Positions 1 through 64,000 of a stretch of DNA of 64,000 nt are shown piece by piece. Source of the stretch: Microcoleus sp. FACHB-1515 (lineage in GTDB: Bacteria; Cyanobacteriota; Cyanobacteriia; Elainellales; Elainellaceae); NCBI RefSeq assembly GCF_014696105.1, contig NZ_JACJPO010000020.1, positions 124,001-188,000 on the forward strand. The letters are read 5' to 3'. The notes under the pieces were generated by a model, which searched no databases, was not told where the DNA came from, and saw nothing but the letters and a program-made list of their open reading frames with translations. A program made the translations under genes and the position numbers. The first letter of the stretch is position 1. The number at the start of each line of letters is the position of its first letter.

Positions 1-2
1 TC

Positions 3-719
3 ACCTCTGAAGCGGTCGCTTGGCTTGATAGCGACCTTTTGATTGTGGATGAGCCTGACAAGCTTGAACTGGCCGAATCTGAAGATTTCCTCGGTTTCCC
101 TGTGGAGTGTAAAGAAATGGGAACTAGCGGTTTAGGAGATCCTTACGAACCGCTTTGGCAGGAATTTTGTCGCCTTCTTGATATTAACATTGCAGATTTG
201 CCCTGGGTGATAACGGCAGAAACAAATGAACAGGTTAGGCTCTACTTCAATGGCGGCATTTTTGTTTACCGTCGCTCAACTCGCTTCGCAGAAACCTACC
301 TCAATATCTGTTTGCAACTGCTAGATTCTCGCCTGGGTACGAACGCAGAAGGCTACAACGTTGGGTTAAAAGAAATGAGTTCGATCGGCTTTGCCGTCAT
401 CAAAATGAAACTGAGATGGCGATCGCTTCCCTACTCACATGATTATGTAATGCTCAGCGCTACCCATAATCAGTGGTACAAAGAAGAGCTGCTGCGGGAA
501 GCAAAAATCATTCACTATCACGATTCGATGTGGCCTGCATTTTGGCCAACTTTTCTAGAGTGTCTTTACAAGACTCATCTTGAAGTTGCTCAGTGGCTTG
601 AGCAATTGGGACCGATAAGTGTTCGATCTTCCATACAGTGGAGGATTGTGAGTAAGCTGCTAAAATCCATCAGAACTCGATCTGAGCAAGCCTACAATCG
701 CAGTTGCCTATCAAAGTAG
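3..719 (+). CDS. Glycosyltransferase (GT-A type), 5' end cut by window edge
   Basis: The reading frame is open to the window edge, so the N-terminus is missing; the first usable internal start (TTG at 39) is almost certainly not the real one. Just inside the edge the frame reads WLDSDLLIVDEP, a D-x-D-like metal/nucleotide-sugar motif of GT-A enzymes. About 80 residues further on comes YFNGGIFVYRRS, the NGGI segment common in GT8-like and related hypothetical transferases, and HYHDSMWPAFW lies near the end. It probably transfers a sugar from a nucleotide donor. The acceptor is unknown and the upstream neighbour is outside the window. The fold assignment rests on these motifs only. Confidence 0.6.
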   Translation, partial: TSEAVAWLDSDLLIVDEPDKLELAESEDFLGFPVECKEMGTSGLGDPYEPLWQEFCRLLDINIADLPWVITAETNEQVRLYFNGGIFVYRRSTRFAETYLNICLQLLDSRLGTNAEGYNVGLKEMSSIGFAVIKMKLRWRSLPYSHDYVMLSATHNQWYKEELLREAKIIHYHDSMWPAFWPTFLECLYKTHLEVAQWLEQLGPISVRSSIQWRIVSKLLKSIRTRSEQAYNRSCLSK

Positions 720-802
720 AAACCGTTGGTGAGGTGTGGCTCGCTTGATAAGCATTCGCCGTTTCTTCTACAGATAAAAGCAGATTAAGGCGATCGCCCA
801 AA

Positions 803-1018
803 TCACGAGGCAACAAGTTCCACCAAAAGCTGACTGCTCGCGCTCAGTCCCACAGGCGAAATTAGCAGGAGGTAGGCCGCAAGCAGCAGCCCTCCAAATC
901 CGCTCCACAGCCACTTGCGCTAGAGCGATCGAATCAGCTAGGGCAGCGCGATCGCCACCATCACCACCGGAACAACTTTGGAGGGCGAAATCAGCCAGCG
1001 CAGGACGCGCCAAGTCAT
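803..1018 (-). pseudogene. Decayed N-terminal fragment of a membrane protein, YdcF/ElyC-like
   Basis: Reading the minus strand from an ATG at 1018 gives MTWRVLRWLISPSKVVPVV, a hydrophobic stretch, a TAG, a few codons, a second TAG, then WLWSGFGGLLLAAYLLLISP and further plausible residues to a TGA at 803-805. The frame never shifts, so the fragment is interrupted only by two amber stops. The pattern (short basic start, two hydrophobic helices separated by a basic K-W segment) resembles the N-terminus of cyanobacterial YdcF/SanA-like envelope proteins, but the catalytic domain is absent. The family name comes from memory of similar sequences and is tentative. Nothing else was found between 720 and 1145. 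Confidence 0.45.
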
Positions 1019-1145
1019 CGCTCCCCAATTCGCAACAGCCTCGGCACACATGCGGGGGTCAATCATAAGCCTTCCACAACAAGCCAAAACTGCTGATTCG
1101 ATTACAGCAAATTTCGATCGCAGCGTCCAAGGCTCAGCTTCAAAC

Positions 1146-2096
1146 TCAATGCACTTCTACAGCCGTCGGCTCAATCAGCGTTTCGTCCACTGCAATTGTT
1201 TCAGGCGTATTTTCTTCTGCCGAAGCGTGATGCCAATGAATGCCAATGAACACATCGTAGAGAAAGCGCCAAAAATTCTTGCCTTCCAGCAGACCCAACG
1301 TCTGCGGCGAACCTTTTTGATCAAGCAGCGGCTTCATCACGCCATACGCCCGCTCATATCTATACCAGGGAATTGACGGCCACAGGTGATGGATCAGGTG
1401 ATAGTTTTGACCCATAATCAGCCAGTTCAAAATCCGATTTGGGTAAACCCTGGCATTTGTCCAGCGATCGCGTGAAAAGTGCGGACGATGAGGCAAATAG
1501 TCGAAAAACAAGCCGAGCGTCACGCCGACGATCGCGGAAGGAATACCCCAGAAATTCAGCAGATAGCCCAAGAAGCCGTTTTGAATGCCGACCCAAAAAA
1601 TGCCGACGACGATCGCCCGCGCAATGAACCACTCCAGCAGTTCCCACTTGCGCCACAGCCTGCGCTTGAAAAAGAAAACTTCGTGATAGAGAAACCGAGC
1701 GGCAATCAGCAGCAGCGGCCCTCCGGTCGAAACGTAATGATCCGGGTCGTCTTTCGGATGGTTGACGTTGGCGTGATGCTGCAAATGCACTCGCGTAAAG
1801 ACAGGAAACGAAAACGCTAGCAGCAAAGCGCTTCCGTGACCCATGATCGCGTTGACGATGCGGTTGCGGTGGGCGACATTGTGACAGGCATCGTGAATCA
1901 CCGTGCCGGACAAATGCAGCGCCAGCACGTTGAGCGTGAAGCAGCACCAATCAACCCAGTGCCAGCACCAGTAGCCGACGTTTGAGACGATCGCGATCGC
2001 CACCGAGACGAGAAAAATGAGCAGCGTGGGATTAAAAGCAACGGGTGCGCCCAACAGTTCCTTAGGCACGGTCAAAGGCCGAACAGCCGCCGACAT
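1146..2096 (-). CDS. crtR: Beta-carotene hydroxylase (CrtR-type di-iron desaturase fold)
   Basis: This is a 316-residue membrane di-iron hydroxylase that adds 3/3'-hydroxyls to beta-ionone rings, making zeaxanthin from beta-carotene in the thylakoid or plasma membrane. Three histidine clusters of the fatty-acid-desaturase superfamily are visible: HDACHNVAH at about 68-76, HLQHHANVNH at about 104-113 and HLIHHLWP at about 233-240, with hydrophobic helices before and between them. HLQHHANVN and HLIHHLWP are characteristic of the cyanobacterial CrtR branch. The ATG at 2096 was chosen because AAAGGAG lies 8 nt upstream; the frame extends further 5' but that extension has no such signal and is not typical of the family. 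It is flanked by a pseudogene and a divergently unrelated assembly factor, with no obvious operon. Confidence 0.9.
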   Translation of the reverse strand: MSAAVRPLTVPKELLGAPVAFNPTLLIFLVSVAIAIVSNVGYWCWHWVDWCCFTLNVLALHLSGTVIHDACHNVAHRNRIVNAIMGHGSALLLAFSFPVFTRVHLQHHANVNHPKDDPDHYVSTGGPLLLIAARFLYHEVFFFKRRLWRKWELLEWFIARAIVVGIFWVGIQNGFLGYLLNFWGIPSAIVGVTLGLFFDYLPHRPHFSRDRWTNARVYPNRILNWLIMGQNYHLIHHLWPSIPWYRYERAYGVMKPLLDQKGSPQTLGLLEGKNFWRFLYDVFIGIHWHHASAEENTPETIAVDETLIEPTAVEVH

Positions 2097-2200
2097 CGAA
2101 CAAGCTCCTTTTGTTATCGGACGAATCTTAAAAAAATGGCTTTGCAACGTAAGTATAAGCGACAATTGCGCTGGAGATGAAGTTTTGTGACGGCGATCGC

Positions 2201-2728
2201 TTAGCCCGCCTCAACCTCCAGCTTCTCCAGACGCAAGGCTTGCTGAAGTTCCGCCAGTTCGTCACGATGTCCGGTCACGGTAACGATGCTGGGCGCATTT
2301 TCGGGCGTTTCGACTTGCAGCAGCACTTGTTCGGGGCGGCTCGATCGCGTCCAGTAAAACCAGCCCGCCAAAGGCGAAAGCAAGGCCAGGGCGGGAAGTG
2401 CGTTGCCCAAACTTGGCAGCAGCGTCGCCAGAATCAGCGCCAAACACAAAATTCCAGCCGCTGCTAACGCTGTCAAAAACACAGCGAGAAATACGCTGGG
2501 TCTGACGAAACCTTCGTAGGTGACAAGGTTGCGATCGGCCTCGACCTTCGCGATTTTGTAGGCGCGATCGCTGAAATAGGCTTGAAGCTGTTCAAGCAAT
2601 TCGATCTGCGGCTGATTGCTGGTCAATCGAGCAACCTGAATGCGATCTTTGGTTGAAGCGCGAATGAAAAACACAAGGCCGATCAGCATCAACAGCGTCA
2701 GCAGCAAAGTCGAAGTTAAAACTGGCAT
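2201..2728 (-). CDS. Cofactor assembly of complex C subunit B (CCB2/CCB4 family)
   Basis: A 175-residue protein with an N-terminal helix (LTSTLLLTLLMLIGLVFFI) and two further hydrophobic segments near the middle (FLAVFLTALAAAGILCLALI and ALPALALLSPLAGWFYW), separated by the soluble region TKDRIQVARL to YEGF. This layout matches cyanobacterial proteins related to chloroplast CCB2/CCB4, which help attach the covalent heme c(i) to cytochrome b6. The function here is inferred from family resemblance. The ATG at 2728 is preferred over the upstream TTG at 2746 because it places the hydrophobic helix near the start; neither has a strong Shine-Dalgarno. The gene is about 100 nt from crtR on the same strand. 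Confidence 0.7.
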   Translation of the reverse strand: MPVLTSTLLLTLLMLIGLVFFIRASTKDRIQVARLTSNQPQIELLEQLQAYFSDRAYKIAKVEADRNLVTYEGFVRPSVFLAVFLTALAAAGILCLALILATLLPSLGNALPALALLSPLAGWFYWTRSSRPEQVLLQVETPENAPSIVTVTGHRDELAELQQALRLEKLEVEAG

Positions 2729-2834
2729 AGGGCTTGAAATCAGCAAAGGCAGTCTATTTCTACTCTACGGCAGGCGATCGCTTCTCGCCGTTGCATAGTT
2801 GATCCTTGACTCGATCTCCTTTTTGCGGCTGTGC

Positions 2835-2840
2835 TATAGT
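2835..2840 (+). promoter_or_regulatory. Extended -10 promoter element of the 2.8-3.1 kb short transcript
   Basis: TATAGT is preceded directly by TGC, giving an extended -10 (TG-n-TATAGT). A TTGACT lies 23 bp upstream, too far for a standard -35, so the extended -10 may compensate. Initiation near 2847 would give a transcript of roughly 285 nt ending at the terminator at 3096-3130. Confidence 0.4.
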
Positions 2841-2923
2841 GAGCATAGGCGTAAGGCAGTTTCAGGCTACGGCGCTGAAGATTTGTACACGCATGTCGTT
2901 TAGTAAGAAAAGAGGTGATGCCG

Positions 2924-2995
2924 ATGCAAGAAAGTAGTAAATGCAAGGGTCGTCAAGTTAGCGAGAGCCGGCTGTGTGCCGGGGCTGTCCGCTAG
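2924..2995 (+). CDS. Candidate 23-codon small ORF inside a short self-contained transcript
   Basis: ATG at 2924 follows AGAGG with an 8-nt spacer, which is near optimal; another in-frame ATG at 2918 is only 2 nt from it. The peptide begins MQESSKCKGRQ and ends LCAGAVR; it has two cysteines and is basic. I do not recognise it. The ORF lies between a promoter-like element at 2835 and a perfect 11-bp terminator hairpin, so the locus could encode a small protein, a regulatory leader, or an ncRNA with an incidental ORF. About 100 nt of structured-looking sequence follows the stop, including CCGGC-TGTGT-GCCGG inside the ORF. No other gene lies between 2729 and 3203. Confidence 0.4.
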   Translation: MQESSKCKGRQVSESRLCAGAVR

Positions 2996-3095
2996 CATTG
3001 ATGTCCTGACGCTTGAGAGGCATCGCCCTTTCAAGAAGCTGGGATGCGCTAGCGTTCCTCCCGGCAGTCTGGTGTTAGCTTGAAGACCCGCTAGA

Positions 3096-3130
3096 CCGCT
3101 CCTGTCTCTCTTCTGACAGGAGCGGATAGC
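3096..3130 (+). terminator. Rho-independent terminator of the short 2.8-3.1 kb transcript
   Basis: A perfect 11-bp stem, CCGCTCCTGTC (3096-3106) with GACAGGAGCGG (3115-3125), closes an 8-nt loop. It is followed by ATAGCTTTTT. The T-run starts a few bases after the stem, so it is a good but not ideal intrinsic terminator. It lies 74 nt before the pterin dehydratase start and separates the two. Confidence 0.7.
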
Positions 3131-3203
3131 TTTTTAAAGGGGCATTTTTTGGCAGTGGCGATCGTGATATGCTGCCTTCCAACCACAGCCCCCAGTCAAA
3201 ATT

Positions 3204-3482
3204 ATGCCGTTGCTCAGCGATCGCGACATTCAAGAACGCCTCGCCAATTTGCCCAACTGGACGCTTTCTGGTCGCCAGATTGAACTCAGCCGCCGCTTTC
3301 GCGATTTTGTCGAAGCGATCGCCTTTGTCAACAAACTGGTGGAACCTGCCGAAGCCGCAGGCCATCATCCCGACATCACCATTTCTTACAACAAGGTTTC
3401 GATCGCCCTGACCACGCACGATGCAGGCGGCTTGACCGAAAAAGATTTTGACCTCGCAAAAGCGATTTCTGCCATTTCCTAA
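3204..3482 (+). CDS. Pterin-4a-carbinolamine dehydratase
   Basis: A 92-residue protein, the usual length for PCD/DCoH. It dehydrates 4a-hydroxytetrahydropterin so that the pterin cofactor can be recycled; in cyanobacteria, where pterin-dependent hydroxylases are not always obvious, the homologue may also act in molybdopterin or other pterin metabolism. Seen here are the GHHPDITISYNKV segment (HHPD at 54-57) and LTTHDAGGLTEKDFDLA (H72, D73), which supply the active-site histidines of the family. The ATG at 3204 begins MPLLSDRDIQERL, a normal N-terminus. It is the next gene after the terminator at 3096-3130 and is followed 83 nt later by a porin gene, so it is probably monocistronic. Confidence 0.88.
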   Translation: MPLLSDRDIQERLANLPNWTLSGRQIELSRRFRDFVEAIAFVNKLVEPAEAAGHHPDITISYNKVSIALTTHDAGGLTEKDFDLAKAISAIS

Positions 3483-3565
3483 ATTCGGGTGGCGATCGAA
3501 CAAAATCAGCATTGCCTGTGCAAAACCTCCTCCGTATCATGAGCGCATGGTATAGAGGACGGTTT

Positions 3566-5275
3566 ATGCAGGCTTCGTCGCGGTTTCTTCAATTCGTCAG
3601 GCTTTCGCTGCTAGGAGTTTGGTTCATCACGGTTCCGGCTTTCGCAAATGAACCAGAACAGTTTGAGCCAGAAGCAGCAGAAATCTCAGAATCAGAATCG
3701 ATCGCAACTCAGTCGATTGAACTCAATCCAACGCCTGACTCTGCCCTAGCGCAAATTCCATCCGTCTCGCAATTGCTTGAGGATGGGGCGATCGCATTAC
3801 CGTTGAATCAACCGCCTAGCCCCGTTCTCGCGCAAGCAACGTCAGTTTCACAGCTATCGGACGTGCAGCCGACGGATTGGACGTATCAAGCATTGCAAGC
3901 TTTGATTGAGAATTACGGCTGCATCGCGGGCTATCCCAATGGCACGTTTCGCGGTCAGCAGGCAATCACTCGATTTGAGTTTGCAGCAGGGTTGAATGCT
4001 TGTCTCGATCGCATCAATGAACGACTTCCTTACATAGACATGACCAGAGAAGATGTAGCCGCCTTAGAGCGGTTTATTACTGAACCTGTTATACCAATTC
4101 GGGGTCGCATCGATGCTCTCGAAGCGCGATCGACTGAACTGGAAGCAAACCAGTTTTCAACTACAACTCGGCTCGTTGGTGAAACGGTTTTTGGCGTGGC
4201 CGATCTATTTGGCGGCGAGACGGGCGAAGACAACACGATGATTTTTGGCAGTCGAATTCGCCTGCGGTTTGAAACGAGTTTTACAGGGGACGATCAGCTT
4301 GTCGCTCGCTTGCAGTGGGGAAATTTCAATCCGTTTGACTTGACGGCAACCAATCAGGGCAACGGCACAACCCGTGAACCCCGTTTGAGCTTCGACACCG
4401 ACACGAATGGCAACGTGGAGATTGATATCTTGCAATATCGGTGGGCGATCGACGATTCGATTACGGCCTATCTGATTGCCAACGGTGCGGATGCTGAATT
4501 CGATTTCACCGACACGATCAGCCCGTTTGACTCGTCTGGAACCGGAGCAATTTCGCGCTTTGGTCGCCGCAATCCTGCCGTCTACCGCACACCCGGAAAC
4601 GCCGGACTCGGCTTGAACTTAGAATTGACGGACGCGATTCGCCTCGATCTCGCCTACATTGCCGCTGATGCCGACATGCCCGACGCCGGAACAGGCTTAT
4701 TCAACGGCGAATATTCAGCGTTCGCCCAGTTGACCCTGAGGCCGATCGACCGCCTCCGCCTCGGTTTAACCTACGTCAACGCCTACTATCAAGGCGCGAT
4801 GGCTTCGCCGCCTCCGGGCGACTCTGGCACAGGCAGCGCTCTCGCCAGTCTTGATTTGGGTTTGCCGATCCTCACGAATGCTTACGGCGCTCAGATTAAT
4901 TTTGAGGTGAGCGATCGACTGGAAATTGGCGGCTGGGCAGGCTACACCTTTGCACGAGTGATCAACACGGGCGATGCCGAGATTTTTAATTTTGCCGCAC
5001 ACCTCGGATTTCCCGATCTGGGCGGAAGGGGCAATTTGGGCGGCTTGATTGTCGGAATGCAGCCGCGCCTGCAAACTGCTAGCTTCAACCTCGCCGCACT
5101 TCTGGGCGCAGACTCCGACGCGGATACAGGGTTGCACCTCGAAGCCTTCTACCGCCTTCAGCTTACGGACAACGTTGCCATTACTCCTGGAATCGTCTGG
5201 CTGACTGCTCCCAACCACGACGAAGCCAATGACGACCTCGTTTTGGGCACGATTCGCACAACCTTCTCCTTCTAG
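3566..5275 (+). CDS. SLH-domain outer-membrane porin (OprB / iron-uptake porin type)
   Basis: A 569-residue cyanobacterial porin. The chosen ATG at 3566 has AGAGGA 6 nt upstream and starts a clean Sec signal peptide ending in VPAFA (cleavage after about residue 27). A low-complexity linker follows, then one SLH domain (about 93-150, SQLSDVQPTDW to TRFEFAAGLNACLDRI) that anchors to peptidoglycan-linked polymer. Next come a short coiled-coil (RIDALEARSTELEANQ) and a beta-rich OprB barrel ending in a terminal phenylalanine (RTTFSF), a typical outer-membrane assembly signal. It should form a passive pore for small solutes or inorganic ions such as iron. A paralogue follows directly. The two share the SLH, coiled-coil and terminal segments but differ in linker length, suggesting an old tandem duplication. 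Confidence 0.88.
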   Translation: MQASSRFLQFVRLSLLGVWFITVPAFANEPEQFEPEAAEISESESIATQSIELNPTPDSALAQIPSVSQLLEDGAIALPLNQPPSPVLAQATSVSQLSDVQPTDWTYQALQALIENYGCIAGYPNGTFRGQQAITRFEFAAGLNACLDRINERLPYIDMTREDVAALERFITEPVIPIRGRIDALEARSTELEANQFSTTTRLVGETVFGVADLFGGETGEDNTMIFGSRIRLRFETSFTGDDQLVARLQWGNFNPFDLTATNQGNGTTREPRLSFDTDTNGNVEIDILQYRWAIDDSITAYLIANGADAEFDFTDTISPFDSSGTGAISRFGRRNPAVYRTPGNAGLGLNLELTDAIRLDLAYIAADADMPDAGTGLFNGEYSAFAQLTLRPIDRLRLGLTYVNAYYQGAMASPPPGDSGTGSALASLDLGLPILTNAYGAQINFEVSDRLEIGGWAGYTFARVINTGDAEIFNFAAHLGFPDLGGRGNLGGLIVGMQPRLQTASFNLAALLGADSDADTGLHLEAFYRLQLTDNVAITPGIVWLTAPNHDEANDDLVLGTIRTTFSF

Positions 5276-5384
5276 TCAACCCGAACAATTCGGACACTCA
5301 AAGCAGGCCAAAACGCAGATGATCCAAAAACCTCGCAGAACTTTGTAAGCGAAACTTAAAATTTCTGCTAATCTCTAGGAGGTG

Positions 5385-5414
5385 ATGAACAATCTCAGAT
5401 TTGCAGTGCTATAA
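5385..5414 (+). other. Possible 9-codon leader ORF before the second porin
   Basis: ATG at 5385 is preceded by TAGGAGGTG, but the Shine-Dalgarno core is only 2 nt from the ATG, so initiation there would be poor. The ORF (MNNLRFAVL then TAA) sits in the 187-nt leader of the second porin. It could be a leader peptide or a chance motif. The porin itself has its own GAGG at 5451-5454, 8 nt before its ATG. Confidence 0.2.
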
Positions 5415-5462
5415 ATACTTATAGGTTGCAAGTCCCTTAGATTAGGTGTGAGGATCTAAATA

Positions 5463-7307
5463 ATGCTACCTAAGATCATTTGGAATTCGCTGCTGATTGC
5501 GCCTGCCGCATTGAGCGCAGCTCTCTTGGTTTCTCCTTCGGCGATCGCTGCCGATGCTCAAGTTGCAGACATGGTTGAAGCTTCGGTGGCTGATCTGTCT
5601 GTTGAGACGACGGAAGTTCAAACCGATGCGGTTGCGGAAGCAATCCAAGCAACTCCGGCTGAAGTAGCCGCTCTGTCGCTTGATGCTCCTGCTGCAACGG
5701 ATGCTACTTCTACCGATGCAACTGCTGCGATCGAAGTTCCCGCTGCTGTAACCGCAGCCCCCGCTGAAATCGCTCAGGTTCCCGCTGCTCCGATGGCTGC
5801 GCCTGCAACTACTGCGCCTGAAGTCTCGATCGACCAGATCATGCAGTACGGCAACGAAGGCGCTGCCACGCAGGATCAAGTCACCTCAATTTCGCAACTG
5901 TCGGACGTGCAGCCCACTGACTGGGCGTTCCAAGCGCTGCAATCGCTGGTTGAGCGCTATGGCTGTATCGCGGGTTATCCCGATGGAACCTATCGTGGTC
6001 AGCGTGCCACGACTCGTTTTGAGTTCGCCGCTGGTTTGAACGCCTGTCTCGATCGCGTCAACGAACTGATCCAAGCAGGTCTTCAAGATGTCGTGACTCA
6101 AGAAGACTTGGCCGCCCTCCAGCGTCTGCAAGAAGAATTTGCCGCAGAACTGGCAACTTTGCGCGGTCGTGTCGATGCGCTCGAAGCTCGCACGGCTGAA
6201 CTCGAAGCCAACCAGTTCTCGACCACAACCGTTCTGCGTGGTCGCACGATCTTCTCGCTGAACGACATCTTTGGTGGTGAAGATCTCTTTAACGAAGATG
6301 ACACCAACACCGTTTTCCAAAGCCGCGTTCGTTTGAACTTTGACACCAGCTTCACAGGTGAAGACCGCCTCCGCGCTCGCTTGCAGTGGGGCAACTTCAA
6401 CGGCTTTGCTCAGCGGGCTGATGCGGGCGCGAACCCAGTCATTAACGACGCGCTGTTTGCTTCGCAAACCTCGTTGTCCTATGGTACTGACACCGATGGC
6501 AACGTCCGTTTGTCGCGCTTGGAATACTACTTCCCGGTTGGCGATGCAACGACGATTTACATTGAAGCTTTGGGCGCTAGCATCAGCGACATTGTTTCCT
6601 CGATTAGCTCGTTTGACGATCCAGAACAAGGTTCGATCTCGTACTTCGGCTACAACCCGATCTATGACATCGCTCCCGGTCGCGGTATTGGTGCAGGTGC
6701 AACCTTCGACTTCTCGGACAACCTTCAGTTGGGCTTCGGCTACTTGACAGGTGCAGGTGATGAGCCTAGCGAAGATTTGGACGGCGATACATCTGGCGGT
6801 TTGTTCAGCGGCGACTATGCCGCCTTCGGTCAGTTGACCTTTGGTTTGGGTGACAGCCCGCTGACGGCGGCGTTGACCTATGTGAACTCTTACCGCGACA
6901 ACTTGATTCTCAATGCATACGGTGTATCGGCACAGTTTGCCATCAACGATGCTTTCTTCGTCGGCGGTTGGGCAAGCTACTACGATGTGGATGAGCTAGA
7001 TGGTGCTGGTGATGCCACGTTCTGGACATACGCCGGAACCTTGGGTGTTGCTGATCTCGGTGTTGAAGGTAGCTTGCTCGGCTTGATTGTCGGTGTGCCG
7101 CCTCGTCAAACCTTCCTGGAAGTGCAGGGCGATCGCGTCACCGCTGGTACAGAAGACGCAGCACTCCATGCTGAACTCTTCTACCGTCTGCCGCTGACCG
7201 ACAACATCACGATCACGCCTGGTATTATCTGGCTGCAAGATCCGGGCAACAACAACGACAACGATGATCTTGTGATCGGTGCGCTGCGGACGAGCTTCAG
7301 CTTCTAA
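5463..7307 (+). CDS. SLH-domain outer-membrane porin, alanine-rich linker
   Basis: A 614-residue paralogue of the preceding porin. It has a signal peptide (about 1-29, ending SPSAIA), then about 100 residues rich in alanine, threonine, valine and proline that should form a flexible periplasmic linker. The SLH domain (about 143-200) follows, then a coiled-coil (LQRLQEEFAAELATLRGRV) and the OprB barrel ending in RTSFSF. The C-terminal phenylalanine and repeated aromatic beta-strands fit an outer-membrane barrel. Codon use is uniform and biased to few codons, as in highly expressed genes. It has a long leader (5276-5462) and a strong terminator at 7348-7384, consistent with an abundant monocistronic transcript. 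The solute specificity cannot be read from the sequence; cyanobacterial homologues are annotated as iron-uptake or carbohydrate porins. Confidence 0.88.
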   Translation: MLPKIIWNSLLIAPAALSAALLVSPSAIAADAQVADMVEASVADLSVETTEVQTDAVAEAIQATPAEVAALSLDAPAATDATSTDATAAIEVPAAVTAAPAEIAQVPAAPMAAPATTAPEVSIDQIMQYGNEGAATQDQVTSISQLSDVQPTDWAFQALQSLVERYGCIAGYPDGTYRGQRATTRFEFAAGLNACLDRVNELIQAGLQDVVTQEDLAALQRLQEEFAAELATLRGRVDALEARTAELEANQFSTTTVLRGRTIFSLNDIFGGEDLFNEDDTNTVFQSRVRLNFDTSFTGEDRLRARLQWGNFNGFAQRADAGANPVINDALFASQTSLSYGTDTDGNVRLSRLEYYFPVGDATTIYIEALGASISDIVSSISSFDDPEQGSISYFGYNPIYDIAPGRGIGAGATFDFSDNLQLGFGYLTGAGDEPSEDLDGDTSGGLFSGDYAAFGQLTFGLGDSPLTAALTYVNSYRDNLILNAYGVSAQFAINDAFFVGGWASYYDVDELDGAGDATFWTYAGTLGVADLGVEGSLLGLIVGVPPRQTFLEVQGDRVTAGTEDAALHAELFYRLPLTDNITITPGIIWLQDPGNNNDNDDLVIGALRTSFSF

Positions 7308-7347
7308 GCAGTTGGTTCCCAAATCTAACGGTTAACATCGTTGAGAT

Positions 7348-7384
7348 AACAGCTTCTACTTCCGGGTAGGGGCTGTTATTTTTT
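7348..7384 (+). terminator. Terminator of the second porin gene
   Basis: AACAGCTTCTAC (7348-7359) pairs with GTAGGGGCTGTT (7366-7377), a 12-bp stem with two T-G wobbles and a 6-nt loop. ATTTTTT follows. It separates the porin from the Rrf2-cysK unit, whose operator begins 12 nt downstream. Confidence 0.75.
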
Positions 7385-7395
7385 GTTAAACTTGC

Positions 7396-7420
7396 ATACC
7401 CCAGTGGAGAAGTGGGGTAT
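7396..7420 (+). promoter_or_regulatory. 25-bp palindromic operator, Rrf2/IscR type-1-like
   Basis: ATACCCCA (7396-7403) and TGGGGTAT (7413-7420) are perfect reverse complements with 9 nt between them, spanning 25 bp. The known IscR type-1 site is also 25 bp, with outer arms ATA-S-YY and RR-S-TAT; both arms fit exactly here, while the inner GACT/AGTC part does not. The site lies 5 nt upstream of the -10 hexamer of the Rrf2 gene and would cover its -35 region, so binding should repress. Autoregulation by the adjacent Rrf2 protein is the obvious inference. Confidence 0.6.
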
Positions 7421-7424
7421 GGGA

Positions 7425-7430
7425 TATAAT
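7425..7430 (+). promoter_or_regulatory. -10 element (TATAAT) of the Rrf2-cysK unit
   Basis: A perfect TATAAT sits just after the palindrome. It predicts initiation near 7437, only about 20 nt before the GTG at 7458. This argues against the upstream in-frame ATG at 7419, which would lie inside the operator and before the transcription start. Confidence 0.55.
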
Positions 7431-7457
7431 GAAGAAAGACCTTTTTTACCAGATTCA

Positions 7458-7895
7458 GTGGAACTTTCCTGTAAAAGCGAATACGCGCTGCTAGCCCTGC
7501 TAGAGCTAACCGCCCACTATGGCAGCGGCGAGCCGCTACAAATTCGTCAAATTGCTGCTGAGCAGAACATCCCCGATCGCTACCTTGAACAGCTTCTTGC
7601 CACCTTGCGGCGATCGGGAATCGTCCGCAGTCAGCGCGGCGCACGCGGCGGCTATTTGCTGGCAAGAGAGCCTTGGAAAATTTCAATCCTTGAAGTAGTC
7701 ATCTGCATAGAGGGACTCGAATCTCAAACAACTGAATCAAACCTTGGCACAAAATCGATCGGCGGCACGGTGATTCGAGACATTTGGCAGGAAGCTGGAC
7801 AAGCCGCTGATGCCGTTCTGCAAAAGTACACGCTGCAAGACCTCGCCGAGAAGCGTGATGCTCGCCGCCAACTCGACATCATGTACTACATCTAA
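7458..7895 (+). CDS. Rrf2-family transcriptional regulator without Fe-S cysteines
   Basis: A 145-residue winged-helix regulator. [20 protein letters not shown], the [19 protein letters not shown] recognition region (about 29-47) and RGARGGYLL (wing, about 60-68) are classic Rrf2 features. The three cluster-binding cysteines of IscR (around residues 92-104) are absent; only C5 and C83 are present. It therefore resembles the cluster-free branch typified by CymR of Bacillus, which senses cysteine status through a complex with CysK. The next gene here is cysK, 22 nt downstream. The GTG start was chosen because it matches the family N-terminus and lies just after the TATAAT/operator pair. In Synechocystis a cluster-free Rrf2 protein has been linked to photosystem gene control, so targets other than cysteine genes are possible. 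Confidence 0.85.
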
Positions 7896-7917
7896 AATCT
7901 CTTCATCTTCTGCAACT

Positions 7918-8877
7918 ATGCGTATTGCCCAAAATATTACTCAACTGATTGGCCGGACGCCGCTCGTCGAACTCAATCGCATTCCACAAGCGGAAGGCTG
8001 CGTTGCGCGAATTGTCGTCAAGCTCGAAGGCATGAATCCCTCTGCCTCGGTAAAAGACCGGATCGGCATCAGCATGATCGAATCTGCCGAACGTGACGGC
8101 CTGATCCATCCAGGTAAAACGATTTTGGTCGAGCCGACTTCCGGCAACACCGGAATCGCCCTGGCGATGGCCGCAGCGGCCAAAGGCTACCGCTTAATCT
8201 TGACTATGCCAGAAACGATGAGTTCCGAGCGGCGATCGATGCTGCGAGCCTACGGTGCAGAACTCGTCCTCACTCCCGGCATCGAAGGTATGGGCGGCTG
8301 CATCCAGCGGGCGCAGCAAATCGTCAACACCACGCCAGACGCCTACATGCTTCAGCAGTTCAAAAATCCGGCCAATCCTGAAATTCACCGCACAACAACG
8401 GCGGAAGAAATTTGGGAAGATACCGACGGGCAAGTCGATATGATGGTGGCGGGCATTGGCACGGGCGGCACGATTACCGGAGTCGCAGAAGTAATCAAGG
8501 CACGCAAGCCAAGCTTTAAGACGATCGCCGTCGAACCTGCCAACAGTCCGATTCTCTCTGGCGGTCGCCCTGGCCCCCACAAGATTCAAGGCATTGGTGC
8601 GGGTTTTGTGCCGCCTGTTTTGCGTGTCGATCTGATCGATGAGGTGATCACGGTCAGCGACGACGAAGCGATCGCCTACGGTCGCAGACTCGCTCGCGAA
8701 GAAGGCTTGCTCTCTGGCATTTCCAGCGGAGCCGCTTTGTGTGCTGCCGTTCGCGTTGCCAAACGACCAGAAAACGCAGGCAAGCTCATCGTGATGATTC
8801 AGCCGAGCTTTGGTGAGCGCTATCTCAGCACGCCGCTGTTCCAAGACCCGGAACTAGTCGCCTCAAATCTGAATTAG
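7918..8877 (+). CDS. cysK: Cysteine synthase A (O-acetylserine sulfhydrylase)
   Basis: A 319-residue PLP enzyme that makes L-cysteine from O-acetylserine and sulfide in the cytoplasm. Visible are the PLP lysine segment [11 protein letters not shown] (K46), the substrate loop TSGNTG (74-79) and the phosphate-binding GTGGTITG near the middle. The C-terminal half (SGISSGAA) is also typical. The length and the N-terminus [20 protein letters not shown] match the family; the frame runs further upstream but that part overlaps the Rrf2 gene and is not coding. The 22-nt gap and shared direction suggest a two-gene operon with the Rrf2 regulator. Confidence 0.92.
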
Positions 8878-8917
8878 GTCGGATTTACCGCGCTTGGCTG
8901 GACAGTAAAATGGAGAA

Positions 8918-9607
8918 ATGTCAGACTCCAATCACTACAACACACTCGACATTAACTCGACTGCCAGCCAAGCCGAGATCAAAGACGCTTACCGACGCCT
9001 CGCCAAGCAGTATCACCCTGACAGCAATCACGCGGTTGCCAACCACGATCGCATCGCCCAGGTAAACGCCGCCTACGAAGTGCTGGGCGATCCGCAGCAG
9101 CGACAGGCATACGATCGCCAGCTTAGAGGCCTTCCGAGTGCAAGGCGATCGAAATCTTCGGCAGGCGCAGCGCGATCGAATCAAGCGCAACGCCCGAACG
9201 GACGCGAAGCTGACGAACTGCTGTACGAATGGCTCCAGCGCGTCTACAATCCCGTGAATCGACTGCTTCAGCAGGTGATCAAGCCGCTCCAGTCTGAGAT
9301 TGATAACCTCGCTGCCGATCCGTTTGACGACGATTTGATTGCAGATTTTCAGGCATATCTGGAAGACTGCCGCGATATTGTCGTGCGGGCGCAAGCAATG
9401 TTTCGATCGCTTCCCAATCCCGCCAGCGTTGCTTCTGTCGCCGCCAATCTGTACTACTGTATTAATCAGGTGAGCGACGGCATTGACGAGCTAGAGCGCT
9501 TTACGACCAGCTACGACGACCACTATTTGCACACGGGACAAGAGCTATTTCGGATCGCCAACGGTCTGCGCCGTGAAGCACAAACAGCGATGAAGCGCGT
9601 GGCGTGA
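8918..9607 (+). CDS. J-domain (DnaJ-like) protein with unassigned C-terminal region
   Basis: A 229-residue protein. The N-terminal 70 residues form a J domain (HYNTLDINSTASQAEIKDAY, HPD at 33-35, AYEVLGDPQQRQAYD), which stimulates DnaK ATPase. It has no G/F region, zinc finger or substrate-binding barrel, so it is a class III J protein. The rest, from about 95, is mostly helical (VNRLLQQVIKPLQSEIDNL and similar) and I do not recognise it; it probably confers partner specificity. The ATG follows a TGGAGAAATGTC context with GGAG 4-5 nt upstream. An uncharacterised gene begins 12 nt after its stop. Confidence 0.85.
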   Translation: MSDSNHYNTLDINSTASQAEIKDAYRRLAKQYHPDSNHAVANHDRIAQVNAAYEVLGDPQQRQAYDRQLRGLPSARRSKSSAGAARSNQAQRPNGREADELLYEWLQRVYNPVNRLLQQVIKPLQSEIDNLAADPFDDDLIADFQAYLEDCRDIVVRAQAMFRSLPNPASVASVAANLYYCINQVSDGIDELERFTTSYDDHYLHTGQELFRIANGLRREAQTAMKRVA

Positions 9608-9619
9608 GGTGAGCGATCG

Positions 9620-10051
9620 ATGGCAATTTCCAAAAAATATCGCCGCAAAATTGTTGTAAACGATCGATGCTTTTTTTGGTTCGTCACAGAGAATTGGTCA
9701 TACATAGAAGCAGGATGGCGCTTTGTTCTGTCGATTATTTCTGAAGATAAGCACTTCAACGTTTCATATGGTCTTGGTCAGCTTGAAGCCTATCGTTACC
9801 TAGTCAGCATGGGTAGCGAGTTCCCATTGAAGAACGGTGGAACTAGAAAAGGATATCAGCGAGTGCGATGTCCTCAGTGGGAAAAAGACGGCGCGGTTAC
9901 GCCTGCGATCGTGCGACAAATCATCGAGTGGTCTTCCACCTACGACCCGAACGCCATCAAAGTAGATTGGAAAGGCAGACCCAGCACTTCCGGATTTTTG
10001 TGTCAAAACCTCTCTGATGAAGAATTAAGCGAAATGTACGATCGCCGCTAA
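9620..10051 (+). CDS. Hypothetical protein, 143 residues
   Basis: I do not recognise this protein. It is soluble, aromatic-rich at the front (CFFWFVTENWSYIEAGW) and basic overall, with a central GGTRKGYQRVRCPQW segment. GAGGTGAGCGATCG precedes the ATG, so GAGG lies about 9 nt upstream. It begins 12 nt after the J-domain gene and may be co-transcribed with it. Codon use near the start is more AT-rich than in its neighbours, which could mean more recent arrival. Confidence 0.6.
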   Translation: MAISKKYRRKIVVNDRCFFWFVTENWSYIEAGWRFVLSIISEDKHFNVSYGLGQLEAYRYLVSMGSEFPLKNGGTRKGYQRVRCPQWEKDGAVTPAIVRQIIEWSSTYDPNAIKVDWKGRPSTSGFLCQNLSDEELSEMYDRR

Positions 10052-10201
10052 TTCTGTGGCAGCGCGAGGCTAAATTGTCGCGATCGGGTTTCCACCTTCG
10101 ATCGCCCCGCCCATTCCTGAATTTCTACGCGACAATAGAAAGACCTGCGGTGAAGTGCCGCCGGATTTTTGTTGCGGAGATTTCCGCGTGAGAACTGCCT
10201 T

Positions 10202-11566
10202 ATGCTGCCGATTGTTGCTGTCATTGGTCGCCCCAACGTGGGCAAATCGACTCTGGTGAATCGTTTGGCCGGAGTCAACGATGCGATCGTCCACGATGAA
10301 CCGGGCGTCACTCGCGATCGCACATATAAAGAAGCCTTCTGGCGCGATCGCGAATTTTTCGTGGTTGATACGGGCGGCTTAGTGTTTGATGACGACACGG
10401 AATTTTTGCCGCTGATTCGCGAGCAGGCAATGGCAGCATTGGCGGAAGCAAGTGCGGCTGTGTTTGTCGTGGATGGCAAGGCCGGACTGTCGGCGGCAGA
10501 CGAAACGATCGCGACCTGGCTGCGCCAGCAAAAAGTTCCGGTTCTGCTCGCCGTCAACAAGTGCGAATCAGCAGAGCAAGGTTTGGCACAGGCCGCAGAA
10601 TTTTGGAGTTTGGGACTGGGTGAACCGCATCCGGTGTCGGGCATTCACGGAAACGGCACGGGCGATTTGCTCGATAAACTGATGCAGTATCTGCCGGAAA
10701 CCGACCAGATCGAAGAAGTTGAAGAAATTAAGGTGGCGATCGTGGGTCGCCCCAACGTCGGCAAATCCAGCTTGCTCAATGCCTTTGTAGGCGAAAACCG
10801 CTCGATCGTCAGTCCGATTTCCGGCACAACGAGAGACGCGATCGATATGGTCGTCGAGCGCAACAATCAGCGCTACCGCCTGATCGACACAGCGGGCATC
10901 CGCAAGAAAAAGCAGGTCGAGTATGGTCCTGAATTTTTCGGGATCAATCGCGCCTTCAAAGCGATTCGGCGTGCCGATGTCGTGCTGCTGGTGATCGATG
11001 CGATCGATGGCGTGACGGAGCAAGACCAAAAATTAGCTGGGCGGATTGCCGAAGATGGCCGCGCCTGCGTGGTTGTCGTGAACAAGTGGGACGCGATCGA
11101 AAAAGATTCCCACACGATCTACGAATACGAAAGCCACTTGAAAGAACGACTGCACTTTACCGACTGGGCAGAAACTATTTTTGTCAGCGCTCAAACAGGT
11201 CAGCGCGTCGAAAAAATCCTCGAACTGGTTAACACCGCTGCCGAACAGCACAAGCGCCGCGTTTCGACCTCGGTGATCAACGAAGTGCTGGAAGAAGCGA
11301 CTCGCTGGCATTCGCCGCCTGCCACACGCCAAGGTCGGCAGGGCAAGATTTACTACGGAACGCAAGTGAGCAGCCGTCCGCCTGCGATCGCTCTATTCGT
11401 CAACGATCCCAAGCTGTTTAACGACAACTATCGCCGCTACATCGACGGTCAAGTCCGCAAAAGCCTTGGTTTCCAGGGAACGCCCGTCCGCCTGATGTGG
11501 CGCGGTAAGAAAATGCGCGAACTCGAACGCGAAAATCCGAATCGCGCGACTCGCGTTAAGGTTTAG
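10202..11566 (+). CDS. der: Ribosome biogenesis GTPase Der (EngA)
   Basis: A 454-residue protein with two tandem GTPase domains and a C-terminal KH-like domain, the diagnostic Der layout; it acts in 50S subunit maturation. P-loops GRPNVGKST (about 9-17) and GRPNVGKSS (about 183-191) are both intact, as are DTGG/DTAG switch-II motifs and NKCE/NKWD specificity motifs. The KH-like part ends [20 protein letters not shown]. The ATG at 10202 starts [11 protein letters not shown], the usual Der N-terminus; an in-frame TTG at 10169 lacks support. It is followed 96 nt later by an ecfT gene on the same strand. Confidence 0.95.
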
Positions 11567-11662
11567 CGATCGCTGCCCACCCCTGATCCCGTTCGGCTGA
11601 GCTTGCGTCAAAGCCCAACACCCAACTGTTAAGCTAGTGCCAATCTGTACCAGGCAACGCTG

Positions 11663-12598
11663 ATGGATTTGCTGCGATCGCTGCCGATCGGCCTTTACCT
11701 CGAACAACCTGTCACATGGCTGCATCGGATTGATCCGCGTGTGAAGCTGGCTTGGCTGTTAGGCTTTTTACTCACGCCGATCGCTGCTAGCTCACTTTGG
11801 CGGCTTGCCCTTGTGGGCGTGTTGCTGCTGCTGACGCTGATTGCTCAGATTCCCTGGCGCGTATTTCGACGACAGGTCGGGCTGGTGCTGGCGTTTGGCC
11901 TGCTGCTGTTTGTCGTGACGCTGTTTGCGCCAGATGGCGTGAATGTCGATTCACAGCCGCGTCTGCCTGCAAACGAACTAGCGATTTTGCAAACGCCGCC
12001 AGATGTGGACGCCGCGCCGCTGATTTTGCCGCAGCCGACCAGCTATCGGTACATCTTGTTTGAGCAAAGTTTCGCCAAGGTGACACGGCGATCGCTGGAA
12101 CTGGCGATTCGCATTTCGACCTTAATGTTCACCTTGATTTACAGCACAAATCTGTATCTGCTCACAACCGCACCCGAAGAAATCACAGCCGGACTCGATA
12201 GCCTCATGCGTCCCCTGCGGTGGCTGAAAGTGCCTGTGACAGAGATTGTTTTAACTTTGACTTTGGCACTGCGGTTTATTCCGCTGGTGCTGGAGGAAGT
12301 GCAAAACCTGGTGCGATCGATTCGCACTCGCGCCATCAACTGGAAAAAATTGGGAATGCGCGGCGCGTCTCAAGTTTGGGCAACTGTCGCCGAACGACTG
12401 TTGGAGAATTTGCTATTGCGGGCAGAGCAAACGGCAACGGCGATGCAGGTGCGCGGCTTCACAGGTTCCGATCGCCATCACGTCCGCTGGCATCAGTTTC
12501 GCCTTAGTTGGGCGGATGGCTTGGTGCTGCTTGCGCTAGCTGGATTTTGGACGGCTCGGTGGATTTGGGGTGGAGCCGTTACGCTAATTGGCTTTTAG
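11663..12598 (+). CDS. ECF transporter transmembrane (T) component, CbiQ family
   Basis: A 311-residue integral membrane protein. EcfT couples the ATPases to a substrate-binding S component for vitamin or metal uptake. Several hydrophobic helices occur in the first third and around residues 160-260. The two Ala-Arg-like coupling motifs are visible as RSIRTRAINW and AMQVRGFTG in the cytoplasmic region after helix 4. The RLDPRVKL-type start (LHRIDPRVKLAWLLGFLL) is classic. No S component or ECF ATPase gene is nearby, so those must lie elsewhere and the substrate is unknown. A roughly 50-residue insertion (about 85-140, PDGVNVDSQPRLPANEL) between helices looks periplasmic. Confidence 0.85.
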   Translation: MDLLRSLPIGLYLEQPVTWLHRIDPRVKLAWLLGFLLTPIAASSLWRLALVGVLLLLTLIAQIPWRVFRRQVGLVLAFGLLLFVVTLFAPDGVNVDSQPRLPANELAILQTPPDVDAAPLILPQPTSYRYILFEQSFAKVTRRSLELAIRISTLMFTLIYSTNLYLLTTAPEEITAGLDSLMRPLRWLKVPVTEIVLTLTLALRFIPLVLEEVQNLVRSIRTRAINWKKLGMRGASQVWATVAERLLENLLLRAEQTATAMQVRGFTGSDRHHVRWHQFRLSWADGLVLLALAGFWTARWIWGGAVTLIGF

Positions 12599-12736
12599 GG
12601 GCGATCGCATTCACTTTGCCAAGTTCTGTCCATCCACCGTTTGGATGATTAAACTGGAGAAAGCCCACAATTTTGTAGCAGAATGACACAGTTTCACATA
12701 AAGTAATGAGGAAAGCAGTCTAAGCGGTATCAGGAG

Positions 12737-12761
12737 GCACAAGCTCACTTCTAGCTTGTGC
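12737..12761 (+). other. Hairpin in the leader of pipX
   Basis: GCACAAGCT (12737-12745) and AGCTTGTGC (12753-12761) form a perfect 9-bp stem with a 7-nt loop. No T-run follows, so it is not an intrinsic terminator. It lies 90 nt before pipX in a gene-free 252-nt stretch and could be an RNA structure in the leader or a protein-binding site. GGAGG overlaps its left foot (12733-12737). Confidence 0.4.
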
Positions 12762-12850
12762 ATCTACCAAAAGGTTAGACTTGCAGTTCTTTCAACTTCA
12801 TCTGCATCGATCGTTGATCTCCCTGTTGATTTCCTTCCCCTCCTTTGAAC

Positions 12851-13159
12851 ATGCCTAAGTCAGCTACAAGCTCAGCGGCTCCGACTCGAACGGCAACCGA
12901 AACCTATTTGAACCATCCCACCTTTGGTTTACTGTTTCGTGTCTGCCTCGTTGAAGAAAATCGCGAACTGTTTTCGACGCTGTACGCGCAGCGCTTGTTC
13001 TTTCAAGTCTTCAGCAGTGCCGAGGGCGTGCAGTTTGAGCCAATCAGCCGCGCTGAAGCTCGCGTCTTGGTGGAAGGCCGCTTGCGCCATCTGCGTCGTC
13101 TGGGTCAGCAGGCCGAATATGACCAACTGATGCGAACGCACAAGCAAACCTTTCAGTAG
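12851..13159 (+). CDS. pipX: PipX, PII-interacting co-activator of NtcA
   Basis: A 102-residue protein matching PipX, which shuttles between PII (GlnB) and the nitrogen regulator NtcA according to 2-oxoglutarate and ATP/ADP. The conserved Tudor-like body is clear: ETYLNHPTFGLLFRVC, ELFSTLYAQRLFFQV, VQFEPISRAEARVLVEGRLR and the C-terminal helices ending KQTFQ. The N-terminus carries about 15 extra serine/threonine-rich residues compared with the Synechococcus protein. The ATG at 12851 was chosen over a TTG at 12845. pipY follows after 160 nt, keeping the known pipX-pipY order. Confidence 0.92.
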   Translation: MPKSATSSAAPTRTATETYLNHPTFGLLFRVCLVEENRELFSTLYAQRLFFQVFSSAEGVQFEPISRAEARVLVEGRLRHLRRLGQQAEYDQLMRTHKQTFQ

Positions 13160-13319
13160 GCCAGCTCGCTCAATTGCAACGCTGTAATCCGCTTCAACTG
13201 CTGTTGCGATCGATTCTGCCTGCGCTCAAATTCTTGAAAAATTTAATGCGTCGATCGCGCTGGTGCAAAGCTTTTGCTCTACACTTTTTTCTTGCGCCTA
13301 TTTTGGTAAAGGTTTGGCG

Positions 13320-14018
13320 ATGACTGCTTTTGATTCGATGGGTGCGGCTGACGCAATCGAAATCACCGATCGCATCGGAGAGATTCGCGCCAAAATTCCA
13401 GACTCGGTGCGGCTGATCGCCGTGACCAAGCAGGTATCGATCGCGGCAATGCGAGTGGCATATGCGGCTGGCATTCGTGATTTTGGCGAAAGCAAGGTGC
13501 AAGAAGCCGCCACCAAACAAGCCGCGCTGCAAGATCTCACTGATGTTACCTGGCATTTGATTGGGCACTTGCAGACGAACAAGGCTGCTAAAGCAATCGA
13601 GCAGTTCGACTGGATACAGTCAGTTGACAGCTTAAAGCTGGCTCAACGGCTAAACGCCCTATCTGACTCGCAGGCAAAACGACCCTCGGTTTGCTTGCAG
13701 GTCAAAATGCTACCTGACCCCAATAAGTATGGGTTTGCGATCGACCAATTGTTAAAAAATTTGGAATTTCTCGATCGCTGTACGCATTTGCACATTGCTG
13801 GTTTAATGGTAATTCCGCCTTATCAACTGGCACCCGAACAAACGCGAAGCGTGTTTGTTCAAACGCGAGAACTGGCAGAAAAAATTCGGCAGCAGCCCTG
13901 GACAAATCTTCACATTGAGGAACTGTCGATGGGCATGTCGGACGATTATTTGCTTGCAGTTGAAGCTGGGGCAACGATGATTCGGCTTGGACGAATTTTG
14001 TTCGGCGATCGCCAATAA
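13320..14018 (+). CDS. pipY: PipY, YggS-family PLP homeostasis protein
   Basis: A 232-residue PLP-binding protein of the YggS/PLPBP/PROSC family, which has no known catalytic activity and buffers vitamin B6 and amino-acid pools. The PLP lysine is in LIAVTKQVS (K37); GESKVQEA, WHLIGHLQTNKA and the C-terminal ELSMGMSDDYLLAVEAGATM are family signatures. It is linked to pipX in most cyanobacteria and the products are functionally related. The ATG at 13320 gives a normal-length protein; a frame extension upstream has no Shine-Dalgarno. Confidence 0.92.
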   Translation: MTAFDSMGAADAIEITDRIGEIRAKIPDSVRLIAVTKQVSIAAMRVAYAAGIRDFGESKVQEAATKQAALQDLTDVTWHLIGHLQTNKAAKAIEQFDWIQSVDSLKLAQRLNALSDSQAKRPSVCLQVKMLPDPNKYGFAIDQLLKNLEFLDRCTHLHIAGLMVIPPYQLAPEQTRSVFVQTRELAEKIRQQPWTNLHIEELSMGMSDDYLLAVEAGATMIRLGRILFGDRQ

Positions 14019-14537
14019 TCTTCATTCGAGAAAAAGTTTGAAAAAGGCTTGACGAGTTCCGATAACCGACCTATTATTTCCTCGATGAATCCGCAGAGAC
14101 TTAACGAAAACCTGCACTAAATCTTAAATTGAGTGAATCTTAAAAGCTTAAGAAAGATTTAGGGTTGGTTGCACGCGAGTTCTGCGATTCAACTGAAGTA
14201 GTCGCCTGATCTTTGGGCGAACAGCCCTCCAAAAAGGAGCATTTCCAATTTCCCTTGTCTGCCGACAGTTCGACTTTTTCCTTGAAATCGTCATCGGGTA
14301 TCTAACCGGGAAATTCGATGTATACTGTTCACTCATCTTGGTGGCTGCCTAGATTAAACAGGGTGTCTACAAGTCAACTCTCAAGCTTAAAGATTCATCC
14401 GTATGAGCTTCAGCAAATTGTTGGAATAAAAACAGCAAAAGTTCAGACTTGTCGATCGAAATTCACCCCAAAGGTGTCACTTTAAACAGCAGAGACTAGC
14501 TTCGCAAATAAACCTTCGTTGTGATGGAGCGTGAACA
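14019..14537 (+). other. Long gene-free leader between pipY and sepF
   Basis: I see no gene in these 519 bases. The stretch is more AT-rich than its surroundings. It contains TATACT at about 14321, a plausible -10, and a small CACC-CCAAA-GGTG hairpin near 14464-14476. The sepF transcript therefore probably starts here rather than at pipX. A GGAG lies 9-10 nt before the GTG of sepF. Confidence 0.4.
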
Positions 14538-15125
14538 GTGAGCATTTTCACCAAACTGCGCGATTTTGTTGGACTGAATGACCCGGTTGAGTACGAATAC
14601 GAATATGACGAAATGGACGGGGAGGAATATCAGAATCTCTATCAAGAAGAGAATTCTGCGCCCGCTCAGCCCGCGCTTGAAGAAGAACCGCGCCGCCGTC
14701 GGTTGCGCGATCGATCGATGATGACAGAACCAGCAGTGGGAACAACCATGAACAACGTAATCGGAATGCCCGGAGCGGTCAACGGAATGTCAGAAGTGGT
14801 TGTGCTTGAGCCACAAACGTTTGAAGAAATGCCGCAGGCGATTCGTGCTCTGCGTGAGCGCAAATCGGTCGTGCTGAACTTGACGATTATGGATCCCGAT
14901 CAGGCACAGCGAGCCGTTGATTTCGTCGCAGGCGGAACCTATGCGATCGACGGTCATCAAGAGCGGATTGGCGAAAGCATTTTCCTGTTCACCCCCAACT
15001 GCGTCCAGGTCAGCACCGGACAGCCGATGATGGGTCAAGACCCGATGCAGCAGCCGCAAATGCGAACCGCTCGTCCTGCCGCTCCTGCTCCGGCTTGGAA
15101 CGAGCAGCAAGCGCGGATGGCGTAA
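14538..15125 (+). CDS. sepF: Cell division protein SepF
   Basis: A 195-residue protein that tethers FtsZ to the membrane and orders the division septum. The N-terminal amphipathic helix ([12 protein letters not shown]) is the membrane-targeting part, followed by an acidic linker ([14 protein letters not shown]) and an Arg-rich patch. The SepF core starts at about 90: [40 protein letters not shown] and [20 protein letters not shown], the glycine-rich dimer interface. A low-complexity Met/Gln/Pro tail (residues 165 on) is typical of cyanobacteria. It starts with GTG, with GGAG about 9 nt upstream. The conserved order pipX-pipY-sepF-proC is kept. Confidence 0.93.
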
Positions 15126-15144
15126 TGTTCGGTTGAAGATGAAG

Positions 15145-15176
15145 AGGCGATCGCTGAGTCTAGGGCGATCGCCTTT
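15145..15176 (+). terminator. HIP1-built hairpin between sepF and proC
   Basis: AGGCGATCGC (15145-15154) pairs with GCGATCGCCT (15165-15174), a perfect 10-bp stem with a 10-nt loop, followed by TTTGTTG. Each arm contains a HIP1 octamer, itself palindromic, so two adjacent HIP1 sites make the stem. The T-run is interrupted, so termination may be partial. Confidence 0.5.
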
Positions 15177-15196
15177 GTTGTGTGAGCGCAAACACG

Positions 15197-15988
15197 ATGC
15201 AAACATTGGGCATGATTGGCGGCGGCGTGATGGGCGAAGCCCTGCTCTCGCGCTTGGTTGAACGAGGCATCTTGCAGCCAGAAGCCATCTGGGTGAGCGA
15301 TCCCCAAGCGACACGGCGCGATTTGCTTTCTCAGCAGTATGGCGTGCAGGTGACGGCAGATAATGCTGAAGTTGCCGCCCGCGCCGATGTCTTGCTGCTG
15401 GCCATTAAGCCGCAGATGTTTGGTGCAGTGACAGCGGCCTTGCCGCCTGTTCAAGGCAGCGTCATTTCGATTTTGGCGGGAATCTCGATCGCCCAGCTTG
15501 AAGCCGCCTTTCCCAATCGTCCCGTGATCCGAGCGATGCCCAATACGCCCGCAACAATCGGCGCAGGCATGACGGCGATCGCCCCGGGAAAACACACCCA
15601 GCCTCAAGACCTCGCTGAGGCCAAACAGATTTTTGCCGCCGTTGGGGAAGTCGTGGAAGTGCCAGAAACCTGGATGGATGCCGTCACGGGGCTGTCGGGA
15701 TCGGGTCCCGGCTATGTTGCCGTTTTGATTGAAGCCTTAAGCGACGGCGGCGTTGCAGTAGGCTTGCCTCGTGCGGTTGCGCTTCAGCTAGCCCTCCAGA
15801 CGGTGCGCGGCACGGCAGAACTGCTGCAAACAACCGGAATGCATCCGGCAGAACTGAAAGACCGCGTGACCAGTCCGGGCGGCACGACGATCGCGGGGAT
15901 CGCTCAGCTTGAAGCCAGTGGATTTCGATCGATCCTGATCGAAGCAGTGCGGGCGGCGGCAAATCGATCGAAAGAATTGGGCAGCTAA
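15197..15988 (+). CDS. proC: Pyrroline-5-carboxylate reductase
   Basis: A 263-residue NAD(P)H enzyme for the last step of proline synthesis. A Rossmann motif (LGMIGGGVMGEALL) opens the protein. VIRAMPNTPATIGAGMTAI and the C-terminal dimer-domain signature GLSGSGPGYVAVLIEAL and SPGGTTIAGI confirm ProC. ATG at 15197 fits the family start; an in-frame GTG at 15182 would add five residues and neither has a strong Shine-Dalgarno. It follows sepF after a HIP1 hairpin, so it may be partly co-transcribed. Confidence 0.93.
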   Translation: MQTLGMIGGGVMGEALLSRLVERGILQPEAIWVSDPQATRRDLLSQQYGVQVTADNAEVAARADVLLLAIKPQMFGAVTAALPPVQGSVISILAGISIAQLEAAFPNRPVIRAMPNTPATIGAGMTAIAPGKHTQPQDLAEAKQIFAAVGEVVEVPETWMDAVTGLSGSGPGYVAVLIEALSDGGVAVGLPRAVALQLALQTVRGTAELLQTTGMHPAELKDRVTSPGGTTIAGIAQLEASGFRSILIEAVRAAANRSKELGS

Positions 15989-16078
15989 ACTAAACAGCGG
16001 CAACGCATTTTTTGAGTTCACTCTAAAGTGAATAATTTCTCTTGCATTCGATGCACAGGAGTAGCTAGAACGCCGTTC

Positions 16079-16615
16079 TCATGGTTCATAATTCATCTCT
16101 TTGGTTGGCAATCCCCGCACAATTTCCCGTGCAGGTAAACCCGCTAAACTCGCAAGCTGCCGGAGCGCTTTGCCGCTCACGTTGTATTCATTTGACCCGA
16201 AGCAAACGCCGACTCTGGCATACAGCCGCGAAGCTCGACCCGTCATTGCAGATCCGCGCATAAAATCCCAGCCCAAACGGGTGATTTCGGCAGCAATTTC
16301 ACACAGCAAAGCAGCGGCTAATCCTCGACCTCGATATGCCGGAGCAACATAAAAATCGATGAACGACGCACCGTGAACGCAGTGATGCAAATCGTAGCTG
16401 GGCATCCAAGCAGCAAATCCGACGAGGCGATCGCAATTGCGATCGACACTGTAAATCACGGTCATCCGAAAGCAGCCGCTTGAATAATCGCGCTTGAAAA
16501 TTTCAACAGAACACGGCCATGCCGCCATATTTAAGTTTTGCCGAACATAATCACTCATCAGTTGCGCGACGATTTCAAGCTCATCGATCGTTGCGGTAGA
16601 TATTTTGTAAGGCAT
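16079..16615 (-). CDS. GNAT-family N-acetyltransferase
   Basis: A 178-residue acetyltransferase of the GNAT fold. The acetyl-CoA loop is visible as VAPAYRGRGLAAALL (motif A, R/Q-x-x-G-x-G/A), preceded by the beta-4 strand FIDFYVAP. The substrate is unknown; the MTVIYSVDRNCDRLVGFAAW strands are ordinary. The ATG at 16615 begins MPYKISTATIDELEIV, a usual GNAT start. The gene stands alone, convergent with proC, and diverges from the next membrane protein across 258 gene-free bases. Confidence 0.8.
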   Translation of the reverse strand: MPYKISTATIDELEIVAQLMSDYVRQNLNMAAWPCSVEIFKRDYSSGCFRMTVIYSVDRNCDRLVGFAAWMPSYDLHHCVHGASFIDFYVAPAYRGRGLAAALLCEIAAEITRLGWDFMRGSAMTGRASRLYARVGVCFGSNEYNVSGKALRQLASLAGLPAREIVRGLPTKEMNYEP

Positions 16616-16873
16616 ACCAAAATCGTGCTTTGAAGTCTTGTCTTTAAAGCATTCATTGGCTTCTCGGAGAATTATGCTTTAGCTAGAATTTTTTAAGACT
16701 TGGCGCGGAGTTGAAATGCTTTTGCTCGAAAAAGCGATCGCTCCCCTATTGAAAAATTGAGCGATAGAATAGAGAGCATGGCGAGCGGAACTGACAAGCG
16801 TTTCAGGGTGGTTTATCGTTCGCAGTAAGAAAATTGCTCCGCCGCTGTGTTCTCCACTTTCTTTTGAACAGCG

Positions 16874-17167
16874 ATGGATATTTCTCATCTGGCCGTACAG
16901 CTTGTGTTGGCGATCGCGTGTGCAGGCGTGGCAAACCTACTGATCCCGCGACGGATTGCAGGTGGAATCGCTGGACTTATGGTGATTGGATTTTTGGGCG
17001 TAGCGCTTGGTGAATGGAGCTTTGCGCTGATTGCCCGTGAATTTGGCCTGACGCATCCAATTTTGCTTTGGCATGTTCAGGGCGTTGAAATTGTTCCGGC
17101 CATCATCGGCTCGACGATCGTGCTGTATCTATTCAGCACCATTTTTTCCTACCGAAAGCGGCGCTAA
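16874..17167 (+). CDS. Small three-helix membrane protein (transglycosylase-associated / GlsB-YeaQ-like)
   Basis: A 97-residue hydrophobic protein with three predicted membrane helices: LAVQLVLAIACAGVANLLI, GGIAGLMVIGFLGVALGEW and VEIVPAIIGSTIVLYLFSTI. The glycine-rich middle helix and short basic C-terminus (SYRKRR) recall the YeaQ/YmgE family, which is stress-linked but of unknown mechanism. The family assignment is by general pattern. The stop is 3 nt from the convergent stop of plsY. Confidence 0.6.
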   Translation: MDISHLAVQLVLAIACAGVANLLIPRRIAGGIAGLMVIGFLGVALGEWSFALIAREFGLTHPILLWHVQGVEIVPAIIGSTIVLYLFSTIFSYRKRR

Positions 17168-17170
17168 GCG

Positions 17171-17827
17171 CTACGATTCCGATCGCTGACCGAGGCGTGG
17201 TTCTGTTCCTTCCAAAAGCCGCCCAATGTTGGCACGATGACGCACGACGACATAAAGGCCGCCTGCGATCGTAATTAGCAGCATCGGCAGGGGGGCGTGG
17301 AGCATGAGGGCGACAATCGTGGAGGCGATCGCAGCGGTGATCGAGCTAATTGAAACAATTCGCGTGATTGCCAGCACAACGCCAAACACAGCTAGCGTCA
17401 ACAGGCCAACCTGCCAAGACAAAGCCAGCAGCACGCCTAATCCAGTCGCGACCGATTTGCCGCCTGCAAAGTTGAGCCAAACGGATTTGCTGTGACCGAG
17501 GATAGCGGCGAGTCCCCCTGTTGCCATTGCCCAAGGAATCAGCGCACTCGCGTCGAGATCGGCGGGTGTAGTTGAGATGACAGCGGGCAGACTGTACAGC
17601 CAGCGAGCCAGCAATACGGCAGCAACACCTTTGAGGGCATCCAAAATCAGCACGGCCAAGGCAGGCCATTTGCCCAAAGTGCGTAAAACGTTCGTGGCTC
17701 CGATCGATTTAGAGCCGTGATCGCGAATATCAATGCCTTTCAGCAATCGGCCTGCTAAATATCCGGTTGGAAATGAACCGAACAGATAGGCTGCGAGTAG
17801 AGCTAAACCGCTCCAGACGTACCACAT
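17171..17827 (-). CDS. plsY: Glycerol-3-phosphate acyltransferase PlsY
   Basis: A 218-residue integral membrane enzyme that acylates glycerol-3-phosphate from acyl-phosphate, the first step of membrane lipid synthesis. The three cytoplasmic PlsY motifs are present: GSFPTGYLAGRLLKGIDIRDHGSKSIGATN (motif 1 region), GHSKSVWLNFAGGKSVATGLG (motif 2) and RHRANIGRLLEGTE (motif 3). It has about five hydrophobic helices. The gene is followed upstream on the same strand by DUF3086, DUF3119 and mlaE genes, an order I associate with cyanobacteria. The 36-nt gap to DUF3086 suggests co-transcription. Confidence 0.93.
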   Translation of the reverse strand: MWYVWSGLALLAAYLFGSFPTGYLAGRLLKGIDIRDHGSKSIGATNVLRTLGKWPALAVLILDALKGVAAVLLARWLYSLPAVISTTPADLDASALIPWAMATGGLAAILGHSKSVWLNFAGGKSVATGLGVLLALSWQVGLLTLAVFGVVLAITRIVSISSITAAIASTIVALMLHAPLPMLLITIAGGLYVVVRHRANIGRLLEGTEPRLGQRSES

Positions 17828-17863
17828 GGCGAATTCCTCAATGCTATTTTTGAGTATTGCACC

Positions 17864-19258
17864 TTAGATCACAGGTGTTGCATTGGGATCGCCTGCGATC
17901 GCCAGCCACAGCGGAAATTGCAGCAGCGACAGGCTGATTTGATCTTCGGCTTCATCGATGATGATCAAAGGCAGTTGGCCGCGCTTAACCAGGCGATCGG
18001 CTCGCTGCGCCAGCGGTTCGGGCGCTTCAAACAGCACAATGCCTTGCTCCGAGCCAAAGTCGTTGCGCGTAATTCCCAAGCAGTCTTGCAGTCCACGCCG
18101 CCATTCACCCAAGCGCTCTGGAGAATTGGCAAGCACCAGCGTTCGCACTCGTTCACCATAGAGCTTCCGCAAAATCGAGATGGCAGCAGAAACAACCAAG
18201 ATGTTTTGCAGGCGCGATCCCATCGTGCGGACTGCACCTCGTCCACCCTGCGAGAAAAACCAGTTGGCAACGCGCTCGGCGTGAACGGGTTCAAAGGTGC
18301 GGCGCAGTTGCCAAGGTGGGCCGTAGTAGTCGGGTGAGTTGCGATACTGATCGAGCAGTTTGCGAATTTGGCGCGTTTGCTCTTGAAACGTCGATTCGGC
18401 AAAGCGCGGCATCGCATCGGAGTCACGGGGATTGCGGTCGCGCTCGCGGTCTCGATCGCGCAGATCGCGGTCTCGATCGCGGCCTTCTCGATCGCGGGGT
18501 TCTCTTGACTCGCGGGCAGGTGGAGCGGCAAGCTGCATTTGTTCGGCTGCTGTTGCCAAATCTTGCAGACTGCCAACCAGATAGTCTTTGAAGCCCTGCA
18601 CGCGAATCGCCAGTTCCTGCGATGATCCGGCAAAGGTCGATCGCATCTCGGCGCGGATACGGTCTTGGCGGCGTTCAAGCTGCTCGATCGATAGCTGTAG
18701 AGCTTGTTTGCGCTGCTCTAGTTCGTTCAAGCCTTCTTTCATCATGCGCGTCAACACGCGCTGAGATTCGGCCATTTGCTCGCGCAGCATGGTCGTGTAG
18801 CTCGCTTGCAAGGTGGCGATTTCCTGCTGGAGGGCTTGCTCTTGCTGCCGCAGTTGCGCGACGCGATCGGCAAGATCTGTAACTTCTGAATCAAAAACTT
18901 CTGCATCAAACTCTGCCGCATCGGAATCGGGCGGATCGACTTCTGGCAGCGTTAATTCGGGCAGCGGCGTTTCGGCGGCGTGCGTGTCGTCTGAATGGTC
19001 TGAATCGATCGCCTCCGGCTCTGCATCCTCTGCGCCATCGGCAAAATACAGCGGTGTCTCGTCGTTGAAGTCGAATTCGTTGGTATCTTCGCTGGTGTCC
19101 GAATTGGTATCCGACTCAGTGCCGTTCGATCGCGGCAGCGTCAACTCCGGCAGCGACACCAGCGGCAATGCGTCGGCAGAATCATCGGTTTCGGCAGGTG
19201 CGCCGTCCGGCTGAGGCGATCGATCGGTGGGTGGCTGCGGAAATTCGTCGGAATACAT
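17864..19258 (-). CDS. DUF3086 protein, coiled-coil with Arg/Asp repeat
   Basis: A 464-residue cyanobacterial protein of unknown function. The N-terminal 120 residues are acidic and low in complexity (Asp/Glu/Ser/Thr). A long coiled-coil follows (about 130-215, QLRQQEQALQQEIATLQ to RRQDRIRAEM). Then a charged stretch of alternating Arg and Asp/Glu (about 250-285, REGRDRDRDLRDRDRERDRN) precedes the conserved globular DUF3086 end (YYGPPWQLRRTFEPVHAERV to LLQFPLWLAIAGDPNATPVI). The repeat is encoded by GATCGCG-type units, so HIP1-like DNA probably helped its expansion. ATG at 19258 was preferred to a GTG two codons upstream. It lies 29 nt downstream of the DUF3119 gene. Confidence 0.8.
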   Translation of the reverse strand: MYSDEFPQPPTDRSPQPDGAPAETDDSADALPLVSLPELTLPRSNGTESDTNSDTSEDTNEFDFNDETPLYFADGAEDAEPEAIDSDHSDDTHAAETPLPELTLPEVDPPDSDAAEFDAEVFDSEVTDLADRVAQLRQQEQALQQEIATLQASYTTMLREQMAESQRVLTRMMKEGLNELEQRKQALQLSIEQLERRQDRIRAEMRSTFAGSSQELAIRVQGFKDYLVGSLQDLATAAEQMQLAAPPARESREPRDREGRDRDRDLRDRDRERDRNPRDSDAMPRFAESTFQEQTRQIRKLLDQYRNSPDYYGPPWQLRRTFEPVHAERVANWFFSQGGRGAVRTMGSRLQNILVVSAAISILRKLYGERVRTLVLANSPERLGEWRRGLQDCLGITRNDFGSEQGIVLFEAPEPLAQRADRLVKRGQLPLIIIDEAEDQISLSLLQFPLWLAIAGDPNATPVI

Positions 19259-19287
19259 GGGCACAAATCATCAATCTCTTGACCAGT

Positions 19288-19683
19288 CTACTCTGCGGCG
19301 GGCGGATCGAGCGGAATGCGCTGGCGCAGACAGGCTTCGAGCGACTTGGGATCAAACAAAATCGGCAGAAAATGAATGCTTTTGATTTCTTTGAAGTAGA
19401 ACAAAATTGGCACAGGCGGCCAGAAAACCCGCCAGTTTTGCCACTCCTGGTAGGGAAAACGGCGAATTAGCGTTTCCCCTCGAAAAATATCGAGCGCGGT
19501 TTCGGTGAAGCGCAGGCGCAAAGTCGCGGCTTGAAACAAAAGAAACAAGCCGAACAACGCGATCGCACCGCTCACCCAAGGCCGAACCAGAAATAGCGGC
19601 ACAGCGATCAGCACAAGGGCGATCGGAAGAGCGTAGCTCGGCTGTAGCTCGATCTCGGTAGAAGATGGAGAAGCGGTTGTCAC
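19288..19683 (-). CDS. DUF3119 family membrane protein
   Basis: A 131-residue protein with two adjacent membrane helices (ALPIALVLIAVPLFLVR and SGAIALFGLFLLFQAATL) followed by a soluble domain containing LDIFRGETLIRRFPYQEWQNW and PILFYFKEIKSIHFLPILFD. This resembles a bacterial PH-like fold, in which aromatic strands follow a short membrane anchor. It belongs to a cyanobacterial family with no assigned function. It sits between mlaE (55 nt) and DUF3086 (29 nt) on the same strand, so a role in envelope lipid traffic is possible by context only. Confidence 0.75.
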   Translation of the reverse strand: MTTASPSSTEIELQPSYALPIALVLIAVPLFLVRPWVSGAIALFGLFLLFQAATLRLRFTETALDIFRGETLIRRFPYQEWQNWRVFWPPVPILFYFKEIKSIHFLPILFDPKSLEACLRQRIPLDPPAAE

Positions 19684-19738
19684 AATAATCTATTTCCAAT
19701 TCGCCAGTTTCATTTTAAGGCGGAATGATTGGCCTGCC

Positions 19739-20524
19739 CTAAAACGTGGCGCTGCTGGCCCCGCGAAACATCGCCCAAGATAGAAAAAAATTGCTGATGA
19801 AAATGGTGAGGATCGCCGTAACGACGGCTGCGGTTGTAGACTGGCCGACGCCTTTTGCCCCGCCCGTTGTGGTTAAGCCCCAGCTACAGCCGATCACGGC
19901 AATAAAGCTTCCAAAAATTGACCCTTTGATCATGGCGTTGATCAAGTCCCAAGGGTCAAGAAAATTGCGAGCCGAATCGAGAATGATGTTTGGGTGGATG
20001 TCGTAGAGGGTGGAGGCGATGAATGTTCCGCCTGTCATGCCGATCAGAAATGACAAAATTGTGAGCAGTGGCAGCATCAGGCAGCAGCCGAGCAAGCGCG
20101 GGATTACGAGATAGTCGATCGGGTCGGCTTTGAGCATTTGCAGCGCGTCAATTTGCTCGGTGACGCGCATTGTGCCGATTTCGGCGGCAAAGGCCGAGCC
20201 GACTCGTCCAGCGAGAACAACGGCAGTCAGGACGGGAGCAAGTTCGCGAGATAGCGCGATCGCCAAAACGCCGCCAATTGCACGAGTCGCCCCAAAGTTA
20301 ATGAATTCTCTGGCAACTTGAATGGTGAACACCATGCCAACAAATAAGGCTGTCGTCAGAGCGATCGGAAGCGAGTCTGGCCCGACGATCGCCATTTGTT
20401 CGATGGTGTTGCGGCGATGGATGCGTCCGCGCAGCAGATGAACAACAACTTGACCGCCAAGCAAGATGGCGGCGATTAATCGCTGCGTCCAAAGTCCCAG
20501 TCCGGGTTTGACTGTTTGGCTCAC
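19739..20524 (-). CDS. mlaE: MlaE-family lipid ABC transporter permease
   Basis: A 261-residue permease of the MlaE/YrbE/TGD1 family, which moves phospholipids or other lipids between membranes together with an MlaF ATPase and an MCE-domain protein. Family signatures are the conserved helix IALTTALFVGMVFTIQVARE, SRELAPVLTAVVLAGRVGSAFAAEIGTMRVTEQIDAL and VIGCSWGLTTTGGAKGVGQSTTAAVVTAI. It starts with GTG, with AGGG a few bases upstream. No ATPase or MCE gene is in the immediate neighbourhood. It heads the plsY cassette on the minus strand. Confidence 0.92.
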   Translation of the reverse strand: MSQTVKPGLGLWTQRLIAAILLGGQVVVHLLRGRIHRRNTIEQMAIVGPDSLPIALTTALFVGMVFTIQVAREFINFGATRAIGGVLAIALSRELAPVLTAVVLAGRVGSAFAAEIGTMRVTEQIDALQMLKADPIDYLVIPRLLGCCLMLPLLTILSFLIGMTGGTFIASTLYDIHPNIILDSARNFLDPWDLINAMIKGSIFGSFIAVIGCSWGLTTTGGAKGVGQSTTAAVVTAILTIFISNFFLSWAMFRGASSATF

Positions 20525-20738
20525 GGGTTGCCCTGCTTGCTTTTATGTCATTCGTTAAATCGCTTTAAGTTTAGTCGATCGATCGTCTCATCTGCTGGAA
20601 CGTGGTTGAGCAGTTTGGCGAGATTAGCTTCTCAGAATCTTTCAGCTTTATTTAAGATTTCTCACAGCCGATTGGCGCATCTTCAACTTGAGCTTATGTT
20701 GGAAACAAGTGAAGTTTATCACCTTGATTCGATCGCCT

Positions 20739-21035
20739 ATGCAAGCGCGTATGAGCCTGTTGCCCAATTTGTTGCAGTCGATTTTTCTTGCAGCGCTGTT
20801 TGGTTTTCTGCTTCCGGTTTTGGTACTGGGCGGATTGTGGGGAGCGCTGGAGCTAGTGGATTGGCTTTCGGACTGGGCGATCGTGCATCAGATTGGGGGG
20901 GAGATGGCGCAGTTTTTGAGTGTGTTTGGTAGTGGTCATGCGGTGCGCGGGCTGATTGTGATTGGATTAGCCTGTAGTGCAGTTGGGGTGTTGTTAGATA
21001 GCTACACGCTGTATCGGCAAAGTTTGCGCGGATAG
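20739..21035 (+). CDS. Hypothetical two-helix membrane protein
   Basis: A 98-residue protein with helices LLQSIFLAALFGFLLPVLVLG and AVRGLIVIGLACSAVGVLLD. An alternative ATG at 20751 would remove MQAR and leave MSLLPNLL; both are in frame and neither has a convincing Shine-Dalgarno. I do not recognise the family. It is followed by a 326-nt gene-free stretch holding a dispersed repeat. Confidence 0.55.
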   Translation: MQARMSLLPNLLQSIFLAALFGFLLPVLVLGGLWGALELVDWLSDWAIVHQIGGEMAQFLSVFGSGHAVRGLIVIGLACSAVGVLLDSYTLYRQSLRG

Positions 21036-21089
21036 CTGGCTTTTTGAAGATTGATTGCTTCTTGGTTAAATCAGTTTTGGGAAGATATC

Positions 21090-21235
21090 GATCGCCCTTA
21101 AGATTCCTTGCGATTTCCGAGCCAGTGGAGTGTTGGGGTTGCCCCTCCTCCACACCTCCAACCCCAGCAGGGAGATTGCATTTCCCTTTGCTACGCAAGG
21201 GCTTACTTGCAAGGTCGATGTGGCGCTTCGCATTG
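21090..21235. repeat. Dispersed intergenic repeat, copy 1
   Basis: This 146-bp block matches 24045-24196 along most of its length in the same orientation. Shared landmarks in order are GATCGCC, TTCCTTTCGAT/TTCCTTGCGAT, TTGCCCCTCCTCCA, ACCTCCAACCCCAGCAGGG, ACGCAAGGG and GCGCTTCGCATTG. The middle differs between copies. It lies between the small membrane protein and ilvH with nothing else visible in 21036-21361. Confidence 0.75.
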
Positions 21236-21361
21236 GCTGTGCCGTCCGCGTCCCTCGTTTCCGAACCATTGCCTTTTGCCGACACCTGACACCCGGCACC
21301 CGATCGCATCGCAGGAGAATCGCTATAAGATCAAGGGTCTACACAGCAAACGAGCAGGGCG

Positions 21362-21883
21362 ATGAAACATACGATTTCGGTGTTGGTGGAAGATGAAGCG
21401 GGGGTGTTGACGCGGATTGCGGGATTGTTTGCGCGGCGCGGCTTCAATATTGAAAGCTTGGCGGTGGGACCTGCGGAACAGATGGGAATCTCGCGAATCA
21501 CAATGGTGGTTCCGGGAGACGATCGCATCATTGAACAGCTTACGAAGCAGCTTTATAAGTTAATCAATGTTCTCAAGGTGCAAGACATTACGGAAGTGCC
21601 GTGCGTTGAGCGGGAACTGATGCTGCTGAAGGTGAATGCGACGAGTTCTAATCGATCGGAAATTTTGGAACTGGTGCAGATTTTTCGGGCGCGAGTCGTG
21701 GATGTGGCGGAGGATTCGCTGACGGTGGAAGTAGTCGGCGATCCCGGCAAGATGGTGGCGATCGTGCAAGTCCTCAGTCGCTTTGGTCTGCGTGAAATTG
21801 CCCGCACTGGAAAGATTGCCCTGACTCGTGAATCCGGTGTGAATACTGAATACCTCAAGTCGCTGGAAGCAAAAGTGGTGTAG
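21362..21883 (+). CDS. ilvH: Acetolactate synthase small (regulatory) subunit
   Basis: A 173-residue regulatory subunit with an ACT domain ([36 protein letters not shown]) that binds valine for feedback control of branched-chain amino-acid synthesis. The C-terminal half ([39 protein letters not shown]) matches the second ACT-like domain. Length and start are typical. The catalytic subunit gene is not nearby. The stop is 4 nt from the convergent stop of the pentapeptide gene. Confidence 0.93.
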
Positions 21884-21887
21884 CGCC

Positions 21888-24236
21888 CTACTTGAAGTAG
21901 ATCAGCAGGTTCAAACCGGGAATTGTGCGCGAAAGCGTCCACAGCAGCAGAGCAATATAGAGCAGGCCGAGGCTCCACTGATACCAGGCAAGTGTGGCGA
22001 TCGCTCCGGGCAAGGCGCGATCGCGCAGGCGAATATCGTTGAAGCCGATCTTCAGCAGATTGTTCAAGCTGAAATCAAAGTAGTTGAGCCAGTTCCAGCG
22101 ACGCTCCCACAAGATCGGCAGGTAGCGTTCGCGAAACATTTCGTAGCGCGGCAGGATAGGCAAACGTCCGATCACGATTCGCAATTGGCGCAGCGTGCCT
22201 TCTTCCTCGAAGTAGCTGACGTTCATCAGATCGTGATAGCGTCCGCGTCCGTAAATTACGGTGAGCAGGGCGATCGGCACAGGCAGCAAGACGAGGGCAA
22301 GGCAGGCGATCGTCCAACCGGGACGCTGCGAGGTGCGAACGATCGCCGCTAGCCCGCTCAAGGTGAGAAAGCTAAAGCCGCTCAGCATCCATACCGTTTC
22401 GCTGAAGTTTGGCAAAATTGGCTGGGGAATGCGGCGGCGGCAGCGATCGACCAGCCAAAACACCAAGCCGAAGTAGGCGATCGCCACCAGTCCCACGCCA
22501 AAAATCAGCCAGAAATTCGTGCCGTACTGACTCAACAGCAACAGCAAGTTCAGGCCGAGCCAGTGCACCGCATCCAGCAGCCAGGAAGGAATCGATCGCG
22601 CCTGAGTCACCACGACGCGATCGCGCACTCGCACATAGGTTGCCAAGTCGATGCCGGAAAGTTTAAGCAAATCGGTGAGATTGCGAAGCGGTTGGGGCGA
22701 TCGAGCCGCAAGAATGGCGGCGGCTTGGTCGGGCGAAAACCCGATGCGCCGAAGCTGTTCGATCGAGGCGGTATTCAAATTTGTGCCAAGCAATCGCTGC
22801 TTGAGTTCTTGCAGCCTCAGTCGTTCGGTGGTGTATTCGATCTGATTGGCGTCGGTGATTTGCTCTTGCAGCCGAAAGTTTCGCACCAAGTTTCGCAGCA
22901 GAGTTTCATTGCCGCGCAAAGTTGGCACGGAAAGGACGCGCCCGACAATGCCAGGATTGCCCAAGATGCGAGCGCGATCGGCGCTAAATTGCAGTCCAGC
23001 GACGTTCAAATATGCGGATTTGCCAAAGCTGGCGTCGCCAAAATCGGCGCGATCGAGAATGCTAGCGCCGCGCAAATTCACGGGCTGGCTGAACTGGGAT
23101 TCATAAAAGGTGACGCGATCGCTCCAGACAGCATCGCTGAAAAAGACTGACTGCTGAAAGCGGCTGCGATCGAAGCTGACGGCTGCTTGCCAGCGGGTTT
23201 GAGCAAAATCGGCGTTGCCTTGCCACTGGATGCGGCTGAAGTTGGCGTGGTGGAAGCTGGCCTGACTGAAGTTGGCGGTTTTTTGAAATTCGCTGCTTTG
23301 AAACGTGGTGCTGCCCTGAAATTGCGCTTGGTTGAAGCTGGCGCGATCGAAGAAAATTGCACTCCGAAATTGGGCATCTTGCCGCCACACTGCTCCGGCA
23401 AAGCTGGCAGTTTGACCGAAGCGCGATTCGATCGCAGCGGTCTGGTCGAAATCTGCGCCTTGGGCTTCGACTCGTGCCAGGAAAAAGGTGTTGCTGAAGT
23501 TGGCAATGCCCTCGAAGCGGGTTTGCACAAGTTTTAAGGGGCCGCGAAAGACGGTGATTTGCTGAGGGGCGGGCTGGCGGGCGAGGAGCGATCGCGACAG
23601 TTGGCTGAGTTGCAGCAATCGGAGGCGATCGCGCTGAAGCTGCGTTTGTTCGCCTTCACTTAAAAGTGGGGTGGGCTGGCCGTAGAGCGGTTCGGGAAAG
23701 CCGAAGTCGCTGAATTTGAGTTCGCCCAAGATTTGTGAATAGCTCAAATCGATTCCGGTTGGCGTGTTCGATCGCCGCAGTTGAATTTGCAAAAGGCGGT
23801 AGAACGAGTCGCGAAAGGCAGCGTTTTCAGAGCGCAGGTCGATGATGAAGCGGCGCAAATCGATCGATCGCACGCCATCAGCAGGGGTGGGGTTGGCGAT
23901 GCGCTGTTGAAGGAGTTCGAGGGTGAGTGGAAGGCGAGCGGGTTGGGCGATCGCGGCTTGGGCACTGTTGGGGTGGGAAAAGATGAGTAGGAGGGCGAGG
24001 GCGATCGCGAGAATGATGGTGAGAAGCTCGGAAGCAGATGGCGCGATCGCCTTTTGAATTCCTTTCGATTTTCCGAACCATTGGAGGCTAGGGGCGTTGC
24101 CCCTCCTCCAAACCTCCAACCCCAGCAGGGGGTCGTCCCCCCCTGCACCCCCACGCAAGGGTCGATCGGTGGGAGGCGTTAAAGCGCTTCGCATTGCATC
24201 AGTATCAAGGGGTCTTTGGGGTTCAAAAGGCGGCAC
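21888..24236 (-). CDS. Pentapeptide-repeat membrane protein with a helix-hairpin-helix segment
   Basis: A large protein of up to 782 residues. From about 62 there is a signal-like hydrophobic run (SELLTIILAIALALLLIFSH then SAQA). Pentapeptide-like A/N-x-F repeats follow at about 238-405 (FSNTFFLARVEAQGADFDQ, ASFNQAQFQGSTTF), then a helix-hairpin-helix-like segment (about 485-530, LNTASIEQLRRIGFSPDQAA, LTDLLKLSGI). Membrane helices occupy about 558-600, 615-635, 640-662 and the C-terminus. I do not know its function; the order suggests an exported beta-helix anchored by C-terminal helices. The first 60 codons read through a dispersed repeat (24045-24196) with no ATG, GTG or TTG between the repeat's end and the signal sequence. 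The true start is thus uncertain: ATG at 24236 or 24194, or TTG at 24119. Confidence 0.7.
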   Translation of the reverse strand: MPPFEPQRPLDTDAMRSALTPPTDRPLRGGAGGDDPLLGLEVWRRGNAPSLQWFGKSKGIQKAIAPSASELLTIILAIALALLLIFSHPNSAQAAIAQPARLPLTLELLQQRIANPTPADGVRSIDLRRFIIDLRSENAAFRDSFYRLLQIQLRRSNTPTGIDLSYSQILGELKFSDFGFPEPLYGQPTPLLSEGEQTQLQRDRLRLLQLSQLSRSLLARQPAPQQITVFRGPLKLVQTRFEGIANFSNTFFLARVEAQGADFDQTAAIESRFGQTASFAGAVWRQDAQFRSAIFFDRASFNQAQFQGSTTFQSSEFQKTANFSQASFHHANFSRIQWQGNADFAQTRWQAAVSFDRSRFQQSVFFSDAVWSDRVTFYESQFSQPVNLRGASILDRADFGDASFGKSAYLNVAGLQFSADRARILGNPGIVGRVLSVPTLRGNETLLRNLVRNFRLQEQITDANQIEYTTERLRLQELKQRLLGTNLNTASIEQLRRIGFSPDQAAAILAARSPQPLRNLTDLLKLSGIDLATYVRVRDRVVVTQARSIPSWLLDAVHWLGLNLLLLLSQYGTNFWLIFGVGLVAIAYFGLVFWLVDRCRRRIPQPILPNFSETVWMLSGFSFLTLSGLAAIVRTSQRPGWTIACLALVLLPVPIALLTVIYGRGRYHDLMNVSYFEEEGTLRQLRIVIGRLPILPRYEMFRERYLPILWERRWNWLNYFDFSLNNLLKIGFNDIRLRDRALPGAIATLAWYQWSLGLLYIALLLWTLSRTIPGLNLLIYFK
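24045..24196. repeat. Dispersed intergenic repeat, copy 2, overlapping a gene start
   Basis: This is the longer (152-bp) relative of 21090-21235. Here the middle holds CAGGGGGTCGTCCCCCCCTG, a self-complementary G/C block, then CACCCCCACGCAAGGG. On the minus strand it is open in the frame of the pentapeptide gene and supplies codons such as LLGLEVWRRGN; the copy near ilvH encodes the same run in an unused frame. Confidence 0.75.
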
Positions 24237-24478
24237 AATTTATTCTGACACTTCCCAACCCCTCCCTCTCCCCCCGGTACAGACGCGAAATCTCGCATCT
24301 TGATCTTCGCTCCCCAACGCCCGACACCCGATCGCGAAGCGCAAAGAGGATTACCTCCGTAGAACCCCCCTTGTCACTCTCCTGCAAATTTGTCTGCTTG
24401 TGACTTCTCACAGGCAACTGGGCATACTAAAAAGCAAGCTCATTTCAACTCGATCGCCTTCCAACGACAAGACAACCT

Positions 24479-25813
24479 ATGGAATCTCGTCAAGCGTCTC
24501 AAATCGACCTCGATCGCATTCGCGAGCAGTACGATCGCTCTCCCTACCCGCGCATTCCGCTGGAAAATTCGCCCAAAAATGACTACAACCAGTTGTTTAT
24601 TCACAACATGGTGACGCCTTACTATTTGCGCTATCAGCGCGTGGTAGATACGCAAGACAAGCTGATTTTGGATGTGGGCTGTGGCAGTGGCTATAAGTCT
24701 TTGCAGCTTGCCGAAGCAAATCCGGGTGCGAAAATTGTCGGGATCGATCTGTCGCCGCTGTCGATCGATTTGGCAAAGCAGCGATTGGCGCATCACGGTT
24801 TTGAAAATGTTGAGTTTCATGCGATGTCAGTCGATGACATTCCGCAGCTTGGCATGACGTTTGACTATATCAACTGCGATGAACTGCTGTATATCCTGCC
24901 AAATCCGATCGCAGGGCTGCACGTGATGAAGTCGGTGCTGAAGCCGCAGGGATTGCTCAGAACCAATCTACACAGTGCCTATCAGCGGCAGGGCTATCAT
25001 CGCGGCCAAGCGCTGTTTCAAATGCTGGGGCTGACGGAGAACAATCCGGGTGAGGAAGAAGTGGGCATCGTCATCGAAACGATGAAGGCGCTCAAAGACG
25101 ATGTGGCACTCAAGGCGCAAAACTGGCAACCTCAGTACGAAGGGCCAGACGGAGAACAAACCATTTTGATGAATCATCTGCTGCTGGGCGACAAAGGGTT
25201 CACCGTTGCCCAGATGTTTGCAATGCTGCGCGAAACGGATTTGGAGTTTGTCAGCATGGTCAACTGGCGACAGTGGGAAGTCACCGATCTATTCAAAGAT
25301 GCAGACGATCTCCCTGCTTACATCGGCTTGAGCTTGCTGGGCGCGTCGCCGGAAGAACGTCTACGTGCGTATGAACTGATGCATCCTGTGCATCGCCTGC
25401 TCGACTTTTGGTGTACCCATCCGGACAACGTGGAGATCACGCCGATCGATGACTGGTCAGATCACGACTGGCAAAATGCAATCATTCACCTGCATCCACA
25501 ATTGCGGACTGAACCAATGCGCGAATCGTTGACCAAGGCGATCGAAGATTCCACCCAGTTCCAGATCAATCGCCTCGTCAGTGTTTCCAGCTTGGGTCAG
25601 GTGTTTATTGAAAATACGAATGCGTCTTGTTTGCTGCCCTTGTGGGAGTCGCCGCAGCCGTTCAAGGTTCTGGTCGATCGCTTCCTCAAGGTGCGCCCCG
25701 TCCATCCGGTGACGCTCGAACCCACCACGCCAGAAGTCGCCTTTCAAACGATCAAAAAAATGCTCAATCAGCTTGAGGCATTTTTGTTTGTGCTGCCAGA
25801 GCGATCGATCTAG
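24479..25813 (+). CDS. Class I SAM-dependent methyltransferase with C-terminal extension
   Basis: A 444-residue protein. The SAM-binding motif I is LILDVGCGSGYKS (VGCGSG at 66-71), followed by VGIDLSPLSIDLAKQRL (motif post-I) and FDYINCDELLYILPNP. About 250 residues follow the Rossmann domain, much longer than a minimal methyltransferase. They include helical segments (FTVAQMFAMLRETDLEFVS) and a C-terminal part resembling the winged-helix tail of cyanobacterial methyltransferases annotated as class I enzymes. The methyl acceptor is unknown. It starts with MESRQASQIDLDRIREQYDR. The gene stands alone between two repeat-rich spacers. Confidence 0.8.
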   Translation: MESRQASQIDLDRIREQYDRSPYPRIPLENSPKNDYNQLFIHNMVTPYYLRYQRVVDTQDKLILDVGCGSGYKSLQLAEANPGAKIVGIDLSPLSIDLAKQRLAHHGFENVEFHAMSVDDIPQLGMTFDYINCDELLYILPNPIAGLHVMKSVLKPQGLLRTNLHSAYQRQGYHRGQALFQMLGLTENNPGEEEVGIVIETMKALKDDVALKAQNWQPQYEGPDGEQTILMNHLLLGDKGFTVAQMFAMLRETDLEFVSMVNWRQWEVTDLFKDADDLPAYIGLSLLGASPEERLRAYELMHPVHRLLDFWCTHPDNVEITPIDDWSDHDWQNAIIHLHPQLRTEPMRESLTKAIEDSTQFQINRLVSVSSLGQVFIENTNASCLLPLWESPQPFKVLVDRFLKVRPVHPVTLEPTTPEVAFQTIKKMLNQLEAFLFVLPERSI

Positions 25814-25834
25814 CTCGCGGTCTGGTCAGGCGAT

Positions 25835-26056
25835 CGGCTTGCCCTCACCCCTCACCCCGGAGGAGTGAGGCAACAGATTCTCCTTCTCCCTAGGGAGAAG
25901 GGGCTAGGCCGTGTTTCAAAAGGCAGTGATCCTCCCCAACCCTCCTTACTAAGGAGGGAGCCGAACCGCTCAAAGTCCCCCTTTTCAAGGGGGATTTAGG
26001 GGGATCTCAGTGGAGAAATCTAACCACCAGGAGGTTTTAAAACACACCCTAGGGGA
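25835..26056. repeat. Cluster of short intergenic repeats upstream of pilA
   Basis: Three repeat types occur side by side. TCTCCTTCTCCC with GGGAGAAGGGGCTAGG (25880-25908) matches 46820-46850. A block at 25927-25978 (GATCCTCCCCAACCCTCC, GAGGGAGCCGAACCGCTC) recurs inverted at 59805-59855. AGTCCCCC-hairpin-GGGGGATTTAGGGGG (25973-26003) recurs at 39558-39589 and inverted at 46771-46806. No gene is visible in 25814-26179; the last part is the pilA leader. Confidence 0.7.
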
Positions 26057-26179
26057 TGAGGGCAGGCTGTTTCTACAGAATTTTTTCCACATGGATGATA
26101 TGAAACGCACAAGGCTTGGGCAAATTAGTTGCAGGAGTTAGAAATCCATCGTCCCGAACCTAAAGGAGAAACGATTCTC

Positions 26180-26692
26180 ATGAAAACCGAACTGAAAGCC
26201 AAGTTCTTGCAGCACCTCGTCACGAAAAACAAGGACAAAGGCTTCACCTTGATCGAACTGCTGGTGGTGATCATTATCATCGGTATTCTCGCGGCGATCG
26301 CCCTGCCTTCCTTCCTCAACCAGGCTGCCAAAGCCAAAATGACCGAAGCAAAAACGACGATCGGTGCAGTCAACCGCGCTCAGCAAGCCTACCGGATCGA
26401 AAACCCTGAATTCGCCACGAACTTTACGAATTTGGAGATCGGCCTTCCCACTGCAACACAAGACTACACCTACACGCTCACCGCTGATGCTGGAAACTCA
26501 GCCAAGATCGTTTCTTCAACCGTAGCAGGCGACAAATCGCTGAAAAACTTCAGCGGTGGTGTGTTTGTCACGGATCAAGGCTTGACCTCGGTTGCTGCTT
26601 GCCAAACCAAGCAGGTCGCTACGGCAGCCGCTGTCCCAACGCTCGTCAGCAACGAGGCCAAGTGCCCAGACTCGATGGACCCGATGCGCTAA
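26180..26692 (+). CDS. Type IV prepilin (PilA-like major pilin)
   Basis: A 170-residue prepilin. The chosen ATG at 26180 has AAAGGAG about 12 nt upstream. A 21-residue basic leader ends in KDKG, and the mature N-terminus is FTLIELLVVIIIIGILAAIA, cut by PilD between G and F; the +5 glutamate is present. The globular part has beta strands and two cysteines (VAACQTKQ and EAKCPDSM) that could form the C-terminal D-loop disulfide. Cyanobacterial pilins serve motility, DNA uptake and surface contact. It has its own terminator at 26723-26757 and faces a glycosyltransferase cassette on the opposite strand. Confidence 0.92.
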   Translation: MKTELKAKFLQHLVTKNKDKGFTLIELLVVIIIIGILAAIALPSFLNQAAKAKMTEAKTTIGAVNRAQQAYRIENPEFATNFTNLEIGLPTATQDYTYTLTADAGNSAKIVSSTVAGDKSLKNFSGGVFVTDQGLTSVAACQTKQVATAAAVPTLVSNEAKCPDSMDPMR

Positions 26693-26722
26693 TTGCTGCT
26701 TGCAATACGCTCGATCGAACTC

Positions 26723-26757
26723 AGGCGGAAGGAGATGACCTTCCGCCTATTTTTTAT
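26723..26757 (+). terminator. Terminator of pilA, overlapping the end of the convergent gene
   Basis: AGGCGGAAGG (26723-26732) pairs perfectly with CCTTCCGCCT (26739-26748) around a 6-nt loop, followed by ATTTTTTATT. The stem's right foot contains the stop codon of the minus-strand glycosyltransferase. The complementary strand has only GAGTT beyond the stem, so it should work in the pilA direction. Confidence 0.8.
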
Positions 26758-28102
26758 TGTTCAAACAGCAGTGAAGGAGTTGTTTGCCAACCACTTTGAG
26801 GGAAAAGCAAGATTCCATTCGATCGCGAGCATTGCGAGCCAGTTGCAGCCGCAGCGCATCATCCTGAAGCAGTTGCGCGATCGAGTGTGCCAGTTCGTTC
26901 GGCTGTTCACGGGGAATCACAATGCCGCCGGATTGCAGCCCATCCTCAAGAATGTCCAGCACACCAGGCGCATCTGCGGCGACCACAGGCAGTCCACAGG
27001 CCATCGCTTCGAGCGGCGCAACCGGAAATCCCTCATGGCGAGAAGGCAAGGTGTATAGATCGGCAGCACACAAATAGCGTCGAATCGTCTGGCGATCGAG
27101 AATATATTCATCCATCCAGCGCACCGTTTGTGTCGGCAGGCTGGCAATGCGATCGCGCAGTTGCGGCGCATCGCTGCCCGTTCCCACCAACAGCAGCCAC
27201 CAATTTTGGTTAGGAAACTCCTGGCAAAGCTGCGCCCAAGCCGCAATCAAAATATCCAGCCCTTTGCGATAAATCTCGATGCGTCCGTGATAGACAACCA
27301 CCTTGGCATCCACAGGAATTGCCAGTTTCGATCGAACCTCAGTTCTGATTTCGGCTCGTTCTGCTGAACTGCTCTGCCACAAACTCAAATCCAGCGGATT
27401 AAAAATTTGGGTAATTTTGTCACCAGGCAAATTCGCATAACAATTCTGCAACCGCTGAATTTCAACTTGGGAAGCAACGATCAAGCCCGCACAAGCCTGT
27501 AGGGTATGAGGACGAATAAATCGTTCCAGGCGACTCAGTTGAAAGTCGCCGCCTTGAAATGTTGCAAACACAGGCAGACGGAGCAGTTTGCCCAGCAGCA
27601 CGCACAGATCAAACCGCGCATACTCGTACTCTTGACACAAAATCGCCGTGCAATTTTCGCGTTTCAGTTCTTGTGCAAGGGTAATCAGTGGCGTGGCAAG
27701 GTAAGGAGCAAGATCACGCGCCAATCCTGCAAGCATCGCACGCAAACGATTCATTTCGCCAAAAGTATCCTTCACCGTCCACCCATACGGATTGACCATG
27801 CGGCGATCGATCGATCGGTAAACCTTTGGTGCGGGAAGAATACAAAAAGTCGTTCCAGTGGCAGCATGAATTTTTCGCTGCGGTCGATCGACCTGCCGCG
27901 AAAACAAAAATAAAACGGTTCTCACCTGCACTTCTTGCAAGGCAGCAATGTAGCCGAGCATCCAGCCGCCCGGCCCCTGCTGGCAAAAGGCTTCTAAAGA
28001 AACATCAAGCGGGTCGAGAAAATCTTCCCAAACGTTTCCCCAATGGAGTAGCGCGATCGTCGGTGTGGAGGTCGTCGTGCTGTGATGATTGTTTTGCTGC
28101 AT
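26747..28102 (-). CDS. Family 4 glycosyltransferase, last gene of the glycan cassette
   Basis: A GT-B retaining glycosyltransferase of about 451 residues. The C-terminal donor-binding half is clear: VVYHGRIEIYRKGLDILI, WLLLVGTGSDAPQLRDRI and the E-x7-E-like LPSRHEGFPVAPLEAMACGL, then VVAADAPGVLDIL. The N-terminal acceptor half includes GNVWEDFLDPLDVSLEAF. ATG at 28102 has AGGG 7 nt upstream; the ATG at 28144 overlaps the previous gene's stop by 13 nt and would add 14 residues. The nucleotide sugar and acceptor are unknown. It is transcribed toward pilA and shares that gene's terminator hairpin. Confidence 0.85.
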   Translation of the reverse strand: MQQNNHHSTTTSTPTIALLHWGNVWEDFLDPLDVSLEAFCQQGPGGWMLGYIAALQEVQVRTVLFLFSRQVDRPQRKIHAATGTTFCILPAPKVYRSIDRRMVNPYGWTVKDTFGEMNRLRAMLAGLARDLAPYLATPLITLAQELKRENCTAILCQEYEYARFDLCVLLGKLLRLPVFATFQGGDFQLSRLERFIRPHTLQACAGLIVASQVEIQRLQNCYANLPGDKITQIFNPLDLSLWQSSSAERAEIRTEVRSKLAIPVDAKVVVYHGRIEIYRKGLDILIAAWAQLCQEFPNQNWWLLLVGTGSDAPQLRDRIASLPTQTVRWMDEYILDRQTIRRYLCAADLYTLPSRHEGFPVAPLEAMACGLPVVAADAPGVLDILEDGLQSGGIVIPREQPNELAHSIAQLLQDDALRLQLARNARDRMESCFSLKVVGKQLLHCCLNNKK

Positions 28103-28131
28103 CTGTTCGCCCTGCGATCGCCCCTGCCCTG

Positions 28132-28902
28132 CTATACCTGCCATACCGAGACCGTTTCAGTGCCGATCGAATGCGGTTTGTGCGTCAGATAGCCAAACCA
28201 GGTCAAAGGACTCAGCAGCGTACAGAAAAGCTCACGCTTCAGCGGTGAAAGTCGTGAAAAGGCGACATCGTGCCCGATCGCCGTCATGGGATTGATGAAG
28301 GTGGCATAGTCCTGGCAGGCTAGATCAATCAGCGCTTCTAGCTCATCCAATCTGTAGCCACGTCGCACATGTCCCCACTCGGCCATCACATCCACATCGC
28401 GGGGACAAAAAGGCTTCATAAAGTCATAGTAGGGAAAGCGCCAGTGTTCGTTGGGCGTGCTGACAAGCAGAAAACCACCGGGTTTGAGAACCCGTTTCAC
28501 TTCAGCGATCGCCTGATGGTGGTCGGGAATATGCTCTAGCACATCAAACATCGTCACCGCATCAAACGATCGATCGCCAAACGGCAACGCCGTCGCATCG
28601 CCGCAGACAAACTTCACCTGCGGCTGCTGGTTGCAGGGTGCCGCTGCATATTCAGGATTGAGATCGAGATTGGTGATGTGAGCTTGCGGATACAGCATGG
28701 CCGTGAGTCCGCTGGGGCCACCGCCCACTTCGAGAATGGCCTGGAGCGGCACATCCGGCGCGATCGCATGAATCGCCGTCATCTTTTCGCGGTAGAAAAA
28801 GCCTTGCGTCAGTGGACGAGGAAACGGATTTTGACTTAAAAACTGACTAAGCTGCTGTTTATATTTCACGGGTGTTGCAGGAAAGGTTGACAGGGTGAGC
28901 AT
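28132..28902 (-). CDS. Class I SAM-dependent methyltransferase in the glycan cassette
   Basis: A 256-residue methyltransferase. Motif I is AILEVGGGPSGLTAML (58-70), with NLDLNPEYAAAP as the acidic loop, FVCGDATALPFGDRSFDAVTMFDVLEH for motifs II/III and LKPGGFLLVSTPNEHW. This arrangement is common in enzymes that methylate sugars or lipid-linked intermediates, though the acceptor is not shown. Its start overlaps the end of the upstream glycosyltransferase by 44 nt, strong evidence of operon membership. Confidence 0.82.
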   Translation of the reverse strand: MLTLSTFPATPVKYKQQLSQFLSQNPFPRPLTQGFFYREKMTAIHAIAPDVPLQAILEVGGGPSGLTAMLYPQAHITNLDLNPEYAAAPCNQQPQVKFVCGDATALPFGDRSFDAVTMFDVLEHIPDHHQAIAEVKRVLKPGGFLLVSTPNEHWRFPYYDFMKPFCPRDVDVMAEWGHVRRGYRLDELEALIDLACQDYATFINPMTAIGHDVAFSRLSPLKRELFCTLLSPLTWFGYLTHKPHSIGTETVSVWQV

Positions 28903-30232
28903 GAGTTTCTAGGGAAGATGATTGGCGATCGGGCGGCAACGTCTGACTAGAACTGAACAAACAGCGACGCAGATAATAGCCAAATCCAGATAAATATCCG
29001 CTCACTTCGGCTTTCAGCGTTTTGTCGCCTGGCTGAAATCCGATCGCCAAGCCAAACAGCAGCCGCCGCAGGTAATACTTTGGCAGGTTGACGACCAAAG
29101 GATACAAGTTGCCCCAGTGAAAATGCTGCTGTGCTTGAATTAGCGACGCCGCGACATAGCCTCGCATATAAGCGTTGATTTGAGCATTGAAGCTGTGCAA
29201 AGTGGCGCGATGGGCATGGTAAACGATCGCGGTTGGCTGATAGATGCAGCTTTTGCCTGCGGCCAGCACGCGATACCAAAACTCAGAGTCTTCGCTACAG
29301 CCAGATGCACCTGCGCCCAGCCGCACATCAAATCCGCCTAGATGCTCAAATGCCGCACGACGGCAGGCCATATTTGCCCCAGCGCCAATGCAGGGTGCGG
29401 GCACGCCTTGCGATCGCGTTTGCTCAAAAAAGGCGCGATCGAAAACTTTGCGGCGATAGCCCCGGTTGAACGACCAGTACCGCTCAAACAGCCATTGCGA
29501 TTCGCTTGCCAGTTCCGACACCAGAACCAGCCCAGTCACCACCATGACTTCCGGTTCGACAAAGCCCCAGCGCAGATGAGCAATCCAGTCAGAATGCACT
29601 TCCACATCGTCGTCGGTGAAGGCAATGATGTCGCTTGTGCTGTGAGCAATGCCAGCATTGCGGGCATAACTCAGTCCCAGTTGCGGTTCCAGAACGTAGC
29701 GCACCTGCGGCATCTGAGCCACCAGATCGCGAGTAGCATCCGAGGTGGGCGCATTGTCCACCACCAAAATTTCATTCGGCGTAACCGACAATTGCGCGAT
29801 CGACTGCAAGCACCGCGCCAACGCTTGCGGGCGATCGCGCGTGCAAATCACGATCGAAATCGTCTCTTGTGAATCGGGCGGTGACAGATGAGCGGGCAGT
29901 TCATGCAGCGGATGCTCGATCGCCAGCAGGTCGGCAAACTGCGGCGGAGCTTGCTTCGGATCGGGTTTATTCAAGTTTGCAACAAGATTCGGAATGAAGC
30001 CTTGCTTGAGCCAGTGTCGCCCGATCGCAGGGGTAATCGTCTGCGCGGCTAAATGAGCAACTTGGCTAGCAGGCATCGGCAACTGAGCAGACACGAGTTC
30101 TCGATGCCCCAGCGGAATTGTCTTCCACCAAAACACCAGATACAGCCCTTGATATCCCGGTGCGATCGCCAGATCGGGAATGGTCTGACTCAAATCTAGG
30201 TGCAGAATTTTCCAGGGCAAAAAGTTAGTCAC
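28859..30232 (-). CDS. Family 2 glycosyltransferase with N-terminal extension
   Basis: A 457-residue inverting GT-A enzyme. The GT2 core begins near 135 (TISIVICTRDRPQALARCL), with ILVVDNAPTSD, GLSYARNAGIAHS, the D-x-D IIAFTDDDVEVHSDW and ANMACRRAAFEHLGGFD. About 130 residues precede it and contain no obvious fold; they resemble the N-terminal part of the paralogue at 32374-33582. GTG at 30232 has GGGAGG with an 8-nt spacer and is preferred to the GTG nine codons upstream. It overlaps the downstream methyltransferase by 44 nt. Confidence 0.85.
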   Translation of the reverse strand: MTNFLPWKILHLDLSQTIPDLAIAPGYQGLYLVFWWKTIPLGHRELVSAQLPMPASQVAHLAAQTITPAIGRHWLKQGFIPNLVANLNKPDPKQAPPQFADLLAIEHPLHELPAHLSPPDSQETISIVICTRDRPQALARCLQSIAQLSVTPNEILVVDNAPTSDATRDLVAQMPQVRYVLEPQLGLSYARNAGIAHSTSDIIAFTDDDVEVHSDWIAHLRWGFVEPEVMVVTGLVLVSELASESQWLFERYWSFNRGYRRKVFDRAFFEQTRSQGVPAPCIGAGANMACRRAAFEHLGGFDVRLGAGASGCSEDSEFWYRVLAAGKSCIYQPTAIVYHAHRATLHSFNAQINAYMRGYVAASLIQAQQHFHWGNLYPLVVNLPKYYLRRLLFGLAIGFQPGDKTLKAEVSGYLSGFGYYLRRCLFSSSQTLPPDRQSSSLETHAHPVNLSCNTREI

Positions 30233-30294
30233 GAGGCTTGCCTCCCAGCGCTTTTCCACAATTGATTCGAGGCGAATTTTAGGCTTGCCATTGC

Positions 30295-31347
30295 TTACAG
30301 CTCCTCCGATCGCGACAACTCAGTTTTGCCGCAGTGCAGTTGATTCCACGCTTGCCTTAGCTGTCGATTCCAGTGCGAAACGATCGCCAATAAAACCAAC
30401 GGCAAAAATTGAATGACAGAAGCAGAAGTCGCACAGCAAAGCGCTTCGCGGATTTGCACTAGTCCCCCGCTGTAGTCGCCCTGCGCCAGCATGTCTCTTG
30501 CACAACTCAACCCCCAAAATGCCCAAAGATGGCTGGCCTGCTGATGAAGCAATTTGGCTTGAGCAGCGGGCAGGTAAGGCTGAATGAGTTGAGTTGCCAG
30601 CCGAACATCGCGAAGATTCTGCCCAGTCCGCATGGCTTTTCCACTTAGGGAAGAAGCACGAGAGCGATAGATGGCGAGTGGCTCAGCTTCAAACCAAACA
30701 GGATAATGAGCGGCAATTCGCACCCACATTTCCCAGTCCTCGCCACAAGAAGCCATGCGGCGATCGAACCCGCCCAACTGCTCATACACGCTGCGACGCA
30801 CGGCGATCGAGGGCGTTTGAATCGGATGGCGGCTGACAATTCGCGCCAGCGCATCGCTGAGAATGCCGCTTTGCGACTGTTCTACCGGAGAAAGTCGCTG
30901 CCAGTGTCCGTACTCGTCACAAATGATATGGCGGCAGTAAGCGGCTCCCAGTTCAGGATGCTGCTTGAATGCCCGCTGAAGTTTTTGGTAGAAGCCCACT
31001 CGGACTAAATCATCACCGTGCAGTAGGTGGACGAGATGGCCGCGCGATCGCTCCAGACAAGTCTCGAAGTTACGAATGTAGCCGACGTTTTGCGGCTGAC
31101 GATAAAATTCAATTCGGCCTTGTCCCAATTCTCGTACTGCCGCTTCAGGGTCATCTAGAGTCGAGTGGTCATCAACCACTTGAATTTGCATCACGTCCGC
31201 ACCGAGGTCTTGAGCGAGGACGCTCGCGAGCGTTTGTCGCAAGTAGTCCGCGCAGTGGTACGTCGGAATCATCACCGACCACAAGGGGCGGGGCGCATCG
31301 GTCGGAACCGGAGCGATCGCCGCTCGGTAAACGGTAGGCTGGTTCAT
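30295..31347 (-). CDS. Family 2 glycosyltransferase, tandem paralogue B
   Basis: A 350-residue GT2 enzyme starting with MNQPTVYRAAIAPVPTD and PLWSVMIPTYHCADYLRQTL. The D-x-D-like motif is HLLHGDDLVRVGFYQK; GGFDRRMASCGEDWEMW supplies the E-D-W acceptor/catalytic segment. The C-terminal third is helical. Its ATG overlaps the stop of the preceding gene in ATGA, so translation is probably coupled. It is closely related to that preceding gene (31344-32381), with a stretch of 49 identical bases between them. I cannot tell which sugar is used. Confidence 0.87.
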   Translation of the reverse strand: MNQPTVYRAAIAPVPTDAPRPLWSVMIPTYHCADYLRQTLASVLAQDLGADVMQIQVVDDHSTLDDPEAAVRELGQGRIEFYRQPQNVGYIRNFETCLERSRGHLVHLLHGDDLVRVGFYQKLQRAFKQHPELGAAYCRHIICDEYGHWQRLSPVEQSQSGILSDALARIVSRHPIQTPSIAVRRSVYEQLGGFDRRMASCGEDWEMWVRIAAHYPVWFEAEPLAIYRSRASSLSGKAMRTGQNLRDVRLATQLIQPYLPAAQAKLLHQQASHLWAFWGLSCARDMLAQGDYSGGLVQIREALCCATSASVIQFLPLVLLAIVSHWNRQLRQAWNQLHCGKTELSRSEEL

Positions 31348-32381
31348 CGCGGCATCTCCGCCTTGACGGTTGGCTGAGCAGACGAAACGGGCTGAAGCTT
31401 TTGTTTCATCCAGCGCAGTCCAATTCGCAATTGCAGGGGAATCATTGCCAATCTCACTTTGAAAGACTGTCCACACAAGATGCCCGATCGCACTTGAGCG
31501 ATCGCACCATCGAGTTTGCCCTGTGCCAGCATCTGATACGCTAGCCATCGCGCATAAAACGCCCAGTGTTCTCTAGAGCGCCGAGACAGTTCCTCGGCCT
31601 TGGCTGAAGGCAGGTAGGGCTTGATCACTTCGATCGCCCGCACCAAATCGCGGATATTTTCCCCAGTACAGGCGTGGCGTCCGGTACTCGATGCCGAATG
31701 CATCCGGTAGGCAGCGAGCGGCTGCGGCTCATACCAGCAGGAATAGTGAGCCGCAATTCGCGCCCACATCTCCCAATCTTCTGCCCAAGAAAGCCGCTGA
31801 TCAAATCCACCCAGATGTTCGTAGACGCTGCGGCGCACGGCGATCGAGGGCGTTTGAATGCGCTGATAGACTGCGATTTTTTCCAACCAGTTTGCCAAAA
31901 TGCCGCGATCGGGCTGCTCAAGCGCGGAAAACGCTTGCCAGTGTCCCTGCTCGTCCATATAGATTTGGCGACAGAAGGCCGCACCGATCTCAGGATGTTC
32001 GGCAAAGGCACGTTGCAGCGTGACATAGAAGCCATCCAGCACGCAGTCATCCCCGTGCAGCAGATGAACGAGATGGCCGCGCGATCGCTCCAGACAAGTG
32101 GCAAAGTTACGGGTATGCCCGACATTTTGCGGCTGACGGTAGAACTCGACTCGGCCTTGCCCCAGTTCGCGTACAACGGCTTCGGGATCATCCAAGGTGG
32201 AGTGGTCATCGACCACTTGAATTTGCATCACGTCCGCACCGAGGTCTTGAGCGAGGACGCCCGCGAGCGTTTGCCGCAGATAGTCCGCGCAGTGGTATGT
32301 CGGAATCATCACTGACCATAACGGACGATCGCGATCGCTCACGGCAGGAATCACAGCGCGATAAGGATGAAATTCACTCAT
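31344..32381 (-). CDS. Family 2 glycosyltransferase, tandem paralogue A
   Basis: A 345-residue GT2 enzyme beginning MSEFHPYRAVIPAVSDRD and PLWSVMIPTYHCADYLRQTL, with the D-D motif HLLHGDDCVLDGFYVT and GGFDQRLSWAEDWEMW. It is the upstream twin of the next gene; their N-terminal thirds are nearly identical and the C-terminal halves diverge. The ATG at 32381 overlaps the end of the preceding gene by 8 nt. The frame continues upstream but that part lies within the previous gene. Confidence 0.87.
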   Translation of the reverse strand: MSEFHPYRAVIPAVSDRDRPLWSVMIPTYHCADYLRQTLAGVLAQDLGADVMQIQVVDDHSTLDDPEAVVRELGQGRVEFYRQPQNVGHTRNFATCLERSRGHLVHLLHGDDCVLDGFYVTLQRAFAEHPEIGAAFCRQIYMDEQGHWQAFSALEQPDRGILANWLEKIAVYQRIQTPSIAVRRSVYEHLGGFDQRLSWAEDWEMWARIAAHYSCWYEPQPLAAYRMHSASSTGRHACTGENIRDLVRAIEVIKPYLPSAKAEELSRRSREHWAFYARWLAYQMLAQGKLDGAIAQVRSGILCGQSFKVRLAMIPLQLRIGLRWMKQKLQPVSSAQPTVKAEMPR

Positions 32382-33582
32382 ACTGACTCCGAATGGCATT
32401 GACACGATCGCAGGATCGATCGTATTCACCCAGCAGTCCGACTACTCCGCCCCAGAGTTCAGCCAAAATCATGACGGGCGGAACCTGCCGCGAAGTCGTA
32501 AAGCTGCACAGCAGTTGCCCAAACTTGTCTTTGTACCACCAGGCAATTAGCCGCAGCAGCTTCGATCGCTGCGATGCATCACACCGATAGGATTTCGTCA
32601 CAAACGCCATGACCCCCAAACCCCAACTCCAGTACTGACGACGAAGCTGTTTGAGTTCGCGGCGATGCTGGTGAAAGACGAGGTAGCGCGGTTCATACAC
32701 CAGCGGGTAGCCTGCTCGAATGATACGGTAGAAAATGTCGATGTCGCCGCCGCCCGGTAGCGGTGCGCCTGTGTCGAGTGCGTCGTCAAATCCGCCGATC
32801 GCCCGCAGCACATCGCGCCGAAACGCCATGTTGCAGCCTGCCCCAAAAATTCCTGATCCGCAAGGGTATTCAACGTTGTTCGGCAAATACTGGCCGTAGC
32901 GAATTTTCTCAAATCCGCGCCGAAAGCCGCCGCGCTGCTCAAACAAAATTTGGGCTTCCGTTTCGAGTTCATAGGGCAGTACCAGCCCCGTAAACGCTGC
33001 GGCATCCGGATTTTCTGCCCAAGCTTCCCGTAAGCCATTGAGCCACTGGCGATCGACCACAACATCATCATCGAGAAACGCCAGCAGTTCTCCAGTTGCA
33101 GTTTGCAGAGCGCAGTTCCGCGCAAAATCCAGCCCTGCTTTCGGTTCACGGACATAGCAAACGCTGGCAAAGGCGGCCACGACGGTCTGAGTGCGATCGT
33201 CGCTCGGCGCATTGTCCACAACCAAAATTTCAAACTGAGAAGTTTGTTGCAGGGGCAGCAGCGATCGCAGCAATCGCTCAACGGAATCGGGGCGATCTTT
33301 CGTGCAGATGGCAACGGTTAAGCTGGGAAAATTGACGGGTTGATCAGGAAGTGCAAGCTCCTCATGCAAACGCTCTTGCAGCAGTTTTGCACTCATGTCT
33401 TGAGCAAGCCAGTCTGCAAGTTCGGCAGGCGCGATCGCACAAGGCGCAGGCAACGCTTTGAGCAGCAGCCCGATCGGTTTATCGTGGCGGCGGACAATCA
33501 GGGCAACGCCTGTTTTGTCAGCAGGAATGTTCAGGGTTGGTAGAGGTTGCGTAACTTCGAGGTGAACGATCGCGTAGGGCAT
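32374..33582 (-). CDS. Family 2 glycosyltransferase (rhamnosyltransferase-like)
   Basis: A 402-residue GT2 enzyme. After a roughly 85-residue N-terminal extension comes FPSLTVAICTKDRPDSVERL, ILVVDNAPSDD, the D-x-D LLAFLDDDVVVDRQWL and FGAGCNMAFRRDVLRAIGGFD, then GGDIDIFYRIIRAGYPLVYEP. This last segment with a long helical C-terminus (WSWGLGVMAFVTKSY) resembles exopolysaccharide and O-antigen transferases. The donor is unknown. It lies 5 nt downstream of the ABC exporter and overlaps the next gene by 8 nt. Confidence 0.86.
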   Translation of the reverse strand: MPYAIVHLEVTQPLPTLNIPADKTGVALIVRRHDKPIGLLLKALPAPCAIAPAELADWLAQDMSAKLLQERLHEELALPDQPVNFPSLTVAICTKDRPDSVERLLRSLLPLQQTSQFEILVVDNAPSDDRTQTVVAAFASVCYVREPKAGLDFARNCALQTATGELLAFLDDDVVVDRQWLNGLREAWAENPDAAAFTGLVLPYELETEAQILFEQRGGFRRGFEKIRYGQYLPNNVEYPCGSGIFGAGCNMAFRRDVLRAIGGFDDALDTGAPLPGGGDIDIFYRIIRAGYPLVYEPRYLVFHQHRRELKQLRRQYWSWGLGVMAFVTKSYRCDASQRSKLLRLIAWWYKDKFGQLLCSFTTSRQVPPVMILAELWGGVVGLLGEYDRSCDRVNAIRSQYE

Positions 33583-33587
33583 AAGAA

Positions 33588-35381
33588 CTAGGGTTTAAGG
33601 GCGCGATTTTGCAATCGGTACATTTGAGCAAACAGCCCATCTTGACGCAGCAGGCGATCGAGCGTTCCTTGCTCGACTATTTGCCCTTGGTCGAGCACTG
33701 CGATTTGATCGGCGTGTTTAATGGTGGAAAAGCGGTGGGCAATCACGATCACGGTGCGATCGCGGCCAAACAGGTCGAGTGCTTCTTGAATCAAAAATTC
33801 AGAAATGCTGTCGAGCGCATTTGTCGCTTCATCCAAAATTAGAATGTCGGGATCGCGAATGATGGCACGGGCAAGGGCGATGCGCTGCCGCTGTCCGCCA
33901 GAGAGCCGAATGCCGCGATCGCCCACTGGCGTATCGTAGCCTTGGGGCAACTGGCTGATAAATTCGTGGGCATGAGCTTGTTTTGCCGCCGCCACAATTT
34001 CAGCACGGCTGGCCGTTGAGCAGCCATAGGCAATGTTTTGTGCGATCGTTGCATTAAAAATGTGAATGTCTTGACTGACAATCGCCATGCGATCGCGCCA
34101 GCTTTTCAGGTCAAGCGATCGCAGCGGCTGACCATCAACCCAAATTTCTCCTGCGCTCGGATCGTGGAAGCGACAGATCAAATGAATCAGCGTTGACTTG
34201 CCTGCTCCCGATGGCCCCACCAGTGCGGTTGTTTTGCCCGCCGCGATTTGCAAACAGATGTGGTCGATCGCGGGTTGGTCTTGCGCCGTGTAGCGAAAGC
34301 TGACCGACTCCAGCGCGATCTGCTGCCGCAACCCCAAAAATTGAACTGTGCCCGATCGCAAATACGGTTTGCTGTCGCGATCGAGAAACAGAAATACATC
34401 ATCGATCGAACTAGAGAGTGCCAAAAGCGACGTGCGGTAGCCGTCAATCTGCTGCATCTGCGGCTGCAAGCGGTAAAGCATAAACAAAAACGTCAGCAGC
34501 GTCGGCAGCGAAGCGCGATCGTGCAGCCCCACCAGCACCAAAATACTCAGCACCAGCAGAGCTGAAAGAAGCTCATACAGCGGCTGCACCGTTCCAGAGA
34601 CAATATCGAGCTTCAGCAACGCTTTTTGAACGCGCCGCGACGTGCGATCGAACTGTTGCTGCTCGTAATCTTCTTGCCCAAAAGCGCGGATGGTTCGCAT
34701 CCCAACCAATCCCTCGTACATACGCACGCCTAAATCAGCGTTGGCCTGCACTGCCTGCTGACCCAGAATCTTGATGCGGCGCGTGACAAGCTGAATGATC
34801 AGAGAAATCAACCCCATCACGACGCCAATCAGCAAGGTCAGCGGCCAGGAAATCAGCATCAGCAGCGCCGCATACACGACGGTTGTGCAAACGGTGGTGA
34901 TTAGGCTAATCAGCGTAGATAGTGCCTGACTGGTGCGCCAGGTTTCGCTGGCTAAGGTGTTCATCAGCTTGCCAGACTCTTGCGTTTCTAGATAGCTGTA
35001 GCCGACGCTGAGCAACTGCTCAAACACCTGCGATCGCAAGCGATGGCTGATCCGAGCGCTAAGCCAGGCCGAAAGAACCGTGTTGATATAGCTCAGTCCG
35101 TTTTTGATCAAGATGCAGCCGAAGATGGCAGCGGGCAGCAGCCACAGGCGATCGCGCTCTGGAATGCCAGCCAGCAAGCGGAACAATCCCTGAAGCAGCG
35201 GGCTGTTGGTGGCTGCCTGAGGAGCATCTTGCAAAAGCGTTTGCAGCACGGGAATAAACAAACTGATGCTCAATCCCTCAAACAGCGACGACAACACGCC
35301 CAACGCGACGATCGCAGGAATCGCCCAGGGAAAAAGCTTGACCAGAGGCAGCAGTCGTTGAAATGCAGCAAAATTCTTCAT
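33588..35381 (-). CDS. ABC exporter half-transporter, MsbA/PglK-like
   Basis: A 597-residue fused permease-ATPase. Six helices fill the first about 310 residues. The ATPase half has Walker A GPSGAGKST, Q-loop, signature LSGGQRQRIALARA, Walker B ILILDEATNAL and an H-loop VIVIAHRF. In the middle of a glycosyltransferase operon, the likeliest job is flipping or exporting a lipid-linked glycan across the cytoplasmic membrane, as PglK does; a lipid A or peptide exporter cannot be excluded. ATG at 35381 has GAGG 7 nt upstream. It lies 11 nt downstream of the first glycosyltransferase of the cassette. Confidence 0.88.
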   Translation of the reverse strand: MKNFAAFQRLLPLVKLFPWAIPAIVALGVLSSLFEGLSISLFIPVLQTLLQDAPQAATNSPLLQGLFRLLAGIPERDRLWLLPAAIFGCILIKNGLSYINTVLSAWLSARISHRLRSQVFEQLLSVGYSYLETQESGKLMNTLASETWRTSQALSTLISLITTVCTTVVYAALLMLISWPLTLLIGVVMGLISLIIQLVTRRIKILGQQAVQANADLGVRMYEGLVGMRTIRAFGQEDYEQQQFDRTSRRVQKALLKLDIVSGTVQPLYELLSALLVLSILVLVGLHDRASLPTLLTFLFMLYRLQPQMQQIDGYRTSLLALSSSIDDVFLFLDRDSKPYLRSGTVQFLGLRQQIALESVSFRYTAQDQPAIDHICLQIAAGKTTALVGPSGAGKSTLIHLICRFHDPSAGEIWVDGQPLRSLDLKSWRDRMAIVSQDIHIFNATIAQNIAYGCSTASRAEIVAAAKQAHAHEFISQLPQGYDTPVGDRGIRLSGGQRQRIALARAIIRDPDILILDEATNALDSISEFLIQEALDLFGRDRTVIVIAHRFSTIKHADQIAVLDQGQIVEQGTLDRLLRQDGLFAQMYRLQNRALKP

Positions 35382-35392
35382 GCAGTGCCTCG

Positions 35393-36508
35393 TCAAGAAT
35401 CTGAACCAGATGAGTCGGCGGCAAGCTGCAATGGTTGATTCGTGAAGCGAGCAATCACTTGATGAAATAGATCGCCAACCAGCAGCATCAGCGCGATCGA
35501 TCGCTTTTGCTGCTCAATCTCGGTCAACGTCTTTGCCGCATCGATTGTGTGATGTTGCCCTAGCCGATCCGATGGAAAAATGGCCGATCGCAGCAGTCCT
35601 CCCAGGCTTTGCAGCAGCAGCGAATACAGCCCAAAGCGAATCCAGGGCGTCACGATGTCGGCTTGCAGCGCTTGTCCTAGCCAAAATAGCGTGGTGCGGT
35701 GCTGCTTGAAGCGGTGACTTTGGTGAGCAAAGTACAGATACAAATTGCTGCGCGACAAGCGAAAAATTCCGGGCGGCAGTTCTGGATGCTGCTGCTGAAC
35801 CGCCTGCATGACAAATCGGTGCGATCGCGCCATCTGCGTAAAATCACAGGACATACTGGCCGACAATTTGCGATAGCCAATTAAAAAGGCTGGAACCACG
35901 CGAAACTCGTACTTCTCCGCAATTCGCAAGTACAAATCCCAGTCTTCGCAGCCCTGCGCCTGTTGCGATCGCAGCCCTGCATTATAGCCGCCTACCTGCG
36001 CTAAACAACTGCGCCGCATCAGCGTCGCGCTCGCATTGCCCAAGAAGTTGTGGCAAACCAGCGTGGCATAAACATTGCCTTCTATTTTGGCAGCCCGAAA
36101 ACTGCCAATCAAAGCATCGGAGTCGTCAATATCTACCGACCAGGAATACACCAGTCCCACAGCATCACCGCTCTGCACCAAGCACTCCACTTGCCTTTCC
36201 AGATTGTCCGGATACCAAATATCGTCGGCATCGATCGGAGCGATAAACTCACCGTTGGCCTGGGCGATCGCCAGATTGCGAGCGGCAGCAACGCCCGCAT
36301 TTGCCTGTTGCAGCAGCCGGACTCGCTTGTCCTCACGGGCAAAGGCGGTGACGATCGCTGATGTTTGGTCGGTTGAGCCATCGTCTACGACCAGCACTTC
36401 CAAATTGCCGTAGGTCTGTGATAGCACCGATCGCAGCGTTCGATCGATAAAAGCAGCGGCATTGTAAGCCGGAATAATCACGGATACCAAGGGAGTATCA
36501 CGAGGCAT
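35393..36508 (-). CDS. Family 2 glycosyltransferase, first gene of the glycan cassette
   Basis: A 371-residue GT2 enzyme with VSVIIPAYNAAAFIDRTL, VLVVDDGSTDQTSAIV, the metal motif FIAPIDADDIWYPDNL and the acceptor-side CEDWDLYLRIAEKYE. ATG at 36508 follows AAGGATGAAGTG, giving an AAGGA 7 nt upstream; the TTG upstream in frame is not needed. It is the 5'-most gene of an eight-gene minus-strand run that ends at pilA. The promoter must lie in the 828-nt gene-free region upstream. Confidence 0.86.
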   Translation of the reverse strand: MPRDTPLVSVIIPAYNAAAFIDRTLRSVLSQTYGNLEVLVVDDGSTDQTSAIVTAFAREDKRVRLLQQANAGVAAARNLAIAQANGEFIAPIDADDIWYPDNLERQVECLVQSGDAVGLVYSWSVDIDDSDALIGSFRAAKIEGNVYATLVCHNFLGNASATLMRRSCLAQVGGYNAGLRSQQAQGCEDWDLYLRIAEKYEFRVVPAFLIGYRKLSASMSCDFTQMARSHRFVMQAVQQQHPELPPGIFRLSRSNLYLYFAHQSHRFKQHRTTLFWLGQALQADIVTPWIRFGLYSLLLQSLGGLLRSAIFPSDRLGQHHTIDAAKTLTEIEQQKRSIALMLLVGDLFHQVIARFTNQPLQLAADSSGSDS

Positions 36509-37336
36509 CACTTCATCCTTCAATCGCTTCAAAATTTTTCGCAACCAAGTTTGCTCACGCCCGCACAGTGTCGCTGCTTTGCCAGGGCATCATAGCCGCT
36601 GGGAAAGTCAGGATTACTCCGTATGATTTCTGAAAAACCAAGCGGCGATCGCAATTTAATCGCAGTGGAATCGCTGTCCGCAGAAATACCAGACAGGCAC
36701 GGTAGTATTCAGCCACCCAAGCTTTAACGTTTTTGGCAACTGCAATCGATTTGCTTTGCCACTAGATTGCTCAACGGCACTCAGGCAGCTTTTTCTAGGA
36801 GAAAGATAGATGCTGTTGAATCAATTTTAATCAAAGAATTAGGAAGTTGCCATTGAAACGAAGATGTTGAACACGAAATACTATTAGATGAATTGACGCT
36901 AGATGAATTGATGCATTCAACTTGCTCAAGCTTGCGATCTGCTTGATGTCAAGCGATCGCAATGAAGACAATATTGATCTACATCAAACCTCGATCGATT
37001 CTGTTTAAAGATCATCTCATTGGTCGCTTGCAAATTTGAAAAGATAATGCACACCCGCTTTTCAGCAAGACTATCGTGCTGGTAGGTGTCGCAATATTCT
37101 TAGCTAGACCAAAGAATCCGCCAAGTGAGCAGTCGATCGCGCTATTCCAGCGATTGCTTTTCCGATGCTTGCCACATCTAACGATTAATTTCGATCGCTC
37201 TACGACACTTAATTTAACTTTGAATTTGATGTTTGCCTAAACAGCGAAAAACACTGAAAAAACATACTTCTAGCAAATTTGATAAAGACTGTGTGAAGCA
37301 GACGATGCACTAAACATAACAGCAGATTGCCTTGAT
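36509..37336. other. 828-bp gene-free region upstream of the glycan cassette
   Basis: I see no gene here on either strand. It is AT-richer than its surroundings and contains a short direct repeat, CTAGATGAATTGA-like, twice at about 36887-36912. HIP1 cores occur at the edges. The promoter for the glycosyltransferase cassette must be in the left part, but no clear -35/-10 pair stands out. An unannotated RNA cannot be excluded. Confidence 0.4.
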
Positions 37337-37930
37337 TTAGCTGTTTGCTTCAACCGTTTGGTGCGTCAGCTTCCAAATGCAGCTTGACAGCAAGTTTGTT
37401 GTGACGTGAGCCGCGATCGGCACCAGCAAATTTCCGCTCGCCAAAGCAGAAAATCCCAACACTAAACCGATCGTCACCGCCCAAGCCACATACGCCCAGT
37501 GATTTGCACCGCTAAAGTGCAACACACCAAAACAAAGCGCCGAAATGAAAATCCCAAATCCATTTAGGCCGATCGCAGGCAGCATGACGCCGCGAAACAG
37601 CAATTCTTCACTCAGTCCGGGCAGCAGCCCCAGCCACACCAAATCCATCCACACGAGCGGACTGACAATCAGCGCTAGGTAGTAATCTGCGCTTTGACGA
37701 TAATTTTTCCAGAAGCGGTAGACAATGCTGCTCGCCCCGCTGATCCCCAGCCCGATCGCTACACCGACCAGCAGATCGATCGCACTCCAGCGCGTAGACA
37801 GCAGTTGCACCGAGTCAAACAGCAGCCACAGCCGCGCCACGCAGAGCAAGACGATCGCCGTCAATCCCATCGCCAGCAAAATCTGCATTCGGCTCAGCGA
37901 TTCAGTTTGGGGCGAAGGCAATTCAGACAC
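37337..37930 (-). CDS. CPBP-family intramembrane metalloprotease
   Basis: A 197-residue membrane protein with five or six hydrophobic helices. The CPBP (CAAX protease and bacteriocin-processing) motif EELLFRG is present after PLVWMDLVWLGLLPGLS, followed by the second histidine site in FGVLHFSGANH and a third in VPIAAHVTTNLLSS. This layout is complete for a glutamic-type intramembrane protease. The substrate is unknown; in cyanobacteria such proteins have been linked to stress and thylakoid functions by homology only. It starts with GTG (37930) and diverges from chlP. Confidence 0.85.
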   Translation of the reverse strand: MSELPSPQTESLSRMQILLAMGLTAIVLLCVARLWLLFDSVQLLSTRWSAIDLLVGVAIGLGISGASSIVYRFWKNYRQSADYYLALIVSPLVWMDLVWLGLLPGLSEELLFRGVMLPAIGLNGFGIFISALCFGVLHFSGANHWAYVAWAVTIGLVLGFSALASGNLLVPIAAHVTTNLLSSCIWKLTHQTVEANS

Positions 37931-38188
37931 GACGGCTTCGGCTAACGCAATGGCTTCAGGCTAACACTGAAATCAAAGCGGCGATTGGTCTTTTTGAGGT
38001 GTTTCCTCCTCCTCAGCTTTCAGCAGGCTCGATCGCCCAACAATCATCGAGATTTTCCACTCCTTACCCCTCACTCCTCACCCCAAACATTAAGCTCTGT
38101 TTCAATCTCGAAATAGAACGGTGAAGTACCCAAAACCTCCGTGATACGATGCTTTGCGTAGCCTAAGCGGAATTTAGGAGTTGGAATC

Positions 38189-39412
38189 TTGGCACTACGG
38201 GTTGCAGTTGTCGGATCGGGACCTGCTGGTTCCTCCGCCGCCGAGACATTAGCAAAAGCGGGAATCGAAACCTATTTATTTGAGCGCAAGCTGGACAACG
38301 CCAAACCTTGTGGCGGTGCAATTCCCTTGTGCATGGTGAGCGAGTTTGATTTGCCGCCGGAGATCATCGATCGCCGCGTCCGCAAAATGAAAATGATTTC
38401 GCCCTCGAATGTCGAAGTCAACATCGGTCAGACGCTCAACGATGACGAATATATCGGCATGTGTCGCCGCGAAGTGCTGGACGGCTTCATGCGCGATCGC
38501 GCTCACAAGCTCGGTGCGAAGCTGATCAACGGCACGGTTCACGGACTCGACATTCCCACCAACAACATTGATCCCTACACGCTCCACTATGCCGACCACT
38601 CTGGCGGCAATTTGGAAGGCGAAGCGAAAACGCTGCAAGTAGACTTGGTGATTGGTGCGGATGGGGCAAACTCGCGGATTGCCAAGGCGATCGATGCGGG
38701 CGACTACAACTATGCGATCGCCTTTCAAGAGCGAATTCGTCTGCCGGAAGACAAAATGGCCTACTACGAAGAACTGGCCGAAATGTACGTCGGTGACGAT
38801 GTTTCGACCGATTTCTACGCCTGGGTTTTCCCCAAATACGATCACGTGGCAGTCGGCACGGGCACAATGAAAGTTCACAAAGCCGACATCAAAAAGCTGC
38901 AAGCAGGCATTCGCGCTCGCGCAGCCAAGCGACTCGAAGGCGGCAAAATCATCAAGGTGGAAGCGCACCCGATCCCCGAACATCCGCGCCCGCGTCGTGT
39001 CGTTGGTCGCGTCGCGCTGGTCGGAGATGCCGCCGGAACCGTAACAAAATCGTCGGGTGAAGGCATTTACTTCGCGGCCAAGTCTGCGCGGATGTGTGCC
39101 GAAACGATCGTCGAGTTTTCCCAAAAAGGCGATCGCATCCCCACCGAAGCCGACCTCAAGGTTTACTTGAAGCGCTGGGATCGACAGTACGGCGCAACCT
39201 ATCTGGTTCTGGATTTGTTGCAGCGCGTGTTCTATCGATCGGACGCAACCCGCGAGGCGTTTGTCGAAATGTGTTCGGACATCGATGTGCAAAAGCTGAC
39301 GTTCGACAGCTACCTTTACAAAACGGTCGTTCCCGCCAATCCAATCACGCAGTTGAAGATTACGGCAAAGACGATCGGCAGCTTGCTGCGCGGCAACGCT
39401 CTTGCACCTTAA
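38189..39412 (+). CDS. chlP: Geranylgeranyl reductase
   Basis: A 407-residue FAD-dependent enzyme that reduces geranylgeranyl groups to phytyl for chlorophyll a and tocopherol. The dinucleotide motif VAVVGSGPAGSSAAETLAKA opens the protein, and a second FAD-binding element RVALVGDAAGTVTKSSGEG is near 275. The length and the C-terminal YRSDATREAFVEMCSDIDVQ match ChlP rather than archaeal-type reductases. It starts with TTG and has AGGAG about 9 nt upstream; no ATG alternative gives the complete Rossmann motif. A terminator follows at 39460-39490. Confidence 0.95.
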   Translation: MALRVAVVGSGPAGSSAAETLAKAGIETYLFERKLDNAKPCGGAIPLCMVSEFDLPPEIIDRRVRKMKMISPSNVEVNIGQTLNDDEYIGMCRREVLDGFMRDRAHKLGAKLINGTVHGLDIPTNNIDPYTLHYADHSGGNLEGEAKTLQVDLVIGADGANSRIAKAIDAGDYNYAIAFQERIRLPEDKMAYYEELAEMYVGDDVSTDFYAWVFPKYDHVAVGTGTMKVHKADIKKLQAGIRARAAKRLEGGKIIKVEAHPIPEHPRPRRVVGRVALVGDAAGTVTKSSGEGIYFAAKSARMCAETIVEFSQKGDRIPTEADLKVYLKRWDRQYGATYLVLDLLQRVFYRSDATREAFVEMCSDIDVQKLTFDSYLYKTVVPANPITQLKITAKTIGSLLRGNALAP

Positions 39413-39459
39413 CACCGTTGCCCAATTGCGGTAACATCTCCACAACCTCACACACTTTG

Positions 39460-39490
39460 GCATCGGAGCGATCGGCTTCGGTGCTTTTTT
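39460..39490 (+). terminator. Terminator of chlP
   Basis: GCATCGGAGC (39460-39469) pairs with GCTTCGGTGC (39475-39484) through two G-T wobbles, with a 5-nt loop, followed by TTTTTT (39485-39490). It lies 48 nt after the chlP stop. Confidence 0.8.
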
Positions 39491-39556
39491 GTGAGAAGGG
39501 TGTCGGCAAGCCGATCGCACCCGCAGCGGCAAGCGATCGCGCTCGCAGACAATCCT

Positions 39557-39589
39557 CAAAGTCCCCCATTCATGGGGGATTTAGGGGGC
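39557..39589. repeat. AGTCCC-hairpin-GGGATTTAGGG intergenic repeat
   Basis: CAAAGTCCCCCATT and CATGGGGGATTTAGGGGG form a short hairpin-bearing unit. Related copies are at 25973-26003 (same strand) and 46771-46806 (inverted). It lies between the convergent ends of chlP and an ABC ATPase gene. Confidence 0.7.
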
Positions 39590-39608
39590 GTTTTTCACCG
39601 ATCGCCGC

Positions 39609-40415
39609 CTACTCGCGCAAGGCGTGTAGCACTTGGCGCTTAATTTCGACAAATTCCGGCGACAGTTTCACTTCCAAATCGCGCGGGATTGGCAGATCGA
39701 TCGGCAGTTCCAATTTCAGCCGACCGGGCCGCGCACTCATCACATAGATGCGTTGCGACAGATAGATCGCTTCCTCGACATCGTGCGTAATCATCAAAAC
39801 CGTCGTGTGCGTCTGCTCCCACAGGGTCAGGAGAAACTGCTGCATCTGCTCTTTCGTCTGCGCGTCAAGCGCACCGAACGGCTCATCCATCAGCAGCACT
39901 TCCGGCTCGTTGGCAAGGGCACGAGCGATCGCAACGCGCTGCTTCATCCCGCCTGATAGCTGCTTGGGGTGAGCATTGGCAAACTGCGTTAGGCCAACCA
40001 CGTTTAGATAATAGTTGACGCGATCGCGCTGTTCGGCCTTGGACATCTGTTTCAGTTGCAGCCCAAAGGCGATATTTTGCGCCACCGTCAGCCAGGGATA
40101 GAGCGTATAGTTTTGAAAGACCATGCCGCGATCGCTTCCCGGTCCCGTCACCTGTTGCCCATCGACTAGAACCTGTCCAGATGTCGGAGTCACCAGTCCC
40201 GCTGCGATGTTGAGCAGGGTAGATTTGCCGCAGCCGGATGTTCCCACGAGGCAGACAAATTCACGCGGGTACAGTTTCAGGTTAATGCTGTCGAGGACGA
40301 GCAGCGCTTGATTGGAGGCGGCGAACGATTTGGAGAGGTCGCGAATCTCCATTTTTGGAGCAGGATCGAGCATGTTCGGTTGCCGCAGATCAAGAGACGG
40401 GCTAGCGTTAAGCAT
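39609..40415 (-). CDS. ABC transporter ATPase, NrtD/SsuB/TauB type
   Basis: A 268-residue ATPase. Walker A is LVGTSGCGKSTLLN, signature LSGGMKQRVAIARAL, Walker B VLLMDEPFGALDA and the H-loop MITHDVEEAIYLS. The VMSARPGRL segment after the H-loop is characteristic of the nitrate/sulfonate/taurine subfamily. No permease or binding protein is adjacent, so the substrate is open. It begins 75 nt after the FTR1 stop on the same strand, which could put it in the iron operon, though the family does not usually carry iron. ATG at 40415 was chosen; an upstream TTG is unsupported. Confidence 0.8.
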   Translation of the reverse strand: MLNASPSLDLRQPNMLDPAPKMEIRDLSKSFAASNQALLVLDSINLKLYPREFVCLVGTSGCGKSTLLNIAAGLVTPTSGQVLVDGQQVTGPGSDRGMVFQNYTLYPWLTVAQNIAFGLQLKQMSKAEQRDRVNYYLNVVGLTQFANAHPKQLSGGMKQRVAIARALANEPEVLLMDEPFGALDAQTKEQMQQFLLTLWEQTHTTVLMITHDVEEAIYLSQRIYVMSARPGRLKLELPIDLPIPRDLEVKLSPEFVEIKRQVLHALRE

Positions 40416-40490
40416 AAGCGATCGCAATCAAAATTTGCTTTAGGCTAACTCTGAAGCGGCACAGCGAAATGTGCGATCGACTACCAACAA

Positions 40491-41420
40491 TTAAAGCTTA
40501 CTGGCGCGACTGGGGCGGAAGAAAGCGCGACCCGACAAACTTTGAAAATAGAGGCTGCCGATCGTGAACAAAAACAGCAGATAGGCGATCGCCTGCACTT
40601 GATAAAGTCGCTGCGTATAGCCAAACAAAGCACTCAACAATAAGCCGGGAAACTCATCTTCTGGCAATACTTTCGACAGATCCCAAACGTCTGATCCCAA
40701 CACGCAAGAATGAACCCTGGTGAAATGTTCGTAATAGAAACACAGCGATTGAGAAGCGCGATTTTGACTGGCGAGTGTTTGCATCACCGCATCAAAATGA
40801 CCCAGTGCGGTGACAACTAATCCTGAAATAATCAGCAGCAACAGTGCGCCCATCACCTGAAAAAATAACCGCAAATTAATCTTCACGCCCCAGCGAAACA
40901 TCAAAACACCAATTCCCGCCGCCACTGCCAAACCTGCTAATGCGCCCAAGGCTGGAAGTAACCCTTGCTGAAACTTTGCTGTGATAAACACCACTGTTTC
41001 AAATCCTTCCCGCAAAACGGCCACAAAGATCAAGCTAAAAATGCCCCAAGCCGCCGCGCTGTCTTGTTTCAGAACGGCGGCAACTTCGCCTTCCACCATG
41101 CCCTTCATCGATCGCGCCTGCTGCGTCATCCACACCAGCATCCAACTGAGAAGCACGATCGCCAAGACGCTAAAAACGCCTTCCATTACCGCTTCCCCAG
41201 CCGGACTCAGAGCGCCCATCGCCTGCAAGATCCAGCCAAACAAAATGCCAATCAACGCGCTAACTAGAATACCTGCACCAATGCCGACATACACCCAAAT
41301 ATTGAGTTGCGATCGCTTTGCTTTCTTTAAGTAAGCCAGCACAATTCCGACGATCAGCGCCGCTTCAACGCCTTCGCGCAGCGTAATCAAAAACGTGGGG
41401 GCAACAACACTAAAATCCAT
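40491..41420 (-). CDS. FTR1-family iron permease
   Basis: A 309-residue permease of the Ftr1/EfeU family with about seven helices. The two iron-path motifs are REGVE (15-19, in ITLREGVEAALIVG) and REGFE (137-141, in AVLREGFETVVFIT), both intact. In yeast and many bacteria such a permease receives Fe(III) from a multicopper ferroxidase; here the oxidase gene is two genes upstream. The ATG at 41420 starts MDFSVVAPTFLITLREG. The C-terminal extracellular loop contains two cysteines (SLCFYY and HSCVLG), an unusual addition worth noting. Confidence 0.9.
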   Translation of the reverse strand: MDFSVVAPTFLITLREGVEAALIVGIVLAYLKKAKRSQLNIWVYVGIGAGILVSALIGILFGWILQAMGALSPAGEAVMEGVFSVLAIVLLSWMLVWMTQQARSMKGMVEGEVAAVLKQDSAAAWGIFSLIFVAVLREGFETVVFITAKFQQGLLPALGALAGLAVAAGIGVLMFRWGVKINLRLFFQVMGALLLLIISGLVVTALGHFDAVMQTLASQNRASQSLCFYYEHFTRVHSCVLGSDVWDLSKVLPEDEFPGLLLSALFGYTQRLYQVQAIAYLLFLFTIGSLYFQSLSGRAFFRPSRASKL

Positions 41421-41508
41421 TGGCTGATGTGAAGAAATCAAAGAATTTAATTTAGCGCGATCGCCATTTCTGACTTGAATTCCAGTGGCGATCGCGCTGT
41501 TCAATGAG

Positions 41509-42516
41509 CTAGCTGACTGAGGCCGAAGCCTGTTCGATCGCTTTCACCTGATTTGCCAATTCCGCAGCGGGAACGACTGCCGTTGCCGGAGGAACTGCGG
41601 CAGGCCAGGCTTTCGCTAACGTTTCCATTTTGGTTTTCAGATCTTGGGCAACGGCGGCGTTGGTTTGTGTCAGTTGCGCTTCGATTTTGGGCAAAAGCGT
41701 GTCCTTGGCGTACATCACAAAGCCGCGAGAATCTTGATATTCGATCGCGGCGGTAATTTTGTCGCCGCTGAGGGCTGCGGTGTATTCTGCCGCTGCCGTG
41801 TCGAGCATTTCATTAATCGCTTTTAGGACAAACGCAGGCGAAGAGCGTTCCGCTTCGGGCAGGGCAGCGATCGCTCCATCCACAGCGGCAACGGCTTTTT
41901 GATATTCCGGCTGCACGTCCGGACTGGTCGGATTGTTCTTCACCAAATCCTGAACGCGCGTCAGCACATCGCTAAACTCCGCCACGTTTCGCTCTGAAAG
42001 CTGGTCGGCCACATCCACGTAGATTTCCTCGACCGGATGGCCTAAATGGGGATCTGCCTGATCGGGCAGATTTTGCTGGAGCAGTTCGCCCGCCACGAGC
42101 ATGTGACCCTGCATTAGCGCCAATTTTGTCAGGTAGTCTACGTCTTTGGCTTCGCCTGTGAGTTCGATTTCTTCGATCGTCACCTGGTCTTTAATCTGGT
42201 CGTATTGCTCTTGCGTTAAAACATTTTTGCTCACCAAATCTTCTGTGCTGCCATACGGACGGCTTGCTTGAATTTGGTTGGACAAGGCAGGAATGCCAAG
42301 CTGAGCTTCGAGCTTGTCGAGTTCCGAGAGAATCGCGGTATTAATGTTGATTTTGGGGTCGCCCGATGCAGTTGCGGTGTCAGCGGGTGCGGCAGTTTCG
42401 GCGGCGGGAGAAGTGGTTTGAGTGGGTGTGGTGTTGGCGCAGTTGTTGAGGCCAATCACGAGAAAGATGACGGCGATCGCCATCAGCAAGTAGCGAAAGA
42501 GTATACGCAACGACAT
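41509..42516 (-). CDS. Lipoprotein with ComEA-like HhH region and helical domain
   Basis: A 335-residue exported protein. The signal peptide ends at a lipobox (VIGLNNC, C26). A helix-hairpin-helix segment of ComEA type follows (about 56-110, ININTAILSELDKLEAQLGI, YGSTEDLVSKNVLTQEQYDQ). The C-terminal 200 residues are helical, with GHMLVAGELL and HLGHPVEEIYVDVADQL. The H-x-x-E-like HPVEE recalls EfeO/imelysin metal-binding proteins but the match is weak. Lying between the multicopper oxidase and FTR1 genes, it probably acts in the periplasm in iron handling. DNA binding by the HhH region is not required. Confidence 0.7.
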   Translation of the reverse strand: MSLRILFRYLLMAIAVIFLVIGLNNCANTTPTQTTSPAAETAAPADTATASGDPKININTAILSELDKLEAQLGIPALSNQIQASRPYGSTEDLVSKNVLTQEQYDQIKDQVTIEEIELTGEAKDVDYLTKLALMQGHMLVAGELLQQNLPDQADPHLGHPVEEIYVDVADQLSERNVAEFSDVLTRVQDLVKNNPTSPDVQPEYQKAVAAVDGAIAALPEAERSSPAFVLKAINEMLDTAAAEYTAALSGDKITAAIEYQDSRGFVMYAKDTLLPKIEAQLTQTNAAVAQDLKTKMETLAKAWPAAVPPATAVVPAAELANQVKAIEQASASVS

Positions 42517-42599
42517 AATCAGTTCCTAGTCGATTCAACAGTTGATGCAAGAAATTCTCATCTAGAGGACAAGATGAATTGCCAATCCGTAAACAACAT

Positions 42600-43604
42600 T
42601 TAGGCCGCTTGCGGCAGCACTTTGAACAAGCCCATACAGCCCGCTTCGGCAATTTTGTCGTGATGTGGATGAAACATATATTCTCCAGGCAGCGAATAGG
42701 TGAATTCCAAAATGTGCCGCTCGGCCATGCCCATTGTGATCACGTCGCTTTTGCCCGTTGGCGCGATCGTCATTCCAGTCGGATAGATATCGAAAAAGTT
42801 GGCGTGCAGGTGAAACGTCAAGGCCGGATCAAACTCCGTCACGTTGAGGACATACACCCGCACAAGCTGATTTTGGTAGATCTCGATCGGGTGCTGCATG
42901 TAGTAGTTGGGCAGCGCGTTGAAGGCGTACAGCTCGTTGTGTTCGTCTTCGTCAAGGTCATAGCCTTCCATCACCAGAACAATTTCGTCAGCGGGCGGAC
43001 GGGGATCAGGCGGATCGATGATGAAAACGCCGTGCAGTCCTTTTCCAATGTGGCGTGTCACGGGCGCAATGTGGCAGTGATAGAGATGAAGGCCATACGG
43101 TTCGGCGTCGAACTCGTAGATAAAGGCCGTCCCGTTGCGAACCGGGCGGATGCCATCCATTTCGCTGGTGTGAAAGCCGTGAAAGTGCATGGTGTGGGCA
43201 TGTCCACCCTCGTTAAGGAACAGGACACGGACGCGATCGCCCGCTTGCGCCCGCAAGGTTGGTCCCGGAACGCGCCCGTTATAGTTCCAGGTGACATATT
43301 CGGTGTTGTCGTTGAGCTTGAGCGTGGTGCTTTTGGCGGTGATTTCAAATTCGCGAACCGTCCGTCCGTTTTCTTGTTTGACAATTCCATAGTCGAATTC
43401 GCGGCAAAACTGCATCGGGCTGATGCCGTTGCCCTGCGTGGGCAGGTCAGCCGCGATCGCGGGAATGGCAGCGGGACGCAATCGATCGAAACGCTGGTTC
43501 GCCAGCACCGCCCCGGTTGCGCCAACTCCTGCCGCACCTGCTAGAAAACGGCGACGGCTCCAAAGCTGCTTTTTCCAAGAATTTGTGCCTTCTGATTCCC
43601 CCAT
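42600..43604 (-). CDS. Two-domain multicopper oxidase, Tat-exported (candidate ferroxidase)
   Basis: A 334-residue copper protein. A twin-arginine signal (SRRRFLAGAAGVGATGA, about 16-32) starts it. Two cupredoxin domains carry the copper ligands: HTMHFHGFH (137-145) and HLYHCHI (173-179) in the first, HLHANFF (265-271) and HPHHDKIAEAGCMG (312-325) in the second. That is the pattern of small two-domain laccases. The gene is followed by the HhH lipoprotein and FTR1, so oxidation of Fe(II) for the permease is the best guess. Other substrates such as Mn(II) or phenols are possible. ATG at 43604; a 21-bp palindrome lies 47 nt upstream. Confidence 0.88.
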   Translation of the reverse strand: MGESEGTNSWKKQLWSRRRFLAGAAGVGATGAVLANQRFDRLRPAAIPAIAADLPTQGNGISPMQFCREFDYGIVKQENGRTVREFEITAKSTTLKLNDNTEYVTWNYNGRVPGPTLRAQAGDRVRVLFLNEGGHAHTMHFHGFHTSEMDGIRPVRNGTAFIYEFDAEPYGLHLYHCHIAPVTRHIGKGLHGVFIIDPPDPRPPADEIVLVMEGYDLDEDEHNELYAFNALPNYYMQHPIEIYQNQLVRVYVLNVTEFDPALTFHLHANFFDIYPTGMTIAPTGKSDVITMGMAERHILEFTYSLPGEYMFHPHHDKIAEAGCMGLFKVLPQAA

Positions 43605-43650
43605 GTTTGGAAATTCGGATCGATCGCTGTAGACTGTTTATCGATCGCCC

Positions 43651-43671
43651 TATTGCATATTACTTGCAATA
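43651..43671 (-). promoter_or_regulatory. 7-7-7 palindrome upstream of the multicopper oxidase
   Basis: TATTGCA (43651-43657) and TGCAATA (43665-43671) are perfect reverse complements separated by 7 nt (TATTACT). It sits 47 nt before the multicopper oxidase ATG, where an operator would lie. It does not match the 7-1-7 Fur or PerR box, so its binding protein is unclear. An AT-rich tract follows (43680-43715). Confidence 0.45.
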
Positions 43672-43884
43672 CGGAGTTTATAAAGTAAAACAGTGTTAAA
43701 ACATTATAAAATAGCAGGTAAAATCTCTATTATTCTTGTCACAAGCATTCACTAACTCTGCACTACGACAGCAATCGACTTTGCCTCACGTCCGCCTATT
43801 GCTCGCCTCGAACACAATCACGTGCTGGACATCCAGCAGCAATCGCTGCGAGGGATGAGGAATCAAAAAATCGATCGCCCCAGC

Positions 43885-43915
43885 AAAAAAGCCCACCCAG
43901 CACGAGTGAGCTTTT
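43885..43915 (-). terminator. Terminator of furC/perR
   Basis: On the minus strand AAAAGCTCAC pairs with GTGGGCTTTT (one T-G wobble) around a 9-nt loop, followed by TTTTTT. It lies 27 nt after the regulator's stop and shows that the multicopper-oxidase operon is a separate transcript. Confidence 0.7.
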
Positions 43916-43941
43916 CGATCGATTCGCTGTAGAGATGAAGA

Positions 43942-44385
43942 TTATGCGTCTACATTTCGATAGCCAAAGAAGTTGACGCAGTATTCGGTAATTTTGACGC
44001 CTGTTTCTGCTTCGATTTGGGCAATCAGTTCGGCAGGCAGCTCAACATGCACATCCATAATTTGATTGGTGTCGAGGCAGTTGACGTGGCTGTGTGGATC
44101 GCTGATGTTGCCATAGAGCCGACCATCCGCGCGATCGATGCACTCGATGATGCCCTGTTCTGCTAGCGCATCAAGATTTTGATAGACCGAGGTGTGGCCG
44201 ATGTCTTTGCCTTGGTGGTTGAGACGGTTGTAAATTTCGCGAGCGGAAAGGTGTTCTTTTTCTTGCCACAAAAGTTCTAAGATAAAACGTCGCTGCTTGC
44301 TCAAGCGCATTCCCTGCGCCTGACAGCGATCGAGAGCGTCTTCGAGCGATCGAATTGGTTTTTTCGCAGCAGCTTCACTTTGCAT
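43942..44385 (-). CDS. Fur-family regulator, FurC/PerR type
   Basis: A 147-residue winged-helix regulator. The N-terminal part (KKPIRSLEDALDRCQAQGMRLSKQRRFILELLWQEKEHLSAREIY) and GHTSVYQNLDALAEQGIIECIDRADGRLYGNISDPHSHVNC match the FurC branch of Anabaena, which acts as PerR in peroxide sensing. The C-x-x-C pairs of the usual structural zinc site are missing. Histidines and aspartates (DPHSHVN, DVHVEL) for the regulatory metal remain. ATG at 44385 is preferred to a GTG three codons earlier. It lies upstream of the iron-uptake genes but has its own terminator. Confidence 0.87.
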   Translation of the reverse strand: MQSEAAAKKPIRSLEDALDRCQAQGMRLSKQRRFILELLWQEKEHLSAREIYNRLNHQGKDIGHTSVYQNLDALAEQGIIECIDRADGRLYGNISDPHSHVNCLDTNQIMDVHVELPAELIAQIEAETGVKITEYCVNFFGYRNVDA

Positions 44386-44658
44386 AGCTGACACACTGGG
44401 CGGATAAATTGCCTACCTTACAGTCTACCGGGGTCGATAAGAAAATGTACTTAGCTGACGCAGGCTTGATGAATGCACAACCAGACAAAGCCAGAGTTTA
44501 CCACTGTGAAGTCTGTCTCAATACGGCCATTGCATTCCGTTCAAGATAGGAGTTCTAAGATGAACTCACTACAACTTTAACTTAAAACAGATTTGACTGT
44601 CTATAGTGTTCGCGTCTACCCCTAGAGAGAAGTCGATGGATTTGAGGAGAGATTTGAG

Positions 44659-45135
44659 ATGACAACCACAATTTCACTGCAAGCCCAGCATTTCGATCGC
44701 CTCGATCTGTCACCGCTGACCGAAACGATCGAACCCTGGCTGCAAGCGGGAGAAGTTCCGCAGCACGAACAAGATCTGGCATTTGCGATCAATTTTCCGC
44801 GCGAAGCGGGCGATCCGCGTGAACTATCGGAAATTCCGGAAGTGCGCCTGTGGTTTCTTCGAGCGGATGCTCGCTATCCTTGGCTGCCCTGGCTGTTGAG
44901 TTGGGAAAACGGCGAACTGACGCGCTACGCCGCGATGCTCGTTCCGCATCAGTTCAACAAAACTGAAGGCATTCAGTACAACCCCGAAGCGCTAGAGCTA
45001 TTTGTGATGAACAAGGTGTTTGTGCTGGCTGATTGGCTTCAGCAGCAGGGCGCGTTTAGTCCGACCAAGCTGCGATTTATGACGCAAACCTTGGGCTATG
45101 ACCTGGACGAGGAGTTTTTTATACTATTGGGTTGA
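44659..45135 (+). CDS. CRR6-family NdhI maturation factor
   Basis: A 158-residue soluble protein of the CRR6 (DUF1817) family, which helps assemble NdhI into the photosynthetic NAD(P)H dehydrogenase-like complex. Recognisable family segments are DLAFAINFPREAGDPRELSEIPEVRLWFLRAD, YPWLPWLLSWENGELTRYAAMLVPHQF and LELFVMNKVFVLADWLQQQG. The ATG has TGAGGAGAG upstream. The gene is monocistronic and diverges from furC across 273 bases that contain a TTGACTGTCTATAGT-like promoter region near 44590-44610. Confidence 0.88.
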   Translation: MTTTISLQAQHFDRLDLSPLTETIEPWLQAGEVPQHEQDLAFAINFPREAGDPRELSEIPEVRLWFLRADARYPWLPWLLSWENGELTRYAAMLVPHQFNKTEGIQYNPEALELFVMNKVFVLADWLQQQGAFSPTKLRFMTQTLGYDLDEEFFILLG

Positions 45136-45230
45136 GCGTGATCGCTTCGCACACTCGATCGCCAAATAGCGAATCAGGATCGAAATCATATACCCGGATC
45201 AGGCACAACCTCGAACGGTTCACCCACAAA

Positions 45231-45485
45231 TTAAAAATCTGGTTCATCGAGCAACGTTTCAACTAATAAATCCATTTGTTGCTGTTGGTGATTGAGGAAG
45301 GCTTCGCATTGGTGGAGGCGATCGATCGCTTTTGTAAACTGCTCAAAAACGTCTGCTAATTCAAGCTCGCCCATCTCCAAACGGCTGATGATTGCTTCTA
45401 CTTCGGCAACCGTTTCTTCGTAGTTCCAATCGGGGCGATCGAGCTTCGGAGACGAACCATTTGAGGTAAATTCAGAACGAGTCAT
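45231..45485 (-). CDS. xseB: Exodeoxyribonuclease VII small subunit
   Basis: An 84-residue small subunit. [45 protein letters not shown] is the XseB core, a helical hairpin that packs on XseA. The complex degrades single-stranded DNA into acid-soluble oligonucleotides. Its start overlaps the xseA stop by 4 nt (ATGA), the usual coupling. Confidence 0.92.
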
Positions 45486-46720
45486 GGTGCTTTTTCAGAA
45501 GAGGAAACGGTGACTTTAATTTGACCTTCAAAGAGTTGAATCGTGAGTTCTTGACCGGGAATTAGACTGGCAGGCGATCGCGCCACCGTGCCATCAGTTT
45601 GACGCACGATCGCATAACCGCGTCTAAGAACTGAGGCCGGATCAAGGCTAATCAATTTTTGCCTCAGCAGTTGCGTGTGCTGTTGCGCCTGCTGCATTTG
45701 GCGAGTGGCTTCCTGAATGAGGCGATGCTGGAGCCACGCGATCGACTGTTGTTCCTGCCGAATTTGGCGATCGATTTGCAGCCGCCGCAAGCGTTCCCGC
45801 AACCGATGAAGCTGTTCTTGGATGCCGCTGATGTGCTGCGAGTAGATTTGCATCAGCAGATGGACGCGCTCTTTGTGGTCAGCGTAAACATCGCTGAGGA
45901 GCGGCACGACCAGTTCAGCGGCAGCAGTGGGCGTGTGGGCGCAAACATCCGCAGCGAGATCGGCCAGCGATTCGTCGCGCTGGTGGCCGATGCCGGAAAC
46001 GACGGGGATCGCGCATTCGCAGATGGCGCGGACGACTCGTTCATCGTTGAAGCAGGCCATGTCTTCGATCGCTCCCCCACCGCGAGACAAAATCAGCACT
46101 TCCGCCCGTCCATCGCGCTGGACTCGTTCGATCGCCCGCACGAGTGAAACGGGAGCCTGATCCCCTTGCACTAAGGCGGGAGAAAATAGCACGTGCAAAC
46201 CGGGATATCGACGCTTGAGAGTGCGCTGGATATCGCCCCAGGCGGCGGCTTGCGGGGAAGTGACGACGGCGATCGTCTGGGGATGTTCAGGTAAGGGTTG
46301 TTTGCGCTCCTCATCGAACAAACCTTCGGCCTCTAAGCGCTGGCGCAACTGCCGATAGCGCAAGGCTCGCAGTCCTTCTCCTGCGGGTAGCGCTTGCCAA
46401 ACGATAAGCTGGTAGTTGCCCCGTTGCGGATGCAGATGAATTCGACCAAGAATGATGAGCTGTTCGCCCGATCGCGGTTCGGCCATCAGTCGCGGAATTT
46501 GGCTGCTCCAGACCACACAGCTAATTGCGGCCTGCGCGTCCGGGTCTTGCAGCGTGAAAAACAAGCCGCTGCGGTAGCGACTGGCGCTCGACACTTCACC
46601 TGTCACCCAAATTTGCTGAAGCTGGTCATCTTGCTCTAGCAAATCCTGGATGTAGGAAGTCAAGCCCCCGACCGAAAGGGCAGTATCGGGAAGCAGTAAA
46701 TTGGGCAGGTCGAACGTCAT
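45482..46720 (-). CDS. xseA: Exodeoxyribonuclease VII large subunit
   Basis: A 412-residue catalytic subunit. The N-terminal OB fold is [29 protein letters not shown]. The catalytic part contains [51 protein letters not shown] and [34 protein letters not shown] coiled-coil stalk (residues about 285-350) and a C-terminal segment for XseB binding follow. It is the first gene of the xseAB operon; recA lies divergently upstream across a repeat-containing spacer. Confidence 0.94.
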
Positions 46721-46759
46721 GGCGGCTGACGTGGGAAAAATAGTTTGATGGGAGGCGAG

Positions 46760-46862
46760 AGTGCCCTCACCCTAAATCCCTCTCCCCATTGTGGGAGAGG
46801 GACTTTGAAGGCTCGATCCCCCTTCTCCCCCGGTGGGAGAAGGGGCTAGGGGATGAGGGGGA
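46760..46862. repeat. Repeat cluster between xseA and recA
   Basis: CCCTAAATCCCTCTCCCC with GGGAGAGGGACTTT (46771-46806) is an inverted copy of the AGTCCC-GGGATTTAGGG unit seen at 25973 and 39558. CCCCTTCTCCC with GGGAGAAGGGGCTAGGGG (46818-46852) matches 25880-25908. Nothing gene-like is visible in 46721-47078 apart from this and the LexA-like site. Confidence 0.65.
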
Positions 46863-46880
46863 AAGATTGTCACTTTTTCT

Positions 46881-46894
46881 AGTACGTCTGTATG
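46881..46894 (+). promoter_or_regulatory. LexA-box-like sequence upstream of recA
   Basis: AGTACGTCTGTATG fits the cyanobacterial LexA box RGTAC-N3-DGTWCB except for one base (T in place of C). It lies 185 nt before recA. The distance is long unless the recA promoter is close; TACAAT and TATAGT near 46915-46924 may be -10 elements. Confidence 0.35.
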
Positions 46895-47078
46895 CAGAAC
46901 CGCTCCAAAAAATTTACAATATAGTAAGGAGCAACTGTTTATAGAGTAACTAGACTTTTGATATTCGGGTTAAGCTGGATGGCCTTCACGCCCGATCGCG
47001 GCGACTCCAGCACAGTGCCCCCATCCGCTCGTCGCTTCCGCACTAAACTCAATCCTACTCACTCGTCTTGAGGCGTTA

Positions 47079-48182
<1,104 letters not shown>

Positions 48183-48225
48183 AGTTTGAAGGGGGCGATC
48201 GATCCTCTCCAAAAACCATCTTTCA

Positions 48226-48250
48226 GGGGCGAACATCACGCCCCTTTTTT
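48226..48250 (+). terminator. Terminator of recA
   Basis: GGGGCG (48226-48231) pairs with CGCCCC (48239-48244) around a 7-nt loop, followed by TTTTTT. It lies 43 nt after the recA stop. Confidence 0.85.
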
Positions 48251-48293
48251 CATACCCAACTAAAATAGTTTCATTCAATTACTCACACTCATC

Positions 48294-48494
48294 ATGTCCA
48301 CACTCGAACAAATCGAAGCCGCCATTCTCCAACTTCCACCTGAAGAGTTTCAGAAGCTTCTAAATTGGTTTCTCGAATTAGATTATCAGCGCTGGAATGA
48401 ACAGTTTGAGAAGGATGTTAATGATGGTCGGTTAGACAAGTTGGCAGAGGAGGCGATCGCAGATTTTGAGGCAGGTCACTATCAAACAATCTAA
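48294..48494 (+). CDS. Antitoxin-like small protein, apparently without its toxin
   Basis: A 66-residue acidic helical protein (MSTLEQIEAAILQLPPEEFQ, LLNWFLELDYQRWNEQFEKD, LDKLAEEAIADFEAGHY). Short proteins of this form are often annotated in cyanobacteria as antitoxins of RelE-type modules. The next gene, 20 nt downstream, does not encode a RelE-like protein, so the toxin is either lost, replaced or elsewhere. The ORF is more AT-rich than recA, marking the start of a small AT-richer patch. Confidence 0.55.
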   Translation: MSTLEQIEAAILQLPPEEFQKLLNWFLELDYQRWNEQFEKDVNDGRLDKLAEEAIADFEAGHYQTI

Positions 48495-48514
48495 TACAAT
48501 GAGCAATAATTCTC

Positions 48515-48970
48515 ATGTCATCGTACATATACATACGCTTTAAGCATTTAGGAAAAACCTTCGAGGTTTGGAATTTGTCGCGCAGCTTTCATGTTCTTGA
48601 TAGAATCTCTAGAAGGGCAAAAATAGCTGAGATTTCTCAATTTGTTGTTCCTGTAGACAAAATACAAGATTCAATATCTCTAGAGAAGTTAAAGCTTCTT
48701 GAGCAGACAAAAGATTTCAAGCTTTATGATCAAGAATTGGAAGAAATACTCAATGAGATTGACCCTTGGCACAAAATTTTAGATGGAATACAAGCGATTC
48801 ATGAACTTTCCAAAGAAATAGAAAGAAAGCGAAGAACTGGAGAAAGTTTTAATGGATTAATTTGGAGTGTAAATTTTGAGGGCATCGTGAAAGACCTGAA
48901 AGCTATTGAGGAAACACTGATTCAGGCAAAAGATTTGTGTGATTATTTTCGGATTGAGTTAAATAATTGA
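48515..48970 (+). CDS. Hypothetical protein, 151 residues
   Basis: I do not recognise it. It has an aromatic, strand-rich start (SSYIYIRFKHLGKTFEVWNL) and a long helical charged remainder (LEKLKLLEQTKDFKLYDQEL, AIHELSKEIERKRRTGESF, VKDLKAIEETLIQAKDLC). Codon use is strongly AT-biased and HIP1-poor, unlike its surroundings, which suggests transfer. It follows the antitoxin-like gene by 20 nt and could be its unusual partner. Nothing is visible in 48971-49061. Confidence 0.5.
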   Translation: MSSYIYIRFKHLGKTFEVWNLSRSFHVLDRISRRAKIAEISQFVVPVDKIQDSISLEKLKLLEQTKDFKLYDQELEEILNEIDPWHKILDGIQAIHELSKEIERKRRTGESFNGLIWSVNFEGIVKDLKAIEETLIQAKDLCDYFRIELNN

Positions 48971-49061
48971 AAATATCTTAACCAAGTTACAATCTACTGA
49001 AGATGAGCAAATCCAATTGCCTCCATCCAACTTCTACTATCAAACCAAGACTTCTAAAATA

Positions 49062-49083
49062 GATTATGGTGCTAGCGATCGCC
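49062..49083. repeat. Left copy of a 22-bp direct repeat flanking hicBA
   Basis: GATTATGGTGCTAGC followed by GATCGCC. It recurs at 49719-49740 with G to A at position 16 and C to T at the last base. The two copies are 657 bp apart and bracket the hicB-hicA pair with its leader. Confidence 0.7.
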
Positions 49084-49126
49084 CCACCCTGACCCTTAAG
49101 AAAAACTCTCTCAAACAGTACAAAAT

Positions 49127-49393
49127 ATGGAATTTTACACGGTTGTTCTCAGGCAAAGCGCAGGTTATTGGGTTGCTTTGTGTTTAGAAAATGGGCTTGT
49201 GGGGCAAGGGGAAAATCAGGACGGGGCGATCGCCAAGCTCAAAGAAGCGATCGAGTCCTTTCAGGAAATCTATCAAGCTGAAGCTGATATTTACAGTGCT
49301 GCTGTGTCAATCAAAGAACTACATGAATTTTTAAGCGTGGAGGCAAAAGAGCCAACTTCGGAAGTTTACGAGCTTCGAGCAGTCTATGCCTAA
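49127..49393 (+). CDS. hicB: HicB-family antitoxin
   Basis: An 88-residue protein with a partial RNase-H-like HicB fold: YTVVLRQSAGYWVALCLENG, LVGQGENQDGAIAKLKEAIE, then SFQEIYQAEADIYSA and a short tail. The glycine and acidic residues of the G-E-N-x-x-x-A motif are visible. No DNA-binding domain follows. It overlaps the toxin gene by 8 nt. It should neutralise HicA by masking the toxin's active site. Confidence 0.85.
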   Translation: MEFYTVVLRQSAGYWVALCLENGLVGQGENQDGAIAKLKEAIESFQEIYQAEADIYSAAVSIKELHEFLSVEAKEPTSEVYELRAVYA

Positions 49394-49628
49394 AAATATT
49401 CCTTCTTTGAAGCCAAAGCAGCTTATCAAACTGCTAGAGCAAGGTGGCTGCAAATTCTATCGAGAAGGAAAAGGAGATCATCGTCTTTACACTCGCGTCG
49501 TTGAAGATAAAACGCGAGTCGTTCCGATCGACATGGGTGCTGGAGAAATGTCACCTGCTTATGTACTGCGAATCTTCAGGCAGTTCGGTTTCTCAGATGA
49601 AGAAGTCCAATCTCTCTTGAAGCAGTAG
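49386..49628 (+). CDS. hicA: HicA-family toxin (mRNA interferase)
   Basis: An 80-residue double-stranded-RNA-binding-like toxin. LKPKQLIKLLEQGGCKFYRE and GKGDHRLYTR place the catalytic histidine at H32 (in G-D-H-R), with IDMGAGEMSPAYVLRIFRQF at the end. HicA cleaves mRNA when freed from HicB. The gene order antitoxin then toxin and the 8-nt overlap are common in the hicBA arrangement. The right-hand direct repeat begins 91 nt after the stop. Confidence 0.9.
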   Translation: MPKNIPSLKPKQLIKLLEQGGCKFYREGKGDHRLYTRVVEDKTRVVPIDMGAGEMSPAYVLRIFRQFGFSDEEVQSLLKQ

Positions 49629-49718
49629 TTCAACGACATTCAAGACGGCGATCGCCTCACTCTAAAACTCGATCGCCCTCCTCAAAATCCGCTACGATCG
49701 AAACTAAGCATGAGCAAT

Positions 49719-49740
49719 GATTATGGTGCTAGCAATCGCT
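49719..49740. repeat. Right copy of the 22-bp direct repeat flanking hicBA
   Basis: GATTATGGTGCTAGC followed by AATCGCT, matching the left copy at 49062-49083 in 20 of 22 positions. Nothing gene-like is seen in 49629-49857 apart from this. Confidence 0.7.
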
Positions 49741-49857
49741 AGCTGAATCAGGCGATATTTGGTTCGCACGAATTGCGCGATCGCCTAGACTCGAAAAGCC
49801 AAATGATAAACTCTAATTCTCTGCTTCAGGTGGATTTTTTAGAGTGAATTGCGATTG

Positions 49858-50385
49858 ATGAACTTACCAACTTGGATAACCGTTTCCCGTTTATTAGGTG
49901 TGCCGCTATTGCTGGTATTGCTCAATCAGCCGAGTGAGCGCGATCGCTGGATCAGTTTAATTATTTTTCTGATTGCGGCGGGAACGGACTGGCTCGATGG
50001 TTATTTGGCACGGCGTTTGAATCAGGTGACGGACTTAGGAAAATTTCTCGATCCGCTGGTGGATAAGCTGCTCGTCTTGGCTCCGCTGTTGGCCTTGGTG
50101 GAACTGGGGCAGATTCCCGGTTGGGGCGTGTTTTTGGTGTTGGCGCGAGAGTTGACGATCGCAGGATGGCGCGTGAACCAAACGAAGATTTCGGGCGCAA
50201 ATTTGTGGGGCAAGCTGAAAACCATCAGTCAGATTGTGGCGATCGCACTGCTGATTGCGCCGCCATCTGCCCAAAGCAGTTTGGCGATCGTTGCGTTTTG
50301 GCTTGCCGTCGGGATGACCTGGATTTCGGGCGTGATCTATTTGCTGCCGCAGGGTCAAGCGGAATCGGCAACCGAGCGATCGTAA
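49858..50385 (+). CDS. pgsA: CDP-diacylglycerol--glycerol-3-phosphate 3-phosphatidyltransferase
   Basis: A 175-residue membrane enzyme that makes phosphatidylglycerol phosphate, precursor of the thylakoid lipid phosphatidylglycerol. The CDP-alcohol phosphotransferase motif D-G-x2-A-R-x8-G-x3-D-x3-D is exact: D47 G48, A51 R52, G61, D65, D69. Several helices surround it. ATG at 49858 gives MNLPTWITVSRLLGVPLLL, the usual start. It converges with the next gene at 3 nt. Confidence 0.93.
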   Translation: MNLPTWITVSRLLGVPLLLVLLNQPSERDRWISLIIFLIAAGTDWLDGYLARRLNQVTDLGKFLDPLVDKLLVLAPLLALVELGQIPGWGVFLVLARELTIAGWRVNQTKISGANLWGKLKTISQIVAIALLIAPPSAQSSLAIVAFWLAVGMTWISGVIYLLPQGQAESATERS

Positions 50386-50388
50386 GCT

Positions 50389-50655
50389 TCAGTGGAACGA
50401 TCGGCGGGCAAGAATTTGGCGTAGTTCGCGTTCTGCTGTGCAAAGCTGCGAGAACTCTTCCGCGATCGCAGTCGGGCGATCGATTTGCTGCTGGGCGAAA
50501 TAGTCGTCCATCATGGTGCGAAGATTTTGCAGCGAGTTACCGAGTTCGACGGTTTTCGTTTCGGCCTGCGCCAACAGCAGCACAACGGTTTGCATCTGAT
50601 TGAGTGCATCGTCGATCGCCGCTCGGTATTGTCCCTCAAACTCCTCGATTATCAT
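50389..50655 (-). CDS. Hypothetical helical protein, 88 residues
   Basis: A small protein (MIIEEFEGQYRAAIDDALNQ, VVLLLAQAETKTVELGNSLQ, YFAQQQIDRPTAIAEEFSQL) likely to be all helical, with no membrane segment. I do not recognise its family. It is convergent with pgsA and diverges from the sulfiredoxin gene. Codon use agrees with its neighbours. Confidence 0.55.
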   Translation of the reverse strand: MIIEEFEGQYRAAIDDALNQMQTVVLLLAQAETKTVELGNSLQNLRTMMDDYFAQQQIDRPTAIAEEFSQLCTAERELRQILARRSFH

Positions 50656-50777
50656 ACTTGCCTAGTCCGTAGAATTTCTGAATAAACCCTACGTTACTGG
50701 GTTGCGAGGATTACATGCTCCGCCAATCTGCCGAGATTTTGTCGCCTTTGCAGGAAATTTTCTCAAAACATTGCAAC

Positions 50778-50798
50778 TCATACTCATAACGAGTATGA
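50778..50798 (+). promoter_or_regulatory. 8-5-8 palindrome upstream of srx-dps
   Basis: TCATACTC (50778-50785) and GAGTATGA (50791-50798) are perfect reverse complements with ATAAC between them, about 30 nt before the sulfiredoxin ATG. It looks like a dimeric-repressor site or activator site. It does not have the 7-1-7 spacing of a PerR or Fur box. A GGAAG ribosome site lies between it and the gene. Confidence 0.45.
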
Positions 50799-50828
50799 TT
50801 AAGGAAGAAGTGAATCCCTCAACCTGCG

Positions 50829-51092
50829 ATGGCTAGAATTCAAGACATTCCTTTGAGCCAAATTCGGCGTCCGCTATTTCGCCAAAACGATCCCGAAAAG
50901 GTGAAAGCGCTGATGGCCTCGATCGCTGAAATTGGACAGCAAGAGCCGATCGATGTGCTGGAGGTCGATGGGCAATACTACGGATTTTCAGGCTGCCATC
51001 GGTTTGAAGCCTGCACCCGCCTTGGATTGGAAAAGATTCGGTGCAATGTTCGTCGCGCTCCAAAATCCGTGCTAAAGATGCACATAGCTTAA
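50829..51092 (+). CDS. srx: Sulfiredoxin
   Basis: An 87-residue ParB-fold enzyme that uses ATP to repair overoxidised (sulfinic) typical 2-Cys peroxiredoxins. The catalytic segment [15 protein letters not shown] (Cys56) matches the Srx F-[SG]-G-C-H-R motif, and [15 protein letters not shown] and [15 protein letters not shown] are usual. A second cysteine near the end (RCNVRRAP) is also present. dps follows by 10 nt on the same strand, so the two probably form a peroxide-defence operon under the palindrome at 50778. Confidence 0.92.
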
Positions 51093-51102
51093 GGAGATTT
51101 TT

Positions 51103-51588
51103 ATGCAAGCTCAAGACCAAATGATGATTGATATCGGCATTTCCGAAAGCGATCGCGAATCGATCGTGCAGGGATTGTCGCACCTGCTGGCCGATACCTA
51201 CACGCTCTATCTAAAAACGCACAACTTCCACTGGAACGTCACAGGTCCGATGTTCCAAACGCTGCACACAATGTTCATGCAGCAATACACCGAACTGTCG
51301 GTTGCCGTTGACGACATCGCGGAACGAATTCGATCGCTCGGCTTCCCCGCGCCGGGAAGCTACACGGACTATGCAAAGCTGGCTTCGATCGAAGAAACCT
51401 TGGGCGTTCCCACCGCAGATGAAATGATTCGTCTGCTCGTCGCTGGCAATGAAGCAGTCGTTCGCACGGCTCGCGCGGCCTTTCCCGCTGCGGAACGAGC
51501 CGGAGATGAATCGACGGCGGATTTGTTGACTGAGCGGATGCGCCTGCACGAGAAAACGGCGTGGATGCTGCGGAGTTTGCTTCAGTAG
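51103..51588 (+). CDS. Dps-family ferritin-like protein
   Basis: A 161-residue Dps/miniferritin. [19 protein letters not shown] supplies the ferroxidase histidines at the dimer interface, followed by [25 protein letters not shown], which gives the Asp/Glu ligands. Dps proteins oxidise Fe(II) with hydrogen peroxide, store iron and shield DNA. There is no lysine-rich DNA-binding tail; DNA protection would rely on other means. The Shine-Dalgarno AAGGAG lies 9 nt before the ATG. Pairing with sulfiredoxin fits peroxide defence. Confidence 0.92.
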
Positions 51589-51609
51589 TTTCCGCTGCTG
51601 AGATAATAA

Positions 51610-51639
51610 ACTCATCCGCTTTGTGAGATTCGGATGAGT
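51610..51639 (+). promoter_or_regulatory. Hairpin covering the start codon of the HTH-GrpE gene
   Basis: ACTCATCCG (51610-51618) and CGGATGAGT (51631-51639) form a perfect 9-bp stem around a 12-nt loop. The start codon ATG (51634-51636) is inside the right arm, and the only purine-rich ribosome-binding candidate (GTGAGA) is in the loop. In RNA, this structure would hide the start. As DNA it could instead be an operator. No T-run follows, so it is not a terminator for dps. Confidence 0.5.
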
Positions 51640-52263
51640 GAAGCTGTGGATTACACCCATCGATTGCGATCGCACATGCAGTCGGTGGGTGTTTTGAGTT
51701 TTCGGGCGTTGAGTCGGCAATCGGGCGTGTCGGAACGGCAGATCGATCGCTTGCGGCGAGGTGAGGCCGATCGAATGCAAGTGCAGTCGCTTCACAAGAT
51801 CGGTCAGGTACTGAATTTGTCGATCGCGCAGCTAATCGAGCAGTTTTCGTCGCTGTCGATCGAGTCGGCTGTGCCCGTCGAATCGAACCTTCAGCAGGAA
51901 TATCAGCGGCTTCAAGTCCAGCTTGTTGAACAGCGCGAAACGCTCAAGCAGGAATTTCAGCGATCGACCTTGCAATCGATCGAGTCGTGGCTGTTGCAGT
52001 TTCCCACTGCCGCTTATGCGGCTCAGCAAAATCCGCAGTTGCCCGCCGTGCGCTTGCTGCCGCTGATGCGTCCGATCGAGCAGCTTTTGCAAGATTGGGG
52101 CGTCGAAGCGATCGCCGCTGTGGGCGAGGAAGTGCCGTTTGATCCGCAACTGCATCAACTGATGGACGGTAGCGCGAATTTGGGCGATCGCGTCCGCATT
52201 CGCTATGCGGGATATCGACAGGGCGATCGACTGCTGCATCGGGCGAAAGTGAGTCCGGTCTAG
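51634..52263 (+). CDS. Helix-turn-helix protein with GrpE-like C-terminal domain
   Basis: A 209-residue protein. The first about 65 residues form an XRE-like HTH ([39 protein letters not shown]). A coiled-coil (about 87-115, [20 protein letters not shown]) is followed by helices and a C-terminal beta domain ([41 protein letters not shown]) resembling the end of GrpE, the DnaK nucleotide-exchange factor. Fusion of a DNA-binding head to a GrpE-like tail suggests a chaperone-linked regulator. It ends by overlapping the stop codon of the convergent mmsA gene in the tetranucleotide CTAG. Confidence 0.7.
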
Positions 52264-53729
52264 AACTGCCGCGACCAATCTTGAAACCAGCGTTCCACAA
52301 TCACCTTGGACTGCGTGAAAAATTCGATCGCATCGCGGCCTTGTCCATGTAGATCGCCAAAGAAGCTGTCTTTCCAGCCGGAAAACGGAAAGAAGGCCAT
52401 CGGCGCGGCCACGCCAATGTTGATGCCGATGTTTCCCGCTTCCGCTTCGTAGCGAAACTTGCGGGCGGCGGCTCCGCTGGAGGTGAACAGACAGGCCATG
52501 TTGCCCCACTGTCCGCTGTTGACCAGCGCGATCGCGTCGTCGATCGTTTCGACATGCAGCATTCCAAGCACGGGACCAAAAATTTCGGTTTTGGCAATCT
52601 GGCTGTCCGGTCGGACGTTTCGCAGCACCGTCGGACGCACAAAGCTTCCCTGCTCATAGCCTGCAATTTCCGGACGGCGACCATCTACGACGATCGACGC
52701 ACCCTCGTCCAATCCCTCCTGAATCAAGCTCTCGATGCGATCGCGACTTTGCTGATTGATCACTGGCCCCATCTGCACGCCTTCATCCAGCCCGAAACCG
52801 ACTTTGCGCGAACTGGCGGCCTCAGCGATCGCTTCGGTAAACGGCTTTTGCGCTGACCCGACCGTGACGGCAAGCGAGGCAGCGAGGCAGCGCTGTCCGG
52901 CACAGCCAAAAGCGCTATCGATCGTGATTCGCGTCGTCATATCCAAATCGGCATCTGGCAAAATGATGATCGGATTTTTCGCACCGCCCTGACACTGGAC
53001 GCGCTTGCCGTTTGCCGCTGCTCGACTGTAAACATACTGAGCAACGGGACTCGACCCGACAAAGCTGATCGCTCGAATGATTGGATGGTCGAGAATCGCG
53101 TCTACAGCTTCCTTTGCGCCATTCACAAGGTTAACAACGCCATCGGGCAGTCCGGTTTTTTCAATCAGGCGCATGACTTTTTGCATCGTCAGCGGCACTT
53201 TTTCGGACGGCTTGAGGATATAGGTGTTGCCACAGGCGATCGCATACGGCAAAAACCAAAACGGAATCATGCCCGGAAAGTTGAACGGCGCGATCGCCGC
53301 CGCCACGCCGATCGGCTGGCGAATCAAAATTTCGTCAATGCCTCTGGCGATGTCCTCGGAGTTGTAGCCCTGCATCAAAATCGGCGTTCCGCAGGCAACT
53401 TCAACATTTTCGATCGCCCGCTGCATTTCGGCTCTGGCTTCGCCAAACGTTTTGCCGCACTCCAGCGTGATCGTCCGCGCCAAATCGTCTAAATTTTCTT
53501 CCAGCAATGTTTTGAGGCGAAAAAGATACTGGACGCGATCGCCTGCCGGAGTGCGTCGCCAACTCGGAAAGGCCGCTGCCGCAGCTTGAGCGGCGCGATC
53601 GATGTCGCTGGCGGACGACAACGGGACAGAAGCTAGCACCTCACTGGTTGCCGGATTCACCACATCCAGCAAATCCGCCTGCGGCGTTTCCCACTTGCCA
53701 TTAATATAATTTTGTAGAATCTCAGTCAT
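52260..53729 (-). CDS. mmsA: CoA-acylating methylmalonate-semialdehyde dehydrogenase
   Basis: A 489-residue aldehyde dehydrogenase. ALDH motifs are [35 protein letters not shown] and the catalytic [13 protein letters not shown]. The MmsA subfamily is marked by the [15 protein letters not shown] and [24 protein letters not shown] segments; the enzyme turns methylmalonate or malonate semialdehyde into propionyl- or acetyl-CoA. Why a cyanobacterium keeps it is unclear; it may serve valine or inositol breakdown. The ATG at 53729 was preferred; the frame runs upstream but lacks a start signal. Its stop overlaps the convergent HTH-GrpE stop. Confidence 0.9.
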
Positions 53730-54065
53730 AAAAATCGCCAGATGCAACGTCTGCCCATTATCTCGCATTGCTTTTGCATCTCGCTATCACCAAGCAGATT
53801 CGACCATAATTAATAATTGCTGAACGTAGAATTTTTTAGGTTGCAAATTTTGTAAAAATTATTGCTAAATCGCTGAAGTTTGTAGCAACGTTCTGTCGAT
53901 CGATTAATGCCTTGCGATAGAAATTATGAAGAAAGCGAGAAATTACGGAGTTGCCCTGTGGAGCGATCGCTATAATCGAGGCGGCGGTGAGCACGATCCA
54001 GTTCTCGCGTCAATGCCCGAATACGCTGTCTTTTATTGATTTACTTCGCGCTGGAGGTCATCGCA
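53730..54065. other. Gene-free spacer between mmsA and the small membrane protein
   Basis: I see no gene here. It holds the promoters for both diverging genes. A GGAGG (54052-54056) at the right edge is the ribosome-binding site of the small membrane protein, 8 nt before its ATG. The middle is AT-rich (53800-53880). Confidence 0.4.
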
Positions 54066-54206
54066 ATGACAGACTTAAACCGGGGAATCATGAAGTTTCG
54101 AGGTGCAGACAGTGGCGCTGCCATTGTGCTGTCAGCCTGCTTCATTCTAGGAGGAATTGCCTTCTTGATTGTGTGGGCGCTGCAAACAGCATATCCACTT
54201 GCCTAA
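54066..54206 (+). CDS. Small single-helix membrane protein, 46 residues
   Basis: This ORF was found by reading the spacer by eye: MTDLNRGIMKFRGADSGAA, then a single hydrophobic helix (about 18-41, IVLSACFILGGIAFLIVWAL) and a short tail QTAYPLA. GGAGG lies 8 nt before the ATG and a perfect terminator follows at 54231, so it is a complete small transcription unit. The size and form recall photosystem or NDH-complex small subunits, but I cannot match it to one. A few positive charges before the helix suggest that the N-terminus faces the cytoplasm. Confidence 0.6.
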   Translation: MTDLNRGIMKFRGADSGAAIVLSACFILGGIAFLIVWALQTAYPLA

Positions 54207-54230
54207 GATTCCAATTTGAAGTGTTTTTAG

Positions 54231-54258
54231 GAGGTAGTTGAATGACTACCTCTTTTTT
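54231..54258 (+). terminator. Terminator of the small membrane protein gene
   Basis: GAGGTAGT (54231-54238) pairs perfectly with ACTACCTC (54245-54252) around a 6-nt loop, followed by TTTTTT. It lies 24 nt after the stop of the 46-residue ORF. Confidence 0.8.
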
Positions 54259-54810
54259 ATTGAGAATTTTTGATTGATGAATCGTTTCGATCGAACTGCA
54301 ATCAAGAATTAATCGAAAGCTGCAATTCTGCCTGATTGTCCTAATCGATCTCACGGATTGATCGTTGTCTTGCCAGCTTGCGATCGCACAGGATCGCAAA
54401 TCGCTTTTAATTTGTATCTTTTTTTACAGCCACGATCAATTACAGCTTGAAAGATGCCGCGATTGACTCGACGCAACGGCGCACTGAACCGGATCTGCTG
54501 GTGTTGTACTTCTTTGGCCTGCGGGTAGCATAAATGCAAGCTTGCTTCCCAGTGATCGACCGCATATGTGAAGAAGCAGTAAACATCACTGTCAGCCTTT
54601 GAAATTTTGCTGGAGCGATCGCTATGATTCACGAAGCGAACTGCCTTGCTTGTATGCCATGTGTATCAGTATGCCATGTGCATAAGCCCCACCCATGTCG
54701 CTAGCTTGCATCAGCTTACCCGCAGGCGTGAACTTGTGTCGGTGCTGATGGCAAGCTTTGCGGGTAGTGTTCCGCCATGTCGTTCATTTGCAGCACTGGA
54801 AGAATCTTGA
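54259..54810. other. 552-bp spacer upstream of the rhamnose genes, with swapped inverted repeats
   Basis: No gene is convincing here. A minus-strand frame (54351-54632, GTG start, 93 codons) is open but unrecognised. Two inverted repeats interleave at 54703-54766: AGCTTGCATCAGC with GCTGATGGCAAGCT (one bulged G), and TACCCGCA with TGCGGGTA. TGCGGGTA and GCAAGCTTGC occur again near 54520-54546. The arms are in crossed order, so the two hairpins exclude each other. The rfbC promoter lies in this stretch. Confidence 0.4.
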
Positions 54811-55356
54811 GTGAATATCATTCCAACTGAAATTCCTGATGTTTTAATCATCGAACCTCGCGTCTTTGGAGACGATCGCGGCTTTTTCTTCGAGAGCTAT
54901 AATCATCGCAGTTTTGTCGAGAAAACCGGAGTGGAGCTTGCCTTTGTGCAAGACAATCACTCGCGCTCCGGGCAAAACGTGCTGCGTGGACTCCACTACC
55001 AAATTCAGCAGCCGCAGGGAAAACTTGTGCGAGCCGTTGCTGGCAGCATTTTCGATGTGGCGATTGACCTACGCAAAAGCTCCCCCACTTTTGGGCAGTG
55101 GATTAGCTGCGTCCTGTCTGCCGAAAATAAGCGGCAGCTTTGGGTTCCTCCCGGTTTTGCACACGGCTTTTTGGTTCTCTCTGAATCGGCAGAAGTACTC
55201 TACAAAGCAACAGACTACTATGCACCACAGCATGAGCGCAGTTTGCTGTGGAACGATCGCGACTTGGCGATCGCATGGCCGCTGGAAGCGGAGCCGATTT
55301 TGTCAGGAAAAGACCAAGCCGCTTTGCCGTTTGCTGAGTGCGAGGTGTTCGCATGA
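54811..55356 (+). CDS. rfbC: dTDP-4-dehydrorhamnose 3,5-epimerase
   Basis: A 181-residue cupin-fold epimerase (RmlC). The signature segments are VLIIEPRVFGDDRGFFFESY, FVQDNHSRSGQNVLRGLHYQ (with catalytic His), QPQGKLVRAVAGSIFDVAID and LWVPPGFAHGFLVLSE. It inverts C3 and C5 of dTDP-4-keto-6-deoxyglucose in the pathway to dTDP-L-rhamnose. It starts with GTG and overlaps rfbD in ATGA, so translation is coupled. Confidence 0.95.
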   Translation: MNIIPTEIPDVLIIEPRVFGDDRGFFFESYNHRSFVEKTGVELAFVQDNHSRSGQNVLRGLHYQIQQPQGKLVRAVAGSIFDVAIDLRKSSPTFGQWISCVLSAENKRQLWVPPGFAHGFLVLSESAEVLYKATDYYAPQHERSLLWNDRDLAIAWPLEAEPILSGKDQAALPFAECEVFA

Positions 55357-56294
55357 AACGCATTTTGCTCACAGGTGCTCAAGGACAGGTCGGCCAGGAA
55401 CTGCTGCCCGTCTTGTCACCGCTGGCCGAAGTCGTTGCAGTCGATCGCACACAGCTTGACTTGACGCAGCCCGACGCGATTCGGCAAATGGTTCTGGAAA
55501 CGCAGCCCGCCCTGATCGTGAATGCTGCGGCCTATACTGCGGTGGACAAAGCCGAAAGCGATCGCGAAACCGCAACTGCCGTGAATGGAATTGCGCCGAC
55601 TGTTCTTGCTGAAACAGCGCAAACGCTCGGCGCAACCTTCATTCACATTTCAACCGACTATGTGTTCGACGGTTCGCAAAATTTGGCCTACACCGAGTCA
55701 GACCCAACTCGTCCACTCGGTGTCTACGGCGAAACAAAACTCCAAGGCGAAATCGGCATTCGCCAAGCTTGCGATCGCCACATTATTCTCAGAACCGCCT
55801 GGGTCTACGGCACGCAGGGCAAAGGTAATTTTGTCAAAACGATGCTGCGCTTGGGAGCCGATCGCGAAGAACTGCGCGTTGTTGCCGACCAAATTGGCAC
55901 ACCCACCTGGGCAAAAGACATCGCGCTGGCGATCGCCAAGCTGTCTGCCGCGCACTTACAGTCGGCAATGCAGCCTGCTCTGGTGGGAGGCGGATCTGCT
56001 GCTGACAACGCGATCGACACGCTGCCGATCGGCACGTTCCACTTTACCAATAGCGGCGTCGCAAGCTGGTACGACTTTGCGGTTGCCATTTTTGAAGAAG
56101 CGAAACGGCTCGATTGGCCGCTGAAAATCGATCGCGTCGTGCCCATTACAGCGGCGGAATATCCTACGCCTGCTCAGCGTCCGGCTTTTTCTGTTCTCGA
56201 TCGCCGCAAATGGTCAGCTTGGGCAGGAGCGCATCCTCCTCACTGGCGGCAAAGCCTCCGCGCCATGCTGAGCGAACTGTCTGAGCACTCCTAA
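55353..56294 (+). CDS. rfbD: dTDP-4-dehydrorhamnose reductase
   Basis: A 313-residue extended SDR reductase (RmlD). TGAQGQVGQELLPVL is the dinucleotide loop, TAVDKAESDRETATAVNG and HISTDYVFDGSQNLAYTESD contain the active-site region, and VYGETKLQGE has the Y-x-x-x-K pair. It makes dTDP-L-rhamnose with NADPH. A short insertion (SAMQPALVGGGSAADNAID) near residue 220 is extra relative to the minimal enzyme. ATG at 55353 overlaps the rfbC stop. Confidence 0.95.
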   Translation: MKRILLTGAQGQVGQELLPVLSPLAEVVAVDRTQLDLTQPDAIRQMVLETQPALIVNAAAYTAVDKAESDRETATAVNGIAPTVLAETAQTLGATFIHISTDYVFDGSQNLAYTESDPTRPLGVYGETKLQGEIGIRQACDRHIILRTAWVYGTQGKGNFVKTMLRLGADREELRVVADQIGTPTWAKDIALAIAKLSAAHLQSAMQPALVGGGSAADNAIDTLPIGTFHFTNSGVASWYDFAVAIFEEAKRLDWPLKIDRVVPITAAEYPTPAQRPAFSVLDRRKWSAWAGAHPPHWRQSLRAMLSELSEHS

Positions 56295-56389
56295 CGCCTT
56301 ACGATGATTGCGCTGCTGAACTGGGCATACTTCTAGTAGCGGTGCTCGATCGGACTTTTCCCTAAACCAGTCACCCCCGAACAACAGTC

Positions 56390-57463
56390 ATGAAAGCGAT
56401 CGTCCTCTCCGGCGGCAAAGGCACTCGCCTCCGTCCTATTACTCACACTGGCGCAAAACAGCTTGTTCCCGTCGCCAATAAGCCCATCCTCTGGTACGGC
56501 ATTGAAGCGATCGCGCAAGCAGGCATCACTGACATTGGCATTATCATCAGTCCGGAAACCGGAGAAGAAGTCAAAGCCAAAACTGGAAACGGCGATCGCT
56601 TTGGCGTCAACATCACCTACATCTTGCAGGAACAGCCCGCCGGACTCGCACACGCCGTCAAAGTCGCACAGCCATTTCTGGGTGATTCGCCGTTCGTGAT
56701 GTACCTAGGCGATAACCTGGTGCAGAGCGAACTGGGTTTATTTCTAGAGCAGTTTCAGGCGAAAGGGTTGGACGCCATGACGCTGCTGTGTTCGGTTCCA
56801 AATCCGAGCGCGTTTGGCGTTGCGACCGTTGATGAAAGTGGCCGCGTGCTGAAACTGGTGGAAAAACCGAAAGTTCCACCTTCTGATCTTGCTTTGGTCG
56901 GGATCTACTTTTTCTCAAATCGGATTCACCAGTCGATCGCGTCCATTCAACCGTCGGCGCGGGGCGAACTCGAAATCACCGATGCAATTCAGCACCTAAT
57001 CGATCAGCAAAAGCTGGTTGAGGCTAGCCAAATTCACGGCTGGTGGTTGGACACCGGAAAGAAAGACGATCTGCTCGAAGCGAACTGTATTATTCTAGAT
57101 ACCTGTTTGGTGGCAGAAAATCTCGGTGAAGTAGACGACCGCAGTCGCATTTCCGGGCGCGTGCAAATCGGAGCCGGATCGCGCGTGATCAACTGCACGA
57201 TTCGCGGGCCAGTCACGATTGGTCGCGACTGCCATCTGGAAAACTGCTTCATCGGGCCGTATAGCAGCATTGCCGACCAAGCCGTGCTCGTCGATGCTGA
57301 TTTGGAACATAGCGTGCTGCTTCAAGGAGCAAAAGTTGTCGGGATTCATCAGCGAATTGTGGACAGCGTGATTGGACAGCGGGCACACTTATCGATGGCG
57401 CCTCAACGCCCAAAAGCGCTGCGACTCATGATTGGCGATGACTGCCAAATCGAACTGACGTAA
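56390..57463 (+). CDS. rfbA: Glucose-1-phosphate thymidylyltransferase, long form
   Basis: A 357-residue nucleotidyltransferase. The GT-A-like N-terminus has AIVLSGGKGTRLRPITHTGA and FVMYLGDNLVQSEL. The C-terminal about 110 residues are a left-handed beta-helix (ISGRVQIGAGSRVINCTIRG, GPVTIGRDCHLENCFIGPYS), which the short RmlA forms lack. It makes dTDP-glucose from dTTP and glucose-1-phosphate. Homologues of this long type are common in cyanobacteria and actinobacteria. It lies 95 nt after rfbD in the same direction. Confidence 0.92.
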   Translation: MKAIVLSGGKGTRLRPITHTGAKQLVPVANKPILWYGIEAIAQAGITDIGIIISPETGEEVKAKTGNGDRFGVNITYILQEQPAGLAHAVKVAQPFLGDSPFVMYLGDNLVQSELGLFLEQFQAKGLDAMTLLCSVPNPSAFGVATVDESGRVLKLVEKPKVPPSDLALVGIYFFSNRIHQSIASIQPSARGELEITDAIQHLIDQQKLVEASQIHGWWLDTGKKDDLLEANCIILDTCLVAENLGEVDDRSRISGRVQIGAGSRVINCTIRGPVTIGRDCHLENCFIGPYSSIADQAVLVDADLEHSVLLQGAKVVGIHQRIVDSVIGQRAHLSMAPQRPKALRLMIGDDCQIELT

Positions 57464-57539
57464 ATCAGGCTGCGCGACTGCTGAACCGTTTTGCATTACC
57501 ATCGCGATGCGATCGCTGCCTTCAAGGTGACTGAAATAC

Positions 57540-58580
57540 ATGCATTGGACTGTTGCTGCTCCGTTTATTCACTCACTGGAACTATCCAGTTCCGCTTGGC
57601 TTACTCCATACGTACCAGGCAATCGCCACTCGTTTACGATCGTGCCGCACAGCATTCCGCTGCAAAATTGGCACGATCGCCGCTCTGCGACTACCAGCTT
57701 TCACGAATGGGTACGCTATGGGCAACAGGCAATTGATGCATTGCAACAAGCTCAAGGCGGTGGCGTGATTGTTGTATTTCCGCAACTTGCAGCCACAGTC
57801 GGCATTCTTCAGCAACTCGCACCGCGACCATTTCCCGTTGTAGCGTGGCTGTTCAATATCGGCACATGCTATGGCGGCTGGCGGCGGCAAATTGCTCAGC
57901 TTAGCCTCCGCCGAATCGATCGCTTCGTTGTTCACACCAAGCGCGAACGCGAAATCTACAGTGAGTGGCTGCAACTGCCGATCGAACGATTTGAATTCGT
58001 ACCCTATCAGGTTTCAGAAATTCCGATTACACACTCGGAAAATACCGAGCAGCCATTTCTTGTTGCCCTTGGTTCAGCCCATCGTGATTTTGCAACACTC
58101 TTTGCTGCAGTCGATCGGCTGAAGCTGCCGACCGTTGTTGCGTCTGGGACGCGAGCGCTAGAAGGATTCACGATTCCCACCTCGGTACAAACGCCGTTTG
58201 GCATCTCCAAGCAAGACTGTTTGCAACTGGCGCAAGAAGCTCGCATTAACATCGTGCCGCTGCTGCCCAACGCTGCCGCCACTGCTGCTGGACAGGTCAC
58301 GATCGTCGAGGCGATGCGAATGAAACGCGCCTTGATTGTGACGCGCTGCAACGGGGCAGAAGACTATGTGCAAGACGGCAAAACCGGGCTGCTGGTAGAA
58401 CCCAATTCGATCGAGTCCTTGGTTGAAGCGATTCAACTGCTGTGGAATGATGCGGATCTGCGGCAACGACTGGGTGAAGCCGCTGGCGAATATGCCGCCG
58501 CTCACTTTTCAGACGAAGCCGCCGGACAATCGCTCGGTCGCATCCTCGATAAAGTCGCAGACCAAGCTAGCTATTGCTAA
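57540..58580 (+). CDS. Family 4-like glycosyltransferase within the rhamnose cluster
   Basis: A 346-residue GT-B enzyme. The donor-binding end is visible as [61 protein letters not shown]. The N-terminal half has [19 protein letters not shown] and [15 protein letters not shown], an unusual acceptor side without the common GT4 N-terminal glycine motif. AAGGTGA lies about 9 nt before the ATG. Between rfbA and rfbB it may use dTDP-rhamnose, but that is context only. Confidence 0.75.
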
Positions 58581-58627
58581 GCTGCGTTTCGATTTGCCTG
58601 CTCAACTTCATCTCTAAGTTTCAAAAC

Positions 58628-59713
58628 ATGGTAATTTCCAATTCAAACCTGCGTCCTGCCCGCTGCCTGCTTGTCACTGGAGGAGCTGGCTTCATCGGCT
58701 CAAATTTCGTCCACTACTGGCATCAGCACTATCCGAGCGATCGCGTGATTGTCCTCGATGCGCTCACCTATGCCGGAAACCGCGAAAACCTTGTTGGACT
58801 CGATGCCGCGCAGGTGCAACTGGTCGAAGGCGACATTTGCGATCGCGCCCTTGTCGATTCGCTCCTGACAAGCAAGCAGATTGACACGATCGTGCATTTT
58901 GCGGCTGAATCGCATGTCGATCGATCGATCCTCGCGCCAGATGCGTTTGTCCGCACCAATGTCGTTGGCACATTCACGCTGCTCGAAGCGTTTCGACAGC
59001 ACTGGCTGATGCACGAAAAGCCGAATCACTTTCGCTTTCACCATGTTTCAACCGATGAAGTGTATGGCAGCTTAAACCCCGACGATCCCGGTTTTAGTGA
59101 AACCACGCCCTACGCGCCCAACAGCCCCTATTCAGCCTCGAAAGCCGGAAGCGATCATCTCGTTCGCGCCTACCACCACACCTACGGGCTGCCAACCTTG
59201 ATGACCAACTGTTCCAACAACTACGGGCCATATCACTTTCCTGAAAAGCTGATCCCGCTGATGTGCATCAATATTCTCATGGGCAAGCCGCTTCCCGTTT
59301 ATGGCGACGGGCAAAACGTGCGCGACTGGCTGTATGTGAAAGACCACTGTAGCGCGATCGATACGGTCATCCACCGCGCCACACCAGGATCAACCTACAA
59401 TGTCGGCGGCAGCAACGAAGTCAAAAACATCGATCTGGTCACAACCCTGTGCCGCTTAATGGATGAACTTGCGCCCAGTCTGCCCGTGCGTCCGGCTGAA
59501 AAGCTAATCACGTTTGTCAAAGACCGACCGGGACACGATCGCCGCTATGCGATCGACGCCACCAAAATCAAAACGGAACTCGGCTGGACTCCGGCTCAAA
59601 CGCTCGAAGGCGGCTTGCGTGAAACAATCGAGTGGTATCTCAGTCATCAAGCTTGGTGGCAACCGTTGCTGTCGGCGGAATATCAAGAGTACTATCGCCG
59701 TGTGTATGCCTAG
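58628..59713 (+). CDS. rfbB: dTDP-glucose 4,6-dehydratase
   Basis: A 361-residue extended SDR dehydratase (RmlB). [19 protein letters not shown] is the NAD-binding loop, [13 protein letters not shown] the T-D-E catalytic segment and [20 protein letters not shown] the Y-x-x-x-K. It produces dTDP-4-keto-6-deoxyglucose, the second step to rhamnose. With rfbA, rfbC and rfbD the four-step pathway is complete in the window. ATG at 58628 begins [19 protein letters not shown]; the longer frame upstream overlaps the preceding gene. Confidence 0.96.
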
Positions 59714-60059
59714 GGCGCGTTTTCAAAGCTCTAGCAGGAGCGGAAGGTGTGCGATCGCGAAGCGCTGTCCGCAGGAATCGATCCCCCTGTCCCCTTGAAA
59801 ACCCGGACTTTGAGCGGTTCGGCTCCCTCCTTGCTAAGGAGGGTTGGGGAGGATCAATCGGCGTGAAATCACGCCCTAGGAGGTAGTAGAACGAGGTTGA
59901 GGGCTGAAGCACGCCAGATTCTCAGTCTGCACCGCAGGGTTCGATCGATTGCAAGGGCAGCCTGCAAGTTTGGAACTTGTTTTAAAAACTTAACTTCCGG
60001 AACTGCTCGGCTCAAGCAAAATTTGGATGAAACCGCTTCTGGCAAAAGTGAATTGAACT
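59714..60059. repeat. Spacer with an inverted copy of the upstream-pilA repeat
   Basis: 59805-59855 (GGACTTTGAGCGGTTCGG, CTCCCTCCTTGCTAAGGAGG, TTGGGGAGGATC) is the reverse complement of 25927-25978 with only a few differences. ACGCCCTAGGAGGTAGTAGA follows. No gene is visible in the rest. Confidence 0.65.
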
Positions 60060-61778
60060 ATGATCGTTCTTTCCTTCCTCAATCGAATTCGGCGGTTAAA
60101 AGTTGCCGTGTTTGGCAGCATTTTTCTGGCAGGCTTGTCGATCGCGCTGGCCTGTTCGCCGCTGCGATCGAATCTGCCACTGCCAACTGCAACCGCCGCA
60201 AATTCGCCGTCGGGTTCGCCAGTCGGGTTGGGAACCAACATCACCAGTATTGTTGACTATTCAACTCAGCTTCCGTTTCTCGATGCGTTCAAGTCAGCTA
60301 GACGCTGGATTCCCCAGTGCGTCAATGGTGATCCGGGCTGTGACAATGGCTGGGATACTCAGGAGTTCGATCGCATCGATCTCGATGAACACAACTGGGT
60401 TCGATCGCTGCCTGCTGCCGATGACGAGCCGATGTTCACGAGAGTCGGAACGCTGCTGTTTCGCGAAATTGAAGGGCACTATCCGGGCGGGCAGTATGTG
60501 GTGCTCTACGATGGGGAAGGCGCGATCGAATATCGGTTCGACGCCCAAAAAGACGAAGCGCGATCGAGACCCGGACGCGACATCATCAATGTCACACCGT
60601 CCAATGAAGGCATCTACTTGATCATTACGGCAACTGATCCCAACCGAACAGGCAACTACATTCGCAACCTTCACGTTGTCCCGATCGAAGCTGAAACAAT
60701 CTTTGCCAGCGAAATATTCAATCCTGTCTTTCTTGAACGCATCGATCGATTTCAAGCGATCCGCTTCATGGACTGGATGTCCACCAACAACTCGACCCAA
60801 CAAGAATGGCGCGATCGACCCAAGGTCGAGGATGCAACTTACGCCATGAAGGGCGCTCCGGTCGAAATCATGATCGCACTGGCAAACCGCATTCACGCTG
60901 ATCCCTGGTTCACCCTGCCAATCCAGGCCACCGATGAATACATGCGCGAGTTTGCACAGATTGTCAAAGACCAGCTTGACCCAGATTTGCGCGTCTATGT
61001 CGAACTATCGAATGAAGTGTGGAACTGGCAGTTCTCCCAAGCACACTACGCGCTGGAGCAGGGTAAAGCCCGCTGGGGCGAGCATGGCGACGCTTACATG
61101 CAGTGGTACGGAATGCGATCGGCACAAATGGCCGAATTGTGGAAGCAGGTCTTTGGCGATCAGCGCGATCGCCTCCGGTCAATCATCGGAACGCAAACGG
61201 TTTGGCGGGGATTGGAAGAAGCCGCGCTCGACTGCCCTTTGTGGGTCGCAGAAGGTCATGCACCCTGCCATGAGAGCGTTGATCTGTATGCGATCGCCGG
61301 ATATTTCAGCGGCAACCTGACGCAAGCGGAAAATCAAGCCGCTGCCGAAGCCTTGCTCAATGAGCCGGATGGCGGTTTCGAGAAGGCGTTCATGCAACTG
61401 GAGCAAGGCGGCATCATTCCCGCACATAGCTACAACGATTCGCTGGCGGGTGTTTTTGACCTATTCGCCTATCATCTCGATGTTGCAAAGCAGCGCAACC
61501 TAGAGCTTGTGGTGTATGAAGGCGGTCAGCATTTGGTCAGTGCCGACAATGAAAAGCTCACGAATTTCTTCATTGCACTCAATGGCGATCGACGCATGGG
61601 CGAACTGTACAGTCAGCTTTTGCAGGGCTGGAAAGCCAGCGGCGGCACGCTATTTATGAACTTTAGCGATTTTGGCCGCAGGTCACGTTGGGGAAGCTGG
61701 GGTGTGCTGGAACATGTCGAGCAGGCGCATTCCCCTCGATATGATGCGTTGATGCAATTTTTAGACGAGATTTCTTAG
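60060..61778 (+). CDS. Lipoprotein with a clan GH-A-like barrel, uncharacterised
   Basis: A 572-residue exported protein. A basic start (FLNRIRRLKVAVFGSIFLAG) leads to a lipobox SIALAC (C32), so it should be lipid-anchored. A TIM-barrel-like region has VYVELSNEVWNWQFSQAH with a glutamate at E319 (N-E-V-W-N, typical acid/base site of clan GH-A) and LELVVYEGGQHLVSAD with E487 as a possible nucleophile. A Trp/Asp-rich beta domain precedes it (about 95-215). This pattern recalls large uncharacterised cellulase-like proteins. It probably acts on a polysaccharide in the periplasm or at the cell surface, next to rhamnose and glycosyltransferase genes. Confidence 0.65.
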   Translation: MIVLSFLNRIRRLKVAVFGSIFLAGLSIALACSPLRSNLPLPTATAANSPSGSPVGLGTNITSIVDYSTQLPFLDAFKSARRWIPQCVNGDPGCDNGWDTQEFDRIDLDEHNWVRSLPAADDEPMFTRVGTLLFREIEGHYPGGQYVVLYDGEGAIEYRFDAQKDEARSRPGRDIINVTPSNEGIYLIITATDPNRTGNYIRNLHVVPIEAETIFASEIFNPVFLERIDRFQAIRFMDWMSTNNSTQQEWRDRPKVEDATYAMKGAPVEIMIALANRIHADPWFTLPIQATDEYMREFAQIVKDQLDPDLRVYVELSNEVWNWQFSQAHYALEQGKARWGEHGDAYMQWYGMRSAQMAELWKQVFGDQRDRLRSIIGTQTVWRGLEEAALDCPLWVAEGHAPCHESVDLYAIAGYFSGNLTQAENQAAAEALLNEPDGGFEKAFMQLEQGGIIPAHSYNDSLAGVFDLFAYHLDVAKQRNLELVVYEGGQHLVSADNEKLTNFFIALNGDRRMGELYSQLLQGWKASGGTLFMNFSDFGRRSRWGSWGVLEHVEQAHSPRYDALMQFLDEIS

Positions 61779-61799
61779 GCGCGGTTGCAGGAGAAGGAA

Positions 61800-62786
61800 A
61801 TGAGCCAGGTTGGAATCGTTTTAATTGGGCGCAATGAAGGCGATCGCTTGATTCGCAGCCTTGATGCAGTCGTCGGGTCGAGTCGTCCGGTGGTCTATGT
61901 GGATTCAGGATCAACGGACGGCAGTTGTCAAGCGGCGCTCGATCGCGCTGTCGATGTGGTGACTCTCGATTTGTCGATTCCCTTTACCGCTGCTCGCGCT
62001 CGCAATGCCGGATTCGATCGCTTGCAGCAGCAGCATCCCGATCTAGACTACGTGCAGTTCATCGACGGTGATTGCGAAGTGACAGCAGGCTGGCTCGATG
62101 CCGCAGCGGAAGCACTAGACGAGCATCCAAACGTCGTTGCGGTTTGCGGCTGGCGACGAGAGCGCTATCCCGATCGCAGCGTCTACAACCGGATTTGCGA
62201 TGTTGAGTGGCGATTGGGATCAGCCGGACTGGTGGAAAGCTTTGGGGGAGACGTGATGATTCGCGCTGATGCCTTCTCGAAAGTCGAAGGCTACAACAGC
62301 AGCATGATCGCGGGAGAAGACCCGGAACTGAGCGTGCGGCTGCGGCGGATTGGTGACATTTTGCGGCTCGATCGCACCAGCACAGTTCACGATGCGGATA
62401 TGCATCACCTGTCGCAGTGGTGGAACCGGATACAGCGCGGCGGCTTTGCCTATGCCTTGGTCGCCTCGATGTATGCGAACCAGCCAGAGCGCAAGTTTGT
62501 CAGTGAAGCCCGTCGAATCTGGATTTGGGGCATTTTGGCTCCGGTTAGCGCGATCGCTCTTGCTCCCATCACGCACGGTATTTCGCTGGCAGCTTTCTTG
62601 CGCTATCCGCTGGCGTCCCTCAAAACATTTCGCCGTACCACCCAACAAGGATTCTCGATCGCCGAATGCGTCGCCTGGAGTTTGTCCTGCGGCGTTTCGG
62701 TTTTTCCAGAAGCGATCGGCGCTTTGCGATTTTACCTGCTGCAACTGCGCGGCCAGCAGGCTGAACTGATTGAGTACAAATCTTAA
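61800..62786 (+). CDS. Family 2 glycosyltransferase with C-terminal membrane segments
   Basis: A 328-residue GT2 enzyme. VGIVLIGRNEGDRLIRSLDA, VVYVDSGSTDGSCQAALD and the D-x-D VQFIDGDCEVTAGWLD are present, as is ESFGGDVMIRADAFSKVEGY. Two or three hydrophobic segments in the C-terminal third (IWGILAPVSAIALAPITHGI) anchor it to the membrane. GGAG-AAGGAA precedes the ATG at 61800. It follows the GH-like lipoprotein by 21 nt and may share its glycan. Confidence 0.85.
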   Translation: MSQVGIVLIGRNEGDRLIRSLDAVVGSSRPVVYVDSGSTDGSCQAALDRAVDVVTLDLSIPFTAARARNAGFDRLQQQHPDLDYVQFIDGDCEVTAGWLDAAAEALDEHPNVVAVCGWRRERYPDRSVYNRICDVEWRLGSAGLVESFGGDVMIRADAFSKVEGYNSSMIAGEDPELSVRLRRIGDILRLDRTSTVHDADMHHLSQWWNRIQRGGFAYALVASMYANQPERKFVSEARRIWIWGILAPVSAIALAPITHGISLAAFLRYPLASLKTFRRTTQQGFSIAECVAWSLSCGVSVFPEAIGALRFYLLQLRGQQAELIEYKS

Positions 62787-64000
62787 AGTACCAGCAGACC
62801 GAGGCAAGAGGCGACTGTAGCAAACGCCGCTCGACCAATCCAGTTCCAGCGATCGGTCGGACGCGATCGCAACCAGGGCTGTGTCAGATAGTAGGTGATG
62901 CCTGCGATCGCAATTCCTAACAGACCAAGCAGGGAAACTGGGATAGAAGTGCGTTCGATCGCCAGCAGCGGCACAAACAGCAGCAGCCAGCTTTTACCGA
63001 TGTAAAGGATGACGCGCCCGATCTGAGCAGGCAGCCAGTAAGCAGTTGGCGGCAGTCCAGCAATCCCAATAATCGCGAGGCTTGCCGCAAAGCCGATCGT
63101 GTAGGGATACAACAGGTTTGATCGCTCCCAAATGCCAAACAGAAACAGCCACAGCGCTCCCGCCGCGACGACGCTCATGACCGCGTAGATGTTGTGAACG
63201 CGCACCCAGCCGCAGGTTTCATCAGCCGGAAGCCAAGGCATTGATTGGCGATCGCGCTCCTCCAACTTTGGATCAACTCGTCGCATCAGCAGCGGATAGC
63301 ACAAGAAAACCGTCAAAGGCGACAAAAGCCACTGCCAACCGCCGATCGACCAGCTTAGATAGCCGAATAAAGTCGCTCCCATCAGGGCACTATCGTTGAG
63401 CGTCGTGCGTCTGCGCCAGGTCAGCGTGAAGATGACGAGGGCGATCGTGATCACCAGTCGCGTCAGCAGGGCAGGCACGTCCATTTCGAGATGCGTCCGC
63501 AGCAGCAAGTAGCCACCGAGCGGAATGAAAAAGTTGTCGAGTCCCCGCCATGCGATCGCCTCCAGCAGCATGACGAGCAGACCGAGAATCACTGAGATCA
63601 GCAAGGTTTCCGCCCGCCCGACTTCACTCAATAGCAGCAAGGGGACGTGAACGCTAAAAAACGCCAGCGTGAAAAAGGCGATCGATCCTTCGGCGCTCTT
63701 TTGGCCTTCTAGCGTTTCGTAGCGGACTGTGCCGTAACGCACTCCGATTAAAGCAGCTAGCGCATCCGCTAGGGTGAGCATCAAAATTGGGATGCAGTAG
63801 AGTAGCGGCTCTTGATGGGCGAGGCAGAAGAGGAGGGCGATCGCCGCCGGAAAGTAAACTTCACCGAGCGATCGGCGTTCGACTCCACCCAAAACGCTGC
63901 CGAACTCGTTGCGGAGTGGGGCATAGAGGCGGATGGCGAGGAGGGTGGCGATGGCGATCGCGGTCAGCAAAACGACCGGAAGCGGATCGTCAAACAGCCA
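62783..64000 (-). CDS. Polyprenol/phytol kinase-like membrane protein, 5' end cut by window edge
   Basis: The frame is open to the window edge (405 codons present), so the N-terminus is missing. The protein is made of many helices. The CTP-dependent kinase signature is LTLADALAALIGVRYG followed by ETLEGQKSAEGSIAFF, as in dolichol/phytol kinases and CDP-diacylglycerol synthase relatives. The C-terminal half (TTLNDSALMGATLFGYLSWS, then VRVHNIYAVMSVVAAG) resembles DUF92-type tails. It probably phosphorylates an isoprenoid alcohol. Its TAA overlaps the stop of the convergent glycosyltransferase in TTAA. Confidence 0.65.
   Translation of the reverse strand, partial: WLFDDPLPVVLLTAIAIATLLAIRLYAPLRNEFGSVLGGVERRSLGEVYFPAAIALLFCLAHQEPLLYCIPILMLTLADALAALIGVRYGTVRYETLEGQKSAEGSIAFFTLAFFSVHVPLLLLSEVGRAETLLISVILGLLVMLLEAIAWRGLDNFFIPLGGYLLLRTHLEMDVPALLTRLVITIALVIFTLTWRRRTTLNDSALMGATLFGYLSWSIGGWQWLLSPLTVFLCYPLLMRRVDPKLEERDRQSMPWLPADETCGWVRVHNIYAVMSVVAAGALWLFLFGIWERSNLLYPYTIGFAASLAIIGIAGLPPTAYWLPAQIGRVILYIGKSWLLLFVPLLAIERTSIPVSLLGLLGIAIAGITYYLTQPWLRSRPTDRWNWIGRAAFATVASCLGLLVL

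Follow-up and report, generated by a model that had tools for sequence, protein, structure and literature searches.

A widespread cyanobacterial RNA of the Sye_sRNA1 family is predicted to be translated from a short reading frame behind a near-perfect Shine-Dalgarno sequence

Does an otherwise intergenic stretch of the Microcoleus sp. FACHB-1515 genome hold a gene of its own and, if so, does this gene act through its RNA, through a very small peptide or through both? The stretch lies near the start of the window, by which we mean the whole 64,000 nt that were analysed, and the initial annotation had read it as a complete transcription unit with an extended -10 element, a 23-codon open reading frame and an 11-bp terminator. 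All of these parts are present on the forward strand. The extended -10 promoter TGTGCTATAGT is found at 2830-2840, with no -35 element at the correct spacing in the window sequence, and its distance from the terminator T-run gives a predicted transcript of ~289 nt (about 2847-3135). An extended Shine-Dalgarno sequence (SD), GAGGTGAT, complementary to the 3′ end of 16S rRNA, occupies 2912-2919; the family consensus is AAGGAGGTGAT. It is followed by ATG codons at 2918 and 2924, the second of which leaves 8 nt between the GG and the start codon, as had been claimed, and opens a short ORF (sORF) of 23 amino acids, MQESSKCKGRQVSESRLCAGAVR, ending at a TAG stop (2924-2995). A terminator hairpin with a conserved GA/A internal loop closes the unit (3090-3135): its stem at 3096-3125 has 11 pairs, 8 of them G-C, and is followed by ATAGCTTTTT and by the T-run at 3131-3135. 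By itself, the terminator scan stayed at chance level (3 found vs 2.7 expected) and the promoter scan was likewise not above chance. The element goes beyond chance because it is conserved, as seen in its blastn relatives, fold, covariation and reading frame, and it is this family-wide conservation, together with the promoter, sORF and terminator in place, that supports its reading as a complete transcription unit.

The region was recovered by blastn in 36 of 40 relatives, a peptide search placed it in most genomes of the family, and oriented alignments delimited a common block running from AGGAGGTGATGCCC to GCGGATAGTTTTTT. A covariance model built on 32 copies and run over 390 genomes of the class matched 292 of them, in 136 of 160 genera, nearly always as a single copy per genome; a lack of conservation of peptide or RNA structure in relatives, which the initial annotation had named as a refutation, was tested for, and the outcome was the opposite. 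Loci carrying the element belong to Nostoc, Calothrix, Trichodesmium, Planktothrix, Chamaesiphon and Cyanaurora, among others, and divergent but clear copies occur in four genomes which we take to be those of Gloeobacter violaceus, Thermosynechococcus vestitus BP-1, Synechococcus elongatus PCC 6301 and strain JA-3-3Ab, hereafter called Gloeobacter-like, Thermosynechococcus-like, S. elongatus-like and JA-3-3Ab-like. Upstream of the element, TGYGYTA was present in 78 of 117 distinct loci, when 3.6 were expected from shuffles. Among the matches listed by the covariance search, none came from the small-genome family f2 (1.6-3 Mb) or from genus g37 of family f17, in both of which the RNA seems to have been lost. 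The exact 5′ signature was found in none of ~130 genomes outside the photosynthetic class, and viral contigs, searched for a phage origin, gave no match, on which ground such an origin was rejected. Judged from this sequence distribution, the predicted RNA goes back to the ancestor of nearly the whole class. One relative (L022:1511-1895) has a rearranged or duplicated 3′ part, with an atypical 3′ arm and 385 nt to the terminator motif vs about 250.

Rfam 15, searched at the gathering threshold and permissively (E up to 10), returned nothing at the window element or at three of its divergent cyanobacterial counterparts. A published small RNA nevertheless fits it. Sye_sRNA1 was described in S. 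elongatus UTEX 2973, where no other sRNA was as abundant under control conditions; Northern blots confirmed it as a discrete RNA of about 200 nt, its level drops early in high light, and it is represented by 53 homologues located downstream of psbD or cobB, with a conserved structure and a promoter of their own (PMC6091082). Homologues are transcribed in Synechocystis 6803 (TU475), PCC 6714 (TU2045) and Anabaena, and Northern and dRNA-seq evidence exists for the family in other cyanobacteria (PMC6091082). In the genomes compared here, psbD (D2) lies upstream in many loci and cobB/cbiA (CobB/CbiA) in some (L149, for example), and the downstream genes often encode pterin-4a-carbinolamine dehydratase (PF01329) and OprB/SLH porins. 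The position downstream of psbD or cobB is thus shared by the family, but not by the window locus itself, whose upstream genes are CCB1 and a desaturase and which is rearranged relative to that arrangement. The position relative to somA also agrees. In S. elongatus, 2,714 nt separate the transcription start sites (TSS) of the sRNA and of somA (PMC6091082), and the element of the S. elongatus-like genome has psbD2 on one side and two porin genes on the other; if the sRNA starts ~20 nt before the SD, a placement that uses an inferred -10 ~30 nt before the SD, this distance puts the somA TSS ~47 nt before the start codon of the second porin gene. Conserved secondary structure across cyanobacteria was recovered as well, by RNAalifold and covariation. 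From gene order and promoter geometry, we infer with high confidence that the window holds a Sye_sRNA1 homologue, likewise marked by its own promoter, a discrete RNA and a conserved structure. Neither RNA nor peptide had been recognised in the initial annotation; this holds no longer for the RNA, whose family is the published one, but still holds insofar as neither a function nor the ORF is described there. Indeed, the main text of that study gives no function and mentions neither an ORF nor an extended SD (PMC6091082), our literature search found no role assigned to the family, and searches with the peptide, the nucleotide string and the Anabaena locus tags returned no match. Compared with the published family, a conserved ORF is shown here and the range extends from 53 homologues to nearly the whole class; the predicted translated ORF, the near-perfect SD and the class-wide range appear to be new.

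What does the RNA look like? The 288-nt RNA of the window folds better than 200 shuffles (z = -4.5), and RNAalifold predicts for the family a long helix pairing GGGUC..CAGGUU..CUGGCU....GCCGGGG with UCCCGGCAGUC..AGACCC, in addition to the terminator hairpin. In the window, the 5′ arm of this long-range helix spans 2947-2984, entirely within the sORF, and the 3′ arm (TCCCGGCAG...GACCC) spans 3059-3089, both placed by RNAalifold and covariation counts. Between them lie a variable apical domain (2996-3054), defined by the alignments and the window fold, and a conserved pyrimidine tract, TTCCTCCC (3055-3062), recognised from its conserved columns and partly unpaired (mean unpaired probability 0.63). 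In the 100 aligned copies used to count covariation, pairing holds in 96.9% of cells, changes on both sides are seen at 30 of 45 pairs, and cells changed on both sides number 468 vs 99 in shuffles, none of 500 shuffles reaching the observed values; these counts lean to the model, the alignment being fitted to it and the shuffles keeping sequence relatedness, but the margins are large. The signal is lost when partners are slid by 1-3 columns. In the terminator hairpin, 10 of 15 pairs have changed on both sides. The predicted RNA fold is thus backed by strong covariation. In six loci (L111, L112, L120 and L127-L129), the conserved CUAGACCGC...GCGGAUAG terminator domain has been replaced, but the sORF is retained, as is much of the domain that forms the helix.

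The window's own fold suggests that a long local complement closes off the SD; as a general feature, this was considered and rejected: an exact complement of at least 7 nt to the SD region exists in one of 97 copies only and is a peculiarity of the genus. In this genus alone, GGCATCGCC in the apical domain (3019-3027) can pair with the SD region (2912-2922).

The ribosome-binding site of the family stands out by its strength. The 16S rRNA of the window genome ends in GGCTGGATCACCTCCTTT. Of 97 copies, 82 have an SD with a match of 9-12 nt to the 16S 3′ end, and in the window copy the match is 8 nt; at the starts of the 83 long ORFs of the window, the best SD match is 7 nt. By this sequence measure, the predicted SD of the family is near-perfect. 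A weak covariance-model match in the same phylum, outside the photosynthetic class (G442; L305:190-330), proved to be another kind of short ORF, which encodes the hydrophobic peptide MKISITEKALLLILLITIMLELF and is preceded by a perfect SD of 12 nt. It is probably unrelated to the element. Since an unrelated short ORF can also follow a perfect SD, the SD part alone can be convergent.

The frame behind this SD is never closed. An open frame of 17-27 codons (17, 23, 24, 26 or 27) is found in all 97 distinct aligned copies, and within the first 17 codons this frame has a stop in no copy, whereas the other two frames have one in 65 and in all 97 copies. Indels inside the ORF are multiples of three, and a pattern search with ten gap lengths allowed returned in-frame ones only. 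Copies that have lost the usual stop reach another after one to a few further codons. In 94 of 97 copies, a spacing of 8 nt separates GGAGG from the start. It had been argued that the second ATG is better placed for the ribosome than the first and that this speaks for real translation; the evolutionary evidence agrees, as the conserved start corresponds to the second ATG (ATG or GTG) and the position of the first drifts between ATG, GTG and TTG. The ratio pN/pS is 0.71 in frame vs 1.17 and 1.30 out of frame, and about 1 over codons 2-9. Thus, the frame is protected more strictly than the peptide, whose sequence appears to be only weakly constrained. In the common form, the ORF spans the whole 5′ arm and the stop codon falls between the two helix arms. 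A shorter form of 17 codons occurs at L118, L121, L125, L126, L115 and L130, with the stop six codons earlier, at the position of a Cys codon; such forms include the S. elongatus-like and Thermosynechococcus-like copies, in which the stop lies inside the 5′ arm and the RNA is still kept.

How are these two layers of conservation to be reconciled? We propose, giving this reading a probability of roughly 0.5, that the element is a stand-alone gene of the Sye_sRNA1 family whose product would serve at once as a structured regulatory RNA and as a translated mRNA, its fold being opened by the ribosome that translates it. The comparison shows a promoter and terminator of its own, a near-perfect SD, a short frame that is always open, and a helix whose 5′ arm lies in the frame and whose 3′ arm lies past the stop. 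The strong SD would recruit the 30S subunit very efficiently, and the translating ribosome would then unwind the 5′ arm, freeing the 3′ arm and the pyrimidine tract. Because translation would melt the helix, the state of the RNA would follow ribosome supply, with translation capacity deciding between a closed form and one opened by the ribosome. The open form might work in trans, either through base pairing or by retaining ribosomes, and the act of translation would probably matter more than the peptide itself. Against this proposal, a strong SD before a short ORF also fits a plain micropeptide mRNA, a ribosome translating one of the 17-codon forms would leave some of the 5′ arm closed, and, as noted above, the shuffle controls keep sequence relatedness.

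It is possible, if on the unlikely side, that the element does no more than encode a conserved micropeptide, as an mRNA which its structure just stabilises or regulates. The peptide does have a consensus, M-x-[D/E]-S-S-K-x-[M/L/V]-G..., in which 78 of 79 copies have D or E at codon 3, where each of the four third bases occurs, and S5, K6 and G9 are nearly fixed; the strong SD and the frame kept in 97 of 97 copies are also what such an mRNA would be expected to have. However, a full explanation at the peptide level is weakened by the pN/pS of about 0.7 overall and about 1 over codons 2-9. Moreover, AGT-AGT and GGT are near-invariant even at third bases, which points to constraint at the RNA level, W/R changes at codon 16 track base-pair changes, and the last six residues are absent from the Thermosynechococcus-like and S. 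elongatus-like copies.

The opposite view, that of a purely non-coding sRNA with a fortuitous ORF, appears improbable. Sye_sRNA1 was indeed published as an sRNA with a conserved structure (PMC6091082), and strong conservation at the RNA level with covariation agrees with that description. But a fortuitous ORF would hardly explain 97 open frames in 97 copies, in-frame indels, a conserved start with its SD spacing, or the retention of a stop one or a few codons further on in copies without the usual one. Finally, pterin dehydratase or OprB porin genes lie downstream in most genomes, and the element might be their cis-acting leader or attenuator. This is very improbable and was rejected on synteny, since the element is kept beside other neighbours, for example in the Thermosynechococcus-like genome, where it lies downstream of queA, and in the Gloeobacter-like and JA-3-3Ab-like genomes. 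The terminator at its end is strong and conserved, and the published transcript is a discrete RNA of about 200 nt (PMC6091082).

On the reading that we prefer, of an RNA both structured and translated, the evolutionary evidence points to a dual-function sRNA with a predicted translated sORF, and the RNA, whose structure is conserved beyond the ORF, may act independently of the peptide. Dual-function sRNAs such as SgrS/SgrT and RNAIII/hld are small RNAs that also carry a short translated ORF. The cyanobacterial element would resemble them in this respect and differs from them in that the coding region itself forms the 5′ arm of the main structural helix. Yfr1, Yfr2, PsrR1, IsaR1 and NsiR4 are likewise cyanobacterial sRNAs, several of them widely conserved; they are set apart by the absence of any Rfam match to the element, a comparison that covers Rfam families.

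A further likeness comes from Chloroflexota. A named scan returned two contigs labelled as belonging to this phylum (L173 and L203). A wider pattern combining SD and anti-SD gave mostly chance matches in Chloroflexota; a narrower one was found in 19 of 199 genomes of the class of L203, with no match for a reversed control, and in the class of L173 only in the seed genome (1 of 158). In 13 Chloroflexota loci, Rfam returned nothing at the element. The Chloroflexota RNA (L270-L290, L292) is shorter than the cyanobacterial one. Like it, it has a perfect SD, GGAGGTGATGC, followed by an ATG and usually by GTAGTA 7 nt later, an ORF mostly of 15-19 codons, a terminator, and a helix with its 5′ arm in the ORF and its 3′ arm beyond. 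Unlike it, the Chloroflexota RNA carries a perfect copy of the anti-SD, GCATCACCTC, which pairs with its SD over 10 bp and gives a pseudoknot layout; such pairing is not general in cyanobacteria. The SD helix hardly varies, and covariation supports the second helix only. L282 and L290 have a third segment, GGTGATGCC, whose competition for the anti-SD looks like a switch. The SD-closing complement GGCATCGCC of the window genus recalls the Chloroflexota arrangement. The common 5′ signature may reflect either common descent or convergence on a perfect SD. That Cyanobacteria and Chloroflexota would share an ancient class of ribosome-responsive RNA, in which a perfect SD, a tiny ORF and a translation-opened helix would form a sensor of free ribosomes acting in trans, is a doubtful proposition.

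Homologues of Sye_sRNA1 reportedly rank with the most abundant transcripts in model cyanobacteria and are light-responsive (PMC6091082). One of the strongest possible ribosome-binding sites, joined to a conserved frame, offers a testable way into an RNA of this abundant kind. If the reading proposed here is confirmed, an RNA described as small and non-coding is translated, and the occupancy of this RNA by ribosomes may control its activity.
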